Shown: one piece after another, positions 1 to 64,000 of the stretch | How positions within the stretch are numbered: the stretch's first letter is position 1 | Layout of the letters: each line of letters starts with the position of its first letter | Assembly: GCF_025515305.1 (NCBI RefSeq) | Contig: NZ_JAOPHT010000017.1 | Span: forward strand, 1-64,000 | Direction: 5' to 3' | From: Roseicyclus sediminis | GTDB taxonomy: Bacteria; Pseudomonadota; Alphaproteobacteria; Rhodobacterales; Rhodobacteraceae | Length of the DNA: 64,000 bases | Notes under the pieces: generated by a model | What the model saw: only the letters and a program-made list of their open reading frames with translations | Told to the model about the DNA's origin: nothing | The model's database searches: none | Made by a program: the position numbers and the translations under genes

Positions 1-427
1 CGGCCGCGGGCGAGGCAGGCGCCGCCGCGGGCGCAGCGGCCTCGCTGCGCGCCGCCTTCAGCGCCTCGGCCTTCTCGCGCGCGGTGGCGGCGGCGGCGTT
101 GCGTTTTTCGGCAGCCTCGCGCGTATGGCTGCCTTCGGGATACTTCTCGATGTCGAGATCGCCGAAGGCGTCCTTCAGCGCGTCCTTGCCGGCCTTCGCG
201 GGGTTCCGCGTATAGCTTGCCGCCTTGCGGAGATCGCGGTTGAGCTCGGTCATGCCGCTTTCGTCCGCGGCCTGGTCCATGGCGCGCTGGAAGTCGCGCG
301 CCATCGCACGGATGCGCCCCGTGAACTGACCGAGCCGCCGGAACATGATCGGCAGGTCCTTGGGCCCCACGACGATCAGCGCGACGATGCCGATCAGGAG
401 CAATTCCATCCAGCCGATATCAGGCAT
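1..427 (-). CDS. tatB: Sec-independent protein translocase TatB, 3' end missing
   Basis: TatB is the inner-membrane receptor subunit that, with TatC, binds twin-arginine signal peptides of folded exported proteins. The visible N-terminus starts MPDIGWMELLLIGIVAL, a hydrophobic segment at about residues 5-20, followed by the Gly-Pro-Lys hinge (GPKDLP) and an amphipathic helix, the TatA/B architecture. The Glu in the first helix (WMELL) is typical of TatB. The reading frame then becomes rich in Ala, Lys and Glu and runs off the left edge after about 142 codons, so the stop is not seen. It lies 56 bases downstream of tatA on the same strand; tatC would be expected next, outside the window. Confidence 0.93.
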   Translation of the reverse strand, partial: MPDIGWMELLLIGIVALIVVGPKDLPIMFRRLGQFTGRIRAMARDFQRAMDQAADESGMTELNRDLRKAASYTRNPAKAGKDALKDAFGDLDIEKYPEGSHTREAAEKRNAAAATAREKAEALKAARSEAAAPAAAPASPAA

Positions 428-483
428 CGCCGTGGCCCCTCAGTGAATCGACCCGGTGCACGGTCGGGCAGGTCCGGGCGGGA

Positions 484-711
484 TCAGGCGTTGTCGCGCT
501 CGCGTTCCGGCGTGACGTCGCGGGCCGTGCCCCCGTCCGCCGCGCTGGACGCGTTCTCGATCTCGTCGGTCGAGTCCTTCACGCCGCGCTTGAAGGCCGT
601 GATCCCCTTGCCGACCTCGCCCATGAGGCTTGCGATCTTGCCCCGGCCGAAGAGCACGAGAACCACGACCGCGATCAGCAGGAGGCCTGCCGGTCCGATG
701 TTGTTGAGCAT
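484..711 (-). CDS. tatA: Sec-independent protein translocase TatA
   Basis: TatA forms the oligomeric pore of the twin-arginine export system. The 75-residue product has the family layout: a short N-terminus ([10 protein letters not shown]), one membrane helix at about residues 8-20, the FGRGK hinge, an amphipathic helix ([18 protein letters not shown]) and an acidic tail. FGRGKIxxLMGExGKGIxxFKRG is the diagnostic TatA signature. The length is normal for alphaproteobacterial TatA. tatB follows 56 bases downstream, so the two are probably one transcript. The 225 bases upstream, towards the ABC ATPase gene, hold no gene that I can see. Confidence 0.95.
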
Positions 712-936
712 GTTCGTCTCCCTCCGCGGCCGCGCGCGCCTCCGGCGTCCCGCACACCGCCTGTGACAGCATTCTGTCTCCCATAGGTATGGTCTCGTCC
801 CGGGAGATCAAAGCCCCAAATGAAAAGATGGGGGCGGTCTTCCGTTTACAGGCTCCGGCCCTGTCCCCGCAAGGGCAGAACCGGTGGGCCGTGCCGGAAC
901 CGGCCGCCGTCGCGCCGCTCGGCGCATGTCCCGGCC

Positions 937-2019
937 TCAGTCGCGATGCGGGAAAACGAAACAGCGGTCGCGCCGCACCGACAGCCAGAGCGGGGTGCCG
1001 GCCTTGGGCAGGAAGACGTTCGGCACCGTGGCCTTGAGCGTGCGCCCGTCGAAATCCATCACGAATTCCACGAGGCTTTCATGTCCCATGAAACGGGCGC
1101 GCTGCACCACGCCGCGCGCGGGCGTGCCATCCTGCGGCGTCGGGTTCGGGCCCCGCCCGCCACGGTCGAAGTCGATCTTCACGTGCTGCGGCCGAAAGAC
1201 GATATCGACCACGCTTTCGTCGGCATGTCCGGGCGCAAGGAACTCGCCGAAGGCCGTGGTCGTCAGCGCGCCGCGCACCGTGCCCGTCACCACGTTGATA
1301 TCGCTGAAGAACGCCGCCGCCGCCTGATCGCAGGGCGCGTTGTAAACGTTGTAGGGCGCGCCGACCTGTACGATCCGCCCACCGCGCATCAGCGCGATCT
1401 GGTCGGCCATCCGCATGGCCTCCTCGGGCTCGTGGGTGACAAGCACCACCGCCGTCCCCTCGTCTTTCAGAAGCTGGAGCGTCTCGTCGCGGATGCCGTC
1501 GCGCAGCCGGTTGTCGAGGCCCGAGAAGGGCTCGTCCATCAGCATGATGCGCGGACGCGGTGCCATGGCGCGGGCGAGCGCCACGCGCTGCTGCTCGCCG
1601 CCCGACAGCATGTGCGGCGCCTTGTCGGCATAGCCACGCAGGTCCACCCGGTCGAGAAGCTCGGTCACGCGCCGTTGCACGTCCGCGCGACTGCCGGACA
1701 GGCCGAAGGCGATGTTCTGCCCCACGCTGAGATGCGGAAACAGCGCGAAGTCCTGGAAGATGAGGCCGACGCTGCGCCGTTCGGGCGGCAGGTGATCCAC
1801 GTCGTCGGACAGGACCGCGCCGTCGGCGAGAATGCGGCCCGCCGTCTGCCGCTCGATCCCGGCGATGGTCCGGAGCACGGTGGACTTGCCGCAGCCCGAC
1901 GGACCGAGGAGGCACAGGATCTCGCCCGCGCCCACGCGGAACGAGACGTCGCGCACCACGTCGCGGCCATCGAACTGGCAGCGGATGCGGTCGACCTCGA
2001 GGCGTGGCGGGTTGAGCAT
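937..2019 (-). CDS. ABC transporter ATP-binding protein, FbpC/PotA-like (iron(III) type)
   Basis: This is a cytoplasmic ATPase subunit of a periplasmic-binding-protein-dependent importer. From ATG at 2019 (360 residues) it has Walker A GPSGCGKST at residues 39-47, the Q-loop Gln at 89 (FQDFALFPH), signature LSGGEQQR at 138-145 and Walker B MLMDEP ending near 164. A C-terminal TOBE-like region of about 120 residues follows. The closest pattern is FbpC, the Fe(III) importer ATPase. A TTG codon at 2046 could extend the frame by nine residues, but the ATG gives the usual N-terminus (LEVDRIRCQFDGR). No permease or binding protein lies beside it, so it is an orphan subunit here and the substrate is inferred only from family resemblance. 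Confidence 0.85.
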   Translation of the reverse strand: MLNPPRLEVDRIRCQFDGRDVVRDVSFRVGAGEILCLLGPSGCGKSTVLRTIAGIERQTAGRILADGAVLSDDVDHLPPERRSVGLIFQDFALFPHLSVGQNIAFGLSGSRADVQRRVTELLDRVDLRGYADKAPHMLSGGEQQRVALARAMAPRPRIMLMDEPFSGLDNRLRDGIRDETLQLLKDEGTAVVLVTHEPEEAMRMADQIALMRGGRIVQVGAPYNVYNAPCDQAAAAFFSDINVVTGTVRGALTTTAFGEFLAPGHADESVVDIVFRPQHVKIDFDRGGRGPNPTPQDGTPARGVVQRARFMGHESLVEFVMDFDGRTLKATVPNVFLPKAGTPLWLSVRRDRCFVFPHRD

Positions 2020-2033
2020 GGGTGCGCCAATGA

Positions 2034-2050
2034 CCGATTGTTTCAATCGG
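2034..2050. promoter_or_regulatory. Inverted repeat upstream of the FbpC-like gene
   Basis: The sequence CCGATTG-TTT-CAATCGG is a perfect 7-bp inverted repeat with a 3-base loop, centred 23 bases upstream of the ATG at 2019. It sits in a 70-base gap between the AlkC-like and ABC ATPase genes. It could be an operator or a small hairpin in the leader. It does not match an Irr or RirA consensus that I know. Confidence 0.35.
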
Positions 2051-2089
2051 GTTTGGCAGGTAGCAGGCTCGCCCTATGGTGGCAAGAAG

Positions 2090-3223
2090 TCACTCCGGCC
2101 GCAGGTCGATCACCGTTTCGGCCCGGATCACGCCATTCACCTGCAACGCGACGCGGTGGGGACCGGGCACCAGCGAATAGGTCGTGGCGTCGCCCTTGAA
2201 CCGATGGACCTTCTGCAATGTCAGCGGACGGCCCGCGCGGAGCGTCGCGATCTTCAGCTTGTGGACCTTTGCGCTCTCGCGCCCACCTGGGCGGCGGAAC
2301 CAGACGACGTAGTCGACGAGGACCGGCGTCTCGCGCGGCGCCGTGAGCGTGGCCGACAGGGTGGCCGCACTCCCGATCCGCGGGGCGACCGGTTCAACCC
2401 CGAAACTCGCCACCTCGACCTCCGCATGCGGGTCGTAGCCAAGCGTCGCCATGGCGTCGGGATGCCCCTGCTTTACCAGGGTGCGCAGCGCGTGGCGCGT
2501 CATCCAGTCCAGCTCGGCCCGCGCCTGCCGCCCTTCCCCGTGCCAGCCGCGCAGCATCTCGACCACGCGGCCCGCGTCGATCTTCGCAAGGTCGTTCAGG
2601 TGGTTCGCGACCGAGCGCGTGACATAGCGCGCGGGATCGGCGTGCAGCGCATCGAGAAGCGGCAGCATGCCCATCGGATCGACCTCGATCCGCTTCGCCC
2701 ATGGCAACGCGGGACGGGTGCCTTCGCTCACGAGGCGGCGGACGTGGTAGTTCTCGTGCCCCGTCCAGCAATGAAGCCGGGACATGACCGGATCGGGAAA
2801 GGCATTGAGGAAGGGGCGGATGTAGAACTCCATGGAAAACCGCCTTGTGGCGGCCTCGAGGAGGTCGAGCGCGCGCGGCAGATGCGCCACGCTCATCCCG
2901 TGGCGGACGGCAAGCACGCCCGGGACCGCGTGGATGAACTGACCGAAGTCATTATCGCTCCGCGTCGGGTCGAGCGGAGGCGGCATCGCCGCCTCCAGCT
3001 GGTCGGCCATGGTGGGGAAATCCGGGGCGAGATGGGGCTCGAGGCAGTCCGCGATCCAGTCGATCCGGTCGAGCAGCGTCCGCTCCGCCAGTCCCTTCAG
3101 CACCCGGTCGAGGAAAGCCTCTGCCGGGAACCCCGGCAGCCCGGCCGCGTATTCGGCGGCGAGCTGACCGAGGGTGTCGGCGTTGAAGAGCTGGTCCTTG
3201 AGGGAGAAGCCGCCCTCGGACAT
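2090..3223 (-). CDS. AlkC-like DNA alkylation repair glycosylase
   Basis: AlkC-type proteins remove cationic N3-alkylated bases without base flipping, using HEAT-like helical repeats. The 377-residue product from MSEGGFSLKDQLFN has a helical N-terminal part of about 270 residues with the family pattern LKDQLFNxxxLxxLAxE and a central WTGHENYHVRRLVSEG / RYVTRSVANHLNDLAK stretch. That matches the alkylation-repair HEAT core (xVRRxxSEGxRP and SVANxLND). The last 100 residues are predicted beta-rich (VDYVVWFRRPGG, TLQKVHRF), consistent with the Ig-like domain of the longer AlkC class. It begins 14 bases after the SDR stop codon and is probably co-transcribed with it. An upstream extension in frame to 3325 is rejected because it would run back into the SDR gene. 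Confidence 0.8.
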   Translation of the reverse strand: MSEGGFSLKDQLFNADTLGQLAAEYAAGLPGFPAEAFLDRVLKGLAERTLLDRIDWIADCLEPHLAPDFPTMADQLEAAMPPPLDPTRSDNDFGQFIHAVPGVLAVRHGMSVAHLPRALDLLEAATRRFSMEFYIRPFLNAFPDPVMSRLHCWTGHENYHVRRLVSEGTRPALPWAKRIEVDPMGMLPLLDALHADPARYVTRSVANHLNDLAKIDAGRVVEMLRGWHGEGRQARAELDWMTRHALRTLVKQGHPDAMATLGYDPHAEVEVASFGVEPVAPRIGSAATLSATLTAPRETPVLVDYVVWFRRPGGRESAKVHKLKIATLRAGRPLTLQKVHRFKGDATTYSLVPGPHRVALQVNGVIRAETVIDLRPE

Positions 3224-3237
3224 TCCGTTGCCGCCCG

Positions 3238-4017
3238 TCAGATCGTGGCGTTGGTCTGGCCGCCGTCGAGCAGGACGTTCTGCCCCACGATGAAGCCCGC
3301 GTGCTCCGAGCAGAGGAACGCACACATCGCCCCGAATTCCTCGATGGTGCCGTAGCGACCCGTGGGGATGGCCGACAGCCGGATCTTGCGCGCCTCTTCC
3401 ATCGACACGTTCTGCGCCTTCGCCACGCCCGTCTCCAGCGCGATGACGCGGTCGGTGTCATGCGAGCCGGGCAGGAGGTTGTTGATGTTCACGCCCTTGG
3501 CCGCGACTTGCCGCGCGGTGCCGGCGACAAACCCCGTCAGCCCGGTGCGCGCCGCGTTCGACAGGCCCAAGGCCGGGATCGGCGCCTTGACGGACTGCGA
3601 CGTGATGTTGACGACCCGGCCCCATCCCCGGTCGATCATGCCGGGCAGAAGCGCGGTCATCAGCGCGATCGGCGTCAGCATGTTGGCGTCGAGCGCCTTG
3701 ATGAAATCGTCCCGGTCCCAGTCGGACCACAGGCCCGGCGGCGGGCCGCCTGCATTCGTCACGAGGATGTCGATGTCGCCCGCCGCGGCGAGGACCTTGG
3801 CGCGGCCTTCCTCGGTGGTGATGTCGCAGGCGACCGCCGTCACCTCGACGCCGTGGGCCGCGCGGATCGCCTCGGCCGTCGCCTCGAGCGCCTCGGCGCC
3901 GCGCGCGTTCAGGACGAGGTCGACACCCTCGGCCGCCAGCGCCTCGGCGCAGCCGCGCCCCAGTCCCTTCGATGAGGCGCAAACCAGCGCGCGCCGTCCC
4001 CTGATACCCAGATCCAT
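3238..4017 (-). CDS. SDR family oxidoreductase with an atypical active site
   Basis: This is a Rossmann-fold short-chain dehydrogenase/reductase of 259 residues. The N-terminal nucleotide motif is ASSKGLGRG (residues 14-22), the NNAG-equivalent is TNAGGPPPG (87-95), and the catalytic Ser is in NITSQS (Ser140). The usual Tyr-x-x-x-Lys is replaced: the aligned stretch is LSNAARTGL, giving Ser153 and Arg157. This LSNxxR variant is known in an SDR subgroup that keeps the C-terminal pattern RYGTxEEFGAMCAFLCSEHAGFIVGQNxLLDGG seen here. The natural reaction is unknown; annotation as a 3-oxoacyl-ACP reductase would be unsafe. It precedes the AlkC-like gene on the same strand. Confidence 0.88.
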   Translation of the reverse strand: MDLGIRGRRALVCASSKGLGRGCAEALAAEGVDLVLNARGAEALEATAEAIRAAHGVEVTAVACDITTEEGRAKVLAAAGDIDILVTNAGGPPPGLWSDWDRDDFIKALDANMLTPIALMTALLPGMIDRGWGRVVNITSQSVKAPIPALGLSNAARTGLTGFVAGTARQVAAKGVNINNLLPGSHDTDRVIALETGVAKAQNVSMEEARKIRLSAIPTGRYGTIEEFGAMCAFLCSEHAGFIVGQNVLLDGGQTNATI

Positions 4018-4133
4018 GGCAAGCTAACTCCCCTTTGTCGGTTTGGCCCCCCGATAGCAGCCCTCCGCGGGCACGGCCAGCCTTGACCGGAATGCCCGCC
4101 GCGGCCTAGGCCGTCAGAAGCCACCGGGGGGCC

Positions 4134-5192
4134 ATGCCCATGACGCGCCACACCGCCCTGTTCCGCTTCGACGCCTATCCGGCGACGGCGTTCCGCGCGG
4201 TCTCGGGCGCAAACCAGGGCGATCCCATCGGCATCGGAGAGGCCGCGGTGCCCGGCGACACCTACCGCCTCCCGCGCAGTGCCGTCATGAGCCGGCTGGC
4301 GATCGCGGATGGCGGTCCCGGCATCCCGTCCGGGGCCTGCGTCGCCGACAGCTCGGAGATCGGCCGACCGGGTGCCCCGATCGCGATTGCAGCATGCGCC
4401 ATGTTCATGGGCCGGGACGGGCGGGCCGTCGAGATCCTCCTCGTTGATCTGGGGCGGCCGGAGGAGGAGGAGGAGGCGGAGCGGCTGCTGCTGCCGCTTG
4501 CCGCGCTTCGGCCGGATACGGAGTACGAGTTGCTGGACTGCGAGACCGGGAGCGCGCCGGGTCGCTTCGCGGACATAGCCTCGGCGAGTTTCCTTGCCGG
4601 AACCCACCTGACGATGGATGACGGACGGCAGGTTCTGGTCGAGGACCTGAGGGTCGGCGACCGGCTACTCACGCGGCTGCACGGTCCCCGCAGGATCCGC
4701 TGGATCGGTCAGCAGACGCGGCGGGCGACGGGTGCCGCGGCTCCGGTGCGGATCACGGCCGGCACGCTCAACACCGCGCGCGACCTGCGCCTGAGCCCGC
4801 AGCACCGGCTTTTCATCTGGCAGCGCCATGACGCGGTCGGCGCGGGGCGCGCCGAGCTTCTGGTGCGGGCAGGCCTCCTCGTGAACGGAACGACCGTTCT
4901 TCGCGAGGAAGGCGGACACATGGACAGCTACCAACTGGTCTTCGACGGGCACGAGATCATCTTCGCCGAGGGCATCGCGGTGGAGAGCATGCTGGTCACC
5001 GGGCCGTCCCAGGCACTTCTGCCGGCCGATCTCGACCTCGGCGATCTGCGCGCCGAGCAGCGCGACGCGGCGGACATCGAGATCGACGAGGCAACCCTCG
5101 GGCCCGGCGAGGATGCGGCCGAACGACTTGGACGGGCGAGCCGGGGCGAGACGCGTGAGACCCTTCCGCCGCCGGGGCCCGACGAGGCCTGA
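4134..5192 (+). CDS. Hint (hedgehog/intein) domain protein, catalytic Cys absent
   Basis: The 352-residue protein has a poorly recognised N-terminal region (1-145), then a Hint_2-type module at about 150-300. This is SFLAGTHLTMDDG, VEDLRVGDRLLTRLHGPRRIRWIG, and LRLSPQHRLFIW, followed by LFDGHEIIFAEGIAVESM-like strands. In Rhodobacterales such modules usually start with Cys (CFTPGT) as the splicing or cleavage nucleophile. Here the aligned residue is Ser152, so classical Cys chemistry is not possible, although Ser can serve in some inteins. The C-terminal 60 residues are acidic and low in complexity. There is no signal peptide. These proteins are often linked to large calcium-binding secreted proteins, but none is adjacent. 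Function is unknown. Confidence 0.8.
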   Translation: MPMTRHTALFRFDAYPATAFRAVSGANQGDPIGIGEAAVPGDTYRLPRSAVMSRLAIADGGPGIPSGACVADSSEIGRPGAPIAIAACAMFMGRDGRAVEILLVDLGRPEEEEEAERLLLPLAALRPDTEYELLDCETGSAPGRFADIASASFLAGTHLTMDDGRQVLVEDLRVGDRLLTRLHGPRRIRWIGQQTRRATGAAAPVRITAGTLNTARDLRLSPQHRLFIWQRHDAVGAGRAELLVRAGLLVNGTTVLREEGGHMDSYQLVFDGHEIIFAEGIAVESMLVTGPSQALLPADLDLGDLRAEQRDAADIEIDEATLGPGEDAAERLGRASRGETRETLPPPGPDEA

Positions 5193-5320
5193 TTGATGGG
5201 CGCGCGTCGCGCGGCAAGATGGCTGGCGCCTCCTCGCGGCCATTGCAGCCGGGCACCGGATGACCGAAGCCCGGCCGCCGCATCCCGGGGCACTGCGCGT
5301 GGAGACCGGCGAAACGGCGA

Positions 5321-5349
5321 TTGTCGGCCGGGCGCGGGGTCTCTATATC
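5321..5349 (+). promoter_or_regulatory. Predicted promoter of prfC
   Basis: A -35 box TTGTCG (5321-5326) and a -10 box TATATC (5344-5349) are separated by exactly 17 bases. Transcription would begin about 7 bases later, at or beside the A of the prfC ATG (5357). No Shine-Dalgarno sequence precedes that ATG (CGCGGCC). This suggests a leaderless mRNA. Confidence 0.5.
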
Positions 5350-5356
5350 CGCGGCC

Positions 5357-6979
5357 ATGCCCGACACGCTCCACACAAACCGCCCTGCCCTCCCGTCCGA
5401 GATCGCGCGACGCCGGACCTTCGCGATCATCTCGCACCCGGACGCTGGCAAGACGACGCTGACCGAGAAGTTCCTTCTCTACGGCGGCGCGATCCAGATG
5501 GCGGGACAGGTGCGCGCCAAGGGCGAGGCGCGGCGCACGCGCTCGGACTTCATGAAGATGGAACAGGACCGCGGCATCTCGGTTTCTGCCTCGGCCATGT
5601 CCTTCGATTTCGCCACGCCCGAGCGCGCCTTTCGCTTCAACCTCGTGGACACGCCCGGCCACAGCGATTTCTCCGAGGACACCTATCGCACGCTGACGGC
5701 CGTCGATGCCGCCATCATGGTGATCGACGGCGCCAAGGGCGTGGAAAGCCAGACGCAGAAGCTGTTCGAGGTCTGCCGCCTGCGCGACCTGCCGATCCTG
5801 ACCTTCTGCAACAAGATGGACCGCGAGAGCCGGGACACTTTCGAGATCATCGACGAGATCCAGGAAAACCTCGCCATCGACGTGACGCCGGCGAGCTGGC
5901 CGATCGGGATGGGCCGCGAGTTTCTCGGCTGCTACGACCTGATCCACGACCGGCTGGAACTGATGGACCGCGCCGACCGGAACAAGGTGGCCGAGTCGGT
6001 CAAGATGCAGGGCCTCGACGACCCGAAACTTGCCGAGCACATTCCCGCGCAACTTCTGGACAAGCTCCGCGAGGAGGTCGAGATGGCGCGCGAGCTGCTG
6101 CCGCCGATGGACCGCACGGCTTTCCTGCAGGGCACGCTGACGCCGATCTGGTTCGGCTCGGCCATCAACTCCTTCGGGGTGAAGGAGCTGATGGACGGCA
6201 TCGCCGAATACGGGCCGGAGCCGCAGGTCCAGAACGCCGAGCCGCGCGAGGTGGCGCCGGAGGAAACCAAGGTCTCCGGCTTCGTGTTCAAGGTGCAGGC
6301 CAACATGGACCCCAAGCACCGCGACCGCGTGGCCTTCGTGCGGCTGGCCTCTGGCCATTTCCAGCGCGGCATGAAGCTGACGCATGTGCGCTCGAAGAAG
6401 CCCATGGCGATCACGAACCCGGTGCTCTTCCTCGCCTCGGACCGCGAACTGGCCGAGGAGGCCTGGGCCGGCGACATCATCGGCATTCCGAACCACGGGC
6501 AGCTGCGCATCGGCGACGCGCTGACCGAGGGCGAGGCCCTGCGGTTCACCGGCATCCCCTCCTTCGCGCCCGAGCTTCTGCAAAGCTGCCGCGCGGGTGA
6601 CCCGATGAAGGCCAAGCACCTCGACAAGGCGCTGATGCAGTTCGCCGAGGAAGGCGCGGCCAAGGTCTTCAAGCCGATGATCGGCTCGGGCTTCATCGTC
6701 GGCGTCGTGGGCGCGCTTCAGTTCGAGGTTCTGGCGAGCCGGATCGAGATCGAATACGGCCTGCCTGTCCGCTTCGAGCCGTCGCAGTTCACCTCGGCGC
6801 GCTGGGTCTCGGGCCCGAAGGACAAGGTCGAGGCCTTCGTCGCCGCCAACAAGCAGCACATGGCCGCCGACAACGATGGCGACCCGGTCTACCTCACGCG
6901 GATGCAGTGGGACATCGACCGCGTGGTGCGGGACTATCCGGACGTGACCCTGTCGGCGACGAAGGAACTGATGGTCTGA
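5357..6979 (+). CDS. prfC: Peptide chain release factor 3 (RF3)
   Basis: RF3 is the translational GTPase that recycles RF1/RF2 from the ribosome after termination. The 540-residue product has G1 SHPDAGKTT (residues 26-34), the switch region with RGISVSASAMSF, G3 DTPGHSDFSED and G4 CNKMDRE, and the RF3-specific domains 2-3. Its length is close to the E. coli protein (529). I chose ATG 5357 because the sequence from RRRTFAIISHPDAGKT aligns with RF3 starts. An in-frame TTG at 5321 is rejected because it coincides with the -35 promoter box. The gene is followed, 65 bases on, by the VOC gene on the same strand. Confidence 0.97.
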   Translation: MPDTLHTNRPALPSEIARRRTFAIISHPDAGKTTLTEKFLLYGGAIQMAGQVRAKGEARRTRSDFMKMEQDRGISVSASAMSFDFATPERAFRFNLVDTPGHSDFSEDTYRTLTAVDAAIMVIDGAKGVESQTQKLFEVCRLRDLPILTFCNKMDRESRDTFEIIDEIQENLAIDVTPASWPIGMGREFLGCYDLIHDRLELMDRADRNKVAESVKMQGLDDPKLAEHIPAQLLDKLREEVEMARELLPPMDRTAFLQGTLTPIWFGSAINSFGVKELMDGIAEYGPEPQVQNAEPREVAPEETKVSGFVFKVQANMDPKHRDRVAFVRLASGHFQRGMKLTHVRSKKPMAITNPVLFLASDRELAEEAWAGDIIGIPNHGQLRIGDALTEGEALRFTGIPSFAPELLQSCRAGDPMKAKHLDKALMQFAEEGAAKVFKPMIGSGFIVGVVGALQFEVLASRIEIEYGLPVRFEPSQFTSARWVSGPKDKVEAFVAANKQHMAADNDGDPVYLTRMQWDIDRVVRDYPDVTLSATKELMV

Positions 6980-7044
6980 GCCATGCGTTGACATGGTCGG
7001 AGGGATGGCCGAGCGTGAACATTTAGTGAACACAAAGGTGCCCC

Positions 7045-7380
7045 ATGACCGTGTCCCGCATGCCGATCGACTACGTTGAATTCACCTCTCCGTCGCTGGA
7101 GGAAACCCAAGGCTTCTTTGCAGCCGCCTTCGGCTGGGAATTCGTGGAATACGGGCCGGACTACCGCGACATCCGGGGCGCAGGCACGGGCGGAGGGTTG
7201 GAACGCGGCGAGGCGCGGGCGCCGCTCATCGTCCTGCGCACCGAGGATCTGGAGGCCGCTCTGGAGCGTGTGCGCGCCGCGGGCGCCGAGATCACGCGCG
7301 ACATCTTCAGCTTTCCCGGTGGACGCAGGTTCGAGTTCACCGCGCCCGGTGGGATCGCGATGGCCGTCTGGACCACGTGA
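7045..7380 (+). CDS. VOC (glyoxalase/bleomycin-resistance) superfamily protein
   Basis: This is a small 111-residue vicinal-oxygen-chelate fold protein. IDYVEFTSPSLEETQGFFAAAFGWEF is the typical first beta-alpha unit in which the metal-binding His is often found. Here that position reads Tyr-Val-Glu, so the metal site may differ. The second half (LRTEDLEAALERVRAAGAEIT, RFEFTAPGGIAMAVW) is the standard VOC repeat. Substrate is unknown. It stops 13 bases before the next gene and probably shares its transcript. Two direct GTGAACA repeats precede its ribosome binding site (see findings). Confidence 0.85.
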   Translation: MTVSRMPIDYVEFTSPSLEETQGFFAAAFGWEFVEYGPDYRDIRGAGTGGGLERGEARAPLIVLRTEDLEAALERVRAAGAEITRDIFSFPGGRRFEFTAPGGIAMAVWTT

Positions 7381-7393
7381 TCGCGGGATCGGG

Positions 7394-8020
7394 ATGCGGC
7401 GCCCACGCCTCCAGAACCGGGTCCTGCCCACGGGCGAGATCGTCGCGGACCCCGCGCGCGGGCTCTTCACGGGCAACCGCGGCATCCTGCACCGCCCTGA
7501 CGGCACGTTTGGGACAAGCCGCTGGGCGCACAAGCACTGGATCGTCTGCACCCTGACCCATCCGCGCGGGACTTATCACGGGCCGATGCCGGCGCGGGGG
7601 TGGACGGCGCTGTTCTTCCTCGACGAGGCCGTGGCGCTCGCCGCCGGGCACCGCCCATGCGCCGAGTGCCGGCGGGAGGCTTTCCTGCGGTTCCGCGAAG
7701 CCTGGTCCCGTGCCTCGGGCGAAGCCGCACGGGCGCCCGGGATGGACGAGGCGCTGCACCGGGCACGCGTCCTGCGGACCCGCGCGCAGAAGCGGCACGA
7801 AGCGCCGCTTGCCGGCCTGCCCGACGGCACGTTCGTCCTTAAGGATGGCCGTCCCTGCCTGGTCCTCGGCGACGCGCTGCTGCCCTTTTCGCCCGGCGGC
7901 TACGGCGTCCCGCTCCCGCGTCGAGAAGGCCGGGCCACGGTCCTGACGCCCGCGCCCGCCGTCGCGGCCCTCAGGGCGGGCTATGCGCCCGTGCTCCACC
8001 CTTCCGCATTCGGGGGCTGA
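7394..8020 (+). CDS. Conserved protein with an Ada-like CxxC motif, unknown function
   Basis: The 208-residue product starts MRRPRLQNRVLPTGEIVADP, 13 bases after the VOC stop. It is soluble, rich in Arg and Pro, and has no signal peptide. The most striking motif is GHRPCAECRREAF at about residues 94-106, in which Cys-x-x-Cys lies in a setting (RPCxxCR) resembling half of the zinc-binding site of Ada-type repair proteins. A second Cys pair is not obvious. The conserved-looking WAHKHWIVCTLTHPRGTYHGP segment precedes it. The gene is probably a real member of an uncharacterised proteobacterial family. I do not assign a function. Confidence 0.75.
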   Translation: MRRPRLQNRVLPTGEIVADPARGLFTGNRGILHRPDGTFGTSRWAHKHWIVCTLTHPRGTYHGPMPARGWTALFFLDEAVALAAGHRPCAECRREAFLRFREAWSRASGEAARAPGMDEALHRARVLRTRAQKRHEAPLAGLPDGTFVLKDGRPCLVLGDALLPFSPGGYGVPLPRREGRATVLTPAPAVAALRAGYAPVLHPSAFGG

Positions 8021-8076
8021 CAAGGCACAGGCACATCCGGCGTCACGGGCCGCGAAAACGCGATGCCGCTTGGAAT

Positions 8077-8105
8077 TTGACCCACTCCCCCTTTTGCGTT
8101 ATGTG
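8077..8105 (+). promoter_or_regulatory. Candidate promoter of the DEAD-box helicase gene
   Basis: TTGACC (8077-8082) is followed after 17 bases by TATGTG (8100-8105). The -35 box is near consensus and the -10 box is weak. If used, it leaves a 5' leader of about 100 bases before the ATG at 8216. The 195-base intergenic region contains no ORF that I trust. Confidence 0.35.
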
Positions 8106-8215
8106 CCCCGGCAAGGCTGCGATAGGCGCAGACCACGACGCGGAGCGCGCCGGACCATTGCGCTCCATCTTCTCCCGCCGCGAAGGCATGTTCCTTCGGG
8201 CCAGCATGGACGCAC

Positions 8216-9973
8216 ATGACGAGCTTTTCCGACCTCAACCTTAACCCCAAGGTTCTCAAGGCCGTGGCCGAAGCAGGCTACGAAACCCCCACCCCGATCC
8301 AGCTGGGCGCCATTCCCCCGGCGCTGGAGGGACGCGATGTCCTCGGCATCGCGCAGACCGGCACCGGCAAGACGGCGAGCTTCACGCTGCCGATGATCAC
8401 GGCGCTGGCCCGCGGCCGCGCCCGCGCACGAATGCCGCGAAGCCTCGTGCTGTGCCCCACGCGCGAGCTTGCGGCCCAGGTGGCCGAGAACTTCGACACG
8501 TACGCGAAATACGTGAAGCTGACGAAGGCGCTGCTGATCGGCGGCGTCAGCTTCAAGGAGCAGGACCAGCTGATCGACAAGGGCGTGGACGTCCTGATCG
8601 CGACGCCCGGCCGCCTGCTGGATCATTTCGAGCGCGGCAAGCTAATCCTGACCGACGTGAAGGTCATGGTCGTGGACGAGGCCGACCGGATGCTCGACAT
8701 GGGCTTCATCCCGGATATCGAGCGGATCTTCGGCCTGGTGCCCTTCACCCGCCAGACCCTGTTCTTCTCGGCCACGATGGCCCCCGAGATCGAGCGGATC
8801 ACGAACACCTTCCTTTCGAACCCGGCCCGGATCGAGGTCGCGCGTCAGGCCAGCGCCTCGGCCACGATCGAGCAGCGGCTGATCGAGTTCACGCCGACCC
8901 GCCGCGACACCGCGGCCTCGGACAAGCGCGAGATGCTGCGCGCCACGATCAACGCCGAGGGTCCGGCCTGCACCAACGCGATCATCTTCTGCAACCGCAA
9001 GGTGGACGTGGATATCGTCGCGAAGTCCCTCAAGAAGCATGGCTTCAACGCCGAGGCGATTCATGGCGACCTCGACCAGAGCCACCGGACGCGCACGCTG
9101 GACGGGTTCCGCGACGGATCGATACGGTTCCTCGTTGCCTCCGACGTGGCCGCGCGGGGTCTCGACATCCCGAACGTGAGCCATGTCCTGAACTACGACG
9201 TGCCGAGCCATGCGGAGGATTACGTCCACCGTATCGGGCGAACCGGCCGCGCGGGCCGCAAGGGCGTGGCGATCTCGCTCGCCGTGCCGGCGGACGGCAA
9301 GTATCTCAGCGCCATCGAAAGCCTGATCGAAACGACGATCCCGCGCGTCGAGGCGCCCTGGACGCCGGGAGGCGCGCAGCGCCGCGACCGCCGTTCCGAG
9401 GAGACCGAGGATCGCGATGAGGCGCCGACGAAACGCCGCCGCCGCAGCGGTCGGCCCGAGCGCGAGGCCCGAACCGAGGCCCGCGCCGAGGCGCCGGCCG
9501 AACCGGTCCAGGCATCAGAGGTGACAGAGACCAAAGCGGCGAAAGAGCTGCCGGCAACCGAGGTCGAGGCCGAAAACGACCGGCGCCCGCGTCGGGACCG
9601 CGGCGGCCGCGGACGGTATGGCAACGGCGACCGCAACCGGATCGTCGGCATGGGAGATCATCTTCCGGGCTTCATCGCGATGAGTTTCGACGAACGGCGC
9701 GGCGGTCCTGCGCGGAGCGACGACGACACCGCCGAGGAGTCGGACGCGGAAGCCGTCGAGCAAGAGGCCACCGAAGCCACACCGCAGGCAGTCGCCGCCC
9801 CCGAGGCAGCGGCTGCAACCGAGGCACCCGCCGAACCCGCGGCAGAAGCGGAAGCCGAGGCCGAAGCGCCGAAACCCGCGCCCAAGAAGCGCCGCAGCCG
9901 GGCGAAGAAGCCCGTCGAGACGCCTGCCGAGGGGTCGGAAGGCCCGGATGGGAATGCCGAGGACGCGGCCTGA
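8216..9973 (+). CDS. DEAD-box ATP-dependent RNA helicase, RhlE-like
   Basis: This is an ATP-dependent RNA unwinding enzyme of 585 residues. All core motifs are present in order: Q-motif (GYETPTPIQ), motif I AQTGTGKT, Ia PTRELAAQ, Ib TPGRLLD, II DEAD, III SAT, IV IFCNRK, V ASDVAARGLDI and VI HRIGRTGRAGRKG. The core ends near residue 375. The remaining 200 residues are a low-complexity tail, first Arg-rich (KRRRRSGRPER, RRDRGGRGRYGNGDRNR) and then Ala/Glu-rich with a closing basic KKRRSRAKK. Such tails tether RhlE-type helicases to RNA or to the degradosome. The gene is transcribed alone and ends 9 bases from a convergent gene. Confidence 0.93.
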   Translation: MTSFSDLNLNPKVLKAVAEAGYETPTPIQLGAIPPALEGRDVLGIAQTGTGKTASFTLPMITALARGRARARMPRSLVLCPTRELAAQVAENFDTYAKYVKLTKALLIGGVSFKEQDQLIDKGVDVLIATPGRLLDHFERGKLILTDVKVMVVDEADRMLDMGFIPDIERIFGLVPFTRQTLFFSATMAPEIERITNTFLSNPARIEVARQASASATIEQRLIEFTPTRRDTAASDKREMLRATINAEGPACTNAIIFCNRKVDVDIVAKSLKKHGFNAEAIHGDLDQSHRTRTLDGFRDGSIRFLVASDVAARGLDIPNVSHVLNYDVPSHAEDYVHRIGRTGRAGRKGVAISLAVPADGKYLSAIESLIETTIPRVEAPWTPGGAQRRDRRSEETEDRDEAPTKRRRRSGRPEREARTEARAEAPAEPVQASEVTETKAAKELPATEVEAENDRRPRRDRGGRGRYGNGDRNRIVGMGDHLPGFIAMSFDERRGGPARSDDDTAEESDAEAVEQEATEATPQAVAAPEAAAATEAPAEPAAEAEAEAEAPKPAPKKRRSRAKKPVETPAEGSEGPDGNAEDAA

Positions 9974-9982
9974 GCCGTCGCG

Positions 9983-10312
9983 TCAGGTCGGGAACCGGTC
10001 TCGGATCAACGCGTCGAGGGCGCGCCTGCTGAACTCGGTCAACTCGAAGAGATAGGCGGCGCGCGCGCCGTCGCTCCAGGCCCGCCGTGCGCGGTAGAGC
10101 CCAAGCGCGGGGATATGGATCACCGCGTGCGGGGCCGCCGACGGCGCCGGCCCGTTGGACAGCACCATCTCCACCCCGGATGCCGAAAGCGACGTGACCC
10201 GGCAAGGGTGTGCGTCCCCGGCCACGCGAAGCTCGGCCGGCAGGTCGAGCTGTAGTCGGCAGGCCGGTTCTTCCCCCGGAGGAAGGGGCGCATCGGGCAG
10301 AAGGATCGACAA
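9983..10312 (-). CDS. PilZ-like domain protein, small
   Basis: The 109-residue protein has a middle section CRVTSLSASGVEMVLSNG that resembles the D/NxSxxG strand motif of PilZ domains, the c-di-GMP receptors. The upstream RxxxR element is not clear, so nucleotide binding is doubtful. Residues VIHIPALGLYRARRAWSDGARAAYLFE fit the later PilZ strands. There is no signal peptide or membrane segment. It is convergent with the helicase gene. The 80 bases between it and rnj are non-coding. Confidence 0.6.
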   Translation of the reverse strand: MSILLPDAPLPPGEEPACRLQLDLPAELRVAGDAHPCRVTSLSASGVEMVLSNGPAPSAAPHAVIHIPALGLYRARRAWSDGARAAYLFELTEFSRRALDALIRDRFPT

Positions 10313-10392
10313 GTCGGCACCTCGTCAGGGGCAGGACGCTCGCCCTACCCCACCACAGGTGCGTTACGGGAAGATGAAAGGCGGCGCCGCGC

Positions 10393-12069
10393 TCACTCCG
10401 CCATCAGGCGGCTGATGAGGACGGTGACCTCGGGTTTCTTGCCGATCTCCGACATGCAGGTCTCGCGCACGACACGCCGGACCGCATCCTCCAGCTTGTC
10501 GTCGTCGTCGATGGTCTTCGCCGGCAGCCGCGGAAGCGTCTGAGCCAGTTCCTCCTCGATCATCTGTGCGAGGTCCCCGCCGGTCGCCCCGACCTCGGGC
10601 AAGCCGCGCAACGCGACCCAGGCATCCTCGAGGATCTCGTCCTCCTCGTCGACGATTAGGGCGACGACCACGATCCCGTTCAGCGCAAGCTTCATCCGGT
10701 CGCGGATGACACCGTCGAACGCCCCGATCAGGGCGGAGCCGTCTAGGTAGGTCTTGCCCACCTCGATATGCTCCACGACCTGCGGCGCGTTGCCCGACAA
10801 CTCCACCATGGAGCCGTTGGCGGCGACGATTCCCGTCATCCCCTTCGACAGGGCCAGGCGCACATGTTCCGCCAGGTGCCGGTATTCGCCGTGGTTCGGC
10901 ACCACGATCTGCGGACGAAGGAGATCATGGAGCGCCTCGAGGTCCGGACGGTTCGCGTGGCCCGAGACGTGATAGAAACCGGCGGTATCGTCGACGATCA
11001 GCACGCCCTTCTCGGCCAGCGCGTTCTGGATGCGTGCCACGCCGACCTCGTTGCCGGGGATCGTCTTGGAGGAGAAGAGGAACAGGTCCCCCTCCTTCAG
11101 TTCGTGGCCGAGGTAGCTGCCACGCGACAGTGCGGCCGAGGCCGCGCGGCGTTCGCCCTGGCTGCCCGTGACGATGAGCATGAGGTTCTCGCGCGGGATT
11201 TCCGTCGCCTCCTCGGGGCTGAGGGTACGGGGGAAATCGGTGAGGACACCCGCCTCCACCGCCGCGGTCACCATTCGCTTCATCGCGCGGCCGAGCAGGC
11301 AGATCGAGCGGCCGTTGGCCACACCCGCATCCGCGAGCGTCTTAAGCCGCGCGACGTTCGAGGCGAAGGTGGTCGCCACGACCATGCCCTTCGCGCCCGC
11401 GATCAGCTTTCCGATCGGGTCGGGAAGCTGGCTTTCCGACCGCCCTTCATGGCGCGAGAAGATGTTGGTGGAATCGCAGATCACCGCGCGCACGCCGCCA
11501 TTGGCGATGTCGCGGAACAGTTCCTCGTCGAAGGGCTCGCCCACGACCGGTTCATGGTCGATCTTGAAGTCGCCGGAATGGACCACGCGGCCCTCGGGCG
11601 TGTCGATCACCAAAGCCGAGCTTTCGGGGATCGAATGGCTCACGGGCGCGAACTGCACACGGAAGGGACCGGCCTCGACGACCGCCGGGTAAGGCTCCAC
11701 TACCCGGACCTCGGCGGGGTCCTGCCCGGTTTCCTCCAGCTTGCGCATGGCGTGGATGGCGGTGAAGCGCCGGCAATAGACCGGCGCCTTCAACCGCGGC
11801 CAGAGATGGCCGAGCGCGCCGACATGGTCCTCGTGGGCATGGGTGATGAAGATCGCCTCGATCCGGTCGGCGCGGTCGGCCAGCCAGTCGATGTCGGGAA
11901 GGATCAGGTCCACGCCCGGCTGTCCGTCCATGTCGGGGAACGCCACGCCCGTGTCCACGACGATCAGCCGCTCGGCCCCCTGGGTGCCATAGCCGTAGAC
12001 GTAGCAATTCATCCCGATCTCCCCCGCGCCGCCGAGGGGGAGGTAGATCAGCCGGTTCCGGTCATTCAT
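10393..12069 (-). CDS. rnj: Ribonuclease J
   Basis: RNase J is a metallo-beta-lactamase/beta-CASP nuclease with 5'-3' exonuclease and endonuclease activity on mRNA and rRNA. The 558-residue product from MNDRNRLIYLPLGGAGEIGMN has the zinc motif HAHEDH at residues 77-82, further metal ligands in SHSIPESS and HSGDFK, and the beta-CASP motifs TGSQGE and HVSGHA. The length matches the family. The start overlaps the coaX stop as ATGA, so translation is probably coupled. An upstream in-frame extension to 12288 is rejected because it runs through coaX. It is the last gene of the nuo-birA-coaX-rnj block. Confidence 0.96.
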   Translation of the reverse strand: MNDRNRLIYLPLGGAGEIGMNCYVYGYGTQGAERLIVVDTGVAFPDMDGQPGVDLILPDIDWLADRADRIEAIFITHAHEDHVGALGHLWPRLKAPVYCRRFTAIHAMRKLEETGQDPAEVRVVEPYPAVVEAGPFRVQFAPVSHSIPESSALVIDTPEGRVVHSGDFKIDHEPVVGEPFDEELFRDIANGGVRAVICDSTNIFSRHEGRSESQLPDPIGKLIAGAKGMVVATTFASNVARLKTLADAGVANGRSICLLGRAMKRMVTAAVEAGVLTDFPRTLSPEEATEIPRENLMLIVTGSQGERRAASAALSRGSYLGHELKEGDLFLFSSKTIPGNEVGVARIQNALAEKGVLIVDDTAGFYHVSGHANRPDLEALHDLLRPQIVVPNHGEYRHLAEHVRLALSKGMTGIVAANGSMVELSGNAPQVVEHIEVGKTYLDGSALIGAFDGVIRDRMKLALNGIVVVALIVDEEDEILEDAWVALRGLPEVGATGGDLAQMIEEELAQTLPRLPAKTIDDDDKLEDAVRRVVRETCMSEIGKKPEVTVLISRLMAE

Positions 12070-12845
12070 ATGCTGCCTTGGTCCTTGTTGTATCGATGGA
12101 TGACCGTCAGGCCATGCATGGTCAGATCGTCCTCGATCCCGTCGAACAGCACATCGCCCTGTGAGAAGAGCGATGCAAGCCCCCCCGTCCCGATGATGCG
12201 CATGGGGCGGTCGTATTCGCCCCGGATGCGGTCGCAGATGCCGCCCACGAGACCCACGTAGCCCCAGAAGACGCCCGACTGCATGCAAGCGACCGTGTTG
12301 GTTCCGATCACCTGCTGGGGCTTGGTCACGTCCACATGCGGCAGCGCGGCGGCGGCGTGGTGCAGCGCCTCGAGGCTGAGGTTGACGCCGGGCGCGATGA
12401 CACCGCCCACGTAGGCGCCGTCATGGGCCACCACGTCGAACGTCGTGGCGGTCCCGAAATCCACCACGATCAGGTCGCCGCCGTGCCGGTCGTAGGCACC
12501 CGCCGTATTCACGAGACGGTCGGGGCCGACCTGAGTTCCCTCGTCGACGCGCGGTATCGCGGGCAGCAGGCATTCCGGCTTGCCCACGACGAGCGGGCGG
12601 CAGTTGAAGTACCGGTCGCACAGGACGCGCAGGTTGAAGACCACGCGCGGCACCGTCGAGGAGAGGATGCACTCGGTGATCTCGACCGGCAGCTTGTGGT
12701 GCGCCATCAGGGTAGAGAACCAGACGAAATACTGGTCCGCCGTCCGCTGGTGTTCGGTCGCGGTGCGCAGCGTGCAGACGAAGCGCTCTCCGTCCCAGAC
12801 GCTGAAGACCGTGTTGGTATTGCCGCAATCGATGCAAAGCAGCAT
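12066..12845 (-). CDS. coaX: Type III pantothenate kinase
   Basis: CoaX phosphorylates pantothenate in the first step of coenzyme A synthesis and is the feedback-insensitive, K+-dependent type. The 259-residue product starts MLLCIDCGNTNTVFSVWDG, the ASKHA phosphate-1 loop (DxGNTxxxF). It continues with GPDRLVNTAGAY and DFGTATTFDVV, the CoaX signatures, and the phosphate-2 segment IIGTGGLA near the C-terminus. The length is typical. It lies 40 bases after birA and overlaps rnj by 4 bases. Confidence 0.96.
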   Translation of the reverse strand: MLLCIDCGNTNTVFSVWDGERFVCTLRTATEHQRTADQYFVWFSTLMAHHKLPVEITECILSSTVPRVVFNLRVLCDRYFNCRPLVVGKPECLLPAIPRVDEGTQVGPDRLVNTAGAYDRHGGDLIVVDFGTATTFDVVAHDGAYVGGVIAPGVNLSLEALHHAAAALPHVDVTKPQQVIGTNTVACMQSGVFWGYVGLVGGICDRIRGEYDRPMRIIGTGGLASLFSQGDVLFDGIEDDLTMHGLTVIHRYNKDQGSI

Positions 12846-12885
12846 GGGCCATCCCTCCTGCGCCCTTGGGTGAAGTACCGGGACC

Positions 12886-13650
12886 TTAGAAGAAAATCTC
12901 GGCCGCGGCGATGGTCCTGCGCCCCTCCGGCGTCGCCATGACGAGGTTTCCCGCGGCATCCACGTCGGTGAAGGTGCCGGTGATCTCCTCGCCCGGAAGC
13001 CGCGCGATGATCGTCTCGCCCAGCCGCGCGGCATGGGAGAGCCAGGCGGTGCGGATCGGGGCGAAGCCGTAGGTCGCCAGGTGCGCCTCGTGACGCGCGA
13101 AGGCGGGCGCGAGGAGGCCGAGGAACGCTTCGGGCGCGATGGCGATGCCGGTTTCCCCACGGAAGCTGACCGGGGTGACCGCACCGGGTTCGAGCGCCGA
13201 GACCTCGGGCGCCGCGGCGAGGTTCACGCCGATGCCGACGACAAGCTGCGCGACCCCGCCCCGCCCGTCGCCGGCGCTTTCCAGCAGGATACCGGCTATC
13301 TTGCCGCCCCGGAAAAGGACGTCGTTCGGCCACTTGAGCGCGATGTCGTCCTCCGCCGCCCCGGCGTCCAGAAGCGCGTCGCTCAGGGCGAGCGATGCCA
13401 CGAAGGAGCGGAGCGCGGCCTCGGCCGCTGTGCCCTTGGGGCGCATGAGCAGCGAGGCGGCGAAATTCCCCTCGGGCATGGACCAGGTCCGCCCCCGTCG
13501 CCCCCGCGCCGCCGTCTGGCGGAGCGCGAGCGTCCATTCCGGGCCGGCCGTCTCGGCGGCCCGGCGCGCGGCCTCGGCCATCGTGCTGTCGGTTTCGGTC
13601 AGGACGCGGCGGCCGACGCCCTCGGGCCAGTCCGCCACGGCTCCCGGCAT
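12886..13650 (-). CDS. birA: Biotin--[acetyl-CoA-carboxylase] ligase (class I BirA)
   Basis: This ligase activates biotin as biotinyl-AMP and transfers it to the Lys of carboxyl-carrier domains, such as LiuD in this window. The 254-residue protein contains the ATP/biotin loop ARGRRGRTWSMPEGN, KWPNDVLFRGGKIAGILLE and VGIGVNL. It has no N-terminal helix-turn-helix, so it is a monofunctional class I enzyme rather than a repressor. The start codon lies one base after the nuoN stop codon. The nuoN-birA-coaX-rnj order is common in alphaproteobacteria. Confidence 0.95.
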   Translation of the reverse strand: MPGAVADWPEGVGRRVLTETDSTMAEAARRAAETAGPEWTLALRQTAARGRRGRTWSMPEGNFAASLLMRPKGTAAEAALRSFVASLALSDALLDAGAAEDDIALKWPNDVLFRGGKIAGILLESAGDGRGGVAQLVVGIGVNLAAAPEVSALEPGAVTPVSFRGETGIAIAPEAFLGLLAPAFARHEAHLATYGFAPIRTAWLSHAARLGETIIARLPGEEITGTFTDVDAAGNLVMATPEGRRTIAAAEIFF

Positions 13651-13651
13651 G

Positions 13652-15091
13652 TCAGCGCAGCAGCATTTCGGCGGCGGCGGCCGCCGGGGACTCGATCCCG
13701 AAAAGGTTGATGACCCCCAGAAGCATCAGCGCCGCCGATGCCATGAGACCCGCGTAGGGCAGGAACGGCATCGTGCCGTCGAGACCCTCCTGCGGTTCCC
13801 CGAAATACATCAGGTAGACGATGCGCAGGTAGTAGAAGGCGCCGATTACCGAGGCGATGACGCCCGCCACGGCCAGCCAAACGAGGCCCGCGTCGACCGC
13901 AGCCAGCAAGACCGCGTACTTGCCGAAGAAGCCGACCAGCGGCGGCACGCCCGCGAGGCTGAACATCAGGACGAGAAGTGCCAGCGCCTTGGTGCCGTCG
14001 CGGCTGGCGAAGCTCGACAGCGCCGAGATGCGCGTGACGTGGCGGCCGTCCTTCTCCATCGACAGGATGAAGGCGAAGGTGCCGACGTTCATCGTCACGT
14101 AGATCGCCATGTAGATCAGCATGGCCTCGACCCCCTCGGCCGTGCCGGCGGCGAGACCCATGAGCGCGAAGCCCATGTGGCTGATCGAGGAATAGGCCAT
14201 CAGGCGCTTGATGTCGGTCTGGCCGATCGCGGCGATGGCGCCGACGAACATCGACAGGACCGCGAGCAGCGCCACGATCTGCTGCCAGTCACCGATCGCG
14301 CCGCCGAAAGCGTCGTGCACGACACGCGCGAAGAGCGCCATCGCCGCGACCTTGGGCGCCGTCGCGAAGAGCGCCGTAATGGCGGTCGGCGAACCCTCGT
14401 AGACATCTGGGGTCCACATGTGGAAGGGCGCGGCCGAGACCTTGAAGGCAAGGCCCGCCATGACGAAGACGAGACCGAAGAGAAGGCCGAGCGTCATCTC
14501 GCCTTCCTTCGCCGTGCCGATGATTCCCGCGAACTCCGTCGTGCCGGCGAAGCCGTAGACGAGCGAGGCGCCGAACAGCAGAAGGCCGGAGGAGAGCGCG
14601 CCGAGGATGAAGTATTTCAGGCCCGCCTCGGTCGAGCGCACGCTGTCGCGGCGGAGCGAGGCGATCACGTAGAGGGCGAGCGACTGAAGCTCCAGTCCCA
14701 TGTAGAGCGCGATGAGGTCGCCGGCCGAGACCATCACCATCATGCCCACCACGGCGAGGGTCACGAGGACCGGATACTCGAACCGCAGCAGGTTGTTGCG
14801 CGTCATGTAGTCCTGCCCGATCAGCAGGACGGCGGCGGCGGAGAGCAGGACCGTCACCTTGGCGAAGCGGGCGAAGGCGTCGTCGACGAACATCCCTTCG
14901 AAGGCCACACGCTCGCCGTTGCCCGTGATGGCGATGTAGACGCCCATGATCGCGAAGAGGAGCGCGGTGCCCCAGGTCAGGGCGGGCGCAAGACCGTCCT
15001 TGGAGGTGTAGACCGCCCCCAGAAGCGCCCCCATCGCGAACAGCGACAGGACGATTTCGGGGAGGATGACGGCGAGATCGGGACCGAGCAT
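13652..15091 (-). CDS. nuoN: NADH-quinone oxidoreductase subunit N
   Basis: NuoN is one of the three antiporter-like membrane subunits of complex I that translocate protons. The 479-residue product is almost entirely hydrophobic, with about 14 helices. It has the family region [16 protein letters not shown] with the conserved lysine, [21 protein letters not shown], and [16 protein letters not shown] chose ATG 15091, preceded by GAGG at good spacing, over a GTG at 15100. It starts 10 bases downstream of the nuoM stop and ends 1 base before birA. Confidence 0.97.
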
Positions 15092-15101
15092 GGCGATCAC
15101 C

Positions 15102-16646
<1,545 letters not shown>

Positions 16647-16655
16647 GGGTCGGTC

Positions 16656-18809
16656 TCAGCCCCCGGCGCTCAGGCTTGCCCAGGTGATCAGGACAACGAT
16701 CCCGACCACCATCGCGAAGGCGTAATGGAAGATGTAGCCGGACTGCGCCCGGTTCAGCGTGCGGGTGAAGAAGGGGATGATCCCCATGGCGAGCCCGTTG
16801 ATCCCGCCATCGATCACCGCGCCGTCGCCGCCCTTCCACAGGAACCGGCCGAGCCACCGCGCGGGCCGCACGAAGAGGAAGTCGTAGGCCTCGTCGAAGT
16901 ACCACTTGTTCAGAAGGAAGTTGTACAGCGGCCGCTGGCTCGCCGCGAGGCGCTTGGGTGCAGTGGGATCGAGAATGTAGAACCAGACCGCCGTCAGGAA
17001 GCCGAGGATCATGGCCGCGAAGGGGCTCCACTTCACCCAGAGCGGCACGTAATGCGCCTCGTTCAGCACGTCGTTGTCGGGGGCGGCATGGATCGCGCCC
17101 TCGCCGGGCGGGCTGGTGAAGACGTAGTGGTGGTCGGACCCGTGGCCCTCCGCCGCCGCGGCTTCCCCGCCATGCGTGTCTGCGGCCGCTTCGCCATGGG
17201 TATCGGCCGCGGCCTCGCCATGCGTGCCGGCGGCCGCTTCGTCTCCGTGCCCGCCCTCGGCATAGGCATCCGCGTACTCGACGCCGAAGAACGTGGCGAC
17301 CTGGTCGGTCTTGCCGAAGAAGGAGTTGTACCAGACGACGCCCGCGAAGACCGCGCCGACGGCAAGAACGCCGAGGGGGGCCAGCATCGTCCAGGGGCTT
17401 TCATGGGCGTGCTCGTGGGTGTGCCTGTTGCCCCGCGCCTCGCCGAAGAAGGTCAGGAAGATCAGCCGCCAGGAATAGAAGCTGGTGAAGACCGCCGCGA
17501 TGATCAGCGCCCAGAAGGCGAAAGACCCCAGGTCCCCGCCGAAGGCATAGGCGCTTTCGACCACGGCATCCTTCGAGAAGAAGCCCGCGAAGCCGAGATA
17601 GGTCGTGGGAATGCCGACGCCCGTGATGGCGAGCGTCCCGATCATCATGGCCCAGAACGTGTAGGGGATCTTCTTTCTCAGACCGCCGTAGTTCCGCATG
17701 TCCTGCTCGTGGTGCATCGCGTGGATGACCGAGCCCGCGCCGAGAAACAGCATCGCCTTGAAGAAGGCGTGGGTGAAGAGGTGGAACATCGCCACCGAGT
17801 AGACGCCGACGCCTGCCGCCACGAACATGTAGCCCAGCTGCGAGCAGGTCGAATAGGCGATCACGCGCTTGATGTCGTTCTGCACGAGGCCGACCGTCGC
17901 CGCGAAGAAGGCGGTCGTCGCGCCGATGATGATGATGAAGTTGCCCGCCATGGGCGCGTATTCGATGATCGGCGACATGCGGCAGACGAGGAAGACACCG
18001 GCCGTCACCATGGTCGCCGCGTGGATCAGGGCCGAGACCGGCGTCGGGCCTTCCATCGCGTCCGGCAGCCAGGTGTGCAGCAGAAGCTGCGCCGACTTGC
18101 CCATCGCGCCGATGAAGAGAAGGAAGGCGATCGTCTCGGCGGCGTTCAGTTCCATCCCGAGGAAGGTGATCGTCATCTCCGCGAACTCGGCCCCCATGGG
18201 CAGGATCACGTCGAACTGGATCGAGTCCGCCATCCAGAAGATCGCGAAGATCCCCAGGAGAAAGCCGAAGTCGCCGACCCGGTTGACGATGAAGGCCTTC
18301 ATCGCTGCGGCACCCGCCGAGGGCTTGCGGTAATAGAATCCGATCAGGAGGTAGGAGGCGACGCCAACCCCTTCCCAGCCGAAGAAGAGCTGCAGGAGGT
18401 TGTCGGCCGTCACCAGCATCAACATGGCGAAGGTGAAGAACGACAGGTACGCGAAGAAGCGCGGCCGGTAGCTCTCGCCCTCCTTGAAGTTGTCGTCATG
18501 CGCCATGTAGCCGAAGGAATACAGGTGCACGAGCGCCGAGACCGAGGTGATGACGATCAGCATGATCGCCGTCAGTCGGTCGATCCGGATCGCCCAGTCG
18601 GTGAAGAGCGTCCCGCTCTCGATCCAGGTGAAGAGGCTGCGCGTCTCGGTCACGCCGTCGAACGTCAGGAAGACGACCCAGCTCAGCACCATGGCGAGGA
18701 ACAGAAGACCCGTCGCCACCGCGCAGGCCGCCTGTTCGCCGATGAGCCGCCAGGTGAAACCGCAGATGATCGCGCCGACCAGTGGGGCAAAGAGGAGAAT
18801 GGTTTCCAT
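16656..18809 (-). CDS. nuoL: NADH-quinone oxidoreductase subunit L, with a His/Ala-rich internal repeat
   Basis: NuoL is the distal proton-pumping subunit of complex I with the long lateral helix. The 717-residue product has [65 protein letters not shown] and [13 protein letters not shown]. It is longer than most NuoL. At about residues 516-563 there is a hydrophilic insert made of imperfect copies of THGEAAAD, flanked by more His ([14 protein letters not shown]). It lies between late helices, probably in a loop outside the core. Such loops vary in length among Rhodobacterales. nuoM follows after 9 bases. Confidence 0.97.
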
Positions 18810-18816
18810 GGCTCTC

Positions 18817-19125
18817 TCAGCCCTTCATGTTCGAGACGTCTTCGACCGCGATGGTGCCGCGGTTGCGGAAGAAGCAGACGAGGATCGCAAGGCCGATGGC
18901 GGCCTCGGCCGCGGCGACGGTCAGGATGAACAGGGTGAAGACCTGTCCCGTGAGGTCGCCGAGGAAGGAGGAGAAGGCAACGAGGTTGATGTTCACCGAC
19001 AGAAGCATCAGCTCGATCGACATCAGGATGATGATGACGTTCTTCCGGTTCAGGAAGATGCCGAAGATCCCGATGACGAAGAGCGTCGCCGCCACCGTCA
19101 GGTAGTGTTCAAGACCGATCGTCAT
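18817..19125 (-). CDS. nuoK: NADH-quinone oxidoreductase subunit K
   Basis: NuoK is a three-helix membrane subunit of complex I with two buried glutamates essential for proton transfer. The 102-residue product shows both: the Glu in [17 protein letters not shown] and the one in [15 protein letters not shown]. Length is typical. It ends 7 bases before nuoL. Upstream lies the only long structured gap of the distal nuo genes. Confidence 0.97.
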
Positions 19126-19136
19126 GTCGTCCCTCC

Positions 19137-19213
19137 GGGGGCCACGCCCCCATGGTCGTTCGTATCGTGCCGCGGTTGGCCGCGGTCGTGTCCGGGTCTC
19201 CGCGCGCGCGGAG
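19137..19213. repeat. Three consecutive hairpins in the nuoJ-nuoK gap
   Basis: The 102-base spacer between nuoJ and nuoK contains three perfect inverted repeats: GGGGGC-CAC-GCCCCC (19137-19151), CCGCGG-TTGG-CCGCGG (19170-19185) and the 16-bp palindrome at 19198-19213 (CTCCGCGC/GCGCGGAG). No T-tract follows, so these are more likely mRNA-stabilising or processing structures than terminators. Confidence 0.5.
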
Positions 19214-19227
19214 GCCGGGGGAGGCGC

Positions 19228-19842
19228 CTAGAGACCCTGCCCCGGTTTCACGTCCTTCAGTTCCATCGCCTTGGCCGGGTCGCGGTACATCTGCGCCAGC
19301 ACGTCCTGCCGCTTGATGTCAGCGCGGTGCCGCAGCGTCAGAACGATCGCGCCCACCATCGCCACCAGCAGGATCAGGCCCGAAAGCTGGAACAGCAGGA
19401 AATACCGGTCGTACAGGATGAGGCCCAGCGCCTCGGTGTTGTGCGCCTCGGAAAGCGGCGGCGCGGGATTGCCGAGCCGCGCGTCGATCCCGTCGGAGAA
19501 GGTCCAGCTTCCGTAAGCCAGCACGAGCTGCATCAGGAGCACGACGCCGATCAGCCCGCCGAGCGGAACGTATTTCGCCATCTCCGCCTTCAGCCCGGCG
19601 AAATCGACGTCGAGCATCATCACGACGAAGAGGAACAGGACCGCGACCGCGCCCACGTAGACGATGACCAGAAGCATCGCGACGAACTCCGCGCCCAGAA
19701 GGACGAAGAGGCCCGCCGCCGACAGGAAGGCGAGGATCAGCCACAGGACCGAGTGAACCGGGTTCTTCGCCGTCACGGTCAGAAGCCCGCCGATCACCAC
19801 CGGCAGCGCGAACATGTAGAAGGCGAAATCGGCGACCGTCAT
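19228..19842 (-). CDS. nuoJ: NADH-quinone oxidoreductase subunit J
   Basis: NuoJ is a membrane subunit of complex I that contains the pi-bulge helix coupling quinone reduction to proton pumping. The 204-residue protein has five predicted helices and the signature [25 protein letters not shown]. The C-terminal tail ([14 protein letters not shown]...) is cytoplasmic. It starts one base after the stop of the CMD-family gene and is followed by the structured 102-base spacer. Confidence 0.97.
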
Positions 19843-19843
19843 C

Positions 19844-20257
19844 TCACTCCTCCGCGGCCTCGATGGCCTGCTGTGCCAGTTCCATGGCCTTGTTCATCGC
19901 GGGCACGCCGCCGAACATGGCGGCCATGGCGATGGCCTCGGCCACTTCCTGCTTGGTCGCGCCCGCCTCGATCGCGTGGCGCACGGTCAGGCGGATCTGC
20001 GCCTCGGCGACGGCGCCTTGGATCGTCAGGCCCTGCAGCGTCAGCAGAAGCCGCGTCTTCGCGTCCAGCCCCTCGGGATTGAACTGCTTGCCCAGGAAGG
20101 CCTCGAGCATCTCCGAGGGCACCGTCGGCCAGAGCTTGTCCATGTTCGCCATGTTGAAGCTCGCCATGGCGGGGTTCACGGCCTTGACCCATTCCTGGGC
20201 CATCTCCTGGGTCTGGCGGAACAGCGCTTCGAACGGGTTCTGGGAATTGTCGGTCAT
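19844..20257 (-). CDS. Carboxymuconolactone decarboxylase (CMD/AhpD-like) family protein inside nuo
   Basis: The 137-residue soluble protein has the CMD fold pattern: [65 protein letters not shown]. The AhpD-type Cys-x-x-Cys redox pair is absent, so peroxidase activity is unlikely. A leading helical segment ([23 protein letters not shown]) resembles phasin-type sequences. Its ATG overlaps the nuoI stop (ATGA) and it ends 1 base before nuoJ, so it is translated with complex I. This is one of the lineage-specific nuo inserts. A role in assembly or stability is only an inference. Confidence 0.85.
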
Positions 20258-20748
20258 CGGTAGGGCGCATCCAGTTCGAGGTTGCGGGCGATCTCGGCCT
20301 CCCAGCGGTCGCCGTTCTCCAGAAGCTTGGCCTTGTCGTAGAACAGCTCCTCGCGGGTCTCGGTGGCGAATTCGAAGTTCGGGCCCTCGACGATGGCATC
20401 GACCGGGCACGCCTCCTGGCAGAAGCCGCAGTAGATGCACTTCGTCATGTCGATGTCGTAGCGCGTGGTCCGGCGGCTGCCGTCCTCGCGCGGTTCGGCG
20501 TCGATGGTGATGGCCTGCGCCGGGCAGATCGCCTCGCAGAGCTTGCAGGCGATGCAGCGTTCCTCGCCGTTGGGATAGCGGCGCAGCGCATGCTCGCCCC
20601 GGAAACGCGGGGAAAGCGGCCCCTTCTCGTGCGGGTAGTTCACCGTCACCTTGGGCGCGAAGAAGTACTTCAGCCCAAGGGCGAGCCCCTTCAGCATGTC
20701 CTGCATCAGGAAGTACTTCGTGGCGCGGGTCCAGTCGATCTGGGTCAT
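20254..20748 (-). CDS. nuoI: NADH-quinone oxidoreductase subunit I
   Basis: NuoI carries the two [4Fe-4S] clusters N6a and N6b that pass electrons towards N2. The 164-residue product has two 8Fe-ferredoxin motifs, [12 protein letters not shown] and [12 protein letters not shown], each with CxxCxxCxxxCP spacing, and the typical RYPNGEER preceding the first. It starts 2 bases after the nuoH stop and overlaps the CMD gene by 4 bases. Confidence 0.98.
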
Positions 20749-20749
20749 G

Positions 20750-21787
20750 TCAGCCTCCGATCGCCCAACGGGCGTAAAAGCCGCCGAACACCTCGAACTT
20801 CGCGAGGAAGGCCACGATCACCACCCAGGCCAGCGACATGGGAAGGAACACCTTCCAGCCGATCCGCATAAGCTGATCGTAGCGGTAGCGGGGCACCACG
20901 GCCTTCACCATCGCGAAGAGGAAGAAGAAGAGCGCCATCTTCGCCACCATCCACAGCGGGCTGTCGGGGATGAAGGGGATGGGCGAAAGCCAGCCGCCGA
21001 AGAACAGGAGCGTCATCAGCGCGCACATCAGGAAGATGGCGATGTATTCGCCGGCCATGAACAGAAGGAACGGCGTGGAGGAGTACTCCACCTGGTAGCC
21101 GGCCACGAGTTCCGATTCCGCCTCGGGCAGGTCGAAGGGCGGGCGGTTCGTTTCGGCCAGCGCGGAGACGAAGAACAGCACCACCATCGGCAGATGCGGC
21201 AGCCAGTACCAGCCGAACAGCCCGTATCCCGTATCCTGCGCGTTCACGATTGCGCCGAAGTTCATCGAGCCGGTGGAGATGATGACGCCCACGATGATGA
21301 GGCCGATGGAGACCTCGTAGGAGATCATCTGCGCCGCCGACCGGAGCGAGCCGAGGAACGGATATTTCGAGTTCGACGCCCAGCCGCCCATGATCACGCC
21401 GTAGACCTCGAGCGAGGAGACGGCGAAGACATAGAGGATGGCGACGTTGATGTCGGCCAGCACCCAGCCGTCGTTGAACGGGATCACCGCCCAGGCGATC
21501 ATCGCCAGCACGAAGGACGTCATCGGCGCCAGCATGAAGACCGGCCGGTCCGCGCCCGCCGGGATCACGACTTCCTTCACCACGTACTTGAGCGCGTCGG
21601 CCACCGTCTGCAGGAGCCCGAAGGCCCCCACCACGTTCGGCCCGCGACGCATCTGGACCGCGGCCCAGATCTTGCGGTCGCCGTAGACGAGGAACAGCAG
21701 CGAGATCATCACGAAGCCGATGACCAGCAGGCTTTGTGCCGCGAGGGTCACGATCAGCCCCGGAGTGGTCGAAAAGAAGCCGTCCAT
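20750..21787 (-). CDS. nuoH: NADH-quinone oxidoreductase subunit H
   Basis: NuoH is the membrane subunit that forms most of the quinone chamber. The 345-residue product has eight or more helices and the family stretches [45 protein letters not shown] and [32 protein letters not shown]. The length is normal. It sits between the small lipoprotein gene and nuoI. Confidence 0.98.
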
Positions 21788-21796
21788 GGGTCGTCC

Positions 21797-22207
21797 TCAA
21801 ACCGTCGGTATGCCTTGCTCGGCGCAGTCCGCCACCGTCACTTCGGCGTCGATCGTCTGCAACCCCCGCGGGAGCGTCGGCGAGACGGTGTAAACCGCAT
21901 CCGCGGCCCGAACGCCACCCTCTTCGTACACATTTGTGCGCACATGTCGCGCAAAGCCGTAGCCCCGGATCAGCGCGTATTGCGCGGCGGCGCAGCGCGT
22001 GTAGGCGATCAGGTCGTCGCCCGTCGCGGGCCCCGTCATCCGCACCGTCAGGTTCACGATCTCGTCGTCCAGAAGCCGCGTCTCGACCCCCCCGTAACGC
22101 ACCGCGCGATCAGGGACGGCGGATGGCTCCGGCGCCGGCTGGCACGCCGCGAGGATCATGGGCAGGACGCCCGCCGACAGGGCGGTCGCTGTCGTTCGGG
22201 CGGCCAA
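21797..22207 (-). CDS. Small predicted lipoprotein between nuoG and nuoH
   Basis: The 136-residue product has a lipoprotein-type N-terminus ending in the lipobox LAAC (Cys22), followed by QPAPEPSAVPDRAV. The start is TTG at 22207, with GGAG nine bases upstream inside the nuoG stop region. An ATG at 22159 would leave too short a signal. The mature part is a mixed alpha/beta domain with two further Cys (RCAAAQYAL and VADCAEQ), no known motif, and no membrane segment. It is probably envelope-anchored. Co-location with nuo genes suggests a role linked to complex I, but that is inference. Confidence 0.75.
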   Translation of the reverse strand: MAARTTATALSAGVLPMILAACQPAPEPSAVPDRAVRYGGVETRLLDDEIVNLTVRMTGPATGDDLIAYTRCAAAQYALIRGYGFARHVRTNVYEEGGVRAADAVYTVSPTLPRGLQTIDAEVTVADCAEQGIPTV

Positions 22208-22213
22208 GCCGGA

Positions 22214-24235
22214 TCACTCCGCCGCGAGAGGGGCCGCGGCCCGCGCCCGCGCCGCCGCGCTGAGCTCGGCCATCAGCGCACTCGCCCGTGCGATCGGGTT
22301 GACGAGGTAGTGGTCGGCGATGGCCGACACGAAGTCCGCCTTTCCCATCGGCGCGGCGGGAAGGCCCTGCCATTCGTTCTCGGCAACCTCGTCCACCGCA
22401 CCCAGATGCGGCACCGCGGCGACGAGCCCGCGGCGGAGCTCCGCGAGGGTGTTCCAGGGCTGCGTTGCGCCGATCTCGGCCGACAGGGCGCGCAGGATGG
22501 CCCAGTTCTCCCGCGCCTCGCCCGGCGGAAAGCTCGCGCGGAAGGCGAGCTGCGGGCGGCCTTCGGTGTTGACGAAGAGGCCCGCCTCCTCTGTGTAGGC
22601 GGCGGCGGGCAGGATGACGTCGGCGCGGTGCGCGCCACGGTCGCCATGGCTGCCCTGGTAGATCACGAAGGCGCCAGGGGCGATCTCGACCTCGTCGGCG
22701 CCGAGGTTCCAGATCACGTCCGCGCCATCCACCGCGGCGGTCAGCCCGCCCTCGGTGACGGCGCCCAGGTCCATCGCGCCCACGCGGGCCGCGGCGGTAT
22801 GGAGGATCAGAAGCTTGCTGTCCGTCTTCTCGGCCACCTGCATGGCATGGGCCAGGACCGCTTCGCCATCGGCCTCGCGCAGCGCGCCCTGCCCCACGAT
22901 CACGACCGAGGGCACATCGCGCACCGCGCCGAAATCGCGCGCGGCCAGATCGGCCAGTGCCGCACGGTCGGTGCCCATGTGCGAAACCTCGTAGGTCAGG
23001 TCCGCGGCGGGCCCGATCAGGCCCACGTTGGCGCCGCGCGCCCAGGCCTTGCGGATGCGCGCGTTCAGGACCGGCGCCTCGACGCGCGGGTTGGTCCCGA
23101 TCAGCATGATATACTGGGCCGCGTCGATATCCTCGATCGCCGCGGTACCGACATAGGCCGAGCGGTTGCCCGCGGGCAGCTTCGCGCCGTCGGTGCGGCA
23201 CTCCACCGAACCGCCCTGCCCCTCGACGAGCTGTTTCAGCGCAAAGACGGCTTCGGCCGGGGCCAGGTCACCGACAAGGCCCGTGAGCTTCTTCGCCGAC
23301 CTGATCTTGCCCGCGGCGGCCTTCATCGCCTCGCCCCAGCTCGCGGGGCGCAACTTGCCGTTCTCGCGGATATACGGACGGTCGAGGCGCTGGCGGCGCA
23401 GGCCGTCCCAGACATAACGCGAGCGGTCGGCGAGCCATTCCTCGTTCACCCCGTCATGGTTGCGGGGCAGGATGCGCATGACTTCGCGGCCCTTGGTGTC
23501 CACGCGGATGTTCGACCCCAGCGCGTCCATCACGTCGATGGTCTCGGTCTTGGTCAGCTCCCACGGGCGGGCGGTGAAGGCGTAGGGTTTGTTCGTCAGC
23601 GCGCCCACGGGGCAGAGGTCGACGATGTTGCCCTGCATCTCCGATTCGAGCGTGCGCCCGAGATAGGAGGTGATTTCGGCATCCTCGCCACGGCCCGTCT
23701 GGCCCATTTCCGGCATGCCCGCGACCTCGGTGATGAAGCGGACGCAGCGGGTGCAGGAGATGCAGCGCGTCATGTGCGTCTCGACGAGCGGGCCGAGGTT
23801 CAGGTCCTCCACCGCGCGCTTCGGCTCGCGGTAGCGGGAAAAATCGACGCCATAGGCCATCGCCTGGTCCTGCAGGTCGCATTCGCCGCCCTGGTCGCAG
23901 ATCGGGCAGTCGAGCGGGTGGTTGATCAGGAGAAACTCCATCACCCCTTCGCGCGCCTTCTTGACCATGGGCGAGTTGGTCTTGACGACCGGCGGCTGGC
24001 CTTCCGGGCCGGGGCGCAGGTCGCGCACCTGCATGGCGCAGGAGGCGGCCGGCTTCGGCGGACCGCCCACGACCTCGACCAGGCACATCCGGCAATTGCC
24101 GGCGATCGACAGCCGCTCGTGGTAGCAGAAGCGCGGGATCTCGATGCCCGCGACCTCGCAGGCCTGGATCAGGGTCATCGCGGGATCGACCTCGATCTCG
24201 CGTCCGTCGATGACGATCTTGCGCAGGTCGCTCAT
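22214..24235 (-). CDS. nuoG: NADH-quinone oxidoreductase subunit G
   Basis: NuoG is the large iron-sulfur subunit of the peripheral arm. The 673-residue product has an N-terminal [2Fe-2S] domain ([19 protein letters not shown] with a later Cys), the His-ligated N5 region ([18 protein letters not shown]), a [4Fe-4S] motif [10 protein letters not shown], then a molybdopterin-oxidoreductase-like domain without molybdenum function. I chose ATG 24235 ([16 protein letters not shown]). The gene follows the DUF5333 gene by 84 bases. Confidence 0.98.
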
Positions 24236-24319
24236 TGGGTGCGGTCCTTCCGGTTGGCCTGCGGACGGCAAGGTCTGGCTTGCCGGACTGTCCGCAGGCT
24301 CACGCGTTTGACCCGCCTT

Positions 24320-24754
24320 CTAACCCTCCCGGAGCAGCCTGCCAATCTGCGACCCGGCGGTAATTTCGTCGCGCCCCACCCGGCAGGCCCCTTCAACGTC
24401 CTCGAGCGAGGCCACGCCCCGGTCCGCGAAGTACTGCCGGGCGATGGCGATGATGCGCTCCTGCTCGGTGTCGTCCTCGACGTAATCCGTCACCTCGGCG
24501 CGGCTGTAGCCCAGCGACATCGCGTGATTGGCCAGCCCGAGGAGGAATGCGCCCGCGGCGATCGTGCGCCGCTCGATGGTGGGACATGTCAGCTCGATGT
24601 GCCGCCCGATGGCGATCATCAGAAGCCCGTTGTGCACGCGCTCGTCGTTGCGCAGCGCCTCCCACTGATCCGCGCGGGCCGACCCCGCACTGGTGGCCAG
24701 TGCAAAGACGACCACAAGAACACAGGCCCAGACCGTCGCGATTTCCGCTTTCAT
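24320..24754 (-). CDS. DUF5333-like exported protein upstream of nuoG
   Basis: The 144-residue product from ATG 24754 (good SD GGAAGAA) has a signal peptide (MKAEIATVWACVLVVVFALATSAGSARA). A helical domain follows: LLMIAIGRHIELTCPTIERR, HAMSLGYSRAEVTDYVEDD and ACRVGRDEITAGSQIGRLLR. The two Cys (LTCPT and GACRVG) and the GYSRAEVxxYVED pattern match what I recall of DUF5333, a family found in Rhodobacterales nuo clusters. It is probably periplasmic. The function is unknown. The 184 bases upstream hold no gene and could carry an internal promoter. Confidence 0.78.
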   Translation of the reverse strand: MKAEIATVWACVLVVVFALATSAGSARADQWEALRNDERVHNGLLMIAIGRHIELTCPTIERRTIAAGAFLLGLANHAMSLGYSRAEVTDYVEDDTEQERIIAIARQYFADRGVASLEDVEGACRVGRDEITAGSQIGRLLREG

Positions 24755-24938
24755 TTCGGTTCTTCCTTTCCCGTCCCCCCGCCCGTTCGCGGGGTCTGCC
24801 TGAGGGAGATCTGACCGGCGGCGCGCTGTCATTCAATAACACGCACGCAATCCTGCCCATCTTACCCTCCGACGGCGCGAAGTTCCGCCCATGGCAGGCG
24901 CATCTTCGCCGGTGCGCCTGCCGACGCCAGGCGCGGGC

Positions 24939-25409
24939 TCAGGCCGCCTGCGCCTCAAGCCACGCAATATCGAAGGCGTCGGGTCCCGCACCCTGTGCGC
25001 GGTGGCGTTCGACCCGGTCGCGGGCCTCCGCGATGCCCGGGACATGGCCCTCCGGCACCCACCACAGGACATAGCCCCGCGATGCCTCGGGTTCGAACCA
25101 TTCATGCCCCCGCCGGTAGAACGCGCCGTGGACGGTCTTGTAGACGAAGGCCCGGAAATCCTCGGGCCGTTCCCAGACCGAGAAGGAGGCGATGATGCGC
25201 GGGTTGTCGACGAAGAGCGGCCACCCCGCCGCCACCGCGAACGCGGATTCGTCGCCGCTGCGCCAGACGAACCCGGCGCTGCGCTCGGCGATCGCGTTCA
25301 CCTTCTCGACGGCGTTCACGAACGGCGCCACCCGCGGATCGTCGAGGTCGGCCACCAGCGTGGCCCAGTTGAAATGGGCGAGGTGATGGCCCTGCGGTTG
25401 AACGGTCAT
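24939..25409 (-). CDS. DUF3291-type protein, copy 1
   Basis: The 156-residue protein has the DUF3291 pattern: HLAHFNWATLVADLDDPRVAPFVNAVEKVNAIAERSAGFVWR, then FSVWERPEDFRAFVYKTVHGAFYRRGHEWF and YVLWWVPEGHVP. The fold is expected to be a ferredoxin-like dimer related to antibiotic monooxygenase/heme-domain proteins. The start is ATG 25409, overlapping the stop of the small upstream ORF as ATGA. A paralogue lies at 25652-26110. No catalytic function is assigned. Confidence 0.85.
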   Translation of the reverse strand: MTVQPQGHHLAHFNWATLVADLDDPRVAPFVNAVEKVNAIAERSAGFVWRSGDESAFAVAAGWPLFVDNPRIIASFSVWERPEDFRAFVYKTVHGAFYRRGHEWFEPEASRGYVLWWVPEGHVPGIAEARDRVERHRAQGAGPDAFDIAWLEAQAA

Positions 25410-25600
25410 GTCCCGCGCACCGGGCGAAGGGATGCAAGCGCGGCGCCCGTACGGGCAAGGCGTCCGAGCCAGCCGGGCACGCGCGTCGGCGGGAGGCTGT
25501 CCGCCTCGTCCCCTGATGGGGTCACGGCGGGTTTCACGGCGCGCAGACGGTCCTGCACCTCGCGCTCGATGGTCCTGAGGTCGACGTGTCCGTGGCACAT
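25406..25600 (-). CDS. Small protein of 64 residues between the two DUF3291 genes
   Basis: The ORF starts MCHGHVDLRTIEREVQDRL with a clear SD (GGGAG) and its stop overlaps the next start by 4 bases, which supports translation. The N-terminal Cys-His-Gly-His could bind metal. A helix follows (LRTIEREVQDRLRAV), then a Pro-rich linker and a C-terminal hydrophobic/basic helix (WLGRLARTGAALASL). I do not recognise a domain, and it could be specific to Rhodobacterales. Confidence 0.55.
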   Translation of the reverse strand: MCHGHVDLRTIEREVQDRLRAVKPAVTPSGDEADSLPPTRVPGWLGRLARTGAALASLRPVRGT

Positions 25601-25651
25601 GGGCTCTCTCCCGGCTTGCGGGCCGATTCACGTCGCCGCGGCACCCGTTTG

Positions 25652-26110
25652 TCAAGTTGCATGGTCGCCCGCGTAAACCCAGTCGAAGGCATGCGCGCTT
25701 GCGCCATTGGCCCGCAGATGCGCCAGCCGTTCCAAGGCTTCGTCCAGTGTCGGGCGGTGGCCCGGTGCGATCCACCACATGACGAAATGCTGCCGGCCCA
25801 GCACCTCGAACCACTTTGCGCGGCGCTGGTAGAACTGCCGGTGAACCGTGTTCCACACGAAATGTTCGAGATCCGCGAGGCTTTCCCAGACGGTCAGGTT
25901 CGCCACAAACCGTGGATCGTCGCCGATGGTGTTCTCGGTGTTGCCGGTGCCCGGCTCGCCCGAGCCTTCCATCATCCAGACGAAGCCGGGGCTGCGCTTG
26001 GCGATCCCGTTGACCTTGTCGAGCGCACCCATGAACTCCGCCACGCGGGGATCGTCCGGGGGTGCCACGAGGCGGCCGACGTTCAGCTGCGCGAGGTGGC
26101 GGGCCGTCAC
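25652..26110 (-). CDS. DUF3291-type protein, copy 2
   Basis: This is a paralogue of the 24939-25409 product: HLAQLNVGRLVAPPDDPRVAEFMGALDKVNGIAKRSPGFVWM, LTVWESLADLEHFVWNTVHRQFYQRRAKWFE and HFVMWWIAPGHRPTLDEALERL. I chose GTG 26110 (152 residues), which overlaps the stop of the upstream membrane-protein gene as GTGA and gives an N-terminus matching the paralogue. An in-frame start at 26134 would overlap that gene by 28 bases. The function is unknown. Confidence 0.82.
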   Translation of the reverse strand: MTARHLAQLNVGRLVAPPDDPRVAEFMGALDKVNGIAKRSPGFVWMMEGSGEPGTGNTENTIGDDPRFVANLTVWESLADLEHFVWNTVHRQFYQRRAKWFEVLGRQHFVMWWIAPGHRPTLDEALERLAHLRANGASAHAFDWVYAGDHAT

Positions 26111-26367
26111 GATCCGAGCAGGCCCATCAACCATTCCCAGCCGAAGATGATCAGCACGACGACGAGAAAAATGAAGAGGTAGAGAAGGATACCCGACAGG
26201 AGCATTCCGGCGCCAAGCCCGACGAAGCCGCCCGTGACCCCGCCGACGACCGCACTTATCACCCCGCCCGTGCCATAACCGATCCAGCCGCCGATGCCCG
26301 TTCCGGCCACGGCGCCGATGACGCAGAAGACCTTGTTCATCCAGGGCAAGCCGCCCCAGCTGAACAT
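26107..26367 (-). CDS. Small glycine-rich membrane protein after nuoF
   Basis: The 86-residue product starts MFSWGGLPWMNKVFCVIG. It has a glycine-zipper segment of about 40 residues (GAVAGTGIGGWIGYGTGG, VVGGVTGGFVGLGAG), then a strong membrane helix (ILLYLFIFLVVVLIIFGW). It lies 29 bases after nuoF on the same strand and overlaps the DUF3291 copy 2 start by 4 bases. It may insert in or beside the membrane arm of complex I; no function is known. Confidence 0.7.
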   Translation of the reverse strand: MFSWGGLPWMNKVFCVIGAVAGTGIGGWIGYGTGGVISAVVGGVTGGFVGLGAGMLLSGILLYLFIFLVVVLIIFGWEWLMGLLGS

Positions 26368-26396
26368 GGACAGATCATCGAAGAACGGCACGCACC

Positions 26397-27689
26397 CTAC
26401 TCCGCCGCGATCTCGACGCTGCCGCCGCGCTTCACGCGGATGCGGTCCTCGATCTCGTCGCGGAAATTGCGGATGAGGCCCTGGATCGGCCAGGCCGCCG
26501 CGTCGCCGAGCGCGCAGATCGTGTGGCCCTCGACCTGCTTGGTCACGTCGAGCAGCATGTCGATTTCCTCTACCTGCGCCTCGCCGCGCACCAGCCGGTC
26601 CATGACCCGCATCATCCAGCCCGTGCCTTCGCGGCAGGGCGTGCACTGGCCGCAGCTTTCGTGCTTGTAGAACTTCGACAGCCGCCAGATCGCCTTGATG
26701 ATGTCGGTGGACTTGTCCATCACGATCACCGCCGCGGTGCCGAGGCCCGAGCGCTGCTCGCGCAGGTAATCGAAGTCCATGATCGCCTCGCGCATGTGCT
26801 CGCCCCGGATGCAGGGCACCGAAGAGCCGCCGGGGATCACCGCCTTGAGGTTGTCCCACCCGCCGCGAATGCCGCCGCAATGGGTCTCGATCAGCTCCTC
26901 GAAGGTGATCGACATGGCCTCTTCCACCACGCAGGGGTTGTTCACATGCCCCGAGATCGCAAAAAGCTTGGTGCCCGCGTTGTTCGGACGGCCGAAGGAG
27001 GCGAACCACTCGGCCCCGCGGCGCAGGATCGTCGGCACGACCGCGATGCTCTCGACGTTGTTGACGGTCGTCGGGCAGCCATAGAGGCCGGCACCCGCAG
27101 GGAATGGCGGCTTCATGCGCGGCATGCCCTTGCGGCCCTCCAGGCTTTCGAGAAGCGCCGTTTCCTCGCCGCAGATGTAGGCGCCCGCGCCGTGGTGCAG
27201 GTAAAGGTCGAAGTCCCAGCCGGACCCGGCCGCGTTCTTGCCCAGAAGCCCCGCGTCATAAGCCTCGTCGATGGCGGCCTGCAGGGCCTCCTTTTCGCGG
27301 ATGTATTCGCCGCGGATGTAGATGTAGCAGGCATGCGCCCCCATCGCGAAGGAGGCGATCAGGCACCCCTCGACCAGCGTGTGGGGGTCGTTGCGCATGA
27401 TCTCCCGGTCCTTGCAGGTGCCGGGTTCGCTCTCGTCGGCATTGACCACGAGATAGGAGGGGCGGCCGTCGGATTCCTTGGGCATGAACGACCATTTGAG
27501 ACCGGTGGGGAAGCCCGCGCCGCCGCGACCGCGCAGGCCCGAGGCCTTCATGATCTCCACGATCTTGTCGCGGCCCAGACCGATCAGGTCCTTCGTCCCG
27601 TCCCAATGGCCGCGGGCCTTCGCGCCGGAAAGCGTGCGGTCATGCATGCCGTAGATGTTGGTGAAGATCCGGTCTTTGTCCTGCAGCAT
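26397..27689 (-). CDS. nuoF: NADH-quinone oxidoreductase subunit F
   Basis: NuoF binds NADH and FMN and carries the N3 [4Fe-4S] cluster. The 430-residue product has the FMN/NADH loops [13 protein letters not shown] and [15 protein letters not shown], and the cluster motif [13 protein letters not shown] with a distant Cys in [17 protein letters not shown] 27689 is preferred (SD GGAGAG) over the GTG two codons earlier. It follows the DUF5337 gene by 46 bases. Confidence 0.98.
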
Positions 27690-27735
27690 AGTCACTCTCT
27701 CCTGCCCCGGTCCGGTGGGGCGGCTGGATGGCCGG

Positions 27736-27975
27736 TCACGACCGGCGGCGTTCTTTCCATACCCAATAGGTCACGACGAGCGCCCAGACCAGTGCGGCAA
27801 TCGCCGCAAGGTCGAGAAGGAACGCGAAGCGCACGGGCAGGCCGAGCTGCCCGCCGATGAACTGCCCGGCGACCCATAGAACCATGGTCGCGGCCATGAC
27901 GATCGCGGCAAGGCGGATCTGACGGACGCGGCGGCGTTCCTCTTCGGGGATCGGTTTTCGGGGTCGCTGGGCCAT
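27736..27975 (-). CDS. DUF5337-like two-helix membrane protein before nuoF
   Basis: The 79-residue product has a charged N-terminus ([19 protein letters not shown]), two membrane helices at about residues 24-42 and 52-72, and the pattern [51 protein letters not shown]. This matches what I recall of DUF5337, a Rhodobacterales nuo-linked family. It is probably an inner-membrane accessory protein of unknown function. Confidence 0.75.
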
Positions 27976-28063
27976 GGCGGGGTCCGGGTTTCGGTCGGAC
28001 CCTGCCTAGCGCGGAGGGCGGGCGGGGAACAATCCCCCGCGCGCCCATGCCGGCGACATCGCG

Positions 28064-28648
28064 TCAGGTCGCGGCCTTCGCCCTTGCCTGGCCCACGAGA
28101 TCGTAGCGCGCGGCGATCATCTTGAAGCCGTTCTGCTGCTCGTTCAGCCAAGCGATCCCTTCATCGTCGAGGTTCGCGATCTGGTCGAAGTGGTAGATGC
28201 CGAACTCGTTCAGCGACGCGGCGAGCTTCGCGCCCACGCCCTTGAGGGCCGTCAGGTCGTCAGCCATGCCGCCGCGCGGGGCATCGAGCAGGTGCGGGCT
28301 CGGGCCGAGATCCACCGGATCGGGAACCGGGGCGAGGACCGGTTCGGGCGCGGCGGGCGGCCGGGGCTTGGTCGCGCGTCCGGACTTCGGCGGCGTCGCC
28401 GCTTTCGCCCGCCTGGGTCGGGCGGGCGATGCCGCGGGCGCCAGACTGGGCGCGGGGATTGCGACGCCCTCGTTCGCGGCGCCACCTGCACGGCCCACCG
28501 CCGTCCAGAAGCCGACCGGCGCCGACAGGCCCAGTTTCCAGGCCTGGAGCGTCGCGGTTCCCGCGAAGGCGGTATTGTAGGCAAACAGCTGCATCATCGA
28601 GGCTTGCGCGGCCCGGCCGCGCAGCCACAGGTCTTCGGCGAGTTTCAT
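28064..28648 (-). CDS. H3TH-domain protein with a phasin-like N-terminus, in the nuo cluster
   Basis: The 194-residue product (ATG 28648, SD GAGGAG) starts with a helical segment (KLAEDLWLRGRAAQASMMQLFAYNTAFAG) resembling phasins. A Pro/Ala-rich basic linker follows, then a C-terminal helix-3-turn-helix module: MADDLTALKGVGAKLAASLNEFGIYHFDQIANLDDEGIAWLNE. Related modules lie in the next upstream gene and at the NuoE C-terminus. This copy is the most diverged: KGVGAKL replaces KGIGPKL, and YHF replaces WHF. H3TH modules bind DNA or proteins, but the role here is unknown. Confidence 0.8.
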   Translation of the reverse strand: MKLAEDLWLRGRAAQASMMQLFAYNTAFAGTATLQAWKLGLSAPVGFWTAVGRAGGAANEGVAIPAPSLAPAASPARPRRAKAATPPKSGRATKPRPPAAPEPVLAPVPDPVDLGPSPHLLDAPRGGMADDLTALKGVGAKLAASLNEFGIYHFDQIANLDDEGIAWLNEQQNGFKMIAARYDLVGQARAKAAT

Positions 28649-28687
28649 ACCCTTCTCCTCAGGTCGTGTCACACACCCTCCCGAGGA

Positions 28688-29332
28688 TCAGTATACATCA
28701 CCCTTGTCGACTCGCTGCGAAAATTCGGTCTCACCGCCCGAGGCCAGGAGCCGGGCCTGCGCCACCCAGCTGTCGCGGGTCACCCGGCCCTTGAAGCCCT
28801 CGAGGTTCTGGTCGACCCATGCCACCTCGTCGGCGGTCCACTCGGCGATCTGGTCGAAATGCCAGAAGCCGAGGCTGTTGCAGAGTTTTTCCAGCTTGGG
28901 GCCGATGCCCTTGATCCGCTTGAGATCGTCCGCGCCGCCGTCGCGCGGGCCATCAAGCGCCGCAGGACGAGTGCCGGGACCGGAGGCTTCGGTGGCCGCT
29001 GGCGCGGGGGCTGGCTCAGGGGCCGGCGCCGGGGCGGGTGCAGGTGCGGCTGCCGGAGCCGCGTGGGCTGCCGGAGCGGCGGGCGCCGCGGCCGGAGCAT
29101 GCGCCCGCGCCGGTTTGGATGCCGTCTGGCTGGCGGGCGGGCCGAGAGGCCTGCACATGGTCAAGGACAGCAGCGCGCCAAGCGCGATGAAGACGATGAG
29201 GCCGACGAAGGCGGCCTGCAGCAAGGTCCATCCGCCCAGAACCATGAGCACTGCCGCGGCGATCGCGCCTGCCACCAGCGCAACCCCCCAGCTTACAGCC
29301 GCGCAGATCAATCCCTCGGTGTTGGAAGCCAT
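28688..29332 (-). CDS. Membrane-anchored H3TH-domain protein in the nuo cluster
   Basis: The 214-residue product has two N-terminal membrane helices (VSWGVALVAGAIAAAVLMVL and LLQAAFVGLIVFIALGALL), an Ala/Pro-rich linker of about 70 residues (APAPAPAPEPAPAPA) and a C-terminal H3TH module. The module reads [40 protein letters not shown], then FKGRVTRDSWVAQARLLA. It is almost the same as the module fused to NuoE. This layout would place the module on the cytoplasmic face, near the peripheral arm. That placement is inference. Confidence 0.82.
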   Translation of the reverse strand: MASNTEGLICAAVSWGVALVAGAIAAAVLMVLGGWTLLQAAFVGLIVFIALGALLSLTMCRPLGPPASQTASKPARAHAPAAAPAAPAAHAAPAAAPAPAPAPAPEPAPAPAATEASGPGTRPAALDGPRDGGADDLKRIKGIGPKLEKLCNSLGFWHFDQIAEWTADEVAWVDQNLEGFKGRVTRDSWVAQARLLASGGETEFSQRVDKGDVY

Positions 29333-29400
29333 GTCTCTCTCCCCGACGTGTTGCTGTTTTCGGTATTCTTAACCACAGCCGGAGGGTTTGTCTCTCCCCT

Positions 29401-29661
29401 TTAGGACATATCGCCGCGCTTGTGCGCCCTCGCCCTTGCGGCGACCTTCTCGGCAAGGAGCGCGTCGAAGTCCGTGACGAAGAGCAATTGCCCGAACCAG
29501 CCGCCGACAATCGTCGTCCCCAGTCCCGCGATCGCCCCGATCGCAACCCAGAGCCCCAGCGCCCCGACCGCCACGAGGGCCACCGTCAGACCGAGGATCG
29601 CCGCGATGGTCCATACGGCAACGACCGCCGCGAAGCGGCGGAAAGTGAGTGTTCCGTTCAT
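29401..29661 (-). CDS. Small two-helix membrane protein
   Basis: The 86-residue product has two strongly hydrophobic segments at about residues 10-32 and 36-60 (FAAVVAVWTIAAILGLTVALV, LGLWVAIGAIAGLGTTIVGGW). A charged tail follows (FDALLAEKVAARARAHKRGD). It starts right after the terminator that follows nuoE, so it may be the first gene of a separate transcript running into nuoF. No domain is recognised. Confidence 0.65.
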   Translation of the reverse strand: MNGTLTFRRFAAVVAVWTIAAILGLTVALVAVGALGLWVAIGAIAGLGTTIVGGWFGQLLFVTDFDALLAEKVAARARAHKRGDMS

Positions 29662-29707
29662 GTCAATTCCCTGAAATCATTTTGCTTTCAGGGGGAAATA
29701 GCCATGA

Positions 29708-29732
29708 AAAAGGCCCGGTCGAGCCGGGCCTT
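29708..29732 (-). terminator. Rho-independent terminator after nuoE
   Basis: On the minus strand AAGGCCCGG-CTCGA-CCGGGCCTT forms a perfect 9-bp stem with a 5-base loop, followed by TTT. It ends about 50 bases after the nuoE stop. It is the only clear intrinsic terminator I found in the nuo region and would separate nuoA-E from the small genes and nuoF-N. Confidence 0.75.
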
Positions 29733-29758
29733 CCGCGACATTTTCGACATTGGGCGCC

Positions 29759-30832
29759 TCAGGCGCCGTCGGCGAGGGCACGGGCCTGCGCGATCCAGCC
29801 GTCGCGCTCGATCCGGCCCTTGAACTTGAGGCGGGCATCGACCCAGGCGACCTCGGCCGGGGTCCAGGCGGCGATCTGGTCGAAATGCCAGAAGCCCATC
29901 TCGTTCAGAAGCCCTTCGAGCTTTGGACCCACGCCCGAGATGCGCTTGAGGTCGTCGGCCTGTCCGCCGCGCGGCGCAGTGAGCTGCTCGGGAGCGGCCT
30001 CCTCGACCGCAACCGCCTCGGGGGCGGCGGCGGGGGCGGTCTTCTTCTCGGCCTTCGGCTCGGCTTTCGGGGCCGGTTTCGCGGCAGCGGCGGGGCGCTC
30101 GGCCAGGGCGACGTCGCCGCCCGATTGCCGGCCCCAGGGCGCCAGAAGCGGCACCTCGCTCCCGTCGATCCGCTTGATCGTGTCGCCGATGTCGGTCGCC
30201 AGCCGCGCCGAGGCGTTGAGCGGGTCGCGCCCGGCCTCGTGGTCCTTGAGCGATGTCAGCCCACCCGCGGGTTCCGATGCGTAGCGTCCGTTCTGCGGGC
30301 CCGGCGTCGGCACGCGGCCGGCCGCCATCTCGTCAAGGATCCACGCGAGTTTCTCGGTCGTCAGGTCCTCGTAGTAATCCTTGCCGATCTGGGCCATCGG
30401 CGCGTTGGCGCAGGCGCCGAGGCACTCGACCTCTTCCCAGCTGAACTTGCCGTCGGCGGACAGCTGGTGAGCGCGCGGCGCGATCTTGTCCTGGCAGACG
30501 GCGATCAGGTCCTCCGCCCCGCAGATCATGCACGACGTCGTGCCGCAGATCTGGACATGGGCGACAGAACCCACGGGCGCGAGCTGGAACATGAAGTAGA
30601 ATGTCGCGACTTCGAGCGCCCGGATATGCGCGAGGCCGAGCATGTCGGCGACGTGCTCGATCGCGGGGCGGGTCAGCCAGCCCTCCTGCTCCTGCGCGCG
30701 CCACAGAAGCGGGATGATCGCCGAAGCCTGCCGGCCCTCGGGATACTTGGTGATCTGCGCCTCGGCCCAGGCCTGGTTGGCGGGCGTGAAGGCGAAGCTC
30801 TCGGGTTGCTCGGGGTGGAGGCGGCGCAGCAT
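29759..30832 (-). CDS. nuoE: NADH-quinone oxidoreductase subunit E with a C-terminal H3TH domain
   Basis: NuoE carries the N1a [2Fe-2S] cluster of the NADH-dehydrogenase module. The 357-residue product from [15 protein letters not shown] has the thioredoxin-like domain with [10 protein letters not shown] and CLGACANAP (four cluster Cys). It is much longer than E. coli NuoE (166). After about residue 210 comes an Ala/Pro/Lys linker and then a terminal H3TH module ([19 protein letters not shown]...[20 protein letters not shown]...). I chose ATG 30832; another ATG at 30892 would add 20 residues of non-conserved sequence. The extension is shared by Rhodobacterales, as far as I recall. Confidence 0.96.
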
Positions 30833-31017
30833 GGCGGGTCCCGTGTGGTTCCTGACGGCCCCCTGCTGCCAGATCGGTGCGGCACTGTCCATGCGTCGGT
30901 TTGCACACCGGCCGGCGCGGATCGCGCGGCGCCGACTTTGGTCCGGGGTCGCCGCGCCCGCGCTCCCGGTCCGTCAGGATACCGCGGGCGACGTCATGGT
31001 GACGGCGGCCGGGGCCG

Positions 31018-31305
31018 TCACCCGGCCGTGCAGGCGCCCCAGTTCACAAGGCGCTGGACGTTCTGCCCCTCGTCGACAAGGTAGCCGCTCTCGCGCAGAG
31101 CCATCGCCATCGGCAAGATCTCCGTCGCCTCGAGCGCGGTCTCGCGCACGATGCGGCCCACGTCCGAAAAGCGGAACAGGCAATCGCCGGCCTCGATCGC
31201 GTCGGCAAGCGCCGCGCCCGGATGCTCGGGCTCGCGCGCGCCGGCAGCACCCGCAATCAGCGTGCAGAGGATGGGGACGAGGATCATCCCGGCCGTGCGC
31301 GTCAC
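31018..31305 (-). CDS. Small exported protein between nuoD and nuoE
   Basis: The 95-residue product has a signal peptide ([17 protein letters not shown] within the first 23 residues) and a short mature domain with two Cys (GDCLFRF and NWGACTAG). It reads [41 protein letters not shown]. The start is GTG 31305, overlapping the nuoD stop as GTGA. The mature protein is probably periplasmic with one disulfide. The function is unknown. The 185 bases between it and nuoE hold no gene. Confidence 0.7.
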
Positions 31306-32546
31306 CGGTCGACCTCACCGAACACGATGTCCAGCGAGCCCAGGATCGCCGAGACGTCCGCCAACTGGTGGCCGCGGCACATGTAGTCCATCGCCTGCAG
31401 ATGCGGGAAACCCGGTGCGCGGAGTTTCGCGCGGTAGGGCTTGTTGGTGCCGTCCGCCACGAGGTAGACGCCGAATTCGCCCTTTGGGGCCTCCACGGCG
31501 CAGTAGATCTCGCCCTCGGGGACGTGGAAGCCCTCGGTGTAGAGCTTGAAGTGATGGATCAGCGCTTCCATCGAGGTCTTCATGTCGGCGCGCGAGGGTG
31601 GCGTGATCTTGCCGCGAGCCAGCACGTCGCCCTGGTTCTCGGGCAGGCGCAGCTTTTCGCAGGCCTGCTTGATGATATGGATCGATTCCCGCATCTCCGC
31701 CATCCGGCAGAGGTAGCGGTCGTAGCAATCGCCGTTCTTGCCCACGGGGATCTTGAAGTCGAACTCGTCGTAGCACTCGTAGGGCTGCGCGCGGCGCAGG
31801 TCCCAGGCGAGCCCCGAGCCGCGGACCATCACGCCAGAGAACGCCCAGTTCTGGATGTCCTCCTCCGACACGACGCCGATATCGACATTGCGCTGCTTGA
31901 AGATCCGGTTCTCGGTCAGCAGGTCGTCGATGTCCTGCAGGATCGCCGGGAAGGCCTCGGCCCAAGCGTCGATGTCGTCGATCAGGTCGGGCGGCAGGTC
32001 CTGGTGGACGCCGCCGGGCCGGAAATAGGCCGCGTGGAGACGCGCGCCCGAGGCCCGCTCGTAGAAGATCATCAGCTTCTCACGCTCCTCGAAGCCCCAG
32101 AGCGGCGGGGTCAGCGCGCCGACGTCCATGGCCTGCGTCGTGACGTTGAGAAGGTGGTTCAGGATGCGCCCGATCTCGCAATAGAGCACGCGGATCAGCT
32201 GCGCCCGGCGCGGAACCTCCACGCCCGTCAGCTTCTCGATCACGAGGCACCAGGCGTGTTCCTGGTTCATCGTGCCGACGTAGTCGAGCCGGTCGAAATA
32301 GGGCAGGTTCTGGAGGTAGGTCCGGCTCTCCATCAGCTTTTCGGTGCCGCGGTGAAGGAGCCCGATATGCGGGTCGCAGCGCTCCACGATCTCGCCGTCG
32401 AGCTCCAGCACGAGGCGCAGCACGCCATGTGCCGCCGGGTGCTGGGGGCCGAAGTTGATGTTGAAGTTGCGGATCCGCTGCTCGGGCGTCTGCGCGTCGG
32501 TCGAGCCGTCGTCGTAGCGGTCCCGCCGGATGTCCCCGTCCATCAT
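31302..32546 (-). CDS. nuoD: NADH-quinone oxidoreductase subunit D
   Basis: NuoD forms the quinone-binding pocket with NuoB and is related to NiFe hydrogenase large subunits. The 414-residue product has [22 protein letters not shown] (quinone-site His), the central [40 protein letters not shown] and the C-terminal [13 protein letters not shown] chose ATG 32546, with GGAGG 7 bases upstream, overlapping the stop of the NTF2-like gene as ATGA. Confidence 0.98.
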
Positions 32547-32935
32547 GCCTTTGCCTCCAGCGCCGGACCCATGGTCCGGAATACCTTGGTGAGCAGCTTC
32601 CACTGCCCGTCCACCTTCACGAAGCCGAGGTGATCCTCGTAGCGCAGGGGCGGCACATCGACCCAGAGATGCGCGCGCGCGATCTCGTCGCCCGCGACAT
32701 CGATCGAGAAGACACCGTAGGACGCCTCCCCGGGAAACGCGGACCGTCTGCGCACGCGGTCGAGATAGGCGGCCTTGTCCCAGAACGTCGCCCCGTCGCC
32801 GTCGATGAGCGTCATCTGGAACCGCTCATGGCACATGTCCTCGAACACCTCGGCGCGGGCGAAGTAGACCGCCTCGCCATAGGCCGCGACGACGGCTTCC
32901 AAGGCTTCCTCGTGCGGGGTTGCGCCGTCCATCAT
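32543..32935 (-). CDS. NTF2-like (SnoaL/lumazine-binding type) protein between nuoC and nuoD
   Basis: The 130-residue protein has the cone-shaped NTF2-like pattern: [47 protein letters not shown], and [30 protein letters not shown]. It has no signal peptide. The ATG overlaps the nuoC stop (ATGA) and its stop overlaps the nuoD start (ATGA), so it is translated together with the core hydrophilic subunits. No catalytic residues are clear. It may be a small-molecule-binding or scaffold protein; the role in complex I is inference. Confidence 0.85.
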
Positions 32936-33543
32936 TTCGCGGCTCCTTCCGCCTTCTCGTCGCCGGGCAGGATGTACTCGGCGCCTTCCCAGGGGCTCAT
33001 GAAGTCGAACTGCCGGTATTCCTGGACCAGCGTCACGGGTTCGTAGACGACGCGCTTCAACTCCTCGTCGTAGCGCACTTCCACGTAGCCCGTGGTCGGG
33101 AAGTCCTTTCGCAGCGGGTGCCCGCGGAAGCCGTAGTCGGTCAGGATGCGGCGCAGGTCCGCATTGCCGGAAAAGAGGATGCCGAACATGTCGTAGACTT
33201 CCCGCTCGTACCAGCCGGCGGAGGGGTGGACGCCGGTGATCGAGGGCACCACGTCGTCCTCGCGCACCGCAGCTTTCACACGGATGCGATGGTTCTGGTA
33301 CATGCTGAGGAAGTGGTAGACCACGTCGAAGCGGCGGTCCCGTTCCGGCCAGTCGACGGCGGTGATGTCGATCAGCGTCGAGAAGGCGCAGGCGCGGTCG
33401 GCCTTCAGGAAGTCCACGAAATGCGCAAGCTCGGCCAGCGCCACCTCGACGGTCAGCTCGCCATTCGCCACGACATGCCCAAGAACGGCGTCGGGCTGCC
33501 TCTCGGTGATATGGGCGGCCAGCTCTTGCAGGGCCTCGGTCAT
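32932..33543 (-). CDS. nuoC: NADH-quinone oxidoreductase subunit C
   Basis: NuoC is the 30-kDa subunit of the connecting module. The 203-residue product has [25 protein letters not shown], then the signature [39 protein letters not shown], which is diagnostic for this subunit. Length is normal and nuoC is not fused to nuoD. It starts 38 bases after nuoB and overlaps the NTF2-like gene by 4 bases. Confidence 0.98.
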
Positions 33544-33581
33544 GGGGTCGTCTCCGGTCTCGGGGCGGCGCGGACGCCGCT

Positions 33582-34115
33582 TCAGCGCGTGATGGTGCCC
33601 GTGCGGCGGATCTTCCGCTGCAACTGCAAGATGCCGTAGAGCAGCGCCTCGGCCGTCGGCGGGCAGCCCGGCACGTAGAGGTCCACCGGCACGATCCGGT
33701 CGCAGCCGCGCACCACGGAATAACTGTAGTGGTAGTAGCCCCCGCCGTTCGCGCAGGACCCCATCGAGATCACGTAGCGCGGCTCGGGCATCTGGTCGTA
33801 GACCTTGCGGAGCGCGGGGGCCATCTTGTTCGTCAGCGTGCCGGCCACGATCATCAGGTCGGACTGGCGCGGGCTCGCGCGCGGCGCGGTGCCGAAGCGC
33901 TCGAGGTCGTAGCGCGGCATGGAGGTGTGCATCATCTCGACCGCGCAGCAGGCGAGGCCAAAGGTCATCCAGTGCAGCGAGCCCGTGCGCGCCCAGTTGA
34001 TGATGTCCTCGGTCGAAGTGACGAGGAAACCCTTGTCCTGCAGTTCGCGGTTCAGCGTCTGGGTGGCGACCTCGCGATCGAAACCCGCGTGGTTGGGATT
34101 GGTGGCGACGCCCAT
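33582..34115 (-). CDS. nuoB: NADH-quinone oxidoreductase subunit B
   Basis: NuoB carries cluster N2, the last electron carrier before quinone. The 177-residue product has all four Cys: the tandem pair in [22 protein letters not shown] and [14 protein letters not shown]. The N-terminal extension ([25 protein letters not shown]) is typical of alphaproteobacteria. It is separated from nuoA by 366 bases that hold a decayed regulator gene on the other strand. Confidence 0.98.
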
Positions 34116-34222
34116 TGGCGGCTCCCTTCAGTCGTTCGCGCCCTGAGATACGGCCCGGGGGCGCGGCGGTCAACGCCACGCGCGCATCTGACGCGGCGCT
34201 CCGGGGGAGGCTACCACGGGAG

Positions 34223-34480
34223 CGGTTTGCGGTCCCGGAAAAAGCCGCCCGAAGGGCCATCGGCGGGCAGCGCCGCGAGATGCCGTGGATTTCCGAGGCC
34301 GTCCTCGTGCGGACGCCGAGGCAGCTCGAGGTCGACGGCCTCGCGGTGCGCCATGACCACGGCACGTGGCCCCGGCGGGTCGACTACGAACTGGCGGAAT
34401 AGTGCCGGACCGTGCTGCCCATTGTCGAGGCGATCGCCGCCTTCGGCGACGGGCACATCGAAGGGAACGGCGGCCAGGCA
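34223..34480 (+). pseudogene. Decayed HxlR-family regulator, antisense between nuoA and nuoB
   Basis: On the plus strand the 366-base gap encodes [15 protein letters not shown], a short disrupted stretch, then [23 protein letters not shown] and [15 protein letters not shown] stop (34400) comes next, and then in the same frame CRTVLPIVEAIAAFGDGHIE. This matches the C-terminal two thirds of HxlR-type winged-helix regulators (RRAIxGIS, LxRxLRxLExDGLVxR, PPRVxYxLTELGRSxLPxxxAxxxWG). The stop stands exactly where Leu is expected in LTELGRS, and the N-terminal part with the conserved Cys and GGKW is gone. I read it as a remnant without function. Confidence 0.65.
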
Positions 34481-34481
34481 C

Positions 34482-34847
34482 TCACTCCCAGTCGAGTGCA
34501 CCCTTCTTCCACTCGTAGGCGAAGCCCACGGTAAGAACAGCAAGGAAGACCATCATCGACCAGAAGGCGGCCATCGAGATGTCCGGGAAGGCCACGGCCC
34601 ACGGGAACAGGAACGCGATCTCGAGGTCGAAGATGATGAACAGGATCGACACGAGGTAGAAGCGCACGTCGAACTTCATCCGCGCGTCGTCGAAGGCGTT
34701 GAAGCCGCATTCGTAGGCCGACACCTTCTCGGGGTCGGGATTGCGCACCGCGATCACGACCGCCGCGAGGATCAGCACGAGGCCCAGCCCGATCGCCAAC
34801 GCAAGGAAGACGATAATCGGGGCGTAATTGGACAGAAGCTCCTGCAT
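34482..34847 (-). CDS. nuoA: NADH-quinone oxidoreductase subunit A
   Basis: NuoA is a three-helix membrane subunit at the junction of the arms of complex I. The 121-residue product has the signature [49 protein letters not shown] with the quinone-loop Cys. It is the first nuo gene. A promoter is predicted about 60 bases upstream. Confidence 0.98.
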
Positions 34848-34907
34848 GGGTCCTCCGTGGGGCCTTCGGTGGCGGGCGCCGCAAGGGCGCAGGTCCGGTC
34901 GGATGCC

Positions 34908-34936
34908 GGTCTACGCCGCGCGCCCCGGGCGGTCAA
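34908..34936 (-). promoter_or_regulatory. Predicted promoter of the nuo operon
   Basis: On the minus strand TTGACC (34936-34931) and TAGACC (34913-34908) are 17 bases apart. This fits the housekeeping promoters of Rhodobacterales. Transcription would start near 34900, leaving about 50 bases of leader before the nuoA ATG at 34847. Confidence 0.6.
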
Positions 34937-35042
34937 CACGCGGTGCTGCGGCATAGGGGCCGCCGGCGGACCGACAGACGTGATTTGCCTGCCGCCGGAA
35001 AACCGGCATTCTGCGGGTCGGTCCAGCCCGGAGACACCGAAG

Positions 35043-35621
35043 ATGAAACGCCCCCTTCGCACCGCCCTACCCGCCGCCGTGCTTCTGCTTGGCGGCAGCC
35101 TCGCCGCCCCCGCGCAGATGAGCGGGGGAGGAATGGGCCAGGGCATGCACAGCCACGGCGCGGGCGGAATGATGATGCATGACGAGGCCACGATGCCGGG
35201 CCTGCGCGGCCTCGACGCGACGCCCGAGGAAAGCGCCGAGATGATGGTGATGTTCCACCACTTCACGGAGATCACCCGGACGGTCGAGACCCTGCCAGAC
35301 GGCATCCGCACGGTAACGGGCTCGGAGAACCCGATGGTGATGGCCGCCCTCGCCTCCCATGTGGCGGGGATGATCGGGCGCGTCGAGGAAGGCCGCGATC
35401 CGCAGGTCTTCATCCAGAGCCCGACGCTCGACATCTTTTTCGAGCGGGGCGACAGACTCAGGACGGAGATCGCCATGACCGACGCAGGGATCGAGGTCGT
35501 CCAGACCTCCGAGGACCCCGAGCTGGTCGCCGCACTCCACATCCACGCCGCCGAGGTCACGGCCATGGCCGACCGCGGCATGGCGGCCGTGCACGAGATG
35601 ATGATGGCACGCGGGCAGTAG
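35043..35621 (+). CDS. Exported Met/His-rich protein, unknown function
   Basis: The 192-residue product has a signal peptide (MKRPLRTALPAAVLLLGGSLAAPA). A Met/His/Gly-rich segment at about residues 25-50 (QMSGGGMGQGMHSHGAGGMMMHDE) looks suited to Cu or other soft metal binding. The rest is a helical/beta domain with SAEMMVMFHHFTEITRTVETLPDGIRTVTGSENPMVM, HVAGMIGRVEEGRDPQVFIQSPTLDIFF and LHIHAAEVTAMADRGMAAVHEMMM. It contains no Cys. It is probably periplasmic and may belong to metal handling. It is transcribed away from nuoA. Confidence 0.75.
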   Translation: MKRPLRTALPAAVLLLGGSLAAPAQMSGGGMGQGMHSHGAGGMMMHDEATMPGLRGLDATPEESAEMMVMFHHFTEITRTVETLPDGIRTVTGSENPMVMAALASHVAGMIGRVEEGRDPQVFIQSPTLDIFFERGDRLRTEIAMTDAGIEVVQTSEDPELVAALHIHAAEVTAMADRGMAAVHEMMMARGQ

Positions 35622-35700
35622 AGACCGCGCACACTCTCGTTGACTGACCACGGTTTATCCTTTCAGATGAATGCGTTGAGTTCATTTCAAGAGGTATGCC

Positions 35701-35946
35701 ATGGCCGACAGGCTTCCCGCGGAACTTGCACAGGGCGAACGCGCACGCCTTTTCCCCGTCCTGGCCACCACCTCGAAGGAAGGGCGCACCACCTCCATCG
35801 TCCCTGATTTCCATACAGAGGTCCGCTCACATCTCGGCGCATGGAAGCGGAGCGCGCCGAAGATCAAGCGCGAGCGACAGGACGCCGAAGACGTCACCGT
35901 CGAGGGCCTCGCCGAAGATGCGGAAGACATGAGCAACGAGGACTAG
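35701..35946 (+). CDS. Short ORF, possibly an internally deleted remnant of a larger protein
   Basis: The 81-residue ORF has a good SD (AAGAGG) and starts MADRLPAELAQGERARLFP, VLATTSKEGRTTSIV. That N-terminus resembles the start of a much longer nuclease-like hypothetical family that I recall (GERARLFPVLxxTSKEGRT). After about 34 residues the sequence changes to a charged tail (SHLGAWKRSAPKIKRER, EDVTVEGLAEDAED). One reading is a large in-frame deletion joining the two ends. The DNA just upstream is lower in GC than its neighbours. It could still be an expressed small protein. Confidence 0.45.
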   Translation: MADRLPAELAQGERARLFPVLATTSKEGRTTSIVPDFHTEVRSHLGAWKRSAPKIKRERQDAEDVTVEGLAEDAEDMSNED

Positions 35947-35986
35947 GTCGGACGGTCATGGGCCTTCCGCCCGTCTGCACCGCACC

Positions 35987-36889
35987 TCACCCCTGTCTGC
36001 GGATATAGGATCGGAACCGCGGCACGAAGAACCTTGCGAAGGCCTTCACCTCCGGCCGCACCCAGGCGTCGGGTGAGATCACCAGCCAGCTGGGAACGCC
36101 GGTGCCCTCTGGCGGCGGAAAGCAGGCCAGAAGGGTGCCGTCCCCCTCGGCGATGCCTGTCGGAATGGGCCCCAGCCCGAAGCCCGCCTTCACCGCCGCG
36201 AAGAGCGACTCGGGCTCGCCGCAGCGCGAAACGATCTGGTCCGGCGCGATGCGCGCGGCCAGCCAGCGCGAGAACGGCTGTTCGGCCAGCCGTCCCGAAT
36301 AGGTCACGAACCGATGCCCGGCCAGATCGTCGCCCGAGACCGGCAGGCCATACCGCTCGGCATAGCCCCGCGAGGCATAGAGCGTCGCCGTCGCCTCGGT
36401 CATCTTGCGGCAGATCAGGCGGTCGTCGCCCGGGCTTGTGCTTATCCTTATGGCGACGTCGGCTTCGCCGGCCATCAGGTCCAGCCTGTCGTAGCTCGCC
36501 ACGAACTCGAAGTGCGTGCCGGGATGCAGCTCGGTGAACTCGGTCAGGGTGCGCGCGAAGTTGTCCGAGAAATTGCCGGAGGGCGCGGTGATGCGGATCG
36601 GCCGGTTTTGCCCGCCGGTGCAGCGTTGCACCTTACCCTCCAGCGCCTCGATCGCAGTGGCCACCGCGCGCGCCGCCTCTTCCAGATCGCGCGCCGCCGA
36701 GGTCGGTTGCGCACCGCGCGTATCCCGCTCGAACAGCCGCAAGCCGGTGGCATGCTCCAGCGCGTCGATGCGGCGGGCGACCGTGGGCTGCGCCATGCCG
36801 AGGCGCCTGGAAGCGGCCAATGTCGAGCCGGTGTCGAGCACCGCAAGAAAGACGCGCAGGTCGGACCAGTTCCAGCTTTGGCTCTTCAT
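35987..36889 (-). CDS. LysR-family transcriptional regulator
   Basis: This is a 300-residue DNA-binding regulator. The N-terminal winged helix-turn-helix is WSDLRVFLAVLDTGSTLAASRRLGMAQPTVARRIDALEHATGLRLFER (residues 8-55), followed by a linker helix and the periplasmic-binding-fold effector domain (IRITAPSGNFSDNF, DVAIRI, FVTYSG). Such proteins usually control a divergent neighbour. Here a 71-residue gene starts 91 bases away on the other strand and is the likely target. The inducer is unknown. Confidence 0.93.
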   Translation of the reverse strand: MKSQSWNWSDLRVFLAVLDTGSTLAASRRLGMAQPTVARRIDALEHATGLRLFERDTRGAQPTSAARDLEEAARAVATAIEALEGKVQRCTGGQNRPIRITAPSGNFSDNFARTLTEFTELHPGTHFEFVASYDRLDLMAGEADVAIRISTSPGDDRLICRKMTEATATLYASRGYAERYGLPVSGDDLAGHRFVTYSGRLAEQPFSRWLAARIAPDQIVSRCGEPESLFAAVKAGFGLGPIPTGIAEGDGTLLACFPPPEGTGVPSWLVISPDAWVRPEVKAFARFFVPRFRSYIRRQG

Positions 36890-36979
36890 TTCTGTAGAAC
36901 AGCACAACGCCCCCGCGGATACCAGCGGCGCGTGCAGGCGCGCAGTCTGGTCTGGACACTTCAACCGACGAGGTCGCCC

Positions 36980-37195
36980 ATGTTCGCCCCAACTGCACGT
37001 CCCGGACTTTTCTCCCCGCTCGCCAACCTGCTCGCCACCCGGTTCGGGCGGTCCCGCAGCATCCCTGTGGATGGAACCGACACCGACCGCGACCGGCGCG
37101 ATTTCGTGATGGGTATGCTCGACCGGAACATGGCGGCCTTTGCCAGCGAGGCGGACGTGACCTGCATGATGCACTGCTACCCAGGGCGTTTCTGA
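36980..37195 (+). CDS. Small protein divergent from the LysR gene
   Basis: The 71-residue ORF starts MFAPTARPGLFSPLANLLATRFG and ends DRRDFVMGMLDRNMAAFASEADVTCMMHCYPGRF. The C-terminal Cys-Met-Met-His-Cys cluster could bind a metal. The charged, regular codon pattern and the divergent LysR neighbour support a real gene. There is no signal peptide. I do not recognise the family. Confidence 0.6.
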   Translation: MFAPTARPGLFSPLANLLATRFGRSRSIPVDGTDTDRDRRDFVMGMLDRNMAAFASEADVTCMMHCYPGRF

Positions 37196-37219
37196 GCGGT
37201 CGCGGCGGACCCGAGGAAT

Positions 37220-37240
37220 GCGGCGGGACAACCCCGCCGC
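37220..37240 (+). terminator. GC-rich hairpin after the 71-residue gene
   Basis: GCGGCGGG-ACAAC-CCCGCCGC is a perfect 8-bp stem 25 bases after the stop at 37195. No T-tract follows, so it is a weak terminator candidate. The rest of the 222-base gap (37196-37417) shows nothing else. Confidence 0.35.
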
Positions 37241-37417
37241 GTCGCCGTCCTGCCGGTGGCGGCCAAGCGCCCCGGCCCGTGTCACGCCGAGTTCTTCCTT
37301 GGTGGCGCAGCTTCCGCGTGCCGAGGCAGGACGTGGCTCACCTTGGGTCAACCGTCGTGCGGATTGGAAGAACCCTCGGCCGGAAGAGGGATTTCCCGCG
37401 CGACGGGCCTTGCGTCC

Positions 37418-38053
37418 TCAAGCCCCGAACAGGATCACCGCGAGCGGCACGGGCGAGACGGCCAGCATGACCGAAAGGACATAAGGGACCGGCGAGAAGA
37501 GCCGGCTCGCCCCCGCCATCATGGCGATGCCACCGCCGCCGCCGATGACGACGTTGCCCGGCAGATTGATCGCGAGAATGAGCGCGAGGTAGCGATACCG
37601 CGTCGCCAGCCGGAGAAGGCGTGGCGATCCCCCCGCCATCATCCGCTCGAGCCGCGCCGCCGGTTCGAGGCGCATCATCTCGCCGAGCGCACGTTCCGAC
37701 CGCTCCATCCTCAGCGCCCGGAGACCGGCGATGAGCCATCGCTCGGGCACGAGGCGTCCGACGAGGAAGGCCAGCACCAAAGCCAGAACCGTAGCCCCGT
37801 AGACAAGCGGTGCGATGGCCGCGCCGAAGACCGTCAGCATCGTCAGGCCGATCTCGGCGCCCGGCACGAAGGGGATGGCCAGCAGGATCACGAAGGCGAC
37901 CGTGCCGGTCATGATCATGCGATGGACGGCGATCTCGTTGGCCGGCATCACCATGATGTCGAGCTGGTCCTTGATGAGCGAACCGAACCACGTCGCGAAG
38001 ACGATCGCCACCAGCAGGATCGCCAGCCGCAGCGCGATCTGGAGGCCGCTCAC
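37418..38053 (-). CDS. Integral membrane protein, unknown function
   Basis: The 211-residue product has four or five membrane helices, for example IALRLAILLVAIVFATWFGSL near the N-terminus, MTGTVAFVILLAIPFVPGAEIGL, and a glycine-rich final part (LPGNVVIGGGGGIAMMAG). The PxxPGAEIGLxxLxxFG pattern recalls DedA/TVP38-like families but the match is not firm. The start is GTG 38053, overlapping the upstream gene stop as GTGA, so the two are translationally coupled. Confidence 0.75.
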   Translation of the reverse strand: MSGLQIALRLAILLVAIVFATWFGSLIKDQLDIMVMPANEIAVHRMIMTGTVAFVILLAIPFVPGAEIGLTMLTVFGAAIAPLVYGATVLALVLAFLVGRLVPERWLIAGLRALRMERSERALGEMMRLEPAARLERMMAGGSPRLLRLATRYRYLALILAINLPGNVVIGGGGGIAMMAGASRLFSPVPYVLSVMLAVSPVPLAVILFGA

Positions 38054-38532
38054 CCGTCGACGGCGGGGACGGGGGGGGGAACGGGGGCGGGACCGGGCGT
38101 GGCGTCACCCTCGACCAGCGCGCCGTCGTAAACCGCGTTGCGCACAACGGTCCAATACCACCGCTCGGTCCGCCAGACGCCGCTTCCCTCGACGCGGTCG
38201 CCGACGACCCGGCCCTGCCATGTCACGGTATGGGGCGCCTCCGAGCAGGTCATCACGACCGAGAAATGCGTCGCGCCGTCTTCTTCCCAGGACTCGTACT
38301 CCGTCCATCCGAAGTCGCAGGCAGTGTTGCAGCGGACCGAGTAGAATTGCCCGTCGCGGAAGGAGAAACGGCTATCGTAGGTCGCCCCGTTCTCCGCGAC
38401 GCTCATCCGGGTGTCGAAGGTCAGCCCGTCCAGCGCGCCCGCGCCCTCGCCGATGTCGGTCGCCTCGGCGGGCGCGGCCGAAAGCATCGACATGGCGATC
38501 AGAACGACCGAACCGGAAATTGCGTGGCGCAT
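38050..38532 (-). CDS. Exported protein, unknown function
   Basis: The 160-residue product has a signal peptide (MRHAISGSVVLIAMSMLSAAPAEA). The mature beta-rich domain contains three Cys (SVRCNTACDFGW and MTCSEAP), and the tail is Pro/Val-rich. It reads like a small lipocalin or calycin-type barrel (TFDTRMSVAENGATYDSRFSF, VEGSGVWRTERWYW). It ends in a 4-base overlap with the membrane protein gene, so the pair may act together in the envelope. Confidence 0.7.
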   Translation of the reverse strand: MRHAISGSVVLIAMSMLSAAPAEATDIGEGAGALDGLTFDTRMSVAENGATYDSRFSFRDGQFYSVRCNTACDFGWTEYESWEEDGATHFSVVMTCSEAPHTVTWQGRVVGDRVEGSGVWRTERWYWTVVRNAVYDGALVEGDATPGPAPVPPPVPAVDG

Positions 38533-38618
38533 GGATTCGCCTCCCGGGGCACCATCTGTCGCGGAACCGCCCCTTGACCAGAGCTTTGTGAGAAATCGCC
38601 GCGATCCCGGCGCCCGGA

Positions 38619-40178
38619 TCACCCCGAAGCCGCCAGTTGATCCCTGAGGTAGCGCCTGAGGATCTTGCCTGATGCCGATTTGGGCACGCTGTCGACGAAG
38701 CGGTACTCGCCGGGATGCTTGTAGTGGGCAAGACAGCCCTCGCAATGGGCATGCAGGTCCTCCGCAGTGACCTCGGACCCGGGCGCGCGGACGACGAAGG
38801 CCACCGGCACCTCGCCCGCCTCCTCGTCGGGGCGGCCGATGACGGCGGCGTCCACGATGCCCGGATGCGCGATCAACGCGGCCTCCACCTCGGCCGGGGC
38901 GACCTGGAAGCCCTTGTACTTGATCAGTTCCTTCAGCCGGTCGCGGATGAACATGAACCCGTCGGCATCGATGATGGCGAGGTCCCCGGTCCTGAGCCAG
39001 CCATCCGGCGTCAGCGTCTCGGCGGTGGCTTGCGCGTTGTTGAGGTAGCCTTTCATCACCTGCGGCCCGCGCACCCAGAGCTCTCCCTCCTCGCCGGGCG
39101 GCAGGTCCTTCAGGGTCGCGGGGTCGACGATCCGGCATTCGGTCGAGGGCACGGCCTGCCCGCTCGATCCGTGGCGCACGTTGCCGCCGATGGTCATGTG
39201 ACTGATCGGGCTCATCTCGGTCATGCCGTAGCCCTGGACGGAACTCGCCCCCAGCCGCTCGCCCACCGCGACCTCGGTCTCGGGGCCGAGAGGGGCCGCA
39301 CCCGAAAAGACCTCCTTCACGCTCGCCATGTCGAACTCGGCCACCATCGGGTGCTTGGCCAGCGCCAGCGCCACAGGCGGCACGATATATAGCCGCGTGG
39401 CGCCATGGTCCTGGATCAGCCGCAGGAACAGCTCCAGCTCGAAGCGCGGCATGGTCACCAGCTTCGCCCGCTGCTGCAGGAAGAGGTTCATCAGAACCGT
39501 CATCCCGTAGATGTGGAAGAACGGCAAGAAGGCGATCGCCACGTCGTCGGGCGTGATCCCGGCCACGGCGCCCGATTGCTGCACGTTGGCGACGAGGTTG
39601 CGATGGGTCAGCATCACGCCCTTGGGCCGGCCGGTCGTGCCGCTCGAATAGGGCAGGACCAGGATGTGCTCGCCGAGGTCGACCGGCGCCTGCGCCTCCA
39701 GCGGCGCGCCCATGACATCGCCGAGCGACAGGCCGTTCTCGCCGCCGATCAGGACGATGTCGCGCACCGACGTGCCCTCGGCGGCGGTGCGCGCCACCTC
39801 CTCGAACATCGGGATCGTCACCAGCATGACGGCGCCGGAATCCTCCAGCTGGTGCCGGATCTCGGGCGCGGTGTAGGTCGGGTTGATCGTGGTCACCGTC
39901 CCCCCGCCCCAGGCCACGCCGTGGAATACGACGGGATATTCGGGCAGGTTCGGCGCCAGGATCGCCACCGTGCCGCCCGGCAGGACACCGCGCTCCGTCA
40001 ATCCACCCGCAAGCCGCCGGATCTGGTCCATGAGCGCGCCGGCCGTCAGCGTCCGCCCCGTGGGCCCGTCGATGATCGCGGACTCCTCTTCACGCCCCAG
40101 AAGGCCCTCGAAAAGCTTCTCCGTGATCGAGACGTCGTCCACCGCGACCGTGCCGTGAAGGCTCGGGTATCCTGTCAT
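38619..40178 (-). CDS. AMP-dependent acyl-CoA synthetase (4-coumarate-CoA ligase-like)
   Basis: This enzyme activates a carboxylic acid as acyl-AMP and transfers it to CoA. The 519-residue product has the AMP-binding P-loop LPYSSGTTGRPKGVM, YGMTE, the hinge GWLRTGDLAIIDADGFMFIRDRLKELIKYKGFQVAPAEVE and the catalytic Lys motif PKSASGKILRRYLRDQL. ATG 40178 is preferred over 40184/40187 because GGGAGG then lies nine bases upstream. It is downstream of the liu genes on the same strand, after a quinone-oxidoreductase-like gene. The acid substrate is unknown. Confidence 0.93.
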   Translation of the reverse strand: MTGYPSLHGTVAVDDVSITEKLFEGLLGREEESAIIDGPTGRTLTAGALMDQIRRLAGGLTERGVLPGGTVAILAPNLPEYPVVFHGVAWGGGTVTTINPTYTAPEIRHQLEDSGAVMLVTIPMFEEVARTAAEGTSVRDIVLIGGENGLSLGDVMGAPLEAQAPVDLGEHILVLPYSSGTTGRPKGVMLTHRNLVANVQQSGAVAGITPDDVAIAFLPFFHIYGMTVLMNLFLQQRAKLVTMPRFELELFLRLIQDHGATRLYIVPPVALALAKHPMVAEFDMASVKEVFSGAAPLGPETEVAVGERLGASSVQGYGMTEMSPISHMTIGGNVRHGSSGQAVPSTECRIVDPATLKDLPPGEEGELWVRGPQVMKGYLNNAQATAETLTPDGWLRTGDLAIIDADGFMFIRDRLKELIKYKGFQVAPAEVEAALIAHPGIVDAAVIGRPDEEAGEVPVAFVVRAPGSEVTAEDLHAHCEGCLAHYKHPGEYRFVDSVPKSASGKILRRYLRDQLAASG

Positions 40179-40249
40179 GTGCATCATCCTCCCTCGCGGC
40201 CGCGCCCTCCCCGGCCGCCCCCGGTGGACAGGCTAACACGAGGCAGGCG

Positions 40250-41227
40250 TCAAATGTCCAGCACGACCGTCCCGAGCTTGGCGCCCGAGGCGACGAGGTC
40301 GTGGGCCGCCGCGCAATCGGCAAGCCCGCCGCCCGGCACCACCGCATGCGAGAGGATGCCCGCCTCGAGCCAGGCCGTCAGCTGCCGTTCGCCCTCGCGG
40401 CGGACGCCGCCGCCGAGCTGGTAGACGATCAGCATGTGCAGCCGCGCGTTCTTGAACATGAACGGGTAGAAGTCCAGCCGCGGGACCATCTCGGCCGCCG
40501 AGGCATAGGCCGCGATCGTGCCGCCCGGCTTGATGAGCGCGAGGTCGGTCGCCTGGTTGGCGCCGAAATCGACCTCGACGATGCGGTCCACGCCCGCGCC
40601 CGAGGTCATCTCCATCACCGCCCCGGCCACGTCGGTCTCGCGGTAGTTGATCCACTCCTCAGCCGTCGAATGACGCCCCTTCTCTTCCGAGGAGACGGTG
40701 GCGATCACCCGGGCGCCCGCGGCCCGCGCCATCTGCACGGCATAGCGCCCGACGGTGCCCGCGCCTCCCGTCACCAGCACCGTCTGGCCCGCGACCGGCC
40801 CGTCGCCACAGACGGCATACCAGGCCGTCATCGCGGGAATGCCGAAACAGGCCCCCGCCGCGAAGGACGTGCCGTCGGGCAGCCGCACCGCCTGCTCGGA
40901 GGGAAGCGCGACGAACTCGGCCGCCGTGCCGAAGGCGCGCTGCCAGCACGCGTTCCAGACCCAGACGCGTTCCCCGACCCGCGCCGGATCGACGCCGTCG
41001 CCAACCGCCTCGATCACGCCCGCCCCGTCCGAATGCGGGATCACCCGCGGGAAGGCCATGACCGCCCCGGGCCTTGCGCCGGCGCGAAGCTTCACGTCGG
41101 AGGGATTCACGCCGGAGGCGTGAAGCCGCACCAGGACCTCGCCCGGCCCCGGCGCCGGGGCCTCCATCTGGCCGTGAACCAGGACGTCCGCCGCGGGTCC
41201 GAACCGCTCGTACCAGACTGCCTTCAT
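40250..41227 (-). CDS. NADPH:quinone reductase-like (zinc-free MDR) oxidoreductase
   Basis: This is a medium-chain dehydrogenase/reductase of 325 residues. The N-terminal GroES-like domain is MKAVWYERFGPAADVL and ASGVNPSDVKLRAGA; the Rossmann motif is VLVTGGAGTVGRYAVQMARAAGARV. Structural and catalytic zinc Cys are missing, as in the quinone-reductase branch. NADPH preference is the family norm. It ends 71 bases before the acyl-CoA ligase gene and starts 120 bases after the liuC stop, separated from it by repeats. Confidence 0.92.
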   Translation of the reverse strand: MKAVWYERFGPAADVLVHGQMEAPAPGPGEVLVRLHASGVNPSDVKLRAGARPGAVMAFPRVIPHSDGAGVIEAVGDGVDPARVGERVWVWNACWQRAFGTAAEFVALPSEQAVRLPDGTSFAAGACFGIPAMTAWYAVCGDGPVAGQTVLVTGGAGTVGRYAVQMARAAGARVIATVSSEEKGRHSTAEEWINYRETDVAGAVMEMTSGAGVDRIVEVDFGANQATDLALIKPGGTIAAYASAAEMVPRLDFYPFMFKNARLHMLIVYQLGGGVRREGERQLTAWLEAGILSHAVVPGGGLADCAAAHDLVASGAKLGTVVLDI

Positions 41228-41261
41228 GTCTCGCTCCCTTGTTCTCGCGCCATCCGCGCAG

Positions 41262-41320
41262 CTTCATCCTGGCCGAAAACTCCGGGGGAGCGCCGCCAGG
41301 CGCGGGGGCAGAGCCCCCCG
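41262..41320. repeat. Two-hairpin intergenic repeat, copy A
   Basis: The element begins CTTCATCCTGGCCGAAAAC, continues TCCGGGGGA and then holds two stems: GCGCC-GCCA-GGCGC and GGGGGC-AGA-GCCCCC. Copy B at 49054-49110 is the same up to the first stem, and there both arms of the stem change together. It lies between liuC and the oxidoreductase gene. Confidence 0.8.
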
Positions 41321-41340
41321 ATCATTCGCACGAATGATCG
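41319..41340 (-). terminator. Hairpin after liuC
   Basis: CGATCATTCG-CA-CGAATGATCG is a perfect 10-bp stem with a 2-base loop, starting 8 bases after the liuC stop on the minus strand and running into repeat copy A. There is no T-tract, but the chain of three stems is likely to stop or stabilise the liu transcript. Confidence 0.5.
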
Positions 41341-41347
41341 CACCTGC

Positions 41348-42130
41348 TCACTCCACCCAGTTCGCCTTGCGCTTGCCGAAGAACGCCGCGATCCCCTCTT
41401 CGCTTTCCTCGCTTTCCCACCGCGCGACCAATGCCTCGATCGTCATCGCGATCTGCGCCTCGTCAACCGGTGCGCCGAGGTCGGACACCAGCCGCTTGCC
41501 CGCCGCCACGGCGCCCGGCGCGGCCGAGAGGTAGGGCAGGATCTCCGCTTCGACCGCCGCGTCCAGCTCTTCCTGCGGGACAGCCTTCGCCAGAAGCCCC
41601 AGGTCCACCGCTTCGCCCGCGTCGAAGATCCGGCCCGAGAAGAAGACCCGCCGCGCCCGCGCCGGGCCCATTCGCGCCACGACATAGGGGCCGATCGTCG
41701 CCGGGATCAGCCCGAGGCGCACCTCGGTCAGACCCAGTTTCGCGCCCTCGGCCCCGACCGCCACGTCGCAGACGGAGATGAGGCCCACACCGCCCCCGAA
41801 GGCCTGCCCCTGCACGCGGCCGATCAGGGGTTTCGGCATCCGGTCGAGCGCGCCCAGCATCTCGGCGAGGCTCCGCGCCTCGCGGGCCCGCGTCGCGGCA
41901 TCGGCCTTCATCTGCGCCTGCATCCAGGCAAGATCGCCGCCCGCCGAGAAGGACCGCCCCGTCCCGGTAAGGACCACGACACGCACAGCCGGGTCGCGGC
42001 CAAGCCGCCCGGCGGCCTCGGTCAACTCCGCGATCATCGCGGCATTCATCGCGTTGTGCTTGTCGGGTCGGTTCAGCGTAAGCCACGCGACCCCGCGCGG
42101 ATCGACGGACACCTCGATCGTCTCGGCCAT
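41348..42130 (-). CDS. liuC: 3-Methylglutaconyl-CoA hydratase (enoyl-CoA hydratase family)
   Basis: LiuC hydrates 3-methylglutaconyl-CoA to HMG-CoA in leucine breakdown. The 260-residue crotonase-fold protein has LNRPDKHNAMN, the oxyanion-hole segment SFSAGGDLAWM, and GQAFGGGVGLISVCDVAVGAEGAKLGLTEVRLGLIPATIGPYV with the catalytic Glu. The start is ATG 42130. Assignment to LiuC rather than another enoyl-CoA hydratase rests on its place at the end of the liu operon, with all the other liu enzymes present. Confidence 0.88.
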   Translation of the reverse strand: MAETIEVSVDPRGVAWLTLNRPDKHNAMNAAMIAELTEAAGRLGRDPAVRVVVLTGTGRSFSAGGDLAWMQAQMKADAATRAREARSLAEMLGALDRMPKPLIGRVQGQAFGGGVGLISVCDVAVGAEGAKLGLTEVRLGLIPATIGPYVVARMGPARARRVFFSGRIFDAGEAVDLGLLAKAVPQEELDAAVEAEILPYLSAAPGAVAAGKRLVSDLGAPVDEAQIAMTIEALVARWESEESEEGIAAFFGKRKANWVE

Positions 42131-42140
42131 GTCTTCCCCT

Positions 42141-42656
42141 TCAGCCTGCTTGCGCACCATAGCCCGGCACGGCGCGACCCGCCGCGACCCAGTCACGGTG
42201 CAGCCACGCCATCCGGTCGAGAAACCAGAATTTCGGCAAGATGGCGAGGGCCATGCCGAACACCGCCGCCTCCCACCAGAGGGTGACGACACCCCAGATC
42301 GTCAGAAGCCCGCCGGGCAGGGCCAGCCATGTCAACACGCGCGACGCCCGCGCGTGACCCTCCGGGATCTCGTCCCGATGTTCGAGCAGCACCCGCTCCC
42401 CCATCACGGCCCGGCTCATCCATGCGTCGAGGCGTGCGGGCTCGGGAAAGACCCGCGGGTTGAGCCAGATCCAGAGCGAGACCGCCGCCAGCGCCGCGAC
42501 CGCCCACCAGCCGATCCAGACCCGGCTCCACCCGGCAAGGACGAGCAGCGGCAGGCCCGAGACCCGCGTCCAGCCCGACCAGGGGTTCGCATGCCGCCGC
42601 CATGTGCGGTCGTCCATGGCCATGAGCCGTTCGAGGGACCTCAGGAAGCCGCTCAT
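42141..42656 (-). CDS. DUF6653-like membrane protein in the liu operon
   Basis: The 171-residue product has MDDRTWRRHANPWSGWTRVSG, then hydrophobic helices (LPLLVLAGWSRVWIGWWAVAALAAVSLWIWL and LTWLALPGGLLTIWGVVTLWWEAAVFGMAL). The HANPWSxWTR and WSRVWIGWW patterns match what I recall of DUF6653. Its start overlaps the liuE stop as ATGA and liuC follows after 10 bases, so it is expressed with leucine catabolism. Function is unknown. Confidence 0.75.
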   Translation of the reverse strand: MSGFLRSLERLMAMDDRTWRRHANPWSGWTRVSGLPLLVLAGWSRVWIGWWAVAALAAVSLWIWLNPRVFPEPARLDAWMSRAVMGERVLLEHRDEIPEGHARASRVLTWLALPGGLLTIWGVVTLWWEAAVFGMALAILPKFWFLDRMAWLHRDWVAAGRAVPGYGAQAG

Positions 42657-43504
42657 CCCCGCATCGCCCGCGCCATCCCGGCCGCCTTTGCGATCACGTC
42701 CATGTCGAGCCCCGTCTCGTAGCCCAGCGCGGCCAGCCGTGCCGCCACGGCTTCGGTTGCCACGTTTCCCGCCGCGCCGGGCGCGTAGGGACAGCCCCCG
42801 AGGCCGCCCACGGCCGCGTCGAACACGCGCAGGCCCCGCGCCAGCGCCACCTCGACATTCTCCAGCGCCCGTCCGGAGGTGTCGTGGAAATGTCCCGCCA
42901 GGCGGTCGGCCGGCATTTCATCCAGCACGGCGGCGAGCATGGCGTCGACCGCCTCCGGCACGGCCCGCCCGATCGTGTCGCCGAGCGAGATCTCGTAGAC
43001 GCCGAGATCGCGCAGCCGGGCCGCGACCCGCGCCACCGCGCCCGGCGCGACCGGTCCGTCATAGGGGCATTCCACGACGCAGGATATGTAGCCGCGCACC
43101 GGCATGTCATCGGCCTTCGCCGCCTCCACCAGCGGTGCGAACCGCGCGAGGCTCTCCTCGATCGTCGCGTTGATGTTGGCGCGGCTGAACCCTTCGGAGG
43201 CCGAGCCGAAGATCGCGACCTCGTCGGCGCCCGCCCCCTTAGCGCCTTCGTAGCCGCGCAGGTTCGGCGTGAGTGCGGCGTAGGACACGCCCGGCGCCCG
43301 AGCGATGCCCGCCAGCACCTCGGCACTGTCGGCCATCTGGGGCACCCATCTGGGGCTCACGAAACTCGCCACCTCGATGCGCCGGAACCCGGCGCGTGAG
43401 AGGGTGTCGATCAGGGCCACCTTCTCCGCCGTGGGGATCAGGCGGGCCTCGTTCTGCAACCCGTCGCGGGGGCCGACCTCGAAGATCTCGACGAAATCCG
43501 CCAT
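42653..43504 (-). CDS. liuE: Hydroxymethylglutaryl-CoA lyase
   Basis: HMG-CoA lyase splits HMG-CoA to acetyl-CoA and acetoacetate, the last step of leucine degradation. The 283-residue TIM-barrel protein has EVGPRDGLQNE, the metal site GHFHDTSGRALENV and the active-site signature GLGGCPYAPGAAGNVATE with the catalytic Cys. I chose ATG 43504, which shares one base with the GST stop (TGATG). Confidence 0.96.
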   Translation of the reverse strand: MADFVEIFEVGPRDGLQNEARLIPTAEKVALIDTLSRAGFRRIEVASFVSPRWVPQMADSAEVLAGIARAPGVSYAALTPNLRGYEGAKGAGADEVAIFGSASEGFSRANINATIEESLARFAPLVEAAKADDMPVRGYISCVVECPYDGPVAPGAVARVAARLRDLGVYEISLGDTIGRAVPEAVDAMLAAVLDEMPADRLAGHFHDTSGRALENVEVALARGLRVFDAAVGGLGGCPYAPGAAGNVATEAVAARLAALGYETGLDMDVIAKAAGMARAMRG

Positions 43505-44172
43505 CACGATGCCCCCTCGACCGGCCATGGCTCGTAGTAGTCCCGCGTATAGAGCCGCTCGCTGTCCTCGATCGGCAGGCTCGCAACGAAGCCCGGGCGC
43601 GCCGTGATCCGGTCGTACCACGCATGAAGCGCCGGAAATGCCTCGGTCCGCACGAAGTGGCGCGCCATGTAGACCGCCTGCCCCACGCTGACGTCCGCCG
43701 CCGAGAAACCGCCATCAAGGAGGTAGTCCCGCCCCGAGACCCGCGCGTCGATTGCGGCATAGCATTTCTCGGCCCGCTTCGCCTCGATCTGCATGAGGAT
43801 GGGAGAGCGCATGTGGTCTTCGCGAAGGACGATATGCTGCTGCGTCAGCGTCGCGATATGCTGACTGAGCGTTTCGGCGAAATGCACCCAGATCAGCCAG
43901 TCGATCCGCTCGGGGTGGCCCGGCATCCGTCCCATGCCGGTCGCCGGGAATGTCTCGCACAGGACTTCGGTGATCGCGCCCGTCTCCCAGATCGCGCGGC
44001 CGTCCATCTCCAGCGCGGGCACCCGCCCGGCCGGATTGAGCGCGAGAAACTCGGGCGAGCGCAGCGTCCTGTCGAAGGGCCAGTCGACGACTTCGAACTC
44101 GATCGCCAGCTCGTGCAGCAGCCAAAGCGTCCGCATCGAGCGGGACTGGGGAACATGGTGAAGCCGGATCAT
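43504..44172 (-). CDS. Glutathione S-transferase family protein in the liu operon
   Basis: The 222-residue product has a GST N-terminal thioredoxin-like domain (MIRLHHVPQSRSMRTLWLLHEL, NPAGRVPALEMDGRAIWETGAI) with the Ser-Arg-Ser active-site region, and an all-helical C-terminal domain (GGFSAADVSVGQAVYMARHF). The substrate is unknown. It may protect from reactive CoA intermediates such as methylcrotonyl-CoA, which is inference. It overlaps liuD by 4 bases and liuE by 1 base. Confidence 0.9.
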   Translation of the reverse strand: MIRLHHVPQSRSMRTLWLLHELAIEFEVVDWPFDRTLRSPEFLALNPAGRVPALEMDGRAIWETGAITEVLCETFPATGMGRMPGHPERIDWLIWVHFAETLSQHIATLTQQHIVLREDHMRSPILMQIEAKRAEKCYAAIDARVSGRDYLLDGGFSAADVSVGQAVYMARHFVRTEAFPALHAWYDRITARPGFVASLPIEDSERLYTRDYYEPWPVEGAS

Positions 44173-46112
44173 GGCGCATCCTCCTCGAGCACGATCAGGG
44201 CGGCGCCGGCCTCGACCTGCGCGCCCTCCGCGACCAGAACCTCCGCCACGACACCGTCGCGCCCGGCGGTCAGCGCATGCTCCATCTTCATGGCCTCCAG
44301 CACCGCGAGCCGCTGGCCGGCCACCACGGTATCGCCCGGCGCGACCATGACCGCCTTCACCAGCCCCGGCATGGGCGCCTCGACGCGGTTTCCGCCGGCG
44401 CCTGCCTCGGCCGCGATATCGAGCGGGTCGGGCACGCCGAACTCGTGCGCGTCCCCGTCGAAGACGACCACCCGACCGGGCAATGCCACGGCCTTCAGCG
44501 CCGTCTTCTTCCCGTTGAGCAGCCAGCCGCCGCCCGTATGCTCCAGCCCCGCTTCTTCATCCCCAAGGCCGACCCTGAACCGCCCGGGCCCCAGCACCTC
44601 CACGGCGGCGTCGAACGCCTCGCCTTCCCGCGCGAGCCGCACCGTCTGCCGCAGCGGCGCCCAGAGACTGAAGCCGTCGAGCGGCCCCGCCTCGCCGGCA
44701 AGGCCCATGGCGGCCAGCGCCGCGAGAGCCATCGCGCCGGGGCCGGGTTCGGCCTCGGTCACGAGGTCTTCCAGGTCGGCCTCGATCAGTCCCGTGTCGA
44801 CATCCCCCGCGGCGAAGCGCGGATGCGCCACCAGCTTCCGCAGGAAGGCGAGGTTGGTGACCGAGCCCGCCACTTCCGTCGTCGCCAACGCGCGCTCCAT
44901 CCGCCGCAGCGCGATGTCCCGCGTCGCCCCGTGGACGATCAGCTTGGCGATCATCGGATCGTACCAGGGGCTGATCTCGTCGCCGGGCACGACACCCGTA
45001 TCCGCCCGCGCGCCCTCCCCGAAGACGAGGTGGTCGAGCCGTCCCGTCGCCGGCAGGAAACCCTTCGGCACATCCTCGGCATAGAGCCGCACCTCAATGG
45101 CGTGGCCGTCGATGGCGAGCTCCTCCTGCCGGGCAGGGAGCGCCTCGCCGGCCGCGACCCGCAACTGCCATTCGACGAGATCGACCCCCGTGATCGCCTC
45201 CGTCACGGGATGCTCCACCTGAAGCCGGGTGTTCATCTCCATGAAGTAGAACCGGTCGGGGCGCAGCCCGTCGCTCGCGTCCGCGATGAACTCGACCGTT
45301 CCCGCACCCGCGTAGCCGATGGCCTCGGCCGCTCGCACCGCGGCCGCCCCCATCTCTGCGCGCATGTCCGCGGTCATGCCGGGCGCGGGAGCCTCCTCGA
45401 TCACCTTCTGGTGCCGCCGCTGGAGCGAACAGTCCCGCTCGAAGAGATGCACGGCGGAGGTTCCGTCACCGAAAACCTGCACCTCGATATGGCGTGGCTT
45501 CTCGACATACTTCTCGACGAGGACCGCGTCGTTGCCGAAGGCCGTCGCGGCCTCGCCCTTGGCACTCGCCAGCGCGTCCATGAAGTCTCCGGCCCGCGCG
45601 ACCTTGCGCATCCCCTTGCCGCCACCGCCCGCGACCGCCTTGATGAGGACGGGATAACCGATCGCATCCGCCGCGCCCGCAAGATGCTCCGGGTCCTGGT
45701 TCTCGCCATGATAGCCCGGCACGACCGGCACACCCGCCTCGGACATGAGCTTCTTCGCGGCGTCCTTCAGTCCCATCGCCCGGATCGCGTCCGCCGATGG
45801 CCCGATGAAGACGAGGCCCGCGGCCTCCACCGCCTCCACGAAACCGGGGTTCTCGGACAGGAAGCCATAGCCCGGATGGATCGCGCGCGCGCCCGTCGCA
45901 CTGGCCGCCGCGATGATCGCCTCGCCGCGCAGGTAGCTCTCGGCCGGTTTCGGCCCACCGATATGCACCGCCTCGTCGGCCATCGCCACATGGCGGGCCG
46001 CGCGGTCGGCGTCGGAATAGACCGCCACCGTCGCCACCCCGAGCCTGCGGCAGGTCTCGATCACGCGGCAGGCGATCTCGCCCCGGTTCGCGATCAGGAT
46101 CTTGTCGAACAT
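44169..46112 (-). CDS. liuD: 3-Methylcrotonyl-CoA carboxylase, biotin-containing alpha subunit
   Basis: LiuD is the biotin carboxylase/carrier subunit that, with LiuB, carboxylates 3-methylcrotonyl-CoA. The 647-residue protein has the biotin carboxylase domain ([20 protein letters not shown] loop AVAGGGGKGM, HIEVQVFGD, EMNTRLQVEHPVTE). It has a middle BT-type region and a C-terminal biotinyl domain with EAMKMEH near residue 612, the Lys being biotinylated by BirA. The ATG at 46112 shares one base with the macro-domain stop. Propionyl-CoA carboxylase is the main alternative; the operon context decides. Confidence 0.93.
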   Translation of the reverse strand: MFDKILIANRGEIACRVIETCRRLGVATVAVYSDADRAARHVAMADEAVHIGGPKPAESYLRGEAIIAAASATGARAIHPGYGFLSENPGFVEAVEAAGLVFIGPSADAIRAMGLKDAAKKLMSEAGVPVVPGYHGENQDPEHLAGAADAIGYPVLIKAVAGGGGKGMRKVARAGDFMDALASAKGEAATAFGNDAVLVEKYVEKPRHIEVQVFGDGTSAVHLFERDCSLQRRHQKVIEEAPAPGMTADMRAEMGAAAVRAAEAIGYAGAGTVEFIADASDGLRPDRFYFMEMNTRLQVEHPVTEAITGVDLVEWQLRVAAGEALPARQEELAIDGHAIEVRLYAEDVPKGFLPATGRLDHLVFGEGARADTGVVPGDEISPWYDPMIAKLIVHGATRDIALRRMERALATTEVAGSVTNLAFLRKLVAHPRFAAGDVDTGLIEADLEDLVTEAEPGPGAMALAALAAMGLAGEAGPLDGFSLWAPLRQTVRLAREGEAFDAAVEVLGPGRFRVGLGDEEAGLEHTGGGWLLNGKKTALKAVALPGRVVVFDGDAHEFGVPDPLDIAAEAGAGGNRVEAPMPGLVKAVMVAPGDTVVAGQRLAVLEAMKMEHALTAGRDGVVAEVLVAEGAQVEAGAALIVLEEDAP

Positions 46113-46618
46113 CACCCCGCCTCCTTCAGTGCGGCCTCAAGCACGCCCCGCGCCTGTTTGCCGTACGCCACCAGCAACACCCGCTCCACCGGCGCCCGCG
46201 CCTCGGCCCGTATCGTCGAGACCGCGATCCGCGCGGCCCGGTCGGCCGGAAACCCGTAGACCCCGGTCGAGATCGCCGGGAACGCCACGCTTCGAGCGCC
46301 GAGAGCGCGCGCGCAAGCGAGGCTCTCGCGGTAGCACGATGCGAGAAGCCCGTCCTCCCCGGCCGCCCCGCCGCGCCAGACCGGCCCGACCGTGTGGATC
46401 ACGTGCGCCGCCTTCAGGCGGTATCCCTTGGTCGCCTTGGCCTGCCCCGTCGGACAGCCCCCGAGCCCCCGGCACTCCGCCAGCAGCTCCGGCCCCGCCG
46501 CTCGGTGGATCGCGCCGTCGACCCCGCCGCCGCCCAGCAGGCTCTCGTTCGCCGCGTTCACGATCGCATCGACGTCGAGCGTGGTGATTTCCCCCTCGAT
46601 GATCCCGATTTCAGCCAC
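46112..46618 (-). CDS. Macro-domain protein (ADP-ribose/O-acetyl-ADP-ribose hydrolase type)
   Basis: Macro domains bind ADP-ribose and often remove it from proteins, nucleic acids or O-acetyl-ADP-ribose. The 168-residue protein shows the MacroD/YmdB signatures: [63 protein letters not shown] and [22 protein letters not shown] chose GTG 46618, which gives [12 protein letters not shown] and overlaps the ASCH gene by 8 bases. It sits inside the liu operon, directly before liuD. Confidence 0.92.
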
Positions 46619-47039
46619 CGCCGAGATCCTCCACGACTTCGAACCGCTCCCACAGGAGCCACATCTCAGGGTCGAAGATGCCGAGCCGCCGGTAGTAGCG
46701 CTCATGCCCCGCGCGCCACCCGGCCAGGTCCTCGTCCTCGCCCTCCAACAAGGCCATCTCCGCGGTCATGTCGCGAAACCGCACCCGTCGAAGTTCCAGC
46801 GTCCGGGTCACGAGTTGCGCCACGCCGTCGAAATCCTCGGCGATGTCGCAGCGACCGATCTCCGGCGGCGTCTCGCCGCCCGCGATCTCGGCCTCCGAGG
46901 CACAGGTCGCCCGCTTCCTGCCCGCCCCTACCAGAGCCAGAAGCTCGTCGCACAGCGCCGCGCTGTCCCCGAAGCGATAGGTCACCGCTCCCGGATAACG
47001 CGCCCTCAGCGCGGCCAGTATCCTCTCCCTGTCCTTCAT
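46611..47039 (-). CDS. ASCH-domain protein
   Basis: ASCH domains are PUA-like beta barrels. Some act on modified nucleosides or bind RNA, such as the N4-acetylcytidine amidohydrolase YqfB. The 142-residue protein has the motif [25 protein letters not shown] near residues 48-68 (the GxKxxT loop), then [41 protein letters not shown], typical of ASCH. ATG 47039 lies inside a short intergenic repeat that also provides the SD (GGAG). It overlaps the macro gene, and liuB ends 50 bases upstream. Confidence 0.87.
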
Positions 47040-47057
47040 CTTTCTCCAAATACGCAA
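47035..47057. repeat. Short intergenic repeat, copy 1, carrying the ASCH start
   Basis: CTTCATCTTTCTCCAAATAC is followed by GCAA. Read on the minus strand it gives TTTGGAGAAAGATGAAG, so it contains both the SD and the ATG of the ASCH gene. A near copy lies at 54311-54333. Confidence 0.65.
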
Positions 47058-47088
47058 ACCCGGCGCCAAGGCCTGTCGCGACGCCCGC

Positions 47089-48708
47089 TCACATCCGGAA
47101 AACCCCGAACCGCGTCTCCCCGATCGGCGCGTTCAGCGCCGCCGAGAGCGACAGGGCCAGAACCTCGCGCGTTTTGCGCGGGTCCACGATCCCGTCATCC
47201 CAGAGGCGCGCACTCGCATAAAGCGGATGGGACTGCCGCTCGAACATCTCGACCGTCGGGCGCTTGAACTCGGCCTCCGCCTCCGCCGACCACGTCTCGC
47301 CCGCCTTCTCCATCGCCGCCCGCTTCACCGTGGCAAGCACGCCCGCGGCCTGCGCGCCTCCCATGACCGAGATGCGGGAATTGGGCCAGGTCCAGAGAAA
47401 CCGGGGGGAATAGGCCCGCCCCGCCATCCCGTAATTCCCCGCCCCGAAGGAGCCGCCGACCAGCATGGTGATTTTCGGCACCGCGGTCGTCGCGACCGCT
47501 GTCACCATCTTCGCCCCGTGCCGCGCGATCCCCTCGTTCTCGTATTTCCGCCCCACCATGAAGCCGGTGATGTTCTGCAGAAACACGAGCGGTATCTTCC
47601 GCTGCGAGCACAATTCGACGAAATGCGCGGCCTTCTGCGCGCTTTCCGAGAACAGGACCCCGTTGTTCGCAACTATGCCCACGGGCAGGCCCATCACCTC
47701 GGCGAAGCCCGTGACGATGCTTTCGCCGAAGCGCGGCTTGAACTCGTCGAACCAGCTGTCATCGACGACGCGCGCGATCACCTCGCGGATGTCATAGGGT
47801 GTCGTGAGCGAGGCCGGCACCACGTCGAGGATTTCCTCGGGGTCGAGCGCGGGCGGGCGCCCTGGCCGCGCGGGCGATCGGCCCAGCGCCCCAAGCCCGC
47901 CGCCCGCCGACCCGAGCGAGCCCACCGCGCGCCGCGCCAGCGCCAGCGCATGCGCGTCGTCCTCGGCGAGGTAGTCCGCCACCCCCGAAAGCCGCGTGTG
48001 CACGTCGCCGCCGCCGAGATCCTCCGCCGAGACGACCTCGCCCGTCGCCGCCTGGACGAGCGGCGGGCCGGCAAGGAAGATCGTGCCCTGCTCCTTCACG
48101 ATGATCGTCACGTCCGACATGGCGGGCACATAGGCCCCTCCGGCCGTGCAGCTTCCCATCACCACGGCGATCTGCGGGATGCCTGCCGCACTCATCTGCG
48201 CCTGGTTGTAGAAGATGCGCCCGAAATGGTCCCGGTCGGGAAAGACCTCGTCCTGGTTCGGAAGGTTCGCCCCGCCCGAGTCCACGAGGTAGATGCAGGG
48301 CAGGCGGCACTCGGCGGCGATCTCCTGCGCGCGGAGGTGCTTCTTCACCGTGACCGGGTAATAGGTGCCGCCCTTTACTGTCGCGTCGTTGCAGACGACC
48401 ATCACCTCGCGGCCCATGACCCGGCCCACCCCCGCGATGGCGCCGGCGGCGGGCGCCGCCCCATCGTACATCCCATGCGCGGCCGTGGCCCCCACCTCGA
48501 GGAACGGCGAGCCGGGGTCGAGCAGGTTCGCCACCCGCTCCCGCGGGAGCATCTTGCCCCGCGCGACATGTCGCGCGCGCGCCTTCTCGCCGCCGCCCGC
48601 CGCGGCCCAGGCCGCCGCCTCTTCCACGACGCGGAGCGCTTCCAGATGCGCCGCGCGGTTCGCCCGCGCCTCCTCCGAGCCGCGCACCAGCGTTGATGTC
48701 AGCCGCAT
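47089..48708 (-). CDS. liuB: 3-Methylcrotonyl-CoA carboxylase, carboxyltransferase beta subunit
   Basis: LiuB transfers the carboxyl group from biotin to 3-methylcrotonyl-CoA. The 539-residue protein has the crotonase-like carboxyltransferase halves: [77 protein letters not shown], and in the second half [27 protein letters not shown] and [22 protein letters not shown]. GGANLPxQxxVFPD is typical of MCC-beta. I chose ATG 48708, as an upstream extension would overlap the next gene. Confidence 0.95.
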
Positions 48709-48736
48709 GACCGTTCTCCCCTGCCCCGCCGCATCC

Positions 48737-49036
48737 TCATGTCCCCGCACCCGCCGCCAGGGCACCCGGGTCGAGCGCCACCGCCCGGCCCATCTCGTCC
48801 ACGGCCCGGGCCCAGCCCTCGCCGCAGACGACGACCAGCCGCACGCCCTCGACCGAAGCGGGCCTGGCCGCGCAGTCCGTCGCCTCGCCCCCGGTCTCGG
48901 CCACATAGTCGGCCGCCACCGCGACGATGATCTCCGTCTCGCCGGGCGGGATCGCGCGCAGCCCCCAGAGCGCGCCCAGCGCGACGGCCAGCGCCAGCAG
49001 CGCGGCGAGGCTGATCCGCTGCATCCGACCCATCAT
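48737..49036 (-). CDS. Small membrane-anchored or exported protein between liuA and liuB
   Basis: The 99-residue product starts [28 protein letters not shown], a signal peptide or anchor. A short domain with two Cys follows (EATDCAARP and [18 protein letters not shown]). ATGs at 49036, 49033 and 49024 are all possible. Immediately upstream lies repeat copy B. No family is recognised. It is transcribed with the liu genes. Confidence 0.6.
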
Positions 49037-49053
49037 TGCGCGCCGCCCTGCCC

Positions 49054-49110
49054 CTTCATCCTGGCCGAAAACTCCGGGGGAGCGTCGCAGACGCGGGGGC
49101 GGAGCCCCCA
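49054..49110. repeat. Two-hairpin intergenic repeat, copy B
   Basis: This copy shares the first 31 bases with copy A (41262-41320) and then has stems GCGTC-GCA-GACGC and GGGGGC-GGA-GCCCCC. Both arms of the first stem differ from copy A but still pair. It lies between liuA and the small membrane protein gene. Confidence 0.8.
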
Positions 49111-49135
49111 TGACGGCACATGACGCCCCGCACCA

Positions 49136-50302
49136 TCATCCGCCCATCGCCCCCATCAGTTCGCGGCCCACGAGCATCCGGCGGATCTCCGATGTTCCCG
49201 CGCCGATCTCCATGAGCTTCGCATCCCGGAACATGCGGCTGACCGCGCTGTCGTTCAGGAACCCCGCGCCGCCCATCGCCTGCACCGCCTGGTGCGCGAC
49301 CTTCATTCCCTCTTCCGAGGCGTAAAGCACGCAGGCCGCCGCGTCCTGGCGCGTGACCTCGCCCCGGTCGCAGGCCTTGGCGACCTCGTAGGCATAGGCG
49401 CGGGCCGAGTTCATCGCGGTGTACATGTCCGCGATCTTGCCCTGCATCAGCTGGAAGGTCCCGATCGGCTGCCCGAACTGGTGGCGGTCGCGCATGTAGG
49501 GCATGACCTCGTCGAGGCAGCCGGCCATGATCCCGATGTTGACGCCCGAAAGGACGACCCGCTCGTAGTCGAGGCCGGACATCAGGACGCGCACGCCCTT
49601 GCCCTCCTCACCGAGCACGTTCTCGAAGGGCACCTCCACGTCCTCGAAGATCAGCTCCGCCGTGTTCGAGCCGCGCATCCCGAGCTTGTCGAAGTGCGGC
49701 GAGGTGGAGAACCCCTTCATCTCCTTCTCGATCAGGAAGGCGGTGATCCCCTTGGACCCCGCATCCGGATCGGTTTTGGCGTAGACGACGAGCGTATCGG
49801 CATCGGGCCCGTTCGTGATCCAGTACTTGGTCCCGTTCAGCACGTAGCGATCGTTCTTCTTGTCGGCGCGGAGCTTCATGCCGACGACGTCCGATCCCGC
49901 GCCCGCCTCCGACATGGCGAGCGCGCCGACATGCTCCCCCGAAACGAGGCGCGGCAGATACTTCGCCTTCTGCTCGGGCGTGCCGTTCAGCTTGATCTGG
50001 TTCACGCAGAGGTTGGAATGCGCGCCGTAGCTGAGGCCGATGGACGCCGAGGCGCGGCTGATCTCCTCGACGGCGACCGTATGGGCGAGGTAGCCCATGC
50101 CCGCCCCGCCGAAGTCCTCGTCGACGGTGATGCCGAGAAGGCCCAGCTCTCCCATCTCGCGCCAGAGTTCGTTCGGAAACGCGTTCGTCCGGTCGACTTC
50201 GGCGGCGATGGGCTTCACCCGCTCCTGCGCCCAGCGATGCACCATCTCGCGCAGCGCGTTCACGTCGTCGCCCAGATCGAAGGTCATAGAAGCCGTGAAC
50301 AT
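49136..50302 (-). CDS. liuA: Isovaleryl-CoA dehydrogenase
   Basis: LiuA oxidises isovaleryl-CoA to 3-methylcrotonyl-CoA with FAD, feeding electrons to ETF. The 388-residue acyl-CoA dehydrogenase has [37 protein letters not shown] (FAD/substrate site). It has the isovaleryl-type catalytic Glu in [11 protein letters not shown] (around residue 250) rather than at the C-terminal position of other ACADs, and the closing [42 protein letters not shown]. It is the first gene of the liu operon behind a strong promoter. Confidence 0.96.
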
Positions 50303-50315
50303 GACCCACCTCCCC

Positions 50316-50339
50316 TTAATTGAACGGTCGTTCAGTTAA
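50316..50339. promoter_or_regulatory. TetR-type operator over the liuA promoter
   Basis: TTAATTGAACG-GT-CGTTCAGTTAA is a 24-bp near-perfect palindrome (one mismatch per half). It overlaps the -10 box and the expected transcription start of liuA. The TGAACG/CGTTCA core is the kind bound by TetR-family repressors of fatty-acid and branched-chain pathways. No regulator gene lies next to it in this window. Confidence 0.7.
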
Positions 50340-50364
50340 TAGGCGACGCGCGTGGCCCTGTCAA
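50336..50364 (-). promoter_or_regulatory. Consensus promoter of the liu operon
   Basis: On the minus strand TTGACA (50364-50359) and TATTAA (50341-50336) are separated by 17 bases. Both boxes are near sigma-70 consensus, unusual for this GC-rich window. The start of transcription would be near 50329, inside the operator. Confidence 0.7.
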
Positions 50365-50450
50365 AGGATTCCCGGTCGGCCCCGCCTTGCGTCCGCCGTT
50401 TCGCGGTGGTCCATTGCCGGCCGCAACCGACCGGACCGGGACCTTCTCCA

Positions 50451-51356
50451 ATGCTGCCATTCGAGATCTGGGATGTCTTCACGACACGCCCCTTCGCGGG
50501 CAACCCGCTGGCCATCGTCGAGGAGGCGGACGGCCTGAGCGACGCGCAGATGCAGACGCTGGCGCGGCAGTTCAACCTGTCGGAGACGATTTTCGTCCAG
50601 ACCCCCGAGGATCCCGCCCACACCGCAAAGGTGCGGATCTTCACGCCCACGGCCGAGATCCCCTTCGCCGGGCACCCGACCGTGGGCTGCGCGCTTTTTC
50701 TCGCGGCACGCCACGGGCTGACGCGGGTGACGCTCGAGGAGCGGGCGGGCCTCGTCCCCGTCACCATCGGCGGCACGCCCGAGGGCCCGGTGGCGGAGTT
50801 CACCGCCCCGCGCCTGCCGCAGCCCATCGGCCACGCACCGGCGCCCGCCACGATTGCCGCCGCCATCGGCGTTCCGCCAGAGGCGGTCGGCCCGGGCCGG
50901 CCAGGCGCCTTCGAGGGCGGCCCCGCCTTCCTGTTCGCACAGTTGTCCGACCTCGCCGATCTCGCGGCGGCCCGGCCCCGCGAGCCGGGCTGGACCGCGC
51001 TGATGGAGGAGACAGCGATCGACGACACCGGCCGGTCGGCGGTGGGCCTCTATGTCTACACGCGGGGCGGGGGCGCCGACTATCGCGCCCGCATGTTCGC
51101 CCCCGGCGACGGCATCGCCGAGGACCCGGCCACGGGTTCGGCCACCGCGATCCTAGCGGCCCAGCTTCTCGCCAACGGCGCGCTGCCAGATGGCACCACC
51201 ACCCTGTCGCTTCTCCAGGGGGTCGAGATGGGGCGGCCCAGCGCCCTCCGCCTGACCGTAGAAGTCGGGGGCGGCGCGCTCGCGGCGATCCGCGTCGCCG
51301 GCTCCGCCTGCCCGGTCTCGGAGGGCCGGATACGCATTCCCGACCCTCCCGCGTGA
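50451..51356 (+). CDS. PhzF-family isomerase/epimerase-like protein
   Basis: The PhzF fold catalyses proton-shuttle isomerisations, as in phenazine synthesis. The 301-residue protein has FEIWDVFTTRPFAGNPLAIV, the catalytic Glu45 in NLSETIFV (the same number as in PhzF of Pseudomonas), and EIPFAGHPTVGCA. It also has the second-half motif GDGIAEDPATGSATAILAAQL. The natural substrate is unknown, and no phenazine genes are nearby. It is divergent from liuA; the 148-base gap contains the liu promoter. Confidence 0.93.
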   Translation: MLPFEIWDVFTTRPFAGNPLAIVEEADGLSDAQMQTLARQFNLSETIFVQTPEDPAHTAKVRIFTPTAEIPFAGHPTVGCALFLAARHGLTRVTLEERAGLVPVTIGGTPEGPVAEFTAPRLPQPIGHAPAPATIAAAIGVPPEAVGPGRPGAFEGGPAFLFAQLSDLADLAAARPREPGWTALMEETAIDDTGRSAVGLYVYTRGGGADYRARMFAPGDGIAEDPATGSATAILAAQLLANGALPDGTTTLSLLQGVEMGRPSALRLTVEVGGGALAAIRVAGSACPVSEGRIRIPDPPA

Positions 51357-51401
51357 GATAGCGCCTTTCCCGCGGCAGCGCCGCCCCCTATATCGTTCGG
51401 C

Positions 51402-51845
51402 ATGATCGGTGATCTCCTCCGCCGCCTGACGGCCCCGGGCCCCGAGCCCCTTCCCTTCGACGACGCGCGCCTCGCGCTCGCCGCGCTTCTTGTGCGCATC
51501 GCGCGGGCGGACGGCGAATACGAAGGGGTCGAGATCGGGCGCATCGACCGCATCCTCGCCACGCGCTACGGGCTCACGCCCTTCGAGGCGGCGAAACTGC
51601 GCGGCGAGGCAGAGGCGCTCGAGGCCGAAGCGCCCGACACGGTGCGCTTCACCCGCGCCATCAAGGAGGCGGTTCCCTACGACGACCGGGTGAAGGTGGT
51701 CGAGGCCCTCTGGGCGATCGTCCTGGCCGATGGCGCGCGGGACCACGAGGAGGACGCGATCCTCCGTCTCGTCGCGCCCATGCTGGGCGTGAACGACCGC
51801 GATTCGAACCTTGCGCGGCAGCGGGTCGAAGCCGGCCGCGCATGA
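51402..51845 (+). CDS. TerB-like (tellurite-resistance) domain protein
   Basis: The 147-residue helical protein has the TerB pattern: LALAALLVRIARADGEYEGVEIGRIDRIL, then FTRAIKEAVPYDDRVKVVEALWAIVLADGARDHEEDAILRLVAPMLGV. The duplicated Ala-Asp-Gly with acidic residues forms the metal-binding ends in TerB. No other ter genes are present, so tellurite resistance should not be inferred. Its stop overlaps the next start by 4 bases. Confidence 0.88.
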   Translation: MIGDLLRRLTAPGPEPLPFDDARLALAALLVRIARADGEYEGVEIGRIDRILATRYGLTPFEAAKLRGEAEALEAEAPDTVRFTRAIKEAVPYDDRVKVVEALWAIVLADGARDHEEDAILRLVAPMLGVNDRDSNLARQRVEAGRA

Positions 51846-52594
51846 TCGCCACCCTGCCGATGTATCTCAGGCCCGAGACGCGCGAGGCGACGGAGGCGTT
51901 TTGGGCCGGCATCCGCGACAGGCTGCGCGATGCAGGCATCCCCGCACCCGACACGCTCGACCACACCATCCCGCCTGCCGAGGCCTGGGGGCGCAGCGAC
52001 CTTGTCCTGTCGCAGATCTGCAACTTGCCCTGGCGCATCGGCTTCGCGGACCGTGTCACGCTGGTCGCCCTGCCGGACCTCGGCCTGCCGGGCACGCGGC
52101 CCGGGGACTACCACAGTGTCCTGATCGCGCGCACCGACGACCGGCGCGAGACGCTGGCCGAGTTCGCGGGCGCGACCATCGCCCTGAACGCCGCGGACAG
52201 CCAGTCGGGCTGGGGCTCTCCGGCCGCGGCCGCCGCACGGGCCGGTATCGAATTCGGCCGCGGGCTCGTCACCGGGGCCCATGCCGAAAGCGCGCGCGCC
52301 GTGGCCGAGAACCGCGCCGACCTCGCGGCCATCGACGCGGCCACCTGGCGCATGATCCGCCGATGGGACCCTTTCGCCGCCCGACTGCGCGTCTTCGCCC
52401 GCACACCGCCAACCCCGGCGCTGGCCTATATCACCGCCGGCCGAAAGGACCCCGCCCCCTACCGGGCGGCGCTGGAAGGCGCGCTGGACGCCCTGCCCGG
52501 CGAGACCAGGGGACTTATCGGGCTCGCCGGCCTGGTCGCACCCGATCCCGACGCCTACAGCGCACTTTCCGTGCCTCCCGCGCCGCCCGAATAG
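51842..52594 (+). CDS. PhnD-like solute-binding-fold protein without signal peptide
   Basis: The 250-residue protein has the PhnD/phosphate-phosphonate binding-protein pattern: MIATLPMYLRPETREATEAFWAGIRDRL, SDLVLSQICNLPWR, GDYHSVLIAR, ALNAADSQSGWGSPAAA, TGAHAESARAVAENRADLAAIDAATWRMI. It starts directly with the first strand, has no signal peptide and no transporter genes beside it, so it is probably cytoplasmic. Translationally coupled to the TerB-like gene (ATGA). Function is unknown; it may sense or bind an anion or small ligand. Confidence 0.8.
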   Translation: MIATLPMYLRPETREATEAFWAGIRDRLRDAGIPAPDTLDHTIPPAEAWGRSDLVLSQICNLPWRIGFADRVTLVALPDLGLPGTRPGDYHSVLIARTDDRRETLAEFAGATIALNAADSQSGWGSPAAAAARAGIEFGRGLVTGAHAESARAVAENRADLAAIDAATWRMIRRWDPFAARLRVFARTPPTPALAYITAGRKDPAPYRAALEGALDALPGETRGLIGLAGLVAPDPDAYSALSVPPAPPE

Positions 52595-52694
52595 GCAAAA
52601 CTCGCCCGAAACGACCGGATTCGCAGCCTTCCGTCGCGGAAACCTGCCGCACAAGCGCACAGGGGAATTGCATTTGCCTGCTTCATGGGCGCAA

Positions 52695-52706
52695 ATCGTC
52701 GACGAT
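52695..52706. promoter_or_regulatory. 12-bp palindrome upstream of the transporter genes
   Basis: ATCGTCGACGAT is a perfect palindrome 25 bases upstream of the predicted GTG start of the ABC ATPase. It may be an operator. I see no clear -35/-10 pair beside it. Confidence 0.25.
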
Positions 52707-52730
52707 CAACAGGCGGGGCCCAAAACCATC

Positions 52731-53510
52731 GTGACGGAAGCGACCACCCCGGTGATCCGCATCACCGGTCTACACAAGAGCTTTGGCGACCTTCACGTCC
52801 TGCGCGGTGTCGACATGACAGCCCGCGCGGGCGACGTGGTCTCGCTCATCGGATCGTCCGGATCGGGCAAGTCGACGCTCCTGCGCTGCGCGAACCTTCT
52901 CGAGGACAGCCAGCAGGGCGAAATCCTGTTCGAGGGCGAGCCCGTGGTCTGGCGCGGCGCCGGCGCCGGGCGCCACCCCGCCGACCGCGAGCAGGTGCGG
53001 CGCATACGAACCAACCTCTCGATGGTGTTCCAGCAATTCAACCTCTGGTCCCACCTCACCGTGCTGCAGAACGTCATGGAAGCGCCCGTGACCGTCCTCG
53101 GCGAGGATCGCGCCGAGGTCGAGGACCGCGCCCGCGCCCTTCTCGACAAGGTCGGCATCGGCGACAAGTGCGAGGCCTGGCCCGCGCAGCTGTCGGGCGG
53201 CCAGCAGCAGCGCGCCGCCATTGCCCGCGCGCTCTGCATGCAGCCCCGCGCCCTTCTCTTCGACGAGCCGACCTCGGCGCTCGACCCCGAGCTCGAGCAG
53301 GAGGTGGTGCGCGTGATCCGCGGCCTCGCCGAGGAAGGGCGCACGATGATCCTCGTCACCCACGACATGCGCATGGCGCGCGACATCTCCGACCACGTCG
53401 TGTTCCTCCACGAGGGACGCGTCGAGGAAGAAGGGCCGCCCGACCAGCTCTTCGGCGCGCCGACCTCGCCGCGCCTCCGCCAGTTCCTCAGCCATGGCCA
53501 CGCGGCCTGA
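52731..53510 (+). CDS. Polar amino-acid-type ABC transporter ATPase
   Basis: This HisP/GlnQ-type ATPase drives uptake of amino acids or small amines. From GTG 52731 the 259-residue product has Walker A GSSGSGKST (41-49), Q-loop FQQFNLWSH, signature LSGGQQQRAAIARAL, Walker B LLFDEPTSALDPEL and switch His VTHDM. A TTG at 52668 would add 21 residues not found in the family. It starts a unit with a binding protein, two permeases and a gamma-glutamylamine ligase. The downstream genes suggest polyamine or related amine transport. Confidence 0.93.
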   Translation: MTEATTPVIRITGLHKSFGDLHVLRGVDMTARAGDVVSLIGSSGSGKSTLLRCANLLEDSQQGEILFEGEPVVWRGAGAGRHPADREQVRRIRTNLSMVFQQFNLWSHLTVLQNVMEAPVTVLGEDRAEVEDRARALLDKVGIGDKCEAWPAQLSGGQQQRAAIARALCMQPRALLFDEPTSALDPELEQEVVRVIRGLAEEGRTMILVTHDMRMARDISDHVVFLHEGRVEEEGPPDQLFGAPTSPRLRQFLSHGHAA

Positions 53511-53549
53511 GCTCGAGGCGAAACCACCCAGACAAGACACAGGGAGACC

Positions 53550-54272
53550 ATGATGAAATACCTGATCCTCACCGCCGGACTCCTGGCGATGTCCGCGGGC
53601 GCGGCCAGCGCCCAGGACGTCGTCCGCATGGGCACCGAGGGCGCCTACCCTCCGTACAACTTCATCAACGACAACGGCGAGATCGACGGCTTCGAGCGCG
53701 TGCTCGGCGACGAGCTGTGCATGCGGGCGGGACTGACCTGCGAATGGGTCCAGAACGACTGGGATTCGATCATCCCCAACCTGACGAGCGGAAACTACGA
53801 CACGATCATCGCCGGCATGTCGATCACCGCCGAGCGTGACGAGGTCATCGACTTCACCCAGCCCTACATTCCGCCGGCCTCCTCGCTGTTCATGGCGCTG
53901 TCCGAGGATGCCGACCTCGAAGGCGGCGTGATCGCGGCGCAGACCAACACGATCCAGGCGGGCTACATCGCCGAGACGGGCGCGACGCTCATCGAGTTCG
54001 CCACGCCCGACGAGACGGTGGCCGCGGTCCGCAACGGCGAGGCCGACGCGGTCTTCGCCGATGGCGACTACCTCCTGCCGATCGCGAACGAGGACGCCGA
54101 CCTCATGATCGTGGGCGAGCCCGTCCAGCTGGGCGGCGGCGTCGGCATGGGCATGCGCGAGGGCGACGAGCGCCTCGCGGCCTTCGATGCGGCCATCACC
54201 GCGATGAAGGAAGACGGCACGCTGAACGCGCTGATCCTCGAGTGGTTCGGCGAGGAAGCCGCGACCTGGTAA
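53550..54272 (+). CDS. Periplasmic substrate-binding protein, family 3
   Basis: The 240-residue protein has a signal peptide (MMKYLILTAGLLAMSAGAASA). The mature part is the family 3 fold: VRMGTEGAYPPYNFINDNGEIDGFERVLGDELCMRAGLTCEWVQNDWDSIIPNLTSGNYDTIIAGMSITAERDEVIDFTQPYIPP. Trp-Asp-Ser-Ile-Ile-Pro and the MSIT...R...DFT pattern match lysine/arginine/ornithine-type binding proteins. The two Cys could form a disulfide. Start may be 53550 or the next ATG at 53553. It is 39 bases from the ATPase. Confidence 0.93.
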   Translation: MMKYLILTAGLLAMSAGAASAQDVVRMGTEGAYPPYNFINDNGEIDGFERVLGDELCMRAGLTCEWVQNDWDSIIPNLTSGNYDTIIAGMSITAERDEVIDFTQPYIPPASSLFMALSEDADLEGGVIAAQTNTIQAGYIAETGATLIEFATPDETVAAVRNGEADAVFADGDYLLPIANEDADLMIVGEPVQLGGGVGMGMREGDERLAAFDAAITAMKEDGTLNALILEWFGEEAATW

Positions 54273-54310
54273 GCCTTCCGGGCCGGGGGCGCACAACCGC
54301 GCCTCCGGCC

Positions 54311-54333
54311 CTTCATCTTTCCGGAAATACGCA
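54311..54333. repeat. Short intergenic repeat, copy 2
   Basis: CTTCATCTTTCCGGAAATAC followed by GCAA lies between the binding protein and first permease genes. Copy 1 is at 47035-47057. Here the four-base middle is CCGG, giving a TTTCCGGAAA palindrome instead of CTCC. Confidence 0.65.
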
Positions 54334-54360
54334 AGATCCGCCGCCGGCCAAAGGGCCCAG

Positions 54361-55242
54361 ATGTTCGAGTTCTGCACCGACCCCGCCACGCTCGACACCC
54401 TCCGCTGGTTCAGCTGCTACCTGACCAACGGCGCGCATTTCCTGTTCTACCAGTCCTTCCTCGTGGTCTTCGCGCTTCTGGCCGTGACCGCGCCCGCGGC
54501 GCTGGCCTTCGGGTTCGCCGCCGCCGCCGCCTCGCGGTCGCAGATCCTGCCGCTCTCGTGGCTCGGCAAGACCTACACCGCCATGGTCCGCGGCGTGCCG
54601 GACATCGTCTTCTTCCTGTTCTTCGTGCTGGTCCTCGACCAGGGCATCGAATTCCTGCGCCACTCCGTCGTGTGCCCCGACTGGACCGACCCGATCCGGC
54701 AGGGCGCGAACTTCCTCGTCTGCCCCGACGCGCGCACGCCGCAATCCTCGGCGCCGCAATGGGTCCACGAGACCTATGGCTTCGCGCTGGCCGTGTTCAC
54801 CTATGCCATCGTCTTCGGCGCCTTCTGCGGCAATGTCCTCTTCGGCGCGATGCGCGCCGTCCCCCGCGCGCAGCTCGAGACAGGGGAAGCCTACGGCATG
54901 TCGCGCCGCCAGGTCTTCTGGCGCATCCTCGTGCCGCAGATGTGGATCTACGCCCTGCCGGGCCTATCCAACATCTGGATGATCCTGATCAAGGCCACGC
55001 CGCTGCTGTTCCTGCTGGGGATCGAGGACATCGTCTACTGGGCGCGCGAGCTCGGCGGCAGCCGCACGTCGGCCTACCAGTACCCCCACCCCGACTGGCG
55101 CTTCTGGTACTTCTTCGGCCTGCTCGTCTTCTACCTCGCCTTCACGCGCGTCTCCGAGATCGTGCTCGCGCGGCTGACGGCCCGCCTCAGCCACGGGCAG
55201 GCGACGGCGGCGGGCGAAGACCTCCGGAAGGCCGCAGCATGA
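54361..55242 (+). CDS. ABC transporter permease 1 (HisQ-like)
   Basis: The 293-residue inner-membrane permease has several helices and the EAA motif ETGEAYGMSRRQVFWRILVPQMWIYALPGLSN that contacts the ATPase. It is longer than most HisQ proteins. Between two helices there is an extra loop of about 45 residues (FLRHSVVCPDWTDPIRQG, FLVCPDARTPQSSAPQW) with two Cys, probably periplasmic. It follows the binding protein gene by 88 bases, which contain a short repeat, and precedes the tandem palindromes. Confidence 0.9.
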   Translation: MFEFCTDPATLDTLRWFSCYLTNGAHFLFYQSFLVVFALLAVTAPAALAFGFAAAAASRSQILPLSWLGKTYTAMVRGVPDIVFFLFFVLVLDQGIEFLRHSVVCPDWTDPIRQGANFLVCPDARTPQSSAPQWVHETYGFALAVFTYAIVFGAFCGNVLFGAMRAVPRAQLETGEAYGMSRRQVFWRILVPQMWIYALPGLSNIWMILIKATPLLFLLGIEDIVYWARELGGSRTSAYQYPHPDWRFWYFFGLLVFYLAFTRVSEIVLARLTARLSHGQATAAGEDLRKAAA

Positions 55243-55265
55243 GAACCCGCCGTACCCCGGCCGCC

Positions 55266-55353
55266 GCGTCTTTTGGAAAAGACGCACCAGAGCCTTGCAA
55301 GGCTCTGGCCACGCCCTTGCAAGGGCGTCGCAAATCCCTTGCAAGGGATTTGC
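55266..55353. repeat. Four tandem palindromes between the permease genes
   Basis: Four different inverted repeats lie head to tail: 55266-55285 (GCGTCTTTT-GG-AAAAGACGC), 55287-55308 (11-bp arms, CCAGAGCCTTG/CAAGGCTCTGG), 55311-55328 (ACGCCCTTG/CAAGGGCGT) and 55330-55353 (12-bp arms, GCAAATCCCTTG/CAAGGGATTTGC). The last three share the core CCTTGCAAGG but have different outer arms. No T-tract follows. Confidence 0.9.
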
Positions 55354-55372
55354 CCGCTGCCGGTGACCGCCC

Positions 55373-56212
55373 ATGACCTGCGCCGAGGCGTTCCAGGCTT
55401 ATGCGTTCCGCGCTCTGGGGTTTGGCGAACGGCTGCTGCCGCGCGCGGACATCGGCGTCTGCGAGCAGATCGTGCTGATCGGCTCGGGCATGATCTGGAA
55501 CGTCTATTTCGCGGCTCTCGCGCTGTCGCTGGGGTTCTTCTGCGCCGTGGGCCTTGCGCTGGCCAAGAACTCCCGCACATGGCTCATCCGCAAGCCCGCG
55601 GAATGGTTCATCTTCGTCTTCCGGGGCTCACCGCTCTTCATCCAGTTCTTCATGGCGTACGAGGCCTTCGTGCTCCTGCCGCGCCTCGGCTTCGAGTTCA
55701 CTTTCCTCGGCATCGCCATCGAGGCCGAGACGCGCTGGCTCGCGCGGGCCTGGCTCGGGGCGCTGATCGTGCTCTGGCTCAACACCTCGGCCTATTCGGC
55801 CGAGATCTTCTACGGCGCGCTGCGTGCCGTGCCGAAGGGCGATCTGGAGGCCGCCGACGCCTACGGTCTGACCGGCTGGAAGAAATTCCGCCGCGTGGTA
55901 TTCCCCACCACGATGCGGCTTGCCTGGCCGGCCTACACCAACGAGGCGATCTTCCTGTTCCACTCCACCGCGCTCGTCTTCTTCTCGTCCTTCCCCGCCT
56001 TCCAGCAGATGGGCGACGCGCTCTACTACGCCAACTACTTCGCCGACCGCACCTTCAACCCCTTCATACCCTATCCCATCGTGGCGGTGTACTTCGTGCT
56101 CTTCACGCTGCTGATCATCGCGCTCTTCGGTGCGATCAACAAACGCCTCAACCGCCACCTGCCGCAGGAGGCGCGCCCGCGCCTGCGCTACCGCCCGACG
56201 CTGATCCGATGA
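55373..56212 (+). CDS. ABC transporter permease 2 (HisM-like)
   Basis: The 279-residue membrane protein has about five helices, FRGSPLFIQFFMAYE (the conserved family segment) and the EAA motif EAADAYGLTGWKKFRRVVFPTTMRLAWPAYTNE. It pairs with permease 1. Its stop overlaps the start of the ligase gene as ATGA, which couples uptake with metabolism of the substrate. Confidence 0.93.
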   Translation: MTCAEAFQAYAFRALGFGERLLPRADIGVCEQIVLIGSGMIWNVYFAALALSLGFFCAVGLALAKNSRTWLIRKPAEWFIFVFRGSPLFIQFFMAYEAFVLLPRLGFEFTFLGIAIEAETRWLARAWLGALIVLWLNTSAYSAEIFYGALRAVPKGDLEAADAYGLTGWKKFRRVVFPTTMRLAWPAYTNEAIFLFHSTALVFFSSFPAFQQMGDALYYANYFADRTFNPFIPYPIVAVYFVLFTLLIIALFGAINKRLNRHLPQEARPRLRYRPTLIR

Positions 56213-57540
56213 ACTGGCTCGACGACCACCCCGAGATCGCCTCGATCCGCACCGTCGCGGCCGACCTCAACGGCCAGCCGCGCGGCAAGCGGATCGCGCG
56301 GCGCTATGCCGACAAGGCGCTGAGCGAGGGGACGCGGTTTCCCTACTCGGTCATGAACCTCGACATCTGGGGCGAGGACATCGACGACAGCCCGCTTGTG
56401 TTCCGGGCGGGCGACCCCGACGGCGTCCTTCTGCCCACCGAGCGCGGGTTTCTTCCCGTGCCGTGGCTCGAGAGCCCCACCGCGCTGCTGCCGATCTGGA
56501 TGTTCCACGAGGACGGTCGGCCCTATGACGGCGACCCGCGCCAGGCGCTCGCCCGCGTGGTGGAGCGGTATACCGCCCTCGGCCTGACGCCGGTGGTGGC
56601 GACCGAGATGGAGTTCTACCTCATCGACGACCGGGGCCGTGAACTGCGCGTTCCTCGCTCGCCCCGCTCGGGCAAGCGTCGCCACCAGGCCGAGATCCTC
56701 GCGCTGCGGCAACTCGATGCCTGGGACGGGTTCTTCACCCGGCTCTACGGCGCCTGCGAGGCGATGGACATTCCCGCCGACACCACGATCTCCGAGGCCG
56801 GGCCGGGGCAGTTCGAGATCAACCTGATGCATCAGCCCGACGCGCTGAAGGCCGCCGACGACGCGTGGTTCTTCAAGCTCCTGGTGCAGGGCCTCGCCCG
56901 CGAGTTCGGTGTCGCCGCGAGCTTCATGGCCAAGCCCTATCCCGACTACGCCGGGTCCGGCCTGCACGCGCATTTCTCGATCCTCGACGCCGATGGCCGG
57001 AACATCTTCGACGAACGGCACGCGCGCGGCGCCGAGCGTCTGGGTCATGCGATCGCGGGCTGTCTCGCGGCCATGCCCGGCTCGATGCTGGTCTTCGCGC
57101 CACACGCCACGAGCTACGACCGCCTCGTGCCGGGGGCGCACGCGCCGACCGGGATAGCCTGGGCGCACGAGAACCGCACGGCGGCGCTGCGCGTGCCCGC
57201 GGGCGGGCCTGCCGCGCGCCGGATCGAGCATCGCGTCGCGGGCGGCGACATCAACCCGTATCTCTTCCTCGCCGCCATCCTCGGCGCGGCGCTGAACGGG
57301 ATAGAGGACGAAGCGGAGCCGCCGCCGCCGATCTCCGGCAATGCCTACAGCCAGGACCTGCCGCAATTGCCCGCCACGTGGGACCGCGCCATCGACGCCT
57401 TCGCGGCGAGCCCGGAGATGGCCCGCATCTTCCCGCAGACGCTGATCGACAACTTCCTCGCCACCAAGCGGCAGGAGCTTCACTACATGGCGGAGTTGTC
57501 GGAAGACGAGCGCACGCAGCTCTATCTCGACACGGTCTGA
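56209..57540 (+). CDS. Glutamine synthetase-like gamma-glutamylamine ligase, copy 1 (PuuA-like)
   Basis: PuuA-type enzymes join glutamate to putrescine or other amines using ATP. The 443-residue product lacks the typical GlnA start. It has the GS catalytic segments: VATEMEFYLIDD, ISEAGPGQFEINL, GSGLHAHFSI, AHENRTAALRVP and IEHRVAGGDINPYL. These give the metal Glu residues, the ATP Arg and the loop with Asn. It starts in a 4-base overlap with permease 2. The context (transporter, amidotransferase, FAD oxidase nearby) favours an amine substrate over ammonia. Confidence 0.88.
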   Translation: MNWLDDHPEIASIRTVAADLNGQPRGKRIARRYADKALSEGTRFPYSVMNLDIWGEDIDDSPLVFRAGDPDGVLLPTERGFLPVPWLESPTALLPIWMFHEDGRPYDGDPRQALARVVERYTALGLTPVVATEMEFYLIDDRGRELRVPRSPRSGKRRHQAEILALRQLDAWDGFFTRLYGACEAMDIPADTTISEAGPGQFEINLMHQPDALKAADDAWFFKLLVQGLAREFGVAASFMAKPYPDYAGSGLHAHFSILDADGRNIFDERHARGAERLGHAIAGCLAAMPGSMLVFAPHATSYDRLVPGAHAPTGIAWAHENRTAALRVPAGGPAARRIEHRVAGGDINPYLFLAAILGAALNGIEDEAEPPPPISGNAYSQDLPQLPATWDRAIDAFAASPEMARIFPQTLIDNFLATKRQELHYMAELSEDERTQLYLDTV

Positions 57541-57547
57541 CGGAAGG

Positions 57548-58546
<999 letters not shown>

Positions 58547-58567
58547 TCACCGTCATGGCGGCCCCAC

Positions 58568-58596
58568 TTGTGCGTGGACGCGCGCGCGCCTAGCTT
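58568..58596 (+). promoter_or_regulatory. Candidate promoter of the second amine-catabolism unit
   Basis: TTGTGC (58568-58573) and TAGCTT (58591-58596) are 17 bases apart, about 27 bases before the amidotransferase ATG. Both boxes are weak. The region also lies upstream of the divergent lactate dehydrogenase gene. Confidence 0.35.
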
Positions 58597-58622
58597 TGCA
58601 CCGAATTCCCAGCGAGTTTCCA

Positions 58623-59339
58623 ATGATCATCGGCATCCTGCAAACCGGCCACCTCCCCGCAGAGATTTCCGACCGCGAGGGCGAATACTCCGACATGTTC
58701 GCGCGCCTGCTCGGCGGGCGCGGCTTCGAGTTCCGCGTCTTCAACGTGGTGGACATGGAGTTTCCGCCTGGTCCCGAGGCCGCCGACGGCTGGCTCATCA
58801 CCGGCTCGAAGCACGGCGCCTACGAGGATCTGCCGTGGATCGCGCCGCTTGAGGACCTGATCCGCGCCATCCGCGATGCCGGCATGCCCCTCGTGGGCAT
58901 CTGCTTCGGGCACCAGATCATCGCGCAGGCGCTTGGCGGCAAGGTCGTCAAGTTCCCGGGCGGCTGGGCGCTGGGGCTCCGGCGCTACCGGATCGGCGAG
59001 CAGGAGGTCGCGCTCCATGCCTGGCACCAGGACCAGGTGGTCGAGCTGCCCGAAGGCGCGACGGTTCTCGGCTCGAACGACTTCACCGAAAACGCGGTGC
59101 TGGCCATAGGTCCGCGCATCCTGACGGTGCAACCCCACCCCGAGTTCGAGCGGCCGGTGATCGAGGGATTGATCGAGCATCGCGGCGGCGCGATCGACCC
59201 GACCCTCGTCAAGGCCGCCGCCGACAGTCTTGGCGGGGCGGACCACAACGCGCTCCTTGGCCGTTGGATGGGCGACGTCCTGTCGGGGGCGCCCGCGACG
59301 CGGGTGCCAGAAGCGCTTGCGACGGGAGCCGACGCATGA
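58623..59339 (+). CDS. Class I glutamine amidotransferase (gamma-glutamyl hydrolase-like)
   Basis: The 238-residue protein has the triad of class I amidotransferases: Cys94 in GICFGHQII, and His/Glu in VQPHPEFERP. It stands alone without a synthetase partner, so it is likely a free hydrolase. The family includes enzymes that split gamma-glutamyl bonds. In this place it could do the PuuD-type step, although it resembles the GMP-synthase-amidotransferase-like branch more than PuuD itself. It overlaps the second ligase gene by 4 bases. Confidence 0.87.
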   Translation: MIIGILQTGHLPAEISDREGEYSDMFARLLGGRGFEFRVFNVVDMEFPPGPEAADGWLITGSKHGAYEDLPWIAPLEDLIRAIRDAGMPLVGICFGHQIIAQALGGKVVKFPGGWALGLRRYRIGEQEVALHAWHQDQVVELPEGATVLGSNDFTENAVLAIGPRILTVQPHPEFERPVIEGLIEHRGGAIDPTLVKAAADSLGGADHNALLGRWMGDVLSGAPATRVPEALATGADA

Positions 59340-60703
59340 GTGCCATGGCCGATCTTCTCGGGCGGCTGCCGCCCGTGGCGCAGACCTACCTCGGCGGCCG
59401 CAGCGTCGACGAGGTGGAGTGCATCGTCGCCGACATCGCCGGGATCGCGCGCGGCAAGGCCATGCCTGGCCTCAAGTTCGCCCAGCAGACGCGCTTCTAC
59501 CTGCCGAACTCGATCTTCTTCCAGACGATCACGGGCGACTGGGCCGACAAGGCCGCAGCGGGTGGCTTCACCGAGCCCGACATGATCCTGACGCCCGACT
59601 TCTCGACGGCGATGCCGGCACCCTGGACGGCGGACTGGACGCTTCAGGTCATCCACGACATCGACGACCAGGCAGGGCGGCCGGTGCCCTTCGCCCCGCG
59701 CAACGTGCTGAAGCGGATCATGGACCTCTACGCCGCGCGCGGCTGGCGGCCGATCGTGGCGCCCGAGATGGAATTCTACCTTGTGGCGCCCAACACGGAC
59801 CCCGCCCGCGAGATCGAGCCGCCGATGGGTCGCTCGGGCCGCCGGGCCGCCGCGCGGCAGGCCTACTCGATGAGCGCGGTCGACGAATACGGCCCCGTCA
59901 TCGACGACATCTACGACTTCGCCGAGGCGCAGGGGCTGGAGATCGACGGCATCCTGCAGGAAGGCGGCGCGGGCCAGATCGAACTGAACCTGCGCCACGG
60001 CGACCCGGTGCGGCTGGCCGACGAGATCTTCTATTTCAAGCGGATGATCCGCGAGGCAGCGCTGCGCCACGACTGCTACGCGACCTTCATGGCCAAGCCG
60101 ATCGAGGGCGAGCCCGGCTCGGCGATGCACATCCACCACTCGGTCGTGGACACGAAGACAGGCGAGAACATCTTCTCCAATCCCGACGGGTCGGAGACGC
60201 CGGCCTTCATGCATTTCATCGGGGGGCTGCAGCGGCACCTGCCATCCGTCATCGCGCTGCTCGCGCCGTATGTGAACAGCTATCGCCGTTACGTCCCTGA
60301 CTTCGCCGCGCCCATCAACCTCGAATGGGGTAGGGACAACCGCACGACCGGCCTGCGCGTGCCGGTCTCGGATGCCGCGTCGCGCCGGGTTGAGAACCGC
60401 CTGCCGGGGATGGACTGCAACCCCTATCTCGGCATCGCGGCCTCGCTCGCCTGCGGCTATCTTGGGCTGATCGAAGGCAAGGACCCGGGGCCGGTCTGGA
60501 CCGGCGACGCCTATACCGCGGACGACGACATCCCCAAGGGCCTCGGCGCCGCGTTGGAGCTTTTCACCGCGAACGAAGCAATCGCCGAGGTGCTCGGCCC
60601 CGAGTTCTGCGAGGTCTACAACGCCGTGAAGGAGCTGGAGCACCGCGAGTTCCTGCAGGTCATCAGCCCCTGGGAGCGGGAGCACCTCCTGCTGAACGTA
60701 TGA
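59336..60703 (+). CDS. Glutamine synthetase-like gamma-glutamylamine ligase, copy 2 (PuuA-like)
   Basis: The 455-residue product has all the GS catalytic segments: APEMEFYLVAP, LQEGGAGQIELNL, PGSAMHIHHSV, GRDNRTTGLRVPVSD and VENRLPGMDCNPYL. It is clearly different from copy 1 (56209-57540), having VECIVADIAGIARGKAMPGLKF at the N-terminus. That DIxGxxRGK pattern is typical of PuuA-like enzymes. Two such ligases often reflect different amine ranges (for example putrescine and ethanolamine or spermidine), which is inference. It is preceded by the amidotransferase gene and followed by the microprotein gene, with 4-base overlaps on both sides. Confidence 0.9.
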   Translation: MSAMADLLGRLPPVAQTYLGGRSVDEVECIVADIAGIARGKAMPGLKFAQQTRFYLPNSIFFQTITGDWADKAAAGGFTEPDMILTPDFSTAMPAPWTADWTLQVIHDIDDQAGRPVPFAPRNVLKRIMDLYAARGWRPIVAPEMEFYLVAPNTDPAREIEPPMGRSGRRAAARQAYSMSAVDEYGPVIDDIYDFAEAQGLEIDGILQEGGAGQIELNLRHGDPVRLADEIFYFKRMIREAALRHDCYATFMAKPIEGEPGSAMHIHHSVVDTKTGENIFSNPDGSETPAFMHFIGGLQRHLPSVIALLAPYVNSYRRYVPDFAAPINLEWGRDNRTTGLRVPVSDAASRRVENRLPGMDCNPYLGIAASLACGYLGLIEGKDPGPVWTGDAYTADDDIPKGLGAALELFTANEAIAEVLGPEFCEVYNAVKELEHREFLQVISPWEREHLLLNV

Positions 60704-60843
60704 GCGAACGCGCGGTTCGGGTCATCGTGATCGGGCTCGCGGCGCTGATCCTGCTGGGCGCACTCGGGATGATCGCCTTTGCCTTCTTCCTCGATGCGGC
60801 GATGAAGGACGCCTTCTCGGCCCTGCCAGTGGCGACCGCATGA
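60700..60843 (+). CDS. 47-residue membrane microprotein
   Basis: ATG AGC GAA at 60700 opens a 47-codon frame: MSERAVRVIVIGLAALILLG, then ALGMIAFAFFLDAAMKDAF, ending SALPVATA. It has a single strong membrane helix at about residues 7-30. Its ATG overlaps the ligase stop (ATGA at 60700) and its TGA overlaps the oxidase start (ATGA at 60840). Coupled translation on both sides is strong evidence for a real gene. It could anchor the soluble oxidase or ligase to the membrane, but that is speculation. Confidence 0.75.
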   Translation: MSERAVRVIVIGLAALILLGALGMIAFAFFLDAAMKDAFSALPVATA

Positions 60844-62144
60844 ACCCGCTTTTCCGCAACGACCGGCGTGGAGAACACGCGGCCTCGTGGTATGCCGCGA
60901 GCCTGCCCTCGGCCCCGCCCGAGCGCCCGCCCCTCGACGGCGACCAGACCGCCGACGTCGCGATCCTCGGCGCCGGGTTCACCGGGCTCTGGGCCGCCCT
61001 CACGCTGGCACGGGCGGGACGGCGCGTGATCGTGCTCGATGCCCACCGCGTCGGCTTCGGCGCGTCGGGACGGAACGGCGGACAGGTCCATTCCGGTTTC
61101 AACAAGCCGCAGAGCTGGCTGAGCGCGCGGCTCGGCCCGGAGCGCGCCAGCGCGCTGTGGGACCTGTCCGAGACCGCGAAGGCGCAGTTGCGCGACTTCT
61201 GCGCGGCCCATGCGCCGGAAGCGGACTACAAGCCCGGTATCGCGCACGGCGAATACACTGCGCAGGATCTCGACCACCTCCGCGGCGAAGCGGAGTTCCT
61301 GGACCGGGAATACGGCTATCGGACCGAGATCCTGGAAGCCAGGGCGTTCCGCGACCTCGTGAAGTCGCCGCACTACGTTGGGGGTGGGGTCGATCCCGGC
61401 GGCGGGCACCTTCACCCCCTGGCCTATGCCCTGGCGCTCGCCCGCGAGGCCGAGGCCGCCGGCGCCATCATCCACGAGATGACCGAGGTCACCGCGATCC
61501 GCCCCGGCGCGCCGGTGCGCTTCGAGACGCCGCACGGCACGCTGAGGGCGGCCCACGCCATCGTCGCCGGCAACGGCTATCTGCCCGCGCTCCTACCCGG
61601 GGTCGCCGCGCGGGTGATGCCGATCAACTCCTTCATCGCGGCGACCGAGCCCCTGCCCGACCGCTGGCAGGAGGTGCTGGCCGAGGACATCGCGGTGTCC
61701 GACTCTCGCTTCGTCGTGAATTACTACCGCTTCGGCGCGGACCGCCGGTTTCTCTTCGGCGGGCGCGAGAGCTACTCGATCGGCTTTCCCAAGGACATCG
61801 CCACAGCACTCGTGGCGCGGATGGAACACCTGTTCCCGCAGCTCAAGGGCACGCCGGTCAGCCATGTCTGGGGCGGCTCGCTCGCCGTTACGGTGACCCG
61901 CCTGCCCCATGTCGCCCGCGTCGCGCCGGGCGTGCTGTCGGGCGCGGGTTTCTCGGGCCAGGGCGTGGCGCTGGCGGGCATGGCCGGCCGTGTCATGGCC
62001 GAAGCCGTCATGGGACAGGAGGAAGGCCTCGCCAGTTTCGAGAGCCTGCCGATCCCGACCTTCCCCGGCGGCGCGGCCTTCCGCGCGCCGCTTCTGACAC
62101 TGGCGATGACCTGGTTCGCCCTGCGCGACCGGCTGGGCGTCTGA
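60840..62144 (+). CDS. FAD-dependent gamma-glutamylamine oxidase-like (PuuB-like)
   Basis: PuuB oxidises gamma-glutamyl-putrescine with oxygen. The 434-residue DAO-family protein has the dinucleotide motif AILGAGFTGLWAALTLARAG (Gly44, 46, 49) followed by the acidic end VLDA. It also has GFGASGRNGGQVHSGF and the C-terminal GAGFSGQGVALAGMAGRVMAEAV. SGRNGGQ and the N-terminus (SWYAASLPSAPPERPPLDG) are typical of PuuB/OrdL. It is the last gene of its unit. The gene product and the ligase are expected to act in series. Confidence 0.9.
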   Translation: MNPLFRNDRRGEHAASWYAASLPSAPPERPPLDGDQTADVAILGAGFTGLWAALTLARAGRRVIVLDAHRVGFGASGRNGGQVHSGFNKPQSWLSARLGPERASALWDLSETAKAQLRDFCAAHAPEADYKPGIAHGEYTAQDLDHLRGEAEFLDREYGYRTEILEARAFRDLVKSPHYVGGGVDPGGGHLHPLAYALALAREAEAAGAIIHEMTEVTAIRPGAPVRFETPHGTLRAAHAIVAGNGYLPALLPGVAARVMPINSFIAATEPLPDRWQEVLAEDIAVSDSRFVVNYYRFGADRRFLFGGRESYSIGFPKDIATALVARMEHLFPQLKGTPVSHVWGGSLAVTVTRLPHVARVAPGVLSGAGFSGQGVALAGMAGRVMAEAVMGQEEGLASFESLPIPTFPGGAAFRAPLLTLAMTWFALRDRLGV

Positions 62145-62270
62145 CGCAGGGCCCGGACGCGTCCGCCACCCGGTTCACGATAGTTCCGTGACAATGGCCG
62201 CATCGCGCTGGATTCCACCCCATTAACAGTGTAAGTTTTCCGAAAGGGACAATTCCAAAAAGGTGAAACC

Positions 62271-63497
62271 ATGGCGCTGGCACCCAATGTCTACGACGCC
62301 GAGCCGATCCCCGAGGCCGCACGAGCAGAAATCGACCGTCTCCTGCAATCGGGGGACCTCTTCCGGTATACCGCGCCCGAGAACGCGCCCGTTGCGCTGC
62401 TGGAGCGGGAATTCGCCGACCTGATGGGCGCGAAATACGCGCTTGCCGTTTCGTCCTGCTCGGCCGCGATCTTCCTGTCGCTCTGCGCCCTCGACCTCGC
62501 GCCCGGCGCGCGCGTCCTGATCCCGGCTTTCACCTTCGCCGCCGTGCCCTCCGCCGTGGTTCACGCAGGCTGCCAGCCGGTGCTGGCGGAAGTGGCCGAG
62601 AACTACCGTATCGACATCGCCGATTTCGCGGCGAAGCTCGACGACGACATCTCCGCCGTCATCATCAGCCACATGCGCGGCCATACTTCGGACATGGACG
62701 CGATCATGGCGCTGTGCGACGCGCGCGGCATCCCCGTGATCGAGGACGCCGCGCATTCGCTGGGCACGCTCTGGCATGGGCGCAAGATCGGCACGATCGG
62801 CGCGATCGGCTGCTTCTCGTTCCAGTCCTACAAGCTTGTGAACGCGGGCGAAGGCGGCATCCTGATCACGGACGACGCCGATCTCGTGGCGCGCGCGGTC
62901 ATCATGTCGGGCGCCTACGAGCACAACTGGAAGAAGCACAAGGGCCCCGAGGGACAGAACGACCCCGAGCTCGCGCTTGCCTTCGCGCGCTGGCAGAACA
63001 TGCTCCCGCTCTACAACATGCGGCTCCAGAACCTGTCGGCCGCCGTGATCCGCCCGCAGCTTCCCGAGGTGGCACGCCGGGTGCGCGACGGACGCGCGAA
63101 CCACGACTACGTGGCCGAGCGGCTGAACACCTCGCCATGGCTGAACGTGCCCGACGCCCTGCCCCCCGAAGAGCGCGCGCCGGACTCGATCCAGTTCAAC
63201 CTGGTCGACGTTCCGACCGATGCCCATGCCCGCGCCTTCGCCGAGGCCGCCGAACGTCGCGGCGTGAAGGTGCAGGTCTTCGGTCTTTCGACCGACAACG
63301 CGCGCGCCTTCTGGAACTGGAAGTTCATCCCCGGCGACATACCGGAGTTGCCGCAGACGCGCGCCATGCTGATGCGTGCCTGCGACGTGCGCCTGCCCGC
63401 CCGGCTGAAGAAGCCCGAACTCGACTTCATCGCCGAAGCGCTGATTGCTGCCGCCGACGAAGTGATGGGCGAGGAGACGCGGGCCTACGGGACCTGA
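62271..63497 (+). CDS. DegT/DnrJ/EryC1/StrS-family PLP aminotransferase
   Basis: The family makes amino sugars or related amino compounds. The 408-residue protein has ALAVSSCSAAIFLSLCALDL, VLIPAFTFAAVPSAVVHAG, the Asp/His of PVIEDAAHSLGTLW (Asp159) and the PLP Lys188 in GCFSFQSYKLVNAGEGG. No sugar-nucleotide genes are adjacent, so the product is unknown. ATG 62271 has AGGTG at good spacing. The 126-base gap upstream shows no clear promoter. Confidence 0.92.
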   Translation: MALAPNVYDAEPIPEAARAEIDRLLQSGDLFRYTAPENAPVALLEREFADLMGAKYALAVSSCSAAIFLSLCALDLAPGARVLIPAFTFAAVPSAVVHAGCQPVLAEVAENYRIDIADFAAKLDDDISAVIISHMRGHTSDMDAIMALCDARGIPVIEDAAHSLGTLWHGRKIGTIGAIGCFSFQSYKLVNAGEGGILITDDADLVARAVIMSGAYEHNWKKHKGPEGQNDPELALAFARWQNMLPLYNMRLQNLSAAVIRPQLPEVARRVRDGRANHDYVAERLNTSPWLNVPDALPPEERAPDSIQFNLVDVPTDAHARAFAEAAERRGVKVQVFGLSTDNARAFWNWKFIPGDIPELPQTRAMLMRACDVRLPARLKKPELDFIAEALIAAADEVMGEETRAYGT

Positions 63498-63512
63498 GAC
63501 CCCAAGGCAGTC

Positions 63513-64000
63513 TTACAGCTTGCTGAGCTTTGATTGCAGCTCGGCAAGCTGCTTCTTGATGTCGGCCAGCTCGTCCTCGGCCGACCCTTCGGCGACCTCG
63601 GCGCTGTCGTCGTGGGACGGGCCCGACCAGCTCTGGCCGATGCCGCCGGTCATGGCCTTGAAGAACGCCTCCTGCTGCGCGCGCATCGCCTCGAAGCCGG
63701 GCATCTTGGCCATCGGATTGATGGCCGTCATGTTCTCGACCATCTTCGACTGCCCCTGCTTGAGCATCTCGAAGCTCATGGCGAGGAAGTCGGGGACAAC
63801 CGACTGCGCCTGGGTGGTGTAGCTGCGGACGAGGTCGGTCAGCACGGCGATGGGCAGGACGCTCTCGCCGCGGCTTTCATGCTCGGCCACGATCTGGAGG
63901 AGATACTGCCGCGTGAGTTCGTCGCCGGACTTCAGATCGACGATCTTCACCTCGCGGCCCTCGCGGATGAAACCCGCGATATCCTCGAGCGTGACGTAAT
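63513..64000 (-). CDS. phaR: Polyhydroxyalkanoate synthesis regulator PhaR, 5' end missing
   Basis: PhaR is a DNA-binding repressor of phasin and PHA genes that also binds PHA granules. The visible part reads YVTLEDIAGFIREGREVKIVDLKSGDELTRQYLLQIV, the PhaR/PHB_acc N-terminal accumulation domain, continuing with the C-terminal region rich in Met and Gln (PDFLAMSFEMLKQGQSKMVENMTAINPMAKMPGFEAMRAQQEAFFKAM). The last residues form a coiled coil (DIKKQLAELQSKLSKL). The start lies outside the window, so the GTG at 63950 is internal. It converges with the aminotransferase gene, with 15 bases between stops. Confidence 0.95.
   Translation of the reverse strand, partial: YVTLEDIAGFIREGREVKIVDLKSGDELTRQYLLQIVAEHESRGESVLPIAVLTDLVRSYTTQAQSVVPDFLAMSFEMLKQGQSKMVENMTAINPMAKMPGFEAMRAQQEAFFKAMTGGIGQSWSGPSHDDSAEVAEGSAEDELADIKKQLAELQSKLSKL

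Follow-up and report, generated by a model that had tools for sequence, protein, structure and literature searches.

Between two ABC permease genes of Roseicyclus sediminis lie four tandem palindromes, one member of a family of similar arrays dispersed through the genomes of this and related Rhodobacteraceae. With moderate confidence, we regard these arrays as a multi-hairpin module of mRNA 3' ends that spreads by a route other than that of the RAYT transposases and is kept by selection for base pairing. The stretch analysed here comprises the first 64,000 nucleotides of contig NZ_JAOPHT010000017.1 (hereafter the window).

Both permease genes match Pfam PF00528 (BPD_transp_1) and lie on the plus strand, at 54361-55242 (E 2e-14) and 55373-56212 (E 2e-16), in the same gene cluster as an ABC ATPase (52668-53510, plus strand, PF00005, E 1.8e-32) and a family 3 solute-binding protein (53550-54272, plus strand, PF00497, E 5.4e-35). 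The 130-nt spacer that separates them (55243-55372) holds an unstranded array at 55266-55353, which begins 23 nt after the end of the upstream stop codon and ends 19 nt before the downstream start. Its four units have centres exactly 22 bp apart. The first palindrome (55266-55285) is near-perfect, with 9-bp arms GCGTCTTTT and AAAAGACGC around an unpaired central GG, and the other three, at 55287-55308 (22 bp), 55311-55328 (18 bp) and 55330-55353 (24 bp), are perfect and share the core CCTTGCAAGG. The sequence-only reading, which had described four tandem palindromes of 20, 22, 18 and 24 bp in this spacer, three of them with a common core, is confirmed in this respect: CCTTGCAAGG occurs three times in the window, always inside the array, against 0.05 expected and never three times in 100 dinucleotide shuffles.

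RNA of the spacer (55240-55376) is predicted to fold into four hairpins at -69.3 kcal/mol (z -6.35), and the DNA single strand at 55262-55357 to fold at -35.3 kcal/mol (z -7.25). Terminator-like sites, defined as a GC-rich hairpin with a T run, were searched for in the window and none was found on the sense strand of the array, which is thus not a classical intrinsic terminator; one minus-strand match lies in the array (55309-55286), and the region 54200-57700 contains three such sites against 1.8 expected. A described Rfam RNA family was also rejected as a candidate, with no match at E up to 1 in positions 54900-55700 and none at gathering scores for 13 array loci. Three long ORFs cross the array (54964-55374 and 55131-55580 on the minus strand, 55273-57540 on the plus strand), within which peptides such as PCKAL, PLQG or SLARL recur; these resemble spurious frames that an automatic annotation might mistake for genes.

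The core CCTTGCAAGG is present at 21 places in the R. sediminis genome, and 14 further stretches bearing it comprised 11 arrays, one lone palindrome within coding sequence and two chance copies. Together with two arrays from an 864-kb sample, one other and that of the window, the collection reached 15 arrays with 49 palindromes, two to four per array, whose arms differ from one array to another. Neighbouring centres are 22 bp apart in 20 cases, 23 bp in 11, and 24, 38 and 42 bp once each, and 39 of the 49 palindromes have GC at the two central positions, the rest having CG, TC, GG, GA or CC. Every TTNNAA-centred palindrome with at least eight paired bases per arm in the 864 kb lies within an array of three or four; those with arms of at least nine numbered 4, 6 and 8, against 0 or 1 in three second-order Markov sequences per stretch. 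When clusters were searched for in the same 864 kb irrespective of core, six of the seven found had TTNNAA centres in all units, and the Markov controls gave 0 to 2 clusters. In alignment A1 of these arrays, chosen by exact palindromy with TT..AA centres and hence biased in its pairing, its rarity of G-U pairs and its TT..AA invariance, 97.3% of 512 cells are paired (at most 57.5% with slid structures), 170 cells are changed on both sides (46.9 in shuffles, sd 5.7) and three hold G-U pairs. Given this choice, a better test of covariation was sought in orthologous arrays.

Gene neighbourhoods were established with a home-made caller using codon-position GC. For 14 of the 15 R. sediminis arrays, a called stop codon is found no more than 25 nt upstream, a proximity to stops shared by 8.5% of points drawn at random from intergenic DNA (16.8% for a limit of 60 nt). 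Seven of the arrays separate convergent genes, six codirectional and one divergent genes, and one is inside a weak ORF; among the 422 gaps of at least 40 nt in this genome, 16% are convergent and 22% divergent. Placement was also recorded in other genomes, with one locus taken from each of 32; locus L167 gave no array and was dropped. Of the remaining 31 arrays, 27 are within 60 nt of a stop, with 13 convergent, 15 codirectional, two divergent and one unclassified, and a strict scan found a canonical terminator near one of the 31 loci. In two further relatives, G684 and G685, 26 of 27 arrays are found no further than 25 nt past a stop, two of them overlapping the end of the gene as called. Of the 27, 15 are convergent, 11 codirectional, none divergent and one at a contig edge. 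In genome G311, 19 of 23 loci, one array being counted twice, are within 60 nt of a stop.

The same two relatives, a Roseicyclus MAG (G684, the genome of locus L021) and Rhodobacterales bacterium HKCCSP123 (G685, the genome of locus L024), provided the orthologous arrays: 15 at matching sites, drawn from 21 and 20 loci examined, respectively. A single species served to define the palindromes, and the main counts, made in the forward direction, omit the outermost pair of each arm. Between the two species, 31 of 1108 arm sites have changed (2.8%), against 18 of 55 linker sites (33%), 232 of 1145 non-coding flank sites (20%) and 7.1, 5.4 and 22.2% of codon positions 1, 2 and 3; the arms of these 15 arrays thus evolve about seven times more slowly than the non-coding flanks. 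Among 554 pairs, 11 have changed on both sides and are still complementary, where the null mean is 0.14 and at most 3 were reached in 20,000, and nine have changed on one side (five A-C, one G-U and three other). With the outermost pairs included, the changes are 13 two-sided complementary, one two-sided non-complementary and 17 one-sided, a count whose reverse-direction totals take in one non-orthologous comparison (L378 to L358 at 10299). When the L021 array is followed into L024, two of its 45 pairs show compensating changes and none is altered on one side; taking L024 as the reference, one of 46 pairs is altered on one side. The earlier proposal that the hairpins are separately maintained, each arm change being matched on the other side, is therefore borne out. 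This slow change of the arms, together with the two-sided complementary changes, indicates from sequence comparison that purifying selection keeps their pairing. Homogenisation or gene conversion within a genome is excluded as an explanation in G684 and G685, since arrays of one genome are unlike each other while orthologs agree.

Selected pairing, nearness to stops, convergent sites and the lack of a U-tract fit a 3'-end barrier or a non-canonical terminator that could act on both strands, and we infer that RNA is the acting form of the arrays. Transcribed from either strand, an array would fold a few nucleotides past the stop codon into two to four short stable hairpins, with stems of about 8-12 bp and a four-base loop. 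These hairpins may mark and protect the mRNA 3' end as a barrier to 3'-5' exonucleases, perhaps combined with pausing or Rho-dependent termination downstream; between convergent genes, one array would serve both directions. The interpretation offered by the sequence-only reading is thus supported in part: a role at RNA ends, through stalling of exonucleases or termination, would fit the placement right after stops. Among the observations that count against a 3'-end module of this kind are the missing intrinsic terminator on the sense strand of the window array and the absence of a model match at E 0.01 in the close relative G004 (see below). G-U pairs, too, are scarce, both in A1 (3 of 512 cells, with the bias mentioned above) and among the one-sided ortholog changes (1 of 9); selection on the RNA of one strand should allow more of them, so use of both strands or a constraint at the DNA level is needed. 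In addition, the 22-23 bp pitch is tighter than the hairpin lengths, and plain RNA hairpins do not require it.

Relatives were searched with a hairpin-pair model, R1 (two neighbouring hairpins, 32 pairs), built from A1. The model finds its own training arrays by construction and covers the TT..AA dialect only, and its match numbers per genome are lower bounds; in R. sediminis it added a candidate on contig C9 (E 1.6e-6) and the coding palindrome mentioned above, which lies on C23. At E 1e-6, 46 of 296 Rhodobacteraceae genomes were positive, R. sediminis included. A first sample at E 0.01 had 7 positives out of 41, among them one of four congeners, and a class-wide sample had 2 out of 386, both of Rhodobacteraceae. 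Related genomes thus do hold such palindrome clusters, as the earlier reading had proposed to check, and in G684 and G685 their arms covary. Several variants were observed. In G051, G043 and G312, quadruple arrays (L225, L196 and L188) have centres in the mirror order CG-GC-GC-CG, with outer TTCGAA and inner TTGCAA, and G051 carries the same quartet of units twice, at separate places (L225, L226). In doublets of G024 (L166, L171, L176) the second centre is the reverse complement of the first (CTTGCAAAG, followed by CTTTGCAAG), so that the hairpins look like inverted copies of each other, a BIME-like arrangement.

Two genomes, G311 and G298, have at least 150 scored matches each, both strands counted, and among the matches listed 42 places of G311 have one and the same score; no R1 match was found in one other genome of the G311 genus, which is 6% contaminated. 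The G311 copies (loci L239-L253 and L259-L281) are elements of about 200 bp, present in dozens, with two palindrome doublets and decayed inverted ends of about 27 bp. In the 24 copies compared, the palindromes are uniform and the ends decayed; identical scores and motifs in units 1, 3 and 4 had helped to choose these copies, so that only unit 2 is unselected. The ends do not covary (score 9.7 within a copy, 9.6 between copies), and no target-site duplication was seen by eye. A gene between the doublets, as in an autonomous element, was not evident by eye among the matches listed for G311 and G298. The G311 element resembles an array that has multiplied and become homogenised in part, and gene conversion among its copies is possible. 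Carriage on plasmids or phages found no supporting match: one G311 element was searched against plasmids and phages, a 3-kb G311 stretch (for near matches) and the L021 and L225 quadruple arrays against plasmids, and one 20-base unit against viral contigs.

The history of individual sites was followed in G004, the closest relative by permease identity, where the hairpin-pair model has no match at E 0.01; the module is therefore dispensable. Of 11 R. sediminis array sites looked up there, eight have both flanks close together, one has them about 280 nt and one 1 kb apart, and one has a single flank; nine of the G004 stretches contain no palindrome with arms of at least eight, and two hold one with arms of seven. 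For five R. sediminis arrays, the corresponding site among the G684 and G685 loci examined also bears an array; two of these five are clearly homologous (no more than 0.6% of 310 other pairs score as high), one is perhaps homologous and two are not. As the two clearly homologous arrays match the same sites of G684, which is more distant than G004, some arrays are old and were probably lost from G004, and the reading of the G004 sites as pre-insertion sites is weakened.

These distributions bear on the possibility that the arrays are purely selfish, non-autonomous repeats of a MITE- or REPIN-like kind, whose hairpins are needed only for their own copying and which survive after stops because they do little harm there. 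Their patchy presence across the family and among the congeners, the abundance in G311 and G298 beside none in the other genome of the G311 genus, the G311 element with its decayed terminal inverted repeats and doublets, and the G004 sites without an array would all be expected of such repeats. However, change in the orthologous arrays of G684 and G685 is about sevenfold slower than in the adjoining non-coding sequence and includes compensated pairs, and two R. sediminis arrays are homologous to those at the same sites of G684; dead selfish copies would drift. We consider this explanation possible, though clearly less probable than a selected mRNA 3'-end module, in which the family would multiply in some genomes by a non-RAYT route and the multiplied arrays would then be kept by selection for base pairing, with loss possible.

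Elements of the REP, BIME and REPIN type, of which REP elements often lie 3' of genes, are likewise dispersed, multi-copy, clustered extragenic palindromes with palindromy kept; the arrays differ from them in arms that vary strongly between copies of one genome and in reaching four or more units at a fixed pitch of 22-23 bp. A REP-type transposase had been suggested as acting on the palindromes, and transposases linked to such repeats were looked for. PF01797 (RAYT, the IS200/IS605-like tyrosine transposase) is absent from R. sediminis and from 44 of the 46 array-bearing genomes, the two exceptions being G111 and G186; it was found in 2 of 23 others (G011, G019) and 5 of 14 control genomes. 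The tag GTAG adjoins none of the 49 R. sediminis palindromes (1.1 expected) and CGTC one (5.7 expected). A REP/RAYT system is thereby ruled out, though the arrays resemble REP elements and may work like them. The REP of the malE-malF intercistronic region in Escherichia coli and other hairpins stabilise RNA. It, too, comprises palindromes between genes of one ABC-transporter operon and, like it, the present array could protect upstream mRNA, but it belongs to another sequence family, and the array described here lies between the two permease genes. MITEs and the alphaproteobacterial intergenic mosaic element RIME are also small, dispersed, non-coding elements with palindromes, and the G311 copies have inverted ends, whereas by eye the R. 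sediminis arrays show neither terminal repeats nor target duplications.

In PMC2817692, REP-type palindromes are described as short and extragenic, with palindromy preserved despite sequence change, and PMC3116915 presents REP doublets as the replicative unit. Hairpin clusters without a U-tract were proposed as terminators and predicted in 13 genomes (Gupta and Pal 2021, PMC8355165); their hairpins are less than 15 bases apart and mostly within 80 bases of the stop, poly-U not being required. The arrays agree with these distances (spacing below 15 bases, stop codon within 80), and differ as a dispersed family with a core conserved per genome, a regular pitch and palindromy on both strands, for which termination is only proposed here. 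No description of arrays of this kind was found in a full-text search of open papers, a corpus mostly outside subscription journals. A passage of PMC3832669 mentions the palindrome AGCCTTGCAAGGCT for the Paracoccus plasmid pMARC4, and a term search in two palindrome surveys (PMC3733652 and PMC1590033) did not find Rhodobacter named.

The pitch of the arrays calls for separate consideration. It is 22-23 bp with a standard deviation of 0.3-0.8 in three genomes (2.8 in R. sediminis, where one pair is 38 apart), and half-length sums vary more than the pitch, by 0.9-1.6, with gaps that compensate (r -0.54 to -0.94, a correlation that partly follows from the definition of the gap). Clusters built on other cores, GCCGGC among them, occur in the congeners G002 (eight in 400 kb) and G001 (four in 200 kb), seven and two of them, respectively, at pitch 22-23; G004 has none in 200 kb, and Markov controls of congener stretches gave 0 or 1. 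At the site of the R. sediminis array C11:80763, G002 carries three tandem palindromes, unrelated in sequence and with a pitch of 23. The tandem palindromes of these congeners, at L298 (G002) and in stretches of L303-L332 (G002, G001), have cores GCCGGC, CTCGAG and CGCGCG and arms such as CGGAAAA at 22-23 bp, one of them standing at an R. sediminis array site. Conceivably, if only tentatively, the arrays are half of a two-part system, in which a clade-specific trans-acting factor recognises tandem hairpins set at the fixed two-turn pitch of 22-23 bp, carries them to gene ends and maintains them with lineage-specific core words (TTNNAA, GCCGGC and others), and the arrays vanish upon loss of the factor, as may have happened in G004.

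A dimeric protein, whether a regulator or a nucleoid or chromosome-organising factor, might instead bind the palindromes as double-stranded DNA sites two helical turns apart, a target also raised by the sequence-only reading. The narrow pitch with its compensating gaps, the strand symmetry and the TTNNAA centres in all units of six of the seven core-blind clusters agree with such sites, but the arms differ between arrays of one genome, which makes a sequence-specific protein unlikely; moreover, a centre of GG, CC, GA or TC breaks dyad symmetry, and the congeners use other cores at the same pitch. We regard this explanation as improbable. Still less credit is due to neutral palindrome correction, whereby hairpin-templated repair at the replication fork would perfect imperfect palindromes devoid of function. 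Two-sided changes are indeed about as common as one-sided ones (11 and 9 of 554, or 13 and 17 with the outermost pairs), and the positions free to vary are those at the centre, for which a hairpin offers no template; yet under correction alone the arms would diverge almost neutrally, against the observed 2.8% versus 20-22%, and the placement after stops would be left unexplained.

At the permease junction itself, 72 of 80 relatives have the two genes overlapping or directly adjoining (gap -4 to +1), and the overlap is retained in the congeners G001, G002 and G003. Gaps of 46-148 nt occur at eight loci (L019, L028, L030, L037, L038, L039, L067 and L085), including the 46-nt spacer of G004 (L019), which has no array. 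The spacers of L028 and L037 contain other, imperfect palindromes without a model match. A transporter-specific switch setting the ratio of the two permease subunits, as first suggested for this array, is very improbable: the array does lie between permease genes where those of relatives overlap, and R1 finds palindromes at this junction also in L030, L067 and L085, but most relatives do without any spacer and the same kind of array follows many other genes. Under the preferred reading of a selected 3'-end module, the window array would have entered a junction whose ancestral 4-bp overlap was broken; it would probably protect the portion of the transcript before it, which encodes the ATPase, the binding protein and the first permease, and probably lower or uncouple expression of the second permease.

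The permease spacer thus warns against reading such an array as a switch specific to the transporter, a role that is unlikely. More broadly, the arrays amount to a Rhodobacteraceae equivalent of REP elements that does without the REP transposase; their pairing is under tighter conservation than second codon positions, while the sequence is specific to each array. With these arrays, an old question can be put to the test: do dispersed palindromes act selfishly, or do they serve the ends of mRNAs?
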